From a virus: a stretch of 23,273 nucleotides of DNA. The DNA lies in the IMG/VR virus record IMGVR_UViG_3300048928_000634, positions 1 through 23,273 of that record; one strand, written 5' to 3'. This document shows, piece by piece, positions 1 through 23,273 of this stretch; positions within the stretch are counted from its first letter, which is position 1, and every line of letters begins with the position of its first letter. The notes below the pieces were generated by a model. It was not told where the DNA came from and searched no databases. It saw nothing but the letters and a program-made list of their open reading frames with translations. The position numbers were made by a program, and so were the translations under genes.

Positions 1-1032
1 TTACTCTGGTGTAAGCTCGTAAGGAGTGAACCTAATCACCTCCTCCCCAAACCACGCATTTAACTCCTTAAACCGTTCCTGCAATGGCGTTAGCTCATTA
101 CGCACAAATACCTGTGATGCCTTAACCGAATCACCAAATCCGCCGCTGTTCTCAGGAATGATGCCCATCATCTGAGGTGGCACACGGTGCGCGCACAGCA
201 AATCGTTCTGGCTGGCTTTCTTGATGTTAAAGAAATCATCTTTCGTCGCAACTTCGCTCAGCGGCAAAATCTTGATCCCGTCCGGCTTGCCGTTCGGTGC
301 GTACATGAACAGGTTGCGGAAATTGCCCAGGCCTTTTGTGTCACGCATCGCCTTACGCATCTGGTCAATATCACTGCTGCTTTGTGCAGCGTCGGTCATG
401 TACAGGATATACCCGGCGTGCGCACCGTTCTGGTAATACTTGCGGCGGAACAGCGTTGCGGCCTCGTTGAGCCAGGCTGAGTTCAGGGCGCTGAGGTATT
501 CCGGCAGGCCGTACAGTTCCTGATTAATATCCGGTTCAATCAGATGAAACACGCTACCGGCTTCAAACAGATGCGCGTCCTTCCACTGCTGCACAAACCA
601 GTAAGTGTCAGGCTCAACCCCGCGCCGCGCATATTTGGCGGGCACCGTTTTCATCACCACGGCGTCGCCGAGCTGGTTGCGGATCACCTCTAAAAACGCA
701 TTTCCGAATACCAGGTAATCCAGGGCAAACCGGCTGAATTCCTGCTGTGATAACAGCGGGTGCGGGACAAAGGTCGAGGCCAGAATATTCCGTTTCACAT
801 ACAGCGACGAGCTGTGATGCACCGCAGCACGCAGCGTGCGAGCCAGTCCGTCAAAGCTGACCGGCGGCTCGTACCACTGGCCGTTCCCCGTGCATTCGAT
901 GTAATCCAGGATTTCGCGGCGGTCTAATACCGGTGTCGGGTCGCCAAAGCTGAACGCCTCCGCGCCGCCGGTATGCTGTGCGGTTGCTGTAACGGTTGTC
1001 TGTGCCGCCTTGCGGAATTTGCGCTTACTCAT
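1..1032 (-). CDS. Q: Portal protein gpQ (P2-like)
   Basis: This 343-residue protein is the capsid portal vertex: a ring at one head corner through which DNA is pumped in and to which the tail attaches. It matches P2 gpQ in length (about 344 residues) and in sequence. The portal core is recognisable as the ELYGLPEYLSALNS stretch, followed by FRRKYYQNGAHAGYI and the HRVPPQMMGI segment near the C terminus. The ATG reads from 1032 and the stop is the first three bases of the window, so the gene is complete. It lies one base downstream of the terminase gene on the same strand, as in P2, where both are transcribed from the late promoter between P and O. The phage cos site is expected just outside the left edge and is not visible here. 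Confidence 0.96.
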   Translation of the reverse strand: MSKRKFRKAAQTTVTATAQHTGGAEAFSFGDPTPVLDRREILDYIECTGNGQWYEPPVSFDGLARTLRAAVHHSSSLYVKRNILASTFVPHPLLSQQEFSRFALDYLVFGNAFLEVIRNQLGDAVVMKTVPAKYARRGVEPDTYWFVQQWKDAHLFEAGSVFHLIEPDINQELYGLPEYLSALNSAWLNEAATLFRRKYYQNGAHAGYILYMTDAAQSSSDIDQMRKAMRDTKGLGNFRNLFMYAPNGKPDGIKILPLSEVATKDDFFNIKKASQNDLLCAHRVPPQMMGIIPENSGGFGDSVKASQVFVRNELTPLQERFKELNAWFGEEVIRFTPYELTPE

Positions 1033-1033
1033 A

Positions 1034-2800
1034 TTAATAAAACTCCAGGATGTTAGGGCTTTGGCCGCCGTTTGCGGCGGTCAGCGGTTCGTTGAGCAGG
1101 GCGTGCATGATTGCCCAGGCGACATCCGCGTGGCTGGCTTCCTCGCTGCGGCTGGCCTCATAGGTGGAACGGCTGCCGCTGGCGGTCATGGTTTTGCGAA
1201 TTGCCATGAATGACGAGGTGATGTCTTTGTGGTTGGTGTCGTACTCCAGGCGGCCGGACGTGATGGTGTCTTTTGCTTTCAATACCATTTTTGTCTTCGT
1301 TTCCGGGCTGTAGCGGATTTCCATTGCGGCGGGGAAGAACTGCCGGACAAGCTGGAACACGCCCTGGCCGATGCCGGTGGCGTCCACGCCGATGTATTCC
1401 ACGCAGTAGCGTTTTGTTAACGCCTCAATGCTTTTCGCCTGGGCGGCAAAATCCATGCCTTTCCACTGATGGCGTTCCAGCACGCGGAACTTGCCACCGT
1501 CCACCAGCGGCGGAGCCACCACCGCGCAGCCTGCACTGTCGCCGGTGTGTGACGGGTCGTAACCAATCCAGACGGCGCGATAGCCAAACGGACGCACGGC
1601 GAACGGGCTGAAATCCTCCCATTCCTCCGCGCTTTCCACCATGCAACGCTGCAGCTCGGCGAACGGGAATACCGACGTCTGATCGTCAACAAACTCGCAC
1701 ATGAACAGGTTGCGGAAATCCTCGGCGCTGTTTTCCTGTTTCAGCGTGTCGATGTTAAACAGGTTGCAGCCACCGGCCATCGCATCCTCAATGGTGACGA
1801 TTTGCCGCCACTGACCGTCCTCACAAAGCCGCCCCTTTGCCAGGGCGTGATGGCCGATATCCAGCTCAATCCTGTCGTTTCGGTTTTCCCGTCCCTTGTT
1901 AAACAGCTCGCCTGACCAGAACGAATAAGCGCCGTGCGTCAGAGCTGACGGGGTGGAGAAATAGGTGGTGCGCAGATGTTCCTGTGAGGCCATGCCGCTG
2001 GCGACCTTGCGCAGCTTCTGGAAGTTCGGGATCCAAAAGATTTCGTCCACGTACAGGTCGCCATTGTGACTTTGGGCGGTGTTGGAATTGGTGCCTAAGA
2101 AAATCAGCTTTGCGCCGTTGTTGCCGATCACAATCGGGTCGCCGGTCAGCTCGACATCAACCTGGCGGGCAAACTGAATGATGTACTCACGGAACACGTA
2201 AGCCTGGGTTTTACTGGCGGAGAGAAAAATCTGGTTATGGCCGGTTGCCAGGGCGCGCAGTAACGCTTCGCGGGCAAAGAAGAACGTTGCACCAATCTGT
2301 CGGGATTTGAGAATGTCACGGATACGGTGTTTAAGCCCTGCGTCATACCACACGCGCTGATACTGGAAGCACTGGGCCAGAAAAATATCCTCCAGTTTCT
2401 CCAGCGCTTCTTCACTGAAATAGTTCTTAGTCGGCTTCTTACGTTCTCCCTTATTTCGGTTGGCAACGTTGGGATTTAAATCCACCTCGTTTCCGCTCTG
2501 GCCGTAGCGGTTCACCCTGGCCAGGCGTTCCATTAACCGGCCTAACGCCTCCATCTCCTTGTAATCGGCATTCCCTTTGACGTCTTTGGTGGTGAGCTGA
2601 ATCAGGCGCGCTTCCAGGCTGGACTCCACGCGGGCAATGGGCGCGACGTTGTCCCAGGCGTTGCGTGTTTTCCAGCTCTGCACCGTCGGTATTTTTTGGT
2701 TCAGCATCTCCGCAATCTGACGCACAGAAAACCCCTGCCAGTAAAGCAGTGCCGCCTGTCGCCGTGGGTCGCTGATGGTGGTTGAGTTTGTCATTTTCAT
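1034..2800 (-). CDS. P: Terminase large subunit gpP (ATPase/nuclease)
   Basis: This is the packaging motor: it hydrolyses ATP to drive DNA into the prohead and cuts the concatemer at cos. With the ATG at 2800 it has 588 residues, close to P2 gpP (about 590). Residues 15-48 form a helix-turn-helix with the P2-like DPRRQAALLYWQGFS. A Walker A-like SRQIGATFF is at about 166-174 and a Walker B-like YVDE at 250-253. The C-terminal RNase H-like nuclease shows acidic residues in GYDPSHTGDS (D415), IGVDATG (D473) and SHADVAW (D559). The frame stays open to a GTG at 2845 (603 residues). I prefer the ATG at 2800 or 2794 because P2 homology starts there, but neither has a good Shine-Dalgarno sequence. 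Confidence 0.95.
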   Translation of the reverse strand: MKMTNSTTISDPRRQAALLYWQGFSVRQIAEMLNQKIPTVQSWKTRNAWDNVAPIARVESSLEARLIQLTTKDVKGNADYKEMEALGRLMERLARVNRYGQSGNEVDLNPNVANRNKGERKKPTKNYFSEEALEKLEDIFLAQCFQYQRVWYDAGLKHRIRDILKSRQIGATFFFAREALLRALATGHNQIFLSASKTQAYVFREYIIQFARQVDVELTGDPIVIGNNGAKLIFLGTNSNTAQSHNGDLYVDEIFWIPNFQKLRKVASGMASQEHLRTTYFSTPSALTHGAYSFWSGELFNKGRENRNDRIELDIGHHALAKGRLCEDGQWRQIVTIEDAMAGGCNLFNIDTLKQENSAEDFRNLFMCEFVDDQTSVFPFAELQRCMVESAEEWEDFSPFAVRPFGYRAVWIGYDPSHTGDSAGCAVVAPPLVDGGKFRVLERHQWKGMDFAAQAKSIEALTKRYCVEYIGVDATGIGQGVFQLVRQFFPAAMEIRYSPETKTKMVLKAKDTITSGRLEYDTNHKDITSSFMAIRKTMTASGSRSTYEASRSEEASHADVAWAIMHALLNEPLTAANGGQSPNILEFY

Positions 2801-2845
2801 GACTGCCACGTTAACGGGCGGCCTGCTGATTTTCCTGCTGTCCAC

Positions 2846-2866
2846 GTTGTGCCATCAAGCATCAAC
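2846..2866. promoter_or_regulatory. Candidate Ogr-binding box for the divergent P and O late promoters
   Basis: The sequence is GTTGT-GCCATCAAGCA-TCAAC, 21 bp with outer dyad symmetry (GTTG/CAAC). The same arrangement is found upstream of V (9535) and FI (15053). In P2, Ogr/Delta activates late promoters through a TGT-N12-ACA element centred near -55. This copy has the TGT half but only an approximate right half. It lies between the divergent P and O genes, where P2 has its PP and PO promoters. No clear -10 element was identified, so this is a motif-level call. Confidence 0.5.
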
Positions 2867-2944
2867 CCGCATCGGCTGGCGGTGTCGGGCGTGTGTCTGG
2901 AAACTTGGATTTCTCAGAAGCACACACCGACTGGAGTCCGACAC

Positions 2945-3796
2945 ATGGCAACAAAAGCAAAGCGCTTTCGTATCTGTACCGAAGGGGCAACCACTGACGG
3001 ACGCGAAATTACCCGCGACTGGATTGAACAGATGGCGGCGACCTATGACCCGAAGGTCTACGGCGCACGCATTAACATGGAGCACATCAAGGGCTATTTC
3101 CCTGACAGTGCGTTTCGCATGTACGGCGATGTCACCGGCGTCTATGCCGAAGAAGTGGCAGACGGTGCCCTGAAAGGCAAGCTGGCACTGTATGCCGATA
3201 TCGACCCGACGCCGGATTTAGTGTCGATGGTGAAAGCCCGCCAGAAGGTTTACACCTCCATTGAAGTGAACCCTTCGTTTTCGGACACCGGCAAAGCCTA
3301 CCTGATCGGCCTGGCCGTGACCGACAGCCCCGCCAGCCTCGGCACCGAGTACCTGCAGTTCAGCGCGAAGGCACAGCAAAACCCGCTGGCGAGCCGCAAA
3401 CAGGATGCCGGAAACCTCTTTACCGCCGCCGAAGAAACGGCGTTTGAGTTTGAGGAAGAGAAACCGGCTGCGCCGTCGCTGTTCTCCCGCGTGAAACAAC
3501 TGCTGTCCAGTAAATCCGCCTCGGATGATGCCCGCTTTAAAGACGTGCACGACGCGGTGGAAGCGGTGGTGGAACACGTCGAAACCGGCATGCAAGCCAC
3601 TGATGAAAAGCTGTCCGCGCTGCAAACCTCACTGACGGAACGCCTCAACGTGCTGGAACAAACCGCGAAAGATGACCGCGAACAGTTCAGCGCGCTGAAA
3701 GGCAAGCTGGAGAAGTCCGCGCCGCAGAACTACACGCAGCGCCCTGTTTCCAGCGGCGGCGGCAAGGGTGATGCAGCCCATTTCACCGACTGCTAA
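2945..3796 (+). CDS. O: Capsid scaffold/protease gpO
   Basis: This 283-residue protein is the internal scaffold for capsid assembly and the protease that processes the capsid, portal and itself. In P2 gpO the N-terminal half is a serine protease with triad D19/H48/S107, and the C-terminal helices scaffold the coat protein. The equivalents here are D18 (TTDG), H47 (INMEHIKG) and S105 (YTSIE), so the triad looks intact. Residues from about 215 onward are helical and charged, as expected for the scaffold part. The ATG at 2945 is chosen because homology starts there and GGAG lies about 8 bases upstream; the frame extends upstream to 2849 without homology. It is the first gene of the head operon. 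Confidence 0.95.
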   Translation: MATKAKRFRICTEGATTDGREITRDWIEQMAATYDPKVYGARINMEHIKGYFPDSAFRMYGDVTGVYAEEVADGALKGKLALYADIDPTPDLVSMVKARQKVYTSIEVNPSFSDTGKAYLIGLAVTDSPASLGTEYLQFSAKAQQNPLASRKQDAGNLFTAAEETAFEFEEEKPAAPSLFSRVKQLLSSKSASDDARFKDVHDAVEAVVEHVETGMQATDEKLSALQTSLTERLNVLEQTAKDDREQFSALKGKLEKSAPQNYTQRPVSSGGGKGDAAHFTDC

Positions 3797-3842
3797 GTAC
3801 AACGCTCGCAATTAATCCGTTAACCCATTTGGAAAAAAACGC

Positions 3843-4907
3843 ATGAAACAAACAACCCGCTTTAAATTTAACGCCTACCTGTCCCGCATTGCCGAACTGA
3901 ACTCGGTGGATACCGGCGACCTGGATAAAAAATTCAGCGTGGAGCCGTCGGTGACGCAAACGCTGATGACCCGCGTGCAGGAATCCTCTGCCTTCCTGCA
4001 GATGATTAACATCATTCCGGTGGATGAAATGAAGGGTGAAAAGGTCGGCGTGGGCGTGTCCGGCTCCATTGCCAGCACAGCGGATACCACCGGCGACGGT
4101 GAGCGCAAAACTGCTGACTTCAATACCCTGACCGCTGAGGGTTACGAGTGCCGTCAGACGAACTACGATTTCCATTTCCGCTACTCCACGCTCGATCTCT
4201 GGGCGCGCTATCAGGATTTCCAGGCGCGTTTACGTGACGCCATCGTGAAACGCCAGGCGCTGGATCGCATCACCATCGGTTTTAACGGCGTTGAGCGTGC
4301 AGCGACATCGAACCGCACCAAAAACCCGCTGTTGCAGGACGTGAACGTGGGCTGGCTGCAAAAGTACCGCAACAATGCGCCGGAGCGCGTGATGAGCAAA
4401 ATTCTCGGCGATGATGACGCCGTGATTTCCGAGACCGTTCGCGTCGGTGCCGGGGGTGACTTTGAGAACCTGGACGCGCTGGTGATGGACGCCACCAACA
4501 ACATGGTTGACCCGATTTATCAGGACGATACCGGCCTGGTGGTGATCTGTGGTCGTCAGCTGCTGGCGGACAAGTATTTCCCGCTGGTGAACAAGGCGCA
4601 GGAGAACTCCGAAAGCCTGGCGGCGGATATGATTATCAGCCAGAAGCGCATCGGTAACTTACCGGCGGTGCGTGTACCTGGCTTCCCTGCCAATGCCTTC
4701 ATGATCACCCGCCTGGATAACCTGTCCATTTACTGGCAGGACGGCACGCACCGCCGCCACATCGAAGAAGTGCCGAAACGTGACCGCATCGAAAACTACG
4801 AATCCATTAATGAGGATTTCGTGGTGGAAGACTATCGCGGCGGCTGCCTGGTCGAAAACATCCAGCTCGGCACCTTCAAAGCTGCCGCGCCTGAATCAGC
4901 GGAATAA
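3843..4907 (+). CDS. N: Major capsid protein precursor gpN
   Basis: This 354-residue protein is the coat subunit of the icosahedral head (P2 gpN is 357 residues). It starts MKQTTRFKFNAYLSRIAELN and contains P2-family features such as NIIPVDEMKGEKVGVGV, RQTNYDFHFRY, and the C-terminal IENYESINEDFVVEDYRG. In P2 the first roughly 31 residues are removed by gpO, and the N terminus here has the same character. It follows O after 46 bases with a modest GGAAAA ribosome site. Codon use is typical of a highly expressed enterobacterial phage gene. Confidence 0.97.
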   Translation: MKQTTRFKFNAYLSRIAELNSVDTGDLDKKFSVEPSVTQTLMTRVQESSAFLQMINIIPVDEMKGEKVGVGVSGSIASTADTTGDGERKTADFNTLTAEGYECRQTNYDFHFRYSTLDLWARYQDFQARLRDAIVKRQALDRITIGFNGVERAATSNRTKNPLLQDVNVGWLQKYRNNAPERVMSKILGDDDAVISETVRVGAGGDFENLDALVMDATNNMVDPIYQDDTGLVVICGRQLLADKYFPLVNKAQENSESLAADMIISQKRIGNLPAVRVPGFPANAFMITRLDNLSIYWQDGTHRRHIEEVPKRDRIENYESINEDFVVEDYRGGCLVENIQLGTFKAAAPESAE

Positions 4908-4918
4908 AGGGGGACGTC

Positions 4919-5575
4919 ATGATTAGCCCTTGCCGTCGTCACATGTTGCGACAGTCAGCCATCAACGCCGCACAGCAGGCCGCCGGTCAGTTGACCCATG
5001 CCACCGGCTACGAACTGCAAATGCAAAAGCTCAATGCCGATAAACAGGCACTGCACAAGATCCAGTCCTTCCAGGACAAGGCGGCGTTAAAACGCAAGCT
5101 GTTGCCGGAATACGCCCCGTGGGTGTCGGGCGTACTCGCCGAAGGGAACGGCGCGCAGGATGCCATCCTGATGACCGTCATGATCTGGCGGGTTGACGCC
5201 GGTGACATTGCCGGTGCGCTGAACATTGCACGTTACGCCTTTAAACACCGGCTCGCGATGCCGTTCGGCACCCGCACGGCGGGCTGTGCCTTCACTGAGG
5301 AAGTGATCGACCAGGCTGTACGTGCCCGCACCGCCGGTGAACCGGTCAGCATTGAGCTGATGCTGGAAGTGCTGGAACTGACTGACGGTGAGGATATGCC
5401 CGATAAAGTCCGTGCCCAGTTGCACAAAATTATCGGCTATCTCTACCGCGACGGCGGCAAGGACACGTTAGCCCTGGAGCGTCTGAAAAGTGCCTTAATT
5501 CTCGATGGCAAATCAGGCGTGAAAAAAGACATTGAGCGCCTGGAATCTGCCATTAAAAAGGCATCCGGCAGCTAA
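4919..5575 (+). CDS. M: Terminase small subunit gpM
   Basis: This is the small terminase, which recognises the cos region and recruits gpP. The protein has 218 residues. P2-family blocks include ILMTVMIWRVDAGDIAGALNIARYA in part, FTEEV, and LHKIIGYLYRDGG. The ATG at 4919 follows a strong AAGGGGGA site 11 bases after N. It is about 30 residues shorter than P2 gpM (247): the lysine/arginine/proline-rich C-terminal tail of P2 gpM is absent and the protein stops after AIKKASGS. The stop is followed by a 95-base spacer. I see no clean frameshift restoring the tail, so this is probably a natural short form. Confidence 0.93.
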   Translation: MISPCRRHMLRQSAINAAQQAAGQLTHATGYELQMQKLNADKQALHKIQSFQDKAALKRKLLPEYAPWVSGVLAEGNGAQDAILMTVMIWRVDAGDIAGALNIARYAFKHRLAMPFGTRTAGCAFTEEVIDQAVRARTAGEPVSIELMLEVLELTDGEDMPDKVRAQLHKIIGYLYRDGGKDTLALERLKSALILDGKSGVKKDIERLESAIKKASGS

Positions 5576-5670
5576 AAAGCATGCGCCCCGCGCAGGGCGG
5601 CACGCCAGCCGCGACAGGTCTTTGACCTTATTCGACGCTGGCGTCCACCGCCCCCCATTCAGAGGTCATT

Positions 5671-6141
5671 ATGTCTCTTGTTGTACCTGCACCGAAACCG
5701 GACGCCGCGACGGAACCCGCGATTAAAAATACCCACTTTTGGCCTGATGTGGATCCGGTTGAGCTGCGCGACACGCTGCGCCTGGAGGGCACCGTCACGG
5801 CGAAAAGGCTGCGCACCGCCGCAAAGTTTGCAATGACCGAGGTGAACGCCGAGCTGTTCAGCTTTCGTGAGGCGCAGATTTCGCAGGGCTTTAAACGCCT
5901 GGCGGATGTCCCCGCCGATCAGATTGACGATGAAAGCGTGAAGGTCTGCGCCTATCAGCGCGCCGTGGCGTCTATTGCCGCCGCGTTTCTGGCGGAGCGT
6001 TACCCGAATAACGACACCACCGATAGGGGCAGCCAAAAGGCCGAAATCGTGGAAAGCACGGTGGATGATTTATGGCGTGACGGACGCAATGCAATCAGCG
6101 ACGTCGCCGGTGTGTCTCACTGCATCATCGGGCTGCTCTGA
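5671..6141 (+). CDS. L: Head completion/stabilisation protein gpL
   Basis: This 156-residue protein is the P2 gpL-type head completion protein, which stabilises filled capsids and forms part of the head-tail connector (P2 gpL is 169 residues). The recognisable core is FWPDVDPVELRDTLRLEGTV near the N terminus and a C-terminal region around ESTVDDLWRDGRNAISDVAGV. The ATG at 5671 has AGAGG 6 bases upstream. The stop overlaps the start of X by one base (TGATG), so translation of X is probably coupled to L. Confidence 0.93.
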   Translation: MSLVVPAPKPDAATEPAIKNTHFWPDVDPVELRDTLRLEGTVTAKRLRTAAKFAMTEVNAELFSFREAQISQGFKRLADVPADQIDDESVKVCAYQRAVASIAAAFLAERYPNNDTTDRGSQKAEIVESTVDDLWRDGRNAISDVAGVSHCIIGLL

Positions 6142-6344
6142 TGAAAGTCTATGCCGAACAGGGCGACACCGTGGATCTGCTTTGCTGGCGGTATTACGGG
6201 CGCACGGGATCGGTAGTTGTACAGGTTTACGCGGCTAACGTTGGTTTAGCCGCACAGGGGGCAATTCTGCCCCATGGCTACGCGGTGGAGCTGCCGGATA
6301 TAAGCCTGTCCGCAGTCAGCGAAACCGTCTCACTTTGGGACTGA
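6141..6344 (+). CDS. X: Tail protein gpX (LysM-like)
   Basis: This 67-residue protein is the P2 gpX family tail protein (67 residues in P2 as well). It reads as a single LysM-like fold: an MKVYAEQGDTVDLLCWRYYG start, then LPHGYAVELPDI. The family takes part in tail assembly, possibly by attaching to the hub or tail terminus. It starts inside the L stop codon, and its own TGA overlaps the start of the holin gene in the same TGATG fashion, so L, X and the holin form a tightly coupled translational run. Confidence 0.93.
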   Translation: MKVYAEQGDTVDLLCWRYYGRTGSVVVQVYAANVGLAAQGAILPHGYAVELPDISLSAVSETVSLWD

Positions 6345-6559
6345 TGACCATGGAGCGCATCACCTCGTTTATCTGTTACTGCGTCGCGGCCTTTCTTGCC
6401 TGGCTCGGCGCAATGTCACCGCAGGATATCGCCTTTCTGGTGGGGGCAGGCGTCGGCGTCGCGACTTTCCTGGTGAACTGGTACTACCGGCGCAAAACCT
6501 ACCGCCTGCTGAAAGCAATGGGCGTCAGAGGGGACATTAATGCAGCCATCAATCGTTAG
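6344..6559 (+). CDS. Class II holin (HP1/21-type), replaces P2 gene Y
   Basis: This 71-residue membrane protein has two hydrophobic segments, at about residues 6-24 (ITSFICYCVAAFLAWLG) and 29-46 (AFLVGAGVGVATFLVNW), followed by a basic tail (YYRRKTYRLLKA). That topology and size fit class II holins, which form pinholes that depolarise the inner membrane and release SAR endolysins. It sits where P2 has holin Y (93 residues, three segments) but does not resemble it, so the lysis cassette is mosaic. The start at 6344 overlaps the X stop (TGATG); a second ATG at 6350 is possible. The 3' end overlaps the endolysin start by 20 bases. Confidence 0.85.
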   Translation: MTMERITSFICYCVAAFLAWLGAMSPQDIAFLVGAGVGVATFLVNWYYRRKTYRLLKAMGVRGDINAAINR

Positions 6560-7049
6560 ACGCTGCGCCGTCGCCGCTATCCTGGCGATTGCCGCACTGC
6601 TGCCGCAAACGCCCACGTTGAAAACCTCCGCCGCCGGTCTGGCACTGATTGCCGATTTTGAAGGCTGCCGCCTGTCGGCCTATCAGTGCAGCGCAGGCGT
6701 CTGGACAAACGGCATCGGGCACACCGCAGGCGTGAAGCCGCAAACGCAAATCAGCGAGCGGCAGGCCGCCGTTAACCTGGTGGAGGACGTGATGCGGGTG
6801 GAGAAAGGCATTGCGCGCTGCATGCCGGTTGCCATGCCGCAGCCGGTGTATGACGCCGTGGTGTCGTTTGCGTTCAACGTCGGCGTGACGGCGGCGTGCA
6901 AGTCAACCCTGGCGTTTTTCATCAACAAAGGGCGATGGCGGGACGCCTGCGAGCAGTTGCCGCGCTGGGTGTTTGTGAACGGTGTCCGCGTCACCGGCCT
7001 GGAGCGCCGCCGCGCGAATGAGCTGGCCTACTGTCTGCGGGGTGTCTGA
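6540..7049 (+). CDS. K: SAR endolysin (GH24 lysozyme), P1 Lyz-like cysteine arrangement
   Basis: This 169-residue muramidase cuts the peptidoglycan glycan chain. The N terminus (residues 4-22) is a weakly hydrophobic signal-anchor-release segment rich in Ala, Ile and Leu, after two arginines. The catalytic signature is E41, eight residues, C50, five residues, T56 (GCRLSAYQC then WTNGIGHT). The middle position is Cys instead of the usual Asp. With C43 and with C9 in the SAR segment, this mirrors P1 Lyz, where a C44-C51 disulfide blocks the active site until the SAR cysteine swaps in after membrane release. AGAGGGG lies 6 bases before the ATG. The position corresponds to P2 K, hence the symbol, although the protein is a different subtype. 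Confidence 0.92.
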   Translation: MQPSIVRRCAVAAILAIAALLPQTPTLKTSAAGLALIADFEGCRLSAYQCSAGVWTNGIGHTAGVKPQTQISERQAAVNLVEDVMRVEKGIARCMPVAMPQPVYDAVVSFAFNVGVTAACKSTLAFFINKGRWRDACEQLPRWVFVNGVRVTGLERRRANELAYCLRGV

Positions 7050-7474
7050 TGCGCATTTTAATTGTGTTACTGCTGGCGGCGCTTGCCCTGGCGGGGCTGC
7101 AAACCTGGCGGATTGGTGGCCTGCATGATGAAGCCGACCAGGCGCAGCGCATTATCGGCACGCTGTCCGCCGGTATTGAAAGCCGAGACAACGCCATTAA
7201 CCGCCTGAACGATGAAGCACTGAGGCGCGAACGCCAGGAACAAAGCCTGCGTACACAGCTCTCACAAGCGGGGCAGTTAGCGCGGGATCGTGAAATTCAC
7301 CTTCAAAGGTTACTCAATGAAAATCAGGAAATGCGCGATTGGTACGGCGCTCGTCTGCCTGATGGCATTGGCCGGATGCACCAACGCCCCGCCTTTACCA
7401 GCGCCGCAGATTATTTACATTGGCTGTCCGGCGGTAACGAGCTGCCCGATACCGGCAAGCTCACCGGTCACTAA
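7049..7474 (+). CDS. lysB: i-spanin, Rz-like (LysB)
   Basis: This 141-residue protein is the inner-membrane spanin subunit, which with Rz1 disrupts the outer membrane at the end of lysis. A single N-terminal hydrophobic segment (about residues 2-18, ILIVLLLAALALAGL) is followed by a long charged helical periplasmic region up to about residue 95, then a WYGARLPDGIGRMHQRPAF segment typical of P2 LysB/Rz proteins. The start overlaps the endolysin stop (TGATG). The Rz1 gene starts inside it in another frame, the usual nested spanin layout. P2 LysA, the lysis-timing membrane protein, has no counterpart here. Confidence 0.9.
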   Translation: MRILIVLLLAALALAGLQTWRIGGLHDEADQAQRIIGTLSAGIESRDNAINRLNDEALRRERQEQSLRTQLSQAGQLARDREIHLQRLLNENQEMRDWYGARLPDGIGRMHQRPAFTSAADYLHWLSGGNELPDTGKLTGH

Positions 7475-7607
7475 CGGCGATTTAAGCAGTGATGTCAGAA
7501 ACCTGGAGGCCGAGCTGGTTGCCTGCGGCCTCCAGGTGGAAGCGGTCAAACAATGCCAGGAGGAACACCGTGTTAAAACCCGCACAGCTTCGAAAAGCGT
7601 TAACTGA
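7317..7607 (+). CDS. lysC: o-spanin, Rz1-like lipoprotein (LysC)
   Basis: This 96-residue outer-membrane lipoprotein is the partner of LysB. It starts in a different frame inside lysB at an ATG preceded by AAGG. MKIRKC is followed by a hydrophobic stretch and a LAGC lipobox, so the mature protein would begin at C21. The next stretch is proline-rich (TNAPPLPAPQ), as in Rz1 proteins, with cysteine pairs further on. It extends 133 bases past the lysB stop and runs 38 bases into gene R, so three reading frames share a short region. An upstream in-frame start at 7290 is less likely because it would displace the signal peptide. Confidence 0.88.
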   Translation: MKIRKCAIGTALVCLMALAGCTNAPPLPAPQIIYIGCPAVTSCPIPASSPVTNGDLSSDVRNLEAELVACGLQVEAVKQCQEEHRVKTRTASKSVN

Positions 7608-8037
7608 CGCCGTGCCGGTGCTGCAAACCAGCCCCGACACCCTGCGGATGTTTGTGGATAACGGGCGCATCGTTTCCACGTTAGCCAGCTCGCTGTCGTT
7701 TGAATACCAGTATCAGACCGAGTTGCTGATCACCAACTTTGCCCAGGACTGCGATCTGATCATTGTGCCCATTCTGGCCTGGTTGCGTGAGAACCAGCCG
7801 GACATTATGGCGACGCCGGAAAAGCAGCAGACCGGCTTTAAATTTAAGGCCGATATGCTCGATGATGGTGCCTACGATATCGCTATTGATGTGCAACTCA
7901 CCGAGCGCGTGATTGTGAAACAGATTGATGCCGGTCTGCACGTGGAGCATTTTCCGGAACCGCCGCTGCCGGAGCCGGTGGAAAGGCCGCGTGAACTGTA
8001 CCTGCACGGCGAGTTAGTGAGCCAGTGGCATGAGTGA
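7570..8037 (+). CDS. R: Tail completion protein gpR
   Basis: This 155-residue protein is exactly the length of P2 gpR, a tail completion protein needed for joining heads to tails. P2-identical blocks include LKPAQLRKALTDAVPVL, MFVDNG, LAWLRENQPDIM, and the C-terminal PEPVERPRELYLHGELVS. The start is a GTG at 7570 with AGGAGG 7 bases upstream; the frame runs open to 7489 but homology begins at the GTG. It overlaps lysC at its 5' end and gene S by 8 bases at its 3' end. Confidence 0.95.
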   Translation: MLKPAQLRKALTDAVPVLQTSPDTLRMFVDNGRIVSTLASSLSFEYQYQTELLITNFAQDCDLIIVPILAWLRENQPDIMATPEKQQTGFKFKADMLDDGAYDIAIDVQLTERVIVKQIDAGLHVEHFPEPPLPEPVERPRELYLHGELVSQWHE

Positions 8038-8479
8038 GCTGTCAGCATTTGATACCCGTCTCGCCGGGCTGATTGCGGCACTCTCACCGCAAAGCCGGAA
8101 GGTGATGGCAGCGACCATTGCGAAGCGTCTGCGCAAACATCAGCAGCAGCGCATTAAGCAGCAGATCACGCCGGAGGGGCAACCCTTCACGCCGCGCCGC
8201 CCGCAGTCTCTAAGAGCAAAGAAAGGCCGCATTAAGCGGGAGATGTTCGCCAAGCTGCGCACGGCCAAATACATGAAGGCCAAAGGCACCACTGACGACG
8301 CGGTGGTGGAATTCACCGGTCAGGTTCAGCGCATGGCGAAGGTGCATCAGTACGGGCTGCGGGATCGCCCGTCCGTCCGTGCAAAGGAAATGCAATATCC
8401 GGCGCGCCCGTTGTTGGGGCTGGACGCGGAAGATATGAAGATTGTTGAGGAGGAGTTGATGAATATGCTAACAAGTTAA
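8030..8479 (+). CDS. S: Tail completion protein gpS
   Basis: This 149-residue protein matches P2 gpS (150 residues), the tail completion/neck protein family related to phage virion morphogenesis proteins. Typical blocks are RLAGLIAALSPQSRKVMAATIAKRLR in part, RIKREMFAKLRTAKY, KVHQYGLRDRPSVRAKEMQYPARPLLG, and an acidic end. It starts within the end of R (8-base overlap). It is the last gene of the O-to-S operon; the AT-rich accessory block begins directly after its TAA. Confidence 0.95.
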   Translation: MSELSAFDTRLAGLIAALSPQSRKVMAATIAKRLRKHQQQRIKQQITPEGQPFTPRRPQSLRAKKGRIKREMFAKLRTAKYMKAKGTTDDAVVEFTGQVQRMAKVHQYGLRDRPSVRAKEMQYPARPLLGLDAEDMKIVEEELMNMLTS

Positions 8480-8507
8480 CTTATCGCGAAAATTATCGTT
8501 TAACCCG

Positions 8508-8536
8508 TTGACATTGGAGGTAAAGATCCAGATTCT
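8508..8536 (+). promoter_or_regulatory. Possible private promoter of the DUF4062 gene
   Basis: A perfect -35 hexamer TTGACA lies at 8508-8513. A weak -10 candidate GATTCT lies 17 bases further on (8531-8536). An alternative -10, TACAAT, lies at 8552-8557 but without a good -35; it would leave a very short leader, which would fit the poor ribosome site of the gene. The location in the S-V gap, outside the late gene order, is where a moron promoter would sit. This is sequence resemblance only. Confidence 0.35.
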
Positions 8537-8569
8537 GTTTTAATAATTTCCTACAATCGGCCATTCTTG

Positions 8570-9517
8570 ATGAAGAAAAAATTACAAGTTTTCGTTTCCT
8601 CAACATTTAAAGATCTTAAAGAGGAGAGGCAAGCGGCGGTTAGCGCTATATTAATGTTAGGTCATATTCCTGCGGGTATGGAGCTGTTTACAGCAAATGA
8701 TAAAAGTCAGTGGGAAACCATTGAACGATGGATTGATGAGTCTGATGTTTATATCCTTATTCTAGGTGGCAGATATGGGAGTATTGATGAGGCCACTGGG
8801 AAAAGTTATACAGAAAAAGAATTTGATTACGCGGTTAAAAAGAAAAAACCTTTATTTTCAATAGATATAAACGAAAAGGCTTTAAATGAAAAAATACAAA
8901 AACTAGGAGCAGATGTTATTGAGCTTGAACATCAAAAAGAACTTAAAGCTTTTAGAGCAAAAGTACATAAAAAAATGATTTCGTTTTATGACGATATCAA
9001 AGATATCCAGCTCGCCATCATGAAAAGTCTCCCTCCAATTGAATCTCGTAATGATATATCAGGGTGGATTTCAGGTGCTGAAGTGCCAGACACCGAGCCT
9101 TTGATTAACAAAATCACCTCTCTCATTGCTGAGAACGATAAACTCAAAAAAGAAAACTCTAAGCTATTAGGGTTACAAGGTAAGCAAACAGCCAATAAGA
9201 GTGAACACGCAGAAACTTTCGAAAAACTCTCAAAAATAAAAATTAAAGTGCCAGATATAATAACTAAAAAAGGAGAGGTGGAATATACTTTACTAGATGT
9301 TTTTCATTCTATTTGGAACCTGCTCATTGAGGGAGTAACAAATCAAAGAGGAACTTCTGAGGAGAACAGTTTCATTTTTTATAACGTTTGCCCTCAATTA
9401 CAAATCTACGGGATTGTAATTAATGAAAAAGTTCAGAAAGTAGCATGGACTCGTTACACATTGACCAATAAAGGTCAGCAATTTGTTGCCTACCTTAACG
9501 ATAAAATACTCAAGTAA
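8570..9517 (+). CDS. DUF4062 (TIR-like) domain accessory protein; candidate moron/defence gene
   Basis: This 315-residue protein is not part of the P2 core. Residues 4-95 are a DUF4062 domain, seen as LQVFVSSTFKDLKEER (5-20), GMELF (36-40), the Asp-led strand DVYILILGGRYGS (59-71) and SYTEKEFDYA (79-88). DUF4062 is a TIR-like alpha/beta domain found at the N terminus of many STAND and signalling proteins. A coiled coil follows (about 178-205), then a C-terminal region (222-315) ending with a winged-helix-like YTLTNKGQQFVAYL. No NTPase, nuclease or membrane segment is visible. The gene is markedly AT-rich with AAA, ATA and AGA codons, unlike its GC-rich neighbours. It sits between S and V, where P2 carries orf30. 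The ATG at 8570 lacks a good ribosome site; a TTG at 8567 is also possible. A role in phage exclusion is inference only. Confidence 0.9.
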   Translation: MKKKLQVFVSSTFKDLKEERQAAVSAILMLGHIPAGMELFTANDKSQWETIERWIDESDVYILILGGRYGSIDEATGKSYTEKEFDYAVKKKKPLFSIDINEKALNEKIQKLGADVIELEHQKELKAFRAKVHKKMISFYDDIKDIQLAIMKSLPPIESRNDISGWISGAEVPDTEPLINKITSLIAENDKLKKENSKLLGLQGKQTANKSEHAETFEKLSKIKIKVPDIITKKGEVEYTLLDVFHSIWNLLIEGVTNQRGTSEENSFIFYNVCPQLQIYGIVINEKVQKVAWTRYTLTNKGQQFVAYLNDKILK

Positions 9518-9534
9518 ATCTTCCCTTCAAGGGT

Positions 9535-9555
9535 GTTGTACCAACGATAGCCAAC
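9535..9555 (+). promoter_or_regulatory. Candidate Ogr-binding box for the V operon late promoter
   Basis: The sequence is GTTGT-ACCAACGATAG-CCAAC, the same 21-bp arrangement as the P/O and FI boxes, and it shares GTTGTRCC with both. It lies after the DUF4062 stop and 46 bases before V, so the accessory gene was inserted upstream of an intact late-promoter element. The known P2 PV promoter is in this interval. An activator box centred at -55 would place the transcript start almost at the V start codon. Confidence 0.5.
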
Positions 9556-9569
9556 CCGCCTCAAATTGT

Positions 9570-9599
9570 ATGCCGCCTGACAGGGCGGCATTCTTTTAT
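9570..9599 (+). terminator. Hairpin terminator before V
   Basis: The 8-bp perfect stem ATGCCGCC (9570-9577)/GGCGGCAT (9584-9591) has a 6-base loop and is followed by TCTTTT. It would end transcripts from the O-S operon and the DUF4062 gene. It lies between the candidate late box and the V start codon, so a V transcript must begin after it or read through it. Confidence 0.65.
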
Positions 9600-9601
9600 C
9601 C

Positions 9602-10243
9602 ATGAATAAATCCATCCCCAACAACGACATTCCGCGCCTGCTGCGCAATCTGATCCGCATTGGCACCGTTGCCGAGGTGGATTTAGTTGCGGGCACCTGT
9701 CGCGTGAACACCGGCGGCAACGTCACCGACTGGCTGCACTGGCTGACCTCCCGCGCAGGGCGCTCGCGTTCCTGGTGGGCACCGTCTACCGGTGAGCAGG
9801 TTTTATTGTTTTGCCTGGGCGGTGAGCTGGATACCGCCTTTGTGATGCCGGGCGTTTTCTCTGATGAATTCCCTGCACCGTCGGCGTCAGCTGAAGCCGT
9901 ACACGTCACTTTCCCTGACGGCGCGGTGATCGAGTATGAACCCAAAACCGGCGCACTGCTGGCAACCGGTATCAAGTCCGCCACGGTAAACGCGTCGGAT
10001 AAGGTGGCAGTCACTGCCCCGCTGATCACCTGCACGGCGAAAACCCGCATCACCCTCGACGCGCCGGAGGTGGTCTGCACCCACAAGCTCACCACGGGCA
10101 GTCTGGAGGTGAAACAAGGCGGCACGATGACCGGAAATCTCACCCATTCCGGCGGCAGCCTGACATCAAACGGGGTTGTTGTGCATACCCATAAACACGG
10201 CGGCGTCCAGACGGGCGGCGGTCAGACGCAGGTGCCTTCATGA
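9602..10243 (+). CDS. V: Baseplate spike protein gpV
   Basis: This 213-residue protein (P2 gpV is 211) forms the trimeric needle at the baseplate centre that pierces the outer membrane. Residues 12-95 are an OB-fold domain (TDWLHWLTSRAGRSRSWWAPSTGEQVL in part, then GGELDTAFVMPG). A triple-stranded beta-helix shaft follows, and the tip contains VHTHKHGG. In P2 gpV the histidines of this H-x-H motif bind an iron ion at the apex; H195 and H197 are present here. The ATG at 9602 matches P2 but has no clear ribosome site. The gene overlaps W by 4 bases (ATGA). Confidence 0.96.
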   Translation: MNKSIPNNDIPRLLRNLIRIGTVAEVDLVAGTCRVNTGGNVTDWLHWLTSRAGRSRSWWAPSTGEQVLLFCLGGELDTAFVMPGVFSDEFPAPSASAEAVHVTFPDGAVIEYEPKTGALLATGIKSATVNASDKVAVTAPLITCTAKTRITLDAPEVVCTHKLTTGSLEVKQGGTMTGNLTHSGGSLTSNGVVVHTHKHGGVQTGGGQTQVPS

Positions 10244-10590
10244 CCAATGCTAAATACATCGGCCTGGCTCGCGACACGGGGCGCAGCGTCGAAGACCTGG
10301 CACACATTCAGCAGTCGGTCAGCGACATTTTGCGCACGCCCGTCGGTTCCCGCGTCATGCGCCGCGACTATGGTTCACTGCTATCGATGCTGACTGACCG
10401 CCCGCAGAATGCGGCGCTGCGCCTGCAAATTATGGCGGCCTGTTACAGCGCAATCCTCAAGTGGGAGCCACGCGTCAGCCTGACCGGCATCACCTTTGAA
10501 ACGACGTTCGACGGGAAAGCCGTGGTTGAACTCACCGGCACCCGCAAAGACACCTCTGCCGCCATTTCCTTAACCCTACCCGTGAGCTGA
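10240..10590 (+). CDS. W: Baseplate wedge protein gpW (gp25-like)
   Basis: This 116-residue protein is of the GPW/gp25 family (P2 gpW is 115), the small baseplate wedge subunit that binds the sheath base and starts its assembly. Diagnostic features are SVSDILRTPVGSRVMRRDYGS at residues 23-43 in part and MAACYSAILKWEPRV. Translation is coupled to V through the ATGA overlap. J follows after 3 bases. Confidence 0.96.
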   Translation: MTNAKYIGLARDTGRSVEDLAHIQQSVSDILRTPVGSRVMRRDYGSLLSMLTDRPQNAALRLQIMAACYSAILKWEPRVSLTGITFETTFDGKAVVELTGTRKDTSAAISLTLPVS

Positions 10591-10593
10591 ATT

Positions 10594-11502
10594 ATGGCAA
10601 CTATCGACCTGAGCCAGTTACCCGCCCCCGACGTGGTGGAGGTGCTGGATTACGAAATCCTCCTGGCAGAACGTAAAGCCACGCTGGTCTCCTTGTATCC
10701 CGAAGACCAGCAGGCCGCCATCGCCCGCACGCTGACCCTGGAGTCCGAGCCGATTGTCAAACTGCTGGAGGAGAACGCTTACCGCGAAGTGATCCTGCGT
10801 CAGCGGGTTAACGAGGCGGCGCAGGCGGTAATGCTGGCCTATGCCACCGGCACAGATCTGGACAATATCGCCGCCACGTTCAGCGTGGAGCGCCTGACCA
10901 TCACGCCTGCGGATACGGTCAGCGTGCCTGCCGTGGCGGCGGTGATGGAAAGCGATGCGGATTTGCGTATCCGTGCGCAGCAGGCGTTTGAAGGGCTGAG
11001 TGTAGCCGGTCCGGTTGGCTCTTATGAGTATCACGGGCGCTCGGCTGACGGGCGGGTGGCGGATATTTCGGTGATCAGTCCGTCGCCTGCCTGCGTGACG
11101 ATTTCCGTGCTGGCACAGACCGGCAACGGCACCGCGCCCGCCGACCTGCTGGCGAAAGTTCAGGCCGCGCTCAACGATGAAAACGTGCGCCCCGTCGCTG
11201 ACCGCGTGACCGTCCAGTCAGCAACCGTCGTGAATTACACCATTGATGCCGTGCTGTATCTGTTTCCGGGTCCCGAAGCCGAACCCATCCGCGAAGCCGC
11301 TGAAGCGAAACTTATCGCCTACACCACCGCGCAGCACCGCTTAGGCCGCGACATCCGGCTGTCGGCCATTTATGCCGCGCTGCACGTTGAAGGCGTGCAG
11401 CGGGTGGAGCTGAAAAGTCCCGCCGCTGACATCGGGCTGGATAAAACGCAGGCGTCATTCTGCACCGCGTACACCCTGAAAGTGGGCGGCTACGATGAGT
11501 GA
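10594..11502 (+). CDS. J: Baseplate wedge protein gpJ
   Basis: This 302-residue protein (P2 gpJ is 302) is a baseplate J-like wedge subunit that forms the outer baseplate ring with W and I. It starts MATIDLSQLPAPDVVEVLDY and contains LREN-type helices followed by LAYATGTDLDNIAATF. The C-terminal half has the VGSYEYHGRSADGRVADISV and RLGRDIRLSAIYAALHVEGV blocks typical of the family. It overlaps I by 8 bases, matching the compact V-W-J-I order of P2. Confidence 0.96.
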   Translation: MATIDLSQLPAPDVVEVLDYEILLAERKATLVSLYPEDQQAAIARTLTLESEPIVKLLEENAYREVILRQRVNEAAQAVMLAYATGTDLDNIAATFSVERLTITPADTVSVPAVAAVMESDADLRIRAQQAFEGLSVAGPVGSYEYHGRSADGRVADISVISPSPACVTISVLAQTGNGTAPADLLAKVQAALNDENVRPVADRVTVQSATVVNYTIDAVLYLFPGPEAEPIREAAEAKLIAYTTAQHRLGRDIRLSAIYAALHVEGVQRVELKSPAADIGLDKTQASFCTAYTLKVGGYDE

Positions 11503-12022
11503 TCGCCTGCTGCCCGTCGGTTCATCAGCGCTGGAGGTAGCCGCCGCCGACGCCTGCGCCGCGCTTGAAAACGTGCCGGTACCGCTGCGGCAGCTCTGGG
11601 ATCCGCTGGCCTGTCCGGTGAAGTTCTTGCCCTATCTGGCCTGGGCGTTGTCGGTTGACCGCTGGGATGAACACTGGCCGATTGCCACTAAGCGGCGCGT
11701 CATTCAGTCGGCCTGGTTCATTCACTGCCATAAGGGAACCATTGGTGCCATCCGGCGCGTAGTGGAGCCGCTCGGCTACCTGATCAATGTGACCGAGTGG
11801 TGGGAAACGAATGACGAACCGGGGACGTTTCGCCTGGACATCGGCGTGCTGGAAACCGGCATCACCGAAGACATGTATTTGGAGATGGAGCGGCTGATTG
11901 CCGACGCCAAACCGGCCAGCCGCCATCTGATTGGCCTGACCATCACCCAGGATATCAAAGGCGACGTTTACACCGGCGCGGCGCACTGCCTGGGCGAACT
12001 GCTGACCGTTTACCCCGCATAA
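11495..12022 (+). CDS. I: Baseplate/tail protein gpI
   Basis: This 175-residue protein (P2 gpI is 176) is a baseplate component that connects the tail fibres. The opening LLPVGSSALEVAAADACAAL and the conserved PYLAWALSVDRWDEHWP (about residues 46-62) identify the family. Its C-terminal part contains ASRHLIGLTI, also conserved. It overlaps J by 8 bases and is followed after 9 bases by H with an AGAGGA ribosome site. Confidence 0.95.
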   Translation: MSDRLLPVGSSALEVAAADACAALENVPVPLRQLWDPLACPVKFLPYLAWALSVDRWDEHWPIATKRRVIQSAWFIHCHKGTIGAIRRVVEPLGYLINVTEWWETNDEPGTFRLDIGVLETGITEDMYLEMERLIADAKPASRHLIGLTITQDIKGDVYTGAAHCLGELLTVYPA

Positions 12023-12031
12023 GAGGACGTT

Positions 12032-14548
12032 ATGAGCACATTTAAATCCGTTGTCACCACGCTAGGACAGTCGCGCATTGCGGCCGCCATTGCGGCGGGG
12101 ACTGACATCAACATCACGCAGCTTGCCGTCGGTGACGGCAACGGCAAGGCGACCACGCCGGTTGCTTCACAGACTAAGCTGGTCAAAGAGGTGTACCGCA
12201 CGCCGCTCAACTCCTTAAAGCTCGACCCGACTCATGGCAACTGGGTCATTGCCGAGGCGGTGATTTCTGCGAGCGTTGGCGGTTTCTGGATGCGTGAAAT
12301 GGGTCTGTTTGCCGACGACGGCACGCTGATTGCCGTCTGTAATATGGCGGACACCTACAAACCGACCCTGGCGGAAGGGTCAGGCCGCACGCAGACGTTA
12401 CGTATGGTGATTGCGGTCAGCAACACCGAGGCCATCAGCCTGCTGATCGACGACTCGGTGATTATGGCCACCGAGCAGTATGTGAATGACCTGCTGGCCG
12501 CACATGAAAAATCTCGCAACCACCCCGACGGCACGCTGACGGCAAAAGGTTTTGTCCAGTTGAGCAGCTCGGTCAGCAGTACCAGCGAGGCGCTGGCCGC
12601 CACGCCGAAAGCGGTGAAGGCCGCCAACGACAATGCCAACACCCGCGTACCGTCCACCCGCAAGGTGAACAATAAAGCGCTGAGCGCTGACATTACCCTG
12701 ACGGCGGCAGATGTGGGGGCGCTGCCTGTCGCGTCCGCCGTTCTCGGCACCGCCAATATCAATACGTTTAATCTGGCAAAAATCGGGGTTTACGTGCAGA
12801 GCACCGGCGCGAATGCCACCGTCGCCAATGGCTATCCTGCAGGCTCCCAGGCGGCGGGCGTGCTGGAGGTGATCCCCGCGTCCTGGACGGGCGGCGTACT
12901 GCAGCGTTACACCGTGCAAAATACCGGCATGGTGTGGACGCGTGCGCTCAATGCTTCCTGGAATGGCACGGACGGACCCTGGCGTGACTGGGTGCAGGCC
13001 AGCGCGGTGAATTCCGTCACGGTGCCGTCGGCCATCCTGACAACCACGGATATTAATACCCTGGGCTTTGCCAGCGGAGCCGGAAGTGCCGCCCTGTACG
13101 CGCAGCCTAAAAATGCCAACGCCACGGCGGCGTTGCACTATCCGCAAGGCATTGCAGGCACGCTGTACGTCACGCCAAGCGCCTACGGCTGTCAGCAGAT
13201 GTACGTCACGTTCACCGGCAATATCTGGAATCGCGGGTTGTCCGCTGACTGGAACGGCGTGGATGGTCCCTGGAAAGAGTGGGTGCCGACGTACAGCGCG
13301 AATAACAAACCCACCGCCGCCGACGTAGGCGCGTGGACGGCCGCGCAAAGTGCCGCCAGTGAAAAGGCGCTGGCGGATGAGGTGGCGACGGCCTTTAAAA
13401 TCCGCGCCAATTTAACCGCGACGGACTCGCCAAACGCGCTGCATGGCACGGCCATGTTCGGGCATTACGGCGTGCCCGGTGCCGCCGCCGCGACCACGGA
13501 CAAAGGCTATCCGATGAACGGGTTTGTCGGCGTGATTTTCGTGACCTGGGGACCGAATGCGACGCAGCAGATTGCCTTTAACAATAACGGACGACAGTTT
13601 ACCCGTGGCGCGTCGGGGGCGTGGAACGGCGTCGATGGTCCGTGGACTAACTGGAATGAAATTTACTGCCAGGCCAACAAGCCGACACCGGCAGACGTCG
13701 GCGCATTACCGGCAGGCGGGACGGCCGTCGCGGCGATTAAACTCGCCACCGCCCGCAAAATTGCCGGTGTGGCATTTGATGGCACCCAAGATATCAACCT
13801 TAGCGCGGCAAACGTGGGAGCACTTCCTGCCGCTGGCACCGCCGTTGCCGCGACCAAGCTCGCAACCTCCCGCAAGATTGCCGGTGTGGCGTTCGATGGC
13901 ACCCAGGATATCGGGCTGAATGCCGATAATGTGGGCGCATTTCCCCGCGCGGGCGGTGATGTGAACGGTCGCGTCACGGCGAATTATCTCCGGGCGATAA
14001 CCATCCCGCACCCTGGCGACGGGCAAGGGACCTATTTAGGCTGGAACGAAAGCGGCGGCCAGGGCGAATCCGACTTTGTGAACAACCGGGGTGGCGGCGT
14101 AGGGGGCTTTCTTTTCCGCACCGTAAATCAGGCGAATTCCGTACAAACGGGCTTTGTCAGATTTACCGGCACCGGTGACCTGGCGACACAGGGGAGTATT
14201 TCCGCCGAAGGTGGCGGGATTTATGAGATGGGGCAGCGCGTTTTCAGCCCCAATAACCGGCAGCCGGTCAATTCCAATACCGCCAATCTCGGCGGCGGCT
14301 GGTGGCGATGCGGTGACACGGGAATGATTAAGCAGTGGGGCGTCCTCAACAAAGGGAGTCGAGGCTGGTCAACGGTGAATTTCCCCATTCCCTTCCCGAG
14401 CACCTGCGTCAACGTTCAGGTGACCGCCATCAATGGCGGCGGCGGGACGTTCAATGACAACTTTGGTACGGCACAAATTATCAATAACATCGGTTTCACC
14501 TGCGGCCAGGACAGCGGCGGCAGCTACTGGGAAGCCACCGGCTGGTAA
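12032..14548 (+). CDS. H: Tail fibre protein gpH
   Basis: This 838-residue fibre protein binds the host receptor and is longer than P2 gpH (669). The N-terminal 150 residues or so match the P2-type tail-collar fibre domain (STFKSVVTTLGQSRIAAAIA, VGGFWMREMGLFADDGTLIA) that joins the baseplate. The middle is repetitive: three pyocin-knob-like modules at about residues 244-327, 342-420 and 470-544, each ending in a NASWNGTDGPWRDW-type motif. Several [DN]VGA[LFW]P linkers follow, with two 39-residue tandem repeats at 554-631. The C-terminal 90 residues (GGWWRCGDTGMIKQWG to YWEATGW) resemble gp53-like receptor-binding tips. This part is expected to vary with host range. Confidence 0.95.
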   Translation: MSTFKSVVTTLGQSRIAAAIAAGTDINITQLAVGDGNGKATTPVASQTKLVKEVYRTPLNSLKLDPTHGNWVIAEAVISASVGGFWMREMGLFADDGTLIAVCNMADTYKPTLAEGSGRTQTLRMVIAVSNTEAISLLIDDSVIMATEQYVNDLLAAHEKSRNHPDGTLTAKGFVQLSSSVSSTSEALAATPKAVKAANDNANTRVPSTRKVNNKALSADITLTAADVGALPVASAVLGTANINTFNLAKIGVYVQSTGANATVANGYPAGSQAAGVLEVIPASWTGGVLQRYTVQNTGMVWTRALNASWNGTDGPWRDWVQASAVNSVTVPSAILTTTDINTLGFASGAGSAALYAQPKNANATAALHYPQGIAGTLYVTPSAYGCQQMYVTFTGNIWNRGLSADWNGVDGPWKEWVPTYSANNKPTAADVGAWTAAQSAASEKALADEVATAFKIRANLTATDSPNALHGTAMFGHYGVPGAAAATTDKGYPMNGFVGVIFVTWGPNATQQIAFNNNGRQFTRGASGAWNGVDGPWTNWNEIYCQANKPTPADVGALPAGGTAVAAIKLATARKIAGVAFDGTQDINLSAANVGALPAAGTAVAATKLATSRKIAGVAFDGTQDIGLNADNVGAFPRAGGDVNGRVTANYLRAITIPHPGDGQGTYLGWNESGGQGESDFVNNRGGGVGGFLFRTVNQANSVQTGFVRFTGTGDLATQGSISAEGGGIYEMGQRVFSPNNRQPVNSNTANLGGGWWRCGDTGMIKQWGVLNKGSRGWSTVNFPIPFPSTCVNVQVTAINGGGGTFNDNFGTAQIINNIGFTCGQDSGGSYWEATGW
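13691..13924 (+). repeat. 117-bp tandem repeat inside the tail fibre gene
   Basis: Two tandem 117-bp units (13691-13807 and 13808-13924) each encode 39 residues: a VGA-[LF]-P linker, a T/V-rich segment, then KLAT(A/S)RKIAGVAFDGTQDI. A third partial copy of the linker starts at 13925. The reading frame is kept, so copy number changes would lengthen or shorten the fibre shaft. The units differ mostly at synonymous positions, so the duplication is not recent. Confidence 0.8.
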
Positions 14549-14554
14549 GGGAAA

Positions 14555-15013
14555 ATGATGAGCAACTATTACAGCGCAGTCACCTCAAGTCTTTATGTTT
14601 ACAGCCCGCTCACCAACGGTTTTTATCCGCGTGAACTGCGGGACGTGTACGACGATGCCGGAAGCTGGCCGGATGATGGCATTGCGGTCAGCGATGTTGT
14701 TTATCGTGAATATCAAACCCTTCCGCCGCCGGAGGGGAAAATGCGGGTTGCGGGCACTGACGGTCTGCCCGCCTGGGGAGATGTTCCGCCGCCGACGGTT
14801 GAAGAACGCAAGGCCGAAGCCGTCACGGCCTTGTCCGTGCTGATGGCAAAGGCAAACGCGACTATTGCGCCTTTGCAGGATGCCGTCGATATTGACGATG
14901 CCACGGAGGCGGAACGGGCAAGACTGACCGCCTGGAAAAAATACCGCGTTGCCCTTAACCGGCTGGATTTGTCTGCCGCGCCGGATATTACCTGGCCTGA
15001 AATCCCCGCCTAA
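14555..15013 (+). CDS. G: Tail fibre assembly protein gpG (Tfa family)
   Basis: This 152-residue protein is a tail fibre assembly chaperone (Tfa/caudovirales TAP family; P2 gpG is 175), needed for correct folding or trimerisation of gpH. The N-terminal part has the family pattern [26 protein letters not shown] in part, and the C-terminal part ends with [25 protein letters not shown], the classic Tfa ending. AAGGGA precedes the tandem ATGs at 14555 and 14558, so the exact start is uncertain by one codon. It ends the V-G operon; a terminator follows at once. Confidence 0.94.
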
Positions 15014-15016
15014 CCG

Positions 15017-15043
15017 AAGCCCCGAAGAGGGGCTTTGTTTTTT
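15017..15043 (+). terminator. Rho-independent terminator after G
   Basis: The 7-bp stem AAGCCCC (15017-15023)/GGGGCTT (15029-15035) has the loop GAAGA and is followed by TGTTTTTT. It lies directly after the G stop and closes the V-G operon before the FI promoter region. P2 places the accessory gene Z/fun in this G-FI interval; here there is none. Confidence 0.88.
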
Positions 15044-15052
15044 CCCTTCCCC

Positions 15053-15073
15053 GTTGTGCCGTTCCCCACACAC
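15053..15073 (+). promoter_or_regulatory. Candidate Ogr-binding box for the FI operon late promoter
   Basis: The sequence is GTTGT-GCCGTTCCCCA-CACAC. It contains an exact TGT-N12-ACA (15055-15072), the known P2 late activator consensus. A GATGAT hexamer at 15107-15112 lies at the right distance to be the -10 if the box is centred at -55, giving a transcript start near 15119 and a 26-base leader to FI. This is the best-supported of the three boxes. Confidence 0.65.
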
Positions 15074-15144
15074 CGCGCCCGCCGTGCCTGCGTCGATACA
15101 ACACGCGATGATTGATTGGCTTATTAATCACAGGAAAAAACACC

Positions 15145-16314
15145 ATGGCTGATTATCATCACGGTGTGCGCGTTGTTGAAATCAATGACGGCACCCGCGT
15201 TATCTCCACCGTTTCCACCGCCATCATCGGGATGGTCTGCACCGGCGACGATGCCGACGCGGCGACCTTCCCGCTGGATACGCCGGTACTCATTACCAAC
15301 GTACTGACCGCCGCCGGTAAGGCCGGTAAAACCGGCACGCTGCGCGCCTCCCTGATGGCAATCGCCAACCAGGCTAAACCGGTTGTTGTCGTGGTGCGCG
15401 TCGCAATGGGCGAAACCGAGGCGGAAACCACCTCCAACATCATCGGCGGTTCGGATGACACCGGCATGTATACCGGCATGAAAGCCCTGCTGTCCGCGCA
15501 GACCGAACTCGGCGTAAAGCCGCGCATTCTCGGCGTGCCGGGTCTGGATAACCAGGAAGTCGCCGCCGCGCTTGCCGCCGTCTGTCAGCAGCTCCGCGCC
15601 TTTGGCTATGTCAGCGCATACGGCTGTAAAACCGTCTCTGACGCCATCAAGTACCGCGACAATTTCAGCCAGCGTGAGCTGATGGTGATCTGGCCGGATT
15701 TCGTGGCCTGGAACACCACCACCAACGCCAGCGACATCGCGCCTGCCACCGCTTACGCGCTCGGACTGCGTGCCAAAATCGACGCAGAAACCGGCTGGCA
15801 TAAAACGCTTTCTAACGTCGGGATCAATGGCGTCACCGGCCTGTCTGCCAGCGTGTACTGGGATTTGCAGACCCCCGGCACCGATGCCGACCTGCTGAAC
15901 CAGGCGTGCGTCACTACCCTTATCCGCAAAGACGGCTTTAAGTTCTGGGGGCAGCGCACCTGCTCTGACGATCCGCTGTTCCTGTTTGAGAACTACACCC
16001 GCACCGCGCAGGTGCTGGCGGACACGATGGCGGAAGCGCACCTGTGGGCGATGGACCGGCCAATGACTCCGACGCTTATCAAGGACATGATTGCGGGCAT
16101 TAACGCCAAGCTGCGTGAGATGAAAACCGCCGGTCTGATCATTGACGGCACCTGCTGGTATGACGCGGAAGCGAACACCGTCGAAACCCTGAAAGCGGGC
16201 AAGCTGTTCATTGATTACGACTACACGCCGGTGCCGCCGCTGGAAGATTTAACCCTGCGTCAGCGCATCACCGACCAGTACCTGGCGACGTTCGCCACGG
16301 CCATCAACAGCTAA
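15145..16314 (+). CDS. FI: Contractile tail sheath protein FI
   Basis: This 389-residue protein (P2 FI is 396) is the sheath subunit that surrounds the tube and contracts on infection. It opens with MADYHHGVRVVEINDGTRVI, the P2 FI signature. It contains the central KPRILGVPGLDNQEVAAAL and the C-terminal LEDLTLRQRITDQYLATFA, which forms part of the inter-subunit strand handshake in sheath proteins. The ATG at 15145 has AGGAAA upstream and agrees with P2; an upstream in-frame ATG at 15112 lacks homology. It is the first gene of the FI-D operon. Confidence 0.97.
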   Translation: MADYHHGVRVVEINDGTRVISTVSTAIIGMVCTGDDADAATFPLDTPVLITNVLTAAGKAGKTGTLRASLMAIANQAKPVVVVVRVAMGETEAETTSNIIGGSDDTGMYTGMKALLSAQTELGVKPRILGVPGLDNQEVAAALAAVCQQLRAFGYVSAYGCKTVSDAIKYRDNFSQRELMVIWPDFVAWNTTTNASDIAPATAYALGLRAKIDAETGWHKTLSNVGINGVTGLSASVYWDLQTPGTDADLLNQACVTTLIRKDGFKFWGQRTCSDDPLFLFENYTRTAQVLADTMAEAHLWAMDRPMTPTLIKDMIAGINAKLREMKTAGLIIDGTCWYDAEANTVETLKAGKLFIDYDYTPVPPLEDLTLRQRITDQYLATFATAINS

Positions 16315-16327
16315 GAGGCGCTAAACC

Positions 16328-16837
16328 ATGGCACTGCCTAAGAAACTGAAATACCTGAACCTGTTTAACGACGGGAATAGCTACCTCGGCACGGTCAGCG
16401 CGCTGACGCTGCCGAAGCTGACCCGCAAGCTTGAGAACTATCGCGGCGGCGGCATGAACGGCGCTGCGCCGATTGATTTCGGCCTGGACGACGACGCGCT
16501 GACCTTTGAGTGGACGGTGGGCGGACTGGATGAACTGGTGTTGCAGCAGTGGGGCGCGGTGGATGCCGTGCCGCTGCGCTTTGCCGGCTCCTTCCAGCAG
16601 GACGACACCGGCAACACCTCCGCCGTGGAAGTCACGATGCGCGGACGTCACAAGGAAATGGATTTTGGCGAGTACAAGCAGGGTGAAGACACCGAAACCA
16701 AAATCACTACCCAATGCACCTATTTCAAGCTGGTGATTGACGGCAAAGACATGATTGAAGTCGATACCGTGAACATGGTGGAAATCGTCGGCGGCGTTGA
16801 CCGCGTGGCACAGCACCGCAAAAACATCGGCCTGTAA
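16328..16837 (+). CDS. FII: Tail tube protein FII
   Basis: This 169-residue protein (P2 FII is 172) is the subunit of the inner tail tube. It begins MALPKKLKYLNLFNDGNSYL and shows the family pattern LPKLTRKLENYRGGGMNG and a C-terminal VDTVNMVEIVGGVDRVAQHR. It follows FI after 13 bases with GAGG before the start. A strong hairpin lies after its stop, which may protect the 3' end of this abundantly needed message. Confidence 0.96.
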   Translation: MALPKKLKYLNLFNDGNSYLGTVSALTLPKLTRKLENYRGGGMNGAAPIDFGLDDDALTFEWTVGGLDELVLQQWGAVDAVPLRFAGSFQQDDTGNTSAVEVTMRGRHKEMDFGEYKQGEDTETKITTQCTYFKLVIDGKDMIEVDTVNMVEIVGGVDRVAQHRKNIGL

Positions 16838-16853
16838 CCCGTAACCCTTAACC

Positions 16854-16872
16854 CGCGCCGGACACCGGCGCG
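16854..16872 (+). other. Strong RNA hairpin between FII and E
   Basis: The perfect 8-bp GC-rich stem CGCGCCGG/CCGGCGCG has a 3-base ACA loop. It is followed by AAACCTCCCC rather than a T-run, so it does not look like an intrinsic terminator. It lies in the only sizeable spacer (66 bases) within the FI-D operon. It may stabilise the upstream FI-FII message or lower expression of the downstream E genes; this is inference. Confidence 0.6.
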
Positions 16873-16903
16873 AAACCTCCCCTTTTGAAGAAGAGACACC
16901 GCT

Positions 16904-17185
16904 ATGTCAGAACACAATGAAAACATCGTAATCCTGGAAGAACCGATCAAACGCGGCGACACCCTGATCGACCAGGTTGAAATCATCAAGCCGAACGCCG
17001 GACACCTGCGCGGGATTGGCCTGGCGGCGCTGGCGAATGCCGACGTTGACGCGCTGACCGTCATTCTGCCGCGCATTACCGTGCCGAACCTCACCGCCCA
17101 GGACTGCAAAAGCCTGAACCTGCCCGACCTGATTGCGCTGGCCGGTAAGGTGATCGGTTTTTTATCGCCGAAGTCGGAACAGTAA
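16904..17185 (+). CDS. E: Tail assembly chaperone gpE
   Basis: This 93-residue protein (P2 gpE is 91) is the short form of the tape-measure chaperone pair, equivalent to lambda gpG. It begins MSEHNENIVILEEPIKRGDT and includes LRGIGLAALANADVDALTVILPRI. Residues near the end are read from the slippery TTTTTTA, after which the zero frame quickly stops (SPKSEQ). Its position just before the tape measure gene is diagnostic. Confidence 0.95.
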   Translation: MSEHNENIVILEEPIKRGDTLIDQVEIIKPNAGHLRGIGLAALANADVDALTVILPRITVPNLTAQDCKSLNLPDLIALAGKVIGFLSPKSEQ

Positions 17186-17340
17186 AACTTCCTGCGGCAC
17201 TGACCGTTGATGACCTGATGGCGGACGTGGCAGTGATTTTTCACTGGCCGCCGTCAGAACTGAACCCGATGACGCTGACCGAGCTGCTGGTGTGGCGTCA
17301 TAAGGCCATGCAGCGCAGCGGAGCCACCGACAGTGAGTAA
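16904..17340 (+). CDS. E': Frameshifted tail assembly chaperone gpE+E'
   Basis: A -1 shift at 17158-17164 joins 87 codons of E to 58 codons in the -1 frame and gives a 145-residue product (P2 E+E' is 142). The extension reads IAEVGTVKLPAALTVDD and later SELNPMTLTELLVWRHKAM, close to P2 E'. The extension stops at 17338-17340, overlapping the tape measure start by 8 bases. By analogy with lambda gpGT, the long form recruits the tape measure protein to the growing tail. Confidence 0.9.
17158..17164 (+). other. -1 ribosomal frameshift slippery site in E
   Basis: The heptamer T_TTT_TTA is in the correct zero-frame phase (GGT TTT TTA), with six Ts from 17158 to 17163. This fits X_XXY_YYZ, and the -1 frame stays open for 58 codons with P2 E' similarity. 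P2 itself uses a T-run slip at the same place. Confidence 0.9.
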
Positions 17341-19807
17341 CTTAAAAGTAGAGGTGTTGTTAAAGGCGGTTGACCAGGCGACCCGCCCGTTTAAGGCTGT
17401 GCAGAATGCCAGCAGGGCGCTGTCTGGGGATATTCGCAACTCACAAAACAGCCTCAAAGACCTGAACGCCCAGGCCGGAAAGATTGACGGCTTCCGTAAA
17501 TCCAGCGCGCAGCTCGCCGTCACCGGTCAGAAACTGAAAGACGCCAAAGCGGAAGCGGCGGCGCTGGCGATTCAGTTTAAAAACACCGCCAGCCCGACCC
17601 GCGCCCAGGCGCAGGCCATGGAATCGGCCAAGCGTACCGCCGCGCAGTTGCAGACCCAGTTCAACGGGCTGCGCCAGTCGGTGCAGCGTCAGCGCACGGA
17701 ACTTACCCAGGCGGGCATCAGCACGCGCACGCTGTCTGACTCTGAGCGTCGCCTGAAAACCTCCATCAGTGAAACCACCGCGCAGCTCAACCGGCAGCGC
17801 GAATCTCTGGCACGGGTGAGCGCACAGCAGGCCAAACTCAACGCGGTGAAAGGCCGGTATCAGGCCGGTAAACAACTGGCTGGCAGCGTCACCGGTGCGG
17901 GTGCGGCGAGTGTTGGGATTGCGACGGCGGGCACGGCGGCGGGTGTCGGGCTGCTGATGCCCGGATTTAACTTTGCGCAGAAAAACTCTGAACTGCAGGC
18001 GACGCTCGGCCTAGAAAAAGACTCCGCCGATATGACCGCGCTGCGCACCCAGGCGCGGCAGCTCGGCGACAACACCGCCGCCTCTGCAGATGATGCCGCC
18101 GCCGCGCAAATCATCGTGGCGAAGTCCGGCGCGGACAAGGACGGCATTCTGGCGGCGACGCCAACCATCCTGAATCTGTCCCTGGCGAACAAGCGCACCA
18201 TGGAGGAAAACGCCACGCTGCTGATGGGCGTGAAGTCCGCGTTTGGCATGACCAATGACACCGTGTCACACATCGGTGACGTGCTGTCATCGGCCATGAA
18301 CAAGTCTGCCGCCACCTTTGAGGGGCTGTCTGACACCATGACCTATGCCGCACCGGTGGCAAAGCAGGCCGGTATCAGCGTCGAAGAAACGGCGGCGATG
18401 GCCGCTGCCCTGGCGGATGCCAAAATCACCGGCTCGATGGCGGGCACCGGTGCGCGGGCGGTCATTACCCGCTTACAGGCACCGACGGGCACCGCTGCCG
18501 CCGCGCTCGGTGAGCTGAAGGTGAAAACGGCGGACAGCAAAGGCAACATGCGCCCGCTGTTTGTCATCCTGAAAGAAATGCAAAAGAGCTTTGCGAAAAA
18601 CAAGCTCGGCGATGCGCAGCGTGCGCAGTACATGAAGGCCATCTTTGGTGAAGAGGCCAGCTCGTCGGCGATGGTGCTGATGGATGGCGCAACGTCGGGC
18701 AAGCTCGACAAGCTTACCCAGGCGTTCAAAACCTCGGACGGGAAAACCGAGGCGCTGGTGGCGATCATGCAGGACAACCTCGGGGGCGACTTTAAGGAAT
18801 TTCAGTCCGCCTATGAGGCGGTCGGCACTGACCTGTTTGATCAACAGGATTCGTCACTGCGCAAACTGGTGCAGACCGCCACCGGCTACGTGCTGAAACT
18901 GGATAAATGGGTGGTGAACAATAAAGCCCTGGCGGCCACGCTCGGCAAGGTGGCAGGCGGTGCGCTGCTGATTATCGGTGCGCTGGGCGTGTTTGGTCTG
19001 GTGGCCGGTCCCGTTATCAGCGGGATTAATCTGATTGTCGCCGCTGCGGGGATGCTCTGGACCCTTCTCGGCACGGTGGGCGGCGCGATTGCGACGGTGA
19101 TCGGGGGACTGACATGGCCGATTGTTGCCGTCGGTGTCGCCATTGTCGCCGGTGCGCTGCTTATCCGTAAATACTGGGAGCCGATCAGCGCCTTCTTTGC
19201 GGGCGTGATCGAAGGACTGGGGATTGCGTTCGCGCCGGTAAAAGAGATGTTTGCGCCGCTTAAGCCGGTGTTTGACTGGCTTGGGGACAAGCTCAAAGTC
19301 TTGTGGCAGTGGTTCAAAGACCTGATCCAACCGGTGAAATCCACGCAGGAAACGCTGAACAGTTGTAAAGATGCGGGGGTGTCGTTTGGTCATTTGGTTG
19401 CTAACGCACTGACCGCACCGCTGCAGGTGGCTAATAAGCTGCGTAGCAGCGTGGTCTGGCTGCTGGAGAAGCTCGGCATCATCAAGGATGAATCGGCAGA
19501 CATTGATAAAACGGCGGATAAGGCTGACCGGCGTTCGAAGCAATCCGGCGCCGGGGATCCGCAAGCGCATCCGCTGGACAACCCCGCCCCCATTGTCCCG
19601 CCGTCGGGCGGCCTGCTGGGAGGCGGTTACACGCCGGTGTCCGTCGGCGGCGGGCGCAGTTACATCGACCGCAGCACGCACCATTACACCATTGCCGCCA
19701 GTGCCGGTTTAGGCGTCCAGGATACCAGCCGCCAGATCCGCGCCGAGCTGGAAGCCCGTGACCGCGCCCGCGCCGCCCAGCAACGTTCCCGCATGGATAA
19801 CGATTAA
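17333..19807 (+). CDS. T: Tail tape measure protein gpT
   Basis: This 824-residue protein (P2 gpT is 815) sets tail length and probably forms part of the DNA channel through the inner membrane. The start is a GTG at 17333 inside the end of E'. The N-terminal 180 residues or so are coiled-coil rich (FKAVQNASRALSGDIRNSQ and repeated Q/A/K heptads). The TP901/P2 tape measure core follows at about 200-410. A long hydrophobic stretch at about 538-612 contains several potential membrane segments, and the C-terminal 150 residues are charged and Gly/Pro-rich. U follows after 12 bases with AAGGAGAG. Confidence 0.96.
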   Translation: MSNLKVEVLLKAVDQATRPFKAVQNASRALSGDIRNSQNSLKDLNAQAGKIDGFRKSSAQLAVTGQKLKDAKAEAAALAIQFKNTASPTRAQAQAMESAKRTAAQLQTQFNGLRQSVQRQRTELTQAGISTRTLSDSERRLKTSISETTAQLNRQRESLARVSAQQAKLNAVKGRYQAGKQLAGSVTGAGAASVGIATAGTAAGVGLLMPGFNFAQKNSELQATLGLEKDSADMTALRTQARQLGDNTAASADDAAAAQIIVAKSGADKDGILAATPTILNLSLANKRTMEENATLLMGVKSAFGMTNDTVSHIGDVLSSAMNKSAATFEGLSDTMTYAAPVAKQAGISVEETAAMAAALADAKITGSMAGTGARAVITRLQAPTGTAAAALGELKVKTADSKGNMRPLFVILKEMQKSFAKNKLGDAQRAQYMKAIFGEEASSSAMVLMDGATSGKLDKLTQAFKTSDGKTEALVAIMQDNLGGDFKEFQSAYEAVGTDLFDQQDSSLRKLVQTATGYVLKLDKWVVNNKALAATLGKVAGGALLIIGALGVFGLVAGPVISGINLIVAAAGMLWTLLGTVGGAIATVIGGLTWPIVAVGVAIVAGALLIRKYWEPISAFFAGVIEGLGIAFAPVKEMFAPLKPVFDWLGDKLKVLWQWFKDLIQPVKSTQETLNSCKDAGVSFGHLVANALTAPLQVANKLRSSVVWLLEKLGIIKDESADIDKTADKADRRSKQSGAGDPQAHPLDNPAPIVPPSGGLLGGGYTPVSVGGGRSYIDRSTHHYTIAASAGLGVQDTSRQIRAELEARDRARAAQQRSRMDND

Positions 19808-19819
19808 GGAGAGAGTCGC

Positions 19820-20290
19820 ATGATGTTAACGCTCGGGCTGTTTGTGTTTCAGTTGCAGACCGTCCCCTATCAAAGTTTGCAACGCGACGTTGATTACCGC
19901 TGGCCTGCGAATAACCGCGTCGGCCTGCGTCCGCTGCCGCAGTTCCTCGGTGTGAATGAGGAGAAAATTACCCTGTCCGGCGTGCTGATGCCGGAAATCA
20001 CCGGCGGAAAGTTGTCACTGATGGCACTCAATCTGATGGCTGACGAGGGCAAGGCGTGGCCGTTGCTGGAGGGCAGCGGCACCATTTACGGGATGTTCGT
20101 GGTCAACAGCGTCAGCGAAACCCACACGGAACATTTTTCCAACGGTGCCGCCCGCCGGATTGAATTCACGCTGACGCTCACCCGCGTGGATGAATCCCTG
20201 GCGGCCATGTTCGGCGATATGAAAGCCCAGGCCGACGGGCTGCTCAACCAGGCCGGAGGTTTAACGGGCCAACTGGGAGGCTTGTTGTGA
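19820..20290 (+). CDS. U: Tail protein gpU
   Basis: This 156-residue protein (P2 gpU is 159) is a tail assembly protein associated with the tube or tail end. It starts MMLTLGLFVFQLQTVPYQ and carries ITLSGVLMPEITGGKLSLMAL in part, plus GKAWPLLEGSGTIYGMFVV, all P2-typical. An AAGGAGAG site precedes tandem ATGs at 19820 and 19823; P2 gpU also starts with repeated Met. Its TGA overlaps the GTG start of D by 4 bases. Confidence 0.95.
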   Translation: MMLTLGLFVFQLQTVPYQSLQRDVDYRWPANNRVGLRPLPQFLGVNEEKITLSGVLMPEITGGKLSLMALNLMADEGKAWPLLEGSGTIYGMFVVNSVSETHTEHFSNGAARRIEFTLTLTRVDESLAAMFGDMKAQADGLLNQAGGLTGQLGGLL

Positions 20291-21447
20291 TTTCGGATAT
20301 GACCATCGATGCCGGTGCGCAGTTTGCGCCGGACTTTACGGTGACCGTCGGCGGTAAGGACATCACTCAGGATGTGAGTAACCGGCTGATTTCGCTGACG
20401 CTCACGGATAACCGCGGCTTTGAGGCTGACCAGCTCGATATCGAACTGAGCGATACCGACGGCCTGCTGGAGATGCCGCCACGCGGCGCGGTGATAAATA
20501 TCGCGCTCGGCTGGAAAGGCCTGGCGCTGACGAACAAAGGCGATTTTACCGTGGATGAGGTGGAGCATCGCGGCACGCCGGACACGCTGACTATCCGTGC
20601 CCGCAGCGCGGACTATCGCGGCAGCCTGAATTCCCGCCGCGATAACTCCTATCACGACACGACGCTGGAAGCGGTGGTGTCTGCCGTGGCGGCACGTAAT
20701 AACCTCAAGCCCGCCGTTGCTGAACCTTTCAGGGGCGTACCGGTGTCGCACATCGACCAGACGCAGGAAACCGACGCGAAGTTTATTACCCGTCTGGCGG
20801 AGCTGAACGGCGCAGTTGTTGCCATCAAGGCGGGCAGCCTGCTGTTTATCAAGCCAGGCGCGGCAAAGACGGCCAGCGGGAAGCCAATCCCCCAGATGAC
20901 GATTGTGCGCAGCGACGGCGACGGGCATACATTTAATATTGCTGACCGTGGAGCCTACACCGGCGTGTCTGCAAGCTGGCTGCACACCAAAGACCCGAAG
21001 CCTAAAAAAGTGAAGGTTCAGCGGAAACCGAAAGTGCAGTATCTGCGCGCCCTGCAACACCCGAAGGCCAAGAAGACCAGCGGGAAGGTGCAGAAAACGC
21101 CAGAAGCGAAGGAAGGGGATTACCTGGCGGGCAGCGATGAAAACGTGTTTGCCCTCACCACCATCTATGCCACGCAAAAGGCCGCCATGCGGGCAGCCCA
21201 GGCGAAGTGGGACAAACTCCAGCGCGGTGTCGCGGAGTTCTCGATCTCCCTGGCTCGCGGGCGGGCTGACTTATTCCCTGAGACGCCGGTGGCGGTGTCC
21301 GGCTTTAAATCCGTGATCGACGCGCAGCCCTGGATAATCAGCAAGGTGACACACAGCCTGGGTGGCAGTGGATTTGTGACGACGTTGAATCTGGAGGTCT
21401 TGCTGTCGGATGTGAGTTATGAGGCGAGCGGGGACGATAGGCTGTGA
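20287..21447 (+). CDS. D: Tail hub/late control protein gpD
   Basis: This 386-residue protein (P2 gpD is 387) is the baseplate hub linking tube, tape measure and spike, of the same fold as T4 gp27. The N-terminal LISLTLTDNRGFEADQLDIEL and GALTNKGDFTVDEV-type segments and the C-terminal SLGGSGFVTTLNLEVL are family hallmarks. A Lys/Pro-rich loop at about residues 237-275 (KPKKVKVQRKPK and similar) interrupts the domain, as in P2 relatives. The start is a GTG at 20287 overlapping U, with GGGAGG upstream. It is the last gene of the FI operon. Confidence 0.95.
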   Translation: MISDMTIDAGAQFAPDFTVTVGGKDITQDVSNRLISLTLTDNRGFEADQLDIELSDTDGLLEMPPRGAVINIALGWKGLALTNKGDFTVDEVEHRGTPDTLTIRARSADYRGSLNSRRDNSYHDTTLEAVVSAVAARNNLKPAVAEPFRGVPVSHIDQTQETDAKFITRLAELNGAVVAIKAGSLLFIKPGAAKTASGKPIPQMTIVRSDGDGHTFNIADRGAYTGVSASWLHTKDPKPKKVKVQRKPKVQYLRALQHPKAKKTSGKVQKTPEAKEGDYLAGSDENVFALTTIYATQKAAMRAAQAKWDKLQRGVAEFSISLARGRADLFPETPVAVSGFKSVIDAQPWIISKVTHSLGGSGFVTTLNLEVLLSDVSYEASGDDRL

Positions 21448-21488
21448 ATGATTGATGCTAAACTTCAAGGAGAGCGTATAAAACATTG

Positions 21489-21647
21489 CTAAAAACAGTA
21501 GTATATCCAAAACACCACTGGGAAGAGTGCGTATATAAGGAGGCCAACACACACGGCCTTCATAAACCAACGGGCACGACGCCAGATATAGCGTTCCCTT
21601 TCGTTAGCGTCACGGATCGCGCTTTGTATATCGTCCTGATTTGTCAT
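21489..21647 (-). CDS. Small single-span membrane protein of unknown function, antisense between D and ogr
   Basis: This 52-residue protein on the strand opposite to all neighbours has a charged N-terminal half (MTNQDDIQSAIRDANERERY), then a basic patch (WRRAR), then one hydrophobic segment (about 31-50: AVCVGLLIYALFPVVFWIYY). Its composition looks like a real membrane protein with the N terminus inside. The ATG at 21647 has AAGG about 9 bases upstream; the frame continues to 21689. It is transcribed toward D, so its transcript would be antisense to the 3' end of the FI operon. I think similar small proteins occur in other P2-like prophages at this spot, from memory. Its function is unknown; membrane-level exclusion or lysis modulation is speculation. 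Confidence 0.6.
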   Translation of the reverse strand: MTNQDDIQSAIRDANERERYIWRRARWFMKAVCVGLLIYALFPVVFWIYYCF

Positions 21648-21701
21648 CTCGTCTGCCTTGGGGATTTTGTCACCTGTTATGTAAAACACTGTAATCCCGG
21701 A

Positions 21702-21728
21702 TGTATGTTTTGAGCAATAACATACAAT
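21702..21728 (+). promoter_or_regulatory. Dyad overlapping the candidate ogr promoter
   Basis: TGTATGTT (21702-21709) and AACATACA (21719-21726) form a perfect 8-bp inverted repeat; the 9-base centre adds TTG-AG-CAA pairing. A good -10 candidate TACAAT (21723-21728) overlaps the right arm, with no good -35. Within the dyad, TGT-N11-ACA resembles the late-box half-sites. A protein bound here could activate or repress ogr, possibly Ogr itself. Confidence 0.45.
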
Positions 21729-21766
21729 GATTTAATCTGATTAAAAATGATTACATGGTGATTATT

Positions 21767-21988
21767 ATGATGCATTGCCCCAAATGCCAGCACGCAGCAC
21801 ACGCCCGTTCCAGCCGTTATCTGAGCATCAACACCAAAGAACGCTATCATCAATGTCAGAACATCAATTGCAGTTGCACATTCAAAACTCATGAGTCGAT
21901 CGCTGACATCATTGTTGAGCCAGGAACAGTTCATGCCGTTCAATTGCATCCAGACAAACACAGCCAGCAATCCCTACAGATGCACTAA
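21767..21988 (+). CDS. ogr: Late gene activator Ogr/Delta family zinc finger
   Basis: This 73-residue protein (P2 Ogr is 72) is the transcription activator of phage late operons; it contacts the RNA polymerase alpha subunit. The zinc ligands are C4 and C7 (HCPKCQHAAHARSSRY) and C30 and C35 (ERYHQCQNINCSC), at the same positions as P2 Ogr. The ATG at 21767 is chosen because it reproduces the P2 N terminus; 21755 and 21770 are alternatives. The sequence through VEPGTVHAVQLHP closely follows P2. It is the last phage gene before the attachment region, as in P2 prophages, and its targets should be the boxes at 2846, 9535 and 15053. Confidence 0.95.
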   Translation: MMHCPKCQHAAHARSSRYLSINTKERYHQCQNINCSCTFKTHESIADIIVEPGTVHAVQLHPDKHSQQSLQMH

Positions 21989-21993
21989 AGAAA

Positions 21994-22015
21994 AAGCCCC
22001 GAATAAACGGGGCTT
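21994..22015. terminator. Bidirectional terminator after ogr
   Basis: AAGCCCC (21994-22000) pairs with GGGGCTT (22009-22015) across an 8-base loop. On the plus strand the T-tract is poor. On the minus strand the stem is followed by TTCTTT, making CTTTTTCTTT, so it should stop leftward transcripts well and insulate ogr from outside reading. Confidence 0.75.
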
Positions 22016-22024
22016 AGTTGTCGA

Positions 22025-22043
22025 TGTGGTCAATGCGTGGACA
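22025..22043 (+). other. Candidate integrase arm-type sites (attachment region)
   Basis: Two direct repeats, TGTGGTCA (22025-22032) and CGTGGACA (22036-22043), are spaced 11 bases apart. Each differs by one base from TGTGGACA, which I recall as the P2 integrase arm-type consensus. They lie just after ogr, where P2 has one arm of attP. The core and the phage-host junction should therefore lie to the right, between about 22044 and 22130. The integrase gene would be at the far end of the prophage, outside this window. Confidence 0.5.
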
Positions 22044-22090
22044 CTTAAATGAATAAATCCTTTTAATTCATATATTTAACATCGTTTTCT

Positions 22091-22114
22091 AAGGCACAAA
22101 AATGTGCCTTTTTT
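22091..22114 (+). terminator. Rho-independent terminator near the prophage right end
   Basis: The 8-bp perfect stem AAGGCACA (22091-22098)/TGTGCCTT (22103-22110) has an AAAA loop and is followed by a T-run. Its right arm GTGCCTTTTT (22104-22113) recurs 12 bases later at 22116-22125. Such a direct repeat inside a terminator could be part of an attachment core or a scar of the junction; that is inference. Confidence 0.75.
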
Positions 22115-22125
22115 AGTGCCTTTTT

Positions 22126-22940
22126 ATTACTCAGCGCCGTTCAACAGTATCTGAACCTGTCAGTCTGATGTTCTCAATTGTCGACGGAGATATAAGCACG
22201 CACCAGAATAGCGCATCGTTGCTTCTGCCCCTGATCCGGAGGTTTTGACCGCAAAAAGCGTCTCCGGCGCGCCCCGGCGTTCTGCCAATAACTGCGGGTT
22301 GACTAAAAGCTCAGTCACGGAGAATCGACGCCTGTCGGTGTTCAACGCAGGGAGAGGAGATTAGTATCACTTGTATCTGTCCAGAAAATCTAATCATAAA
22401 CAAAGCCCTGAGTAAGTATTACGAAACAAAAATGAGTTTAAATGACACCGGATGCCAGACAAGCGACCAAATAATGTGTAAATAAGAACAATGTCTTGTT
22501 CTCTCAGCACATGGGGAGTCAGAAACATTAGCGTATGAGCTTTTTCCAATTCCTGGCCTGTTCTTTTCGCTACCCCTGCCGATTTTTATTTCAGCCGCAT
22601 CAAGAAGCAGTCAGCAAGGTATTCAATAAAAATTCATATGGCATGCTTACTAGGAAATGTCTTAGCCATAATTTATATTATAAAACCCATCCCCTGTTCA
22701 GATAAGGGTTGTATATAGAAATTCAAAATAAGAACAATCTTGGTAAAAGGAGTCATTACTAAAAACTAACAGAACCCCCACATATTCACTTACGGTTTGC
22801 AAGAAAAATCCCCTTGCTAATTTCAAAAGAAATTATGTAAAGTACACTCGAGATAAAGAGTAGTAATTAAGATAATAAAATCAAATAAATAACATTAAGC
22901 AAGAATTCATACACAGCAAAAGTCAGTCCGAGAGGTTTAC
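22126..22940. other. AT-rich gene-poor stretch beyond the prophage end
   Basis: About 815 bases without a convincing gene. A GC-richer patch (about 22130-22350) holds a 61-codon minus-strand frame (22160-22345) with a TTG start, no ribosome site and no recognised similarity; a CCGGAG/CTCCGG inverted repeat lies inside it (22236-22267). The patch could be a gene remnant. From about 22370 to 22920 the sequence is strongly AT-rich with only short frames. A weak promoter-like pair, TTGCTA (22814) and TAAAGT (22838), precedes the next gene. Confidence 0.5.
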
Positions 22941-23273
22941 GTGAAAAGTAATCATGTTGATGAGCATGCTACATGCGGATTCTGTGATAGTAAATTAAAG
23001 GAAAACAGTACCCTATGTCCTTATTGTGGTGCTGAAATAATCATGGCCTATATTGACAGACCTACGAGGAAGTTAATTTTATATTTGCGGATCATCTTGA
23101 TTTTTATTTCAGCTCTTTTAATCCTGTTACTCTACCAAAACTATAACTTTGTTAATCTATCTGTCATTTTAGCGATACCTTTATTCTTACTTGCCTGGGT
23201 TATGCCATGGTTATTTTTCAGAATAAAAAATAAGGATAACTATATTTGGAGGAAAAAGAACCCGCTGATTTAG
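22941..23273 (+). CDS. Small zinc-ribbon membrane protein, function unknown
   Basis: This 110-residue protein is complete, with TAG at the window end. It starts at a GTG with AGAGG 5 bases upstream. The N terminus is a zinc ribbon with C12-x2-C15 (TCGFCDS) and C26-x2-C29 (LCPYCGAE). Two hydrophobic segments follow, at about 47-64 (LYLRIILIFISALLILLL) and 70-93 (VNLSVILAIPLFLLAWVMPW), and then a basic tail. The predicted topology puts both ends in the cytoplasm. I do not recognise a specific family. The AT-rich composition and position beyond the attachment region suggest host or earlier acquired DNA rather than P2 core. Confidence 0.75.
   Translation: MKSNHVDEHATCGFCDSKLKENSTLCPYCGAEIIMAYIDRPTRKLILYLRIILIFISALLILLLYQNYNFVNLSVILAIPLFLLAWVMPWLFFRIKNKDNYIWRKKNPLI

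What the first reader, a model, noticed from the sequence alone, without database searches (positions are those of the whole stretch)
8480..9601. DUF4062 (TIR-like) moron at the P2 orf30 position
Seen: a single AT-rich gene between S and V, with a DUF4062 N terminus (FVSSTFKDLKEER, DVYILILGGRYGS), a coiled coil and a winged-helix-like end. It has a TTGACA element before it, a hairpin terminator after it, and the V late box kept intact. Known: P2-like phages carry variable accessory genes, often exclusion or defence genes, at fixed sites, and S-V (orf30) is one. DUF4062 is a TIR-like sensor/effector domain usually found in larger signalling proteins. Inference: a compact stand-alone DUF4062 protein could sense infection by other phages through its C-terminal part and act through the TIR-like part. 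This is the best candidate here for an undescribed system.
Basis: partly seen in the sequence, partly recalled or inferred. Interest (0 to 1): 0.72.

Follow-up and report, generated by a model that had tools for sequence, protein, structure and literature searches.

The report
Prophage-borne TIR-like suicide gene (Swarozyc-type)
A P2-like bacterial virus carries, in a gap between two tail genes that its relatives fill with ever-changing cargo, a small gene that looks like a recently described anti-virus suicide enzyme, but with a different sensor half.

Summary
In detail: a 315-codon, AT-rich ORF (8570-9517) sits between S and V of a P2-like phage and is a clear DUF4062 protein. DUF4062 is no longer undescribed: a May 2026 preprint (PMC13174449) reports that bacterial DUF4062 proteins ('Swarozyc') are TIR-like NADases; KpSwz causes abortive infection when its C-terminal winged domain binds a phage portal. 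The window protein keeps the catalytic Glu (E84, equivalent to KpSwz E97; kept in 104 of 105 homologues aligned), and its predicted model has the same layout: TIR-like domain, helical stalk, winged C-terminus. It belongs to a separate subfamily; its sensor half is at best remotely related to KpSwz's and lacks the KpSwz Trp-Tyr tip, so its trigger may differ. The TIR half is nearly frozen while the sensor half changes faster. S-V is a cargo hotspot in this phage group: 82 of 88 distinct intervals are filled, 10 of them by DUF4062 genes from several branches of the family; 9 of 20 other cargo proteins scanned match known or candidate defence models. The 'terminator' and late box belong to the site, not the gene. 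Verdict: most likely a Swarozyc-type abortive-infection gene, a new member of a known kind; function untested.

The parts
8570..9517 (+). DUF4062 gene, 315 aa, Swarozyc-type (window subfamily)
   Evidence: ORF; PF13271 E=2.5e-31; PHROG_15411 E=7.7e-64; KpSwz (PDB 10wc) E=4.8e-28
8570..9043 (+). TIR/NDT-like domain, residues 1-158
   Evidence: model; VIA-align rows DNPH1, MilB, RUN1, SPARTA, SARM1, Z 11.8-13.4 over residues about 3-162
8819..8821 (+). codon of Glu84, equivalent of the KpSwz catalytic E97
   Evidence: aligned to the Ala of the KpSwz E97A chain; kept in 43 of 43 rows of A1 and in 104 of 105 rows of a wider alignment; that E97 is needed for defence and NADase activity is from PMC13174449
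9095..9235 (+). helical stalk, residues 176-222
   Evidence: DSSP on model
9236..9514 (+). C-terminal auxiliary (presumed sensor) domain: beta hairpin plus winged helix, residues 223-315
   Evidence: residues 214-315 predicted alone, pLDDT 95.7, pTM 0.85; nearest solved folds MarR/PadR/RosR winged helices, Z up to 7.2, 78 of 102 residues
8508..8513 (+). TTGACA element upstream of the gene; promoter not shown
   Evidence: sequence; no sigma-70-like pair found; kept in L003/L004, not in L005
9535..9555 (+). GTTGT-N12-CAAC element, probable activator box of the V late promoter (part of the site, not the cargo)
   Evidence: a GTTGT-N10..14-CAA element lies near V in 70 of 82 filled intervals against 1% of 1640 random pieces of the same intervals; present in empty sites; the role is recalled knowledge of P2, not tested
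9570..9591 (+). hairpin followed by T-rich tail, upstream of V (part of the site, not the cargo)
   Evidence: present in empty site L104 and, with one change, L120
8030..8479 (+). gene S (tail completion; name from gene order, recalled P2 map), left border of the cargo site
   Evidence: ORF; relatives
9602..10243 (+). gene V (baseplate; name from gene order, recalled P2 map), right border of the cargo site
   Evidence: ORF; relatives

Best explanation
The gene is a Swarozyc-type abortive-infection gene carried as a moron by a P2-like prophage. Inferred working: the lysogen makes an autoinhibited DUF4062 oligomer; when another phage infects, a phage structural protein (the portal in the one system studied) is bound by the C-terminal winged domain, several copies are gathered, the helical stalks re-align the TIR-like heads, and these hydrolyse NAD+ through Glu84, stopping the cell before the invader can multiply. 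The host population and the resident prophage gain. Shown here: domain, catalytic residue, predicted architecture, purifying selection with a nearly frozen catalytic half and a faster-changing C-terminal half, and position in a turnover hotspot shared with known and candidate defence genes. Inferred from the preprint: NADase activity, and sensing by the C-terminal domain. Open: the trigger, because the sensor half is of a separate subfamily without the KpSwz portal-contact residues; and, if it is a portal, why the phage's own portal (gpQ, 1-1032) does not set it off.
For: DUF4062 match; KpSwz match E=4.8e-28 over residues 3-195; Glu84 kept in 104 of 105 homologues, the exception a truncated frame. 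Preprint: five DUF4062 proteins tested, strong and broad defence most notably by two; KpSwz needs E97 and its auxiliary domain, depletes NAD+, is activated by the Bas14 portal. TIR/NDT fold and winged C-terminus in the models. Window against L003: residues 1-100 dN 0 at dS 0.49, residues 217-315 dN/dS 0.26, whole gene 0.11. S-V gap at least 300 bp in 120 of 132 loci against 0 of 1273 for ten other neighbouring gene pairs summed and 6 of 110 for I-H; 9 of 20 other cargo proteins scanned singly match PADLOC models at E<=1e-10. DUF4062 genes at this site fall in several separate branches: the tree needs at least 5 gains or losses of that location, 4 forced by supported branches.
Against: No experiment on this protein. 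The last 118 residues alone match no PDB chain at E<=10, and the sensor profile matches the KpSwz-type one only weakly (HHalign probability 47.5%, P 1.9e-4). The KpSwz hairpin-tip residues W238/Y239 are absent. C-terminal fold matches are middling (Z below 8). No promoter found by the scan. PADLOC of 2023 gives only a weak ThsB match (E 0.003). 11 of 20 cargo proteins scanned have no PADLOC match at E<=1e-10, four of the 9 matches are to candidate (PDC) models, and some cargo is not defence (arsenic genes).
Confidence: 0.8

Rival explanations
1. Same enzyme and purpose (a sub-case of the best explanation, not exclusive of it), but the trigger is not a portal: the window-type sensor binds another phage component, for example another ring-forming head or tail protein.
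For: The window subfamily is a separate branch (100/100 support, 14 rows); sensor halves are at best remotely alike; the tip 228-236 (PDIITKKGE) has no aromatic residue where KpSwz has W238/Y239; a P2-like phage would have to tolerate its own portal.
Against: Same predicted hairpin-plus-wing layout; the preprint reports flexible portal contacts, so the tip residues need not be kept; relatives of the KpSwz type also vary there, by eye.
Confidence: 0.4
2. A nucleotide or nucleoside hydrolase (DNPH1/MilB-like) that alters the nucleotide pool of infecting phages rather than NAD+.
For: The best VIA-align rows are DNPH1 and MilB (Z 13.0-13.4, 114-132 residues aligned), slightly above TIR domains (11.8-12.9).
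Against: Z values under 1 apart are tied; Foldseek ranks TIR domains first; [quoted passage not shown]
Confidence: 0.07
3. A DNA-binding regulator or DNA sensor through its winged helix.
For: C-terminal fold resembles MarR/PadR/RosR; the domain as a whole is mildly basic (pI 8.7).
Against: The helix before the wing (264-279, EENSFIFYNVCPQLQI) has 0 Lys/Arg and 2 Glu, unlike a DNA-reading helix; Z below 8; KpSwz uses this kind of fold for portal binding and ring contacts.
Confidence: 0.05
4. A lysogenic-conversion gene unrelated to defence, or cargo without benefit.
For: S-V cargo includes non-defence genes such as ArsB/ArsC; no direct test of this gene.
Against: No amino-acid change in residues 1-100 between window and L003 at dS 0.49; DUF4062 genes of several branches at the same site.
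Confidence: 0.08

Closest known systems
Swarozyc (KpSwz; PDB 10wc/11cq/11cv; preprint PMC13174449)
   Same: DUF4062 TIR-like N-terminus with the catalytic Glu, helical stalk, winged C-terminal domain (predicted here), single gene of similar length, mobile.
   Different: Separate subfamily; the sequence match to KpSwz runs over residues 3-195 only; sensor half at best remotely alike, no W238/Y239 equivalent; carried by a P2-like phage at S-V. L015 shows a KpSwz-type gene at the S-V site of a diverged P2-like phage.
P2 morons at the orf30 (S-V) site, e.g. phage R18C ORF16 (PMC6823313, passages seen)
   Same: Same interval, accessory gene, variable between relatives.
   Different: A 741-bp hypothetical gene for which that paper found no motif or function.
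P2 defence hotspots at A-Q (Rousset 2022, PMC9122126) and at fun (Vassallo 2022, PMC9519451), passages seen
   Same: Small exchangeable defence genes between conserved P2 genes; phage AC1 carries a TIR protein at A-Q.
   Different: Another interval. The passages I read name A-Q and fun, not S-V; 'DUF4062' does not occur in the main text of PMC9122126.
SpbK (PMC12847820, abstract start in a search listing only)
   Same: TIR-domain NADase, abortive infection; interacts with the SPbeta protein YonE (YonE as portal is recalled).
   Different: Canonical TIR, other sensor; no sequence link tested here.

Membership tests
Swarozyc (DUF4062 antiphage NADase) | DUF4062 domain | tested here: met
   PF13271 E=2.5e-31, 108.2 bits, cut-off 24.7
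Swarozyc (DUF4062 antiphage NADase) | catalytic Glu equivalent to KpSwz E97 | tested here: met
   Glu84 aligns with the Ala of the E97A chain; 43 of 43 rows of A1 and 104 of 105 rows of a wider alignment keep Glu (two frames under 100 aa left out)
Swarozyc (DUF4062 antiphage NADase) | TIR-like fold of the N-terminal domain | tested here: met
   predicted model: TIR/NDT-fold matches, Z 11.8-13.4; Foldseek first hits plant TIR domains, E 3.3e-5; prediction, not experiment
Swarozyc (DUF4062 antiphage NADase) | helical stalk and C-terminal HTH/winged auxiliary domain of the KpSwz kind | tested here: inconclusive
   layout and winged fold predicted (Z up to 7.2); homology to the KpSwz-type domain weak (HHalign probability 47.5%, groups of 16 and 20 rows chosen by me); KpSwz entries did not appear in the fold results, whose library ends on 8 April 2026
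Swarozyc (DUF4062 antiphage NADase) | often lies beside defence genes or in a defence hotspot (the preprint: about 20% in predicted islands, over half beside a defence gene) | tested here: met
   in the window it is alone between S and V; the same site in relatives holds known and candidate defence genes
Swarozyc (DUF4062 antiphage NADase) | NAD+ hydrolysis, abortive infection, activation by a phage portal | not testable with these tools
   needs bench work
Thoeris ThsB (TIR) | match to ThsB models and a ThsA partner beside it | tested here: not met
   only E 0.003 to ThsB; single gene between S and V
P2 tail gene (essential structural gene) | constant presence in relatives | tested here: not met
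   6 of 88 intervals empty, 10 of 88 with DUF4062
P2 orf30-site moron | accessory gene between S and V, variable among relatives | tested here: met

The most novel reading that the evidence does not exclude
S-V is a third defence hotspot of P2-like phages in which NAD-cleaving DUF4062 suicide enzymes with different sensor halves are swapped in and out, and the window subfamily senses a phage component other than the portal, which would let a P2-like phage carry the enzyme without being killed by its own portal.
Probability: 0.35. Interest if true: 0.65.

Novelty: new member of a known kind. Interest (0 to 1): 0.45.

Why it matters
It places a very recently described class of suicide enzyme, whose human relative TEP1 is an active NADase of the RNA vault according to the preprint, inside a temperate phage, and raises a question that can be tested directly: how a phage carries an enzyme of a class known to be fired by phage portals without firing it by its own. 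The window, L003 and L005 genes form a natural series with a nearly constant enzyme half and a changing sensor half, suited to mapping what the sensor reads. The S-V survey also points to many uncharacterised candidate defence genes at one small, easily cloned site.

Tried and rejected
Thoeris ThsB membership: PADLOC match only E 0.003 and no partner gene. NCBIfam gave only two matches far below their cut-offs. Phage records of GenBank: only 2 of 50,697 hold a relative at E<=1e-5, both Acinetobacter, 25% over 63% of the query; near DNA matches of the 5-kb neighbourhood in E. coli: 3 of 5426 genomes, baseplate genes only, 20% of the query. The host was not identified. The C-terminal 118 residues alone matched no PDB chain at E<=10. 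The KpSwz structures could not be compared with the models: they do not appear, whose library ends on 8 April 2026, and that says nothing. Foldseek with the C-terminal model gave no hit at E<=0.001. BFVD: best hit E 1.1e-8, a phage 'deoxyribosyltransferase', rmsd 21, not informative. A search for the system name without its accented letter found 0 papers although the preprint is held. The first tree count compared S-V rows only with A-Q rows and is not used; one search replaces it, with L008 left out for its long branch; the counted changes may be gains or losses of the location. dS for window against L005 is partly saturated (1.7 for the whole gene, 3.07 for residues 1-100), so those ratios are rough. 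The 88 distinct intervals come from the loci nearest to the window's S and V (best 80 each of 447 and at least 598 confirmed) plus loci brought in by the DUF4062 scan, so they describe this phage group, not all P2-like phages; L015 was found through its DUF4062 gene (9 of 87 without it), and L003 and L004 carry the same gene. Loci of one contig can appear twice in the 132 and 1273 counts. One filled interval (L248) holds only ORFs of 60-65 aa. My hairpin pattern was strict and was met in only 56 of 82 filled intervals. The 20 cargo proteins scanned singly were picked mostly by size out of 82 representatives; the others were scanned only jointly, which tells families but not which protein.

Full report
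What is there. The interval between S (stop at 8477-8479) and V (ATG at 9602) holds one ORF of note, 8570-9517 (+), 315 aa. GC falls from 0.56-0.63 in the flanking windows to 0.34-0.36 in the gene. It is a DUF4062 protein (PF13271, E 2.5e-31), belongs to PHROG_15411 of unknown function (E 7.7e-64), and matches one solved protein, KpSwz (PDB 10wc, 11cq, 11cv), E 4.8e-28 over residues 3-195. The contig is a 23,273-base virus record; an IMG/VR record of 37.6 kb has the same DUF4062 protein at 100% and begins with what look by eye like a carbonic-anhydrase gene and a phage integrase. The host was not identified.

What is known. Nine papers of the held library contain the word DUF4062; by title and start of abstract only one treats it in bacterial defence, a preprint of 5 May 2026, PMC13174449. 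I read parts 1-4 of 6 of its text (summary, introduction, results, discussion and part of the references), not its figure legends or supplements. It reports that DUF4062 is a family of TIR-like NADases; that five DUF4062 proteins from defence islands were tested in E. coli, with strong and broad defence most notably by two of them; that KpSwz needs E97 and its auxiliary domain, depletes NAD+ and acts by abortive infection; that Bas14 escapers carry portal mutations; and that 13 auxiliary domains (HTH/winged fold) form a crescent around the portal, with W238 and Y239 at a hairpin tip.

Is the window protein one of these? The KpSwz chain in the PDB is the E97A mutant: its Ala lies where L090 (Klebsiella sp. 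BIGb0407, match to KpSwz over its whole length, E 1.3e-106) and the window have Glu (window Glu84). That Glu is kept in 43 of 43 rows of alignment A1 and in 104 of 105 rows of a wider alignment, the exception being a truncated frame (two frames under 100 aa left out). AlphaFold2 gives mean pLDDT 89.9 (pTM 0.57): TIR-like domain 1-158, helix 176-222, then hairpin, helices and wing. VIA-align rows over residues about 3-162 are DNPH1, MilB, RUN1, SPARTA and SARM1, Z 11.8-13.4; Foldseek ranks plant TIR domains first (E 3.3e-5). The C-terminal 102 residues predicted alone (pLDDT 95.7, pTM 0.85) resemble MarR/PadR/RosR winged helices (Z up to 7.2, 78 residues), a middling score.

How it differs. Relatives of the window type (41-100% identity over residues 1-283 or more) occur in P2-like phages and other viral contigs (L002-L007), a gammaproteobacterial and a Thalassospira MAG, a Peptococcaceae MAG, Sporosarcina, Bacillus and Paenibacillus and on plasmids of Neorhizobium and Acinetobacter. 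In a tree of 43 proteins the window type forms its own branch (14 rows, 100/100), apart from the KpSwz type. The sensor halves of the two types align only weakly (HHalign probability 47.5%, P 1.9e-4), though in the same order of elements. KpSwz's W238/Y239 have no counterpart: the window tip (228-236) is PDIITKKGE. Within the KpSwz type the tip also varies, by eye, while L015 has Asp-Trp-Tyr in that region. Hence the trigger cannot simply be carried over from KpSwz. A DNA-reading role is unlikely: the helix before the wing has no Lys or Arg.

Selection. Window against L003 (86% identity): residues 1-100 have 22 synonymous codon changes and no amino-acid change; residues 217-315 have dN/dS 0.26, the whole gene 0.11. 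Against L005 the ratios are 0.02 and 0.27, with saturated dS. The enzyme half is held nearly constant while the sensor half drifts or is selected to change; all ratios are below 1, so positive selection is not shown. For L005 the backbone genes differ by dS about 0.2-0.37 (S, next to the site, 0.66) but DUF4062 by 1.7, so the two copies probably did not simply descend with the backbone.

The site. Loci with S and V (136 loci, 88 distinct intervals) are empty (66-79 bp with the S stop; 6 distinct intervals) or hold 0.7-4.6 kb of AT-rich sequence (82; median GC 0.36; largest ORF + in 37 and - in 45). In loci from the S and V scans the S-V gap is at least 300 bp in 120 of 132; ten other neighbouring pairs sum to 0 of 1273, and I-H has 6 of 110. 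DUF4062 genes fill 10 of the 88: window type (L002, L003, L004, L005, L156), KpSwz type on the other strand (L015), a 449-462 aa type (L247, L251) and a diverged type (L134, L141); Pfam confirms the domain in L015, L134, L156 and L247. The tree needs at least 5 gains or losses of the S-V location, 4 forced by supported branches. In L004 the interval holds DUF4062, then remnants of V (39 residues) and S (86 residues), then a 376-aa gene on the other strand, then the intact V: probably the trace of a second exchange through the flanking genes. Of 20 cargo representatives (of 82) scanned singly against PADLOC, 9 match at E<=1e-10 (Old, AbiU, PDC-S06, RT-Toprim, PtuA, PDC-S59, PDC-S19, PDC-S45, Hp2; four of them candidate models) and 11 do not; the joint Pfam scan also shows ArsB/ArsC, which are not defence. 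KpSwz-type DUF4062 genes also sit beside the portal gene of P2-like phages (L025, L270), the side of the known A-Q hotspot.

Site elements. The empty site L104 contains the hairpin and the GTTGT-N12-CAA element, and L120 the same with one change in the hairpin; the element lies near V in 70 of 82 filled intervals against 1% of 1640 random pieces. They are V's leader. That P2 late promoters carry a TGT-N12-ACA box is recalled, and the match here is imperfect. No sigma-70 promoter was found for the DUF4062 gene.

Prior art on the site. Rousset 2022 (PMC9122126, passages) describes the A-Q hotspot; Vassallo 2022 (PMC9519451, passages) adds one at fun; PMC6823313 (passages) names S-V/orf30 as one of three moron sites. 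Searches listed no paper that I could recognise, by title and start of abstract, as describing S-V as a defence hotspot; Odegrip 2006 and the review by Christie and Calendar were not read.

Conclusion. Most likely a Swarozyc-type abortive-infection gene (0.8), with the trigger open. It is a new member of a known kind; the part worth following is the divergent sensor in a phage that itself makes a portal, and the S-V site as a source of candidate defence genes.

Noticed in passing
S-V intervals of L103-L260: S-V is a hypervariable cargo site in this phage group: 82 of 88 distinct intervals filled, 112 clusters of ORFs of 60 aa or more (small ones may be spurious), 11 of 20 representatives scanned singly without a PADLOC match at E<=1e-10.
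   Followed up: partly
L128:1067-4012 (-): 982-aa NACHT/STAND-like protein as S-V cargo.
   Followed up: no
S-V cargo set A2 (ArsB, ArsC, HTH_5 matches): Arsenic-resistance genes among S-V cargo, so the site is not for defence alone; the cluster shared by L110 and L153 has fitting gene sizes but was not scanned singly.
   Followed up: no
L271 6562-11892 (record G004): Beyond the putative gene A, on the portal side, lie a 299-aa gene with a sub-threshold DUF5677 match, a GAF-EAL protein and a GGDEF protein: cyclic-di-GMP genes in the A-Q region of a relative.
   Followed up: partly
L025 902-1921; L270 1501 onward: KpSwz-type DUF4062 genes beside the portal gene Q of P2-like phages.
   Followed up: partly
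L247, L251 S-V cargo: DUF4062 proteins of 449-462 aa with a different C-terminal half; L247 has no other Pfam match at E<=0.001.
   Followed up: no
plasmids collection: 164 of 186 plasmid records with a DUF4062 relative are Staphylococcus; many of the 40 listed are about 20 kb.
   Followed up: no
I-H interval of related phages: 6 of 110 loci have 300 bp or more between I and H (up to 2.8 kb); a possible minor cargo site.
   Followed up: no
window 22941-23273: Start of a protein with a sub-threshold zinc-ribbon match (PF13240), cut by the end of the window.
   Followed up: no
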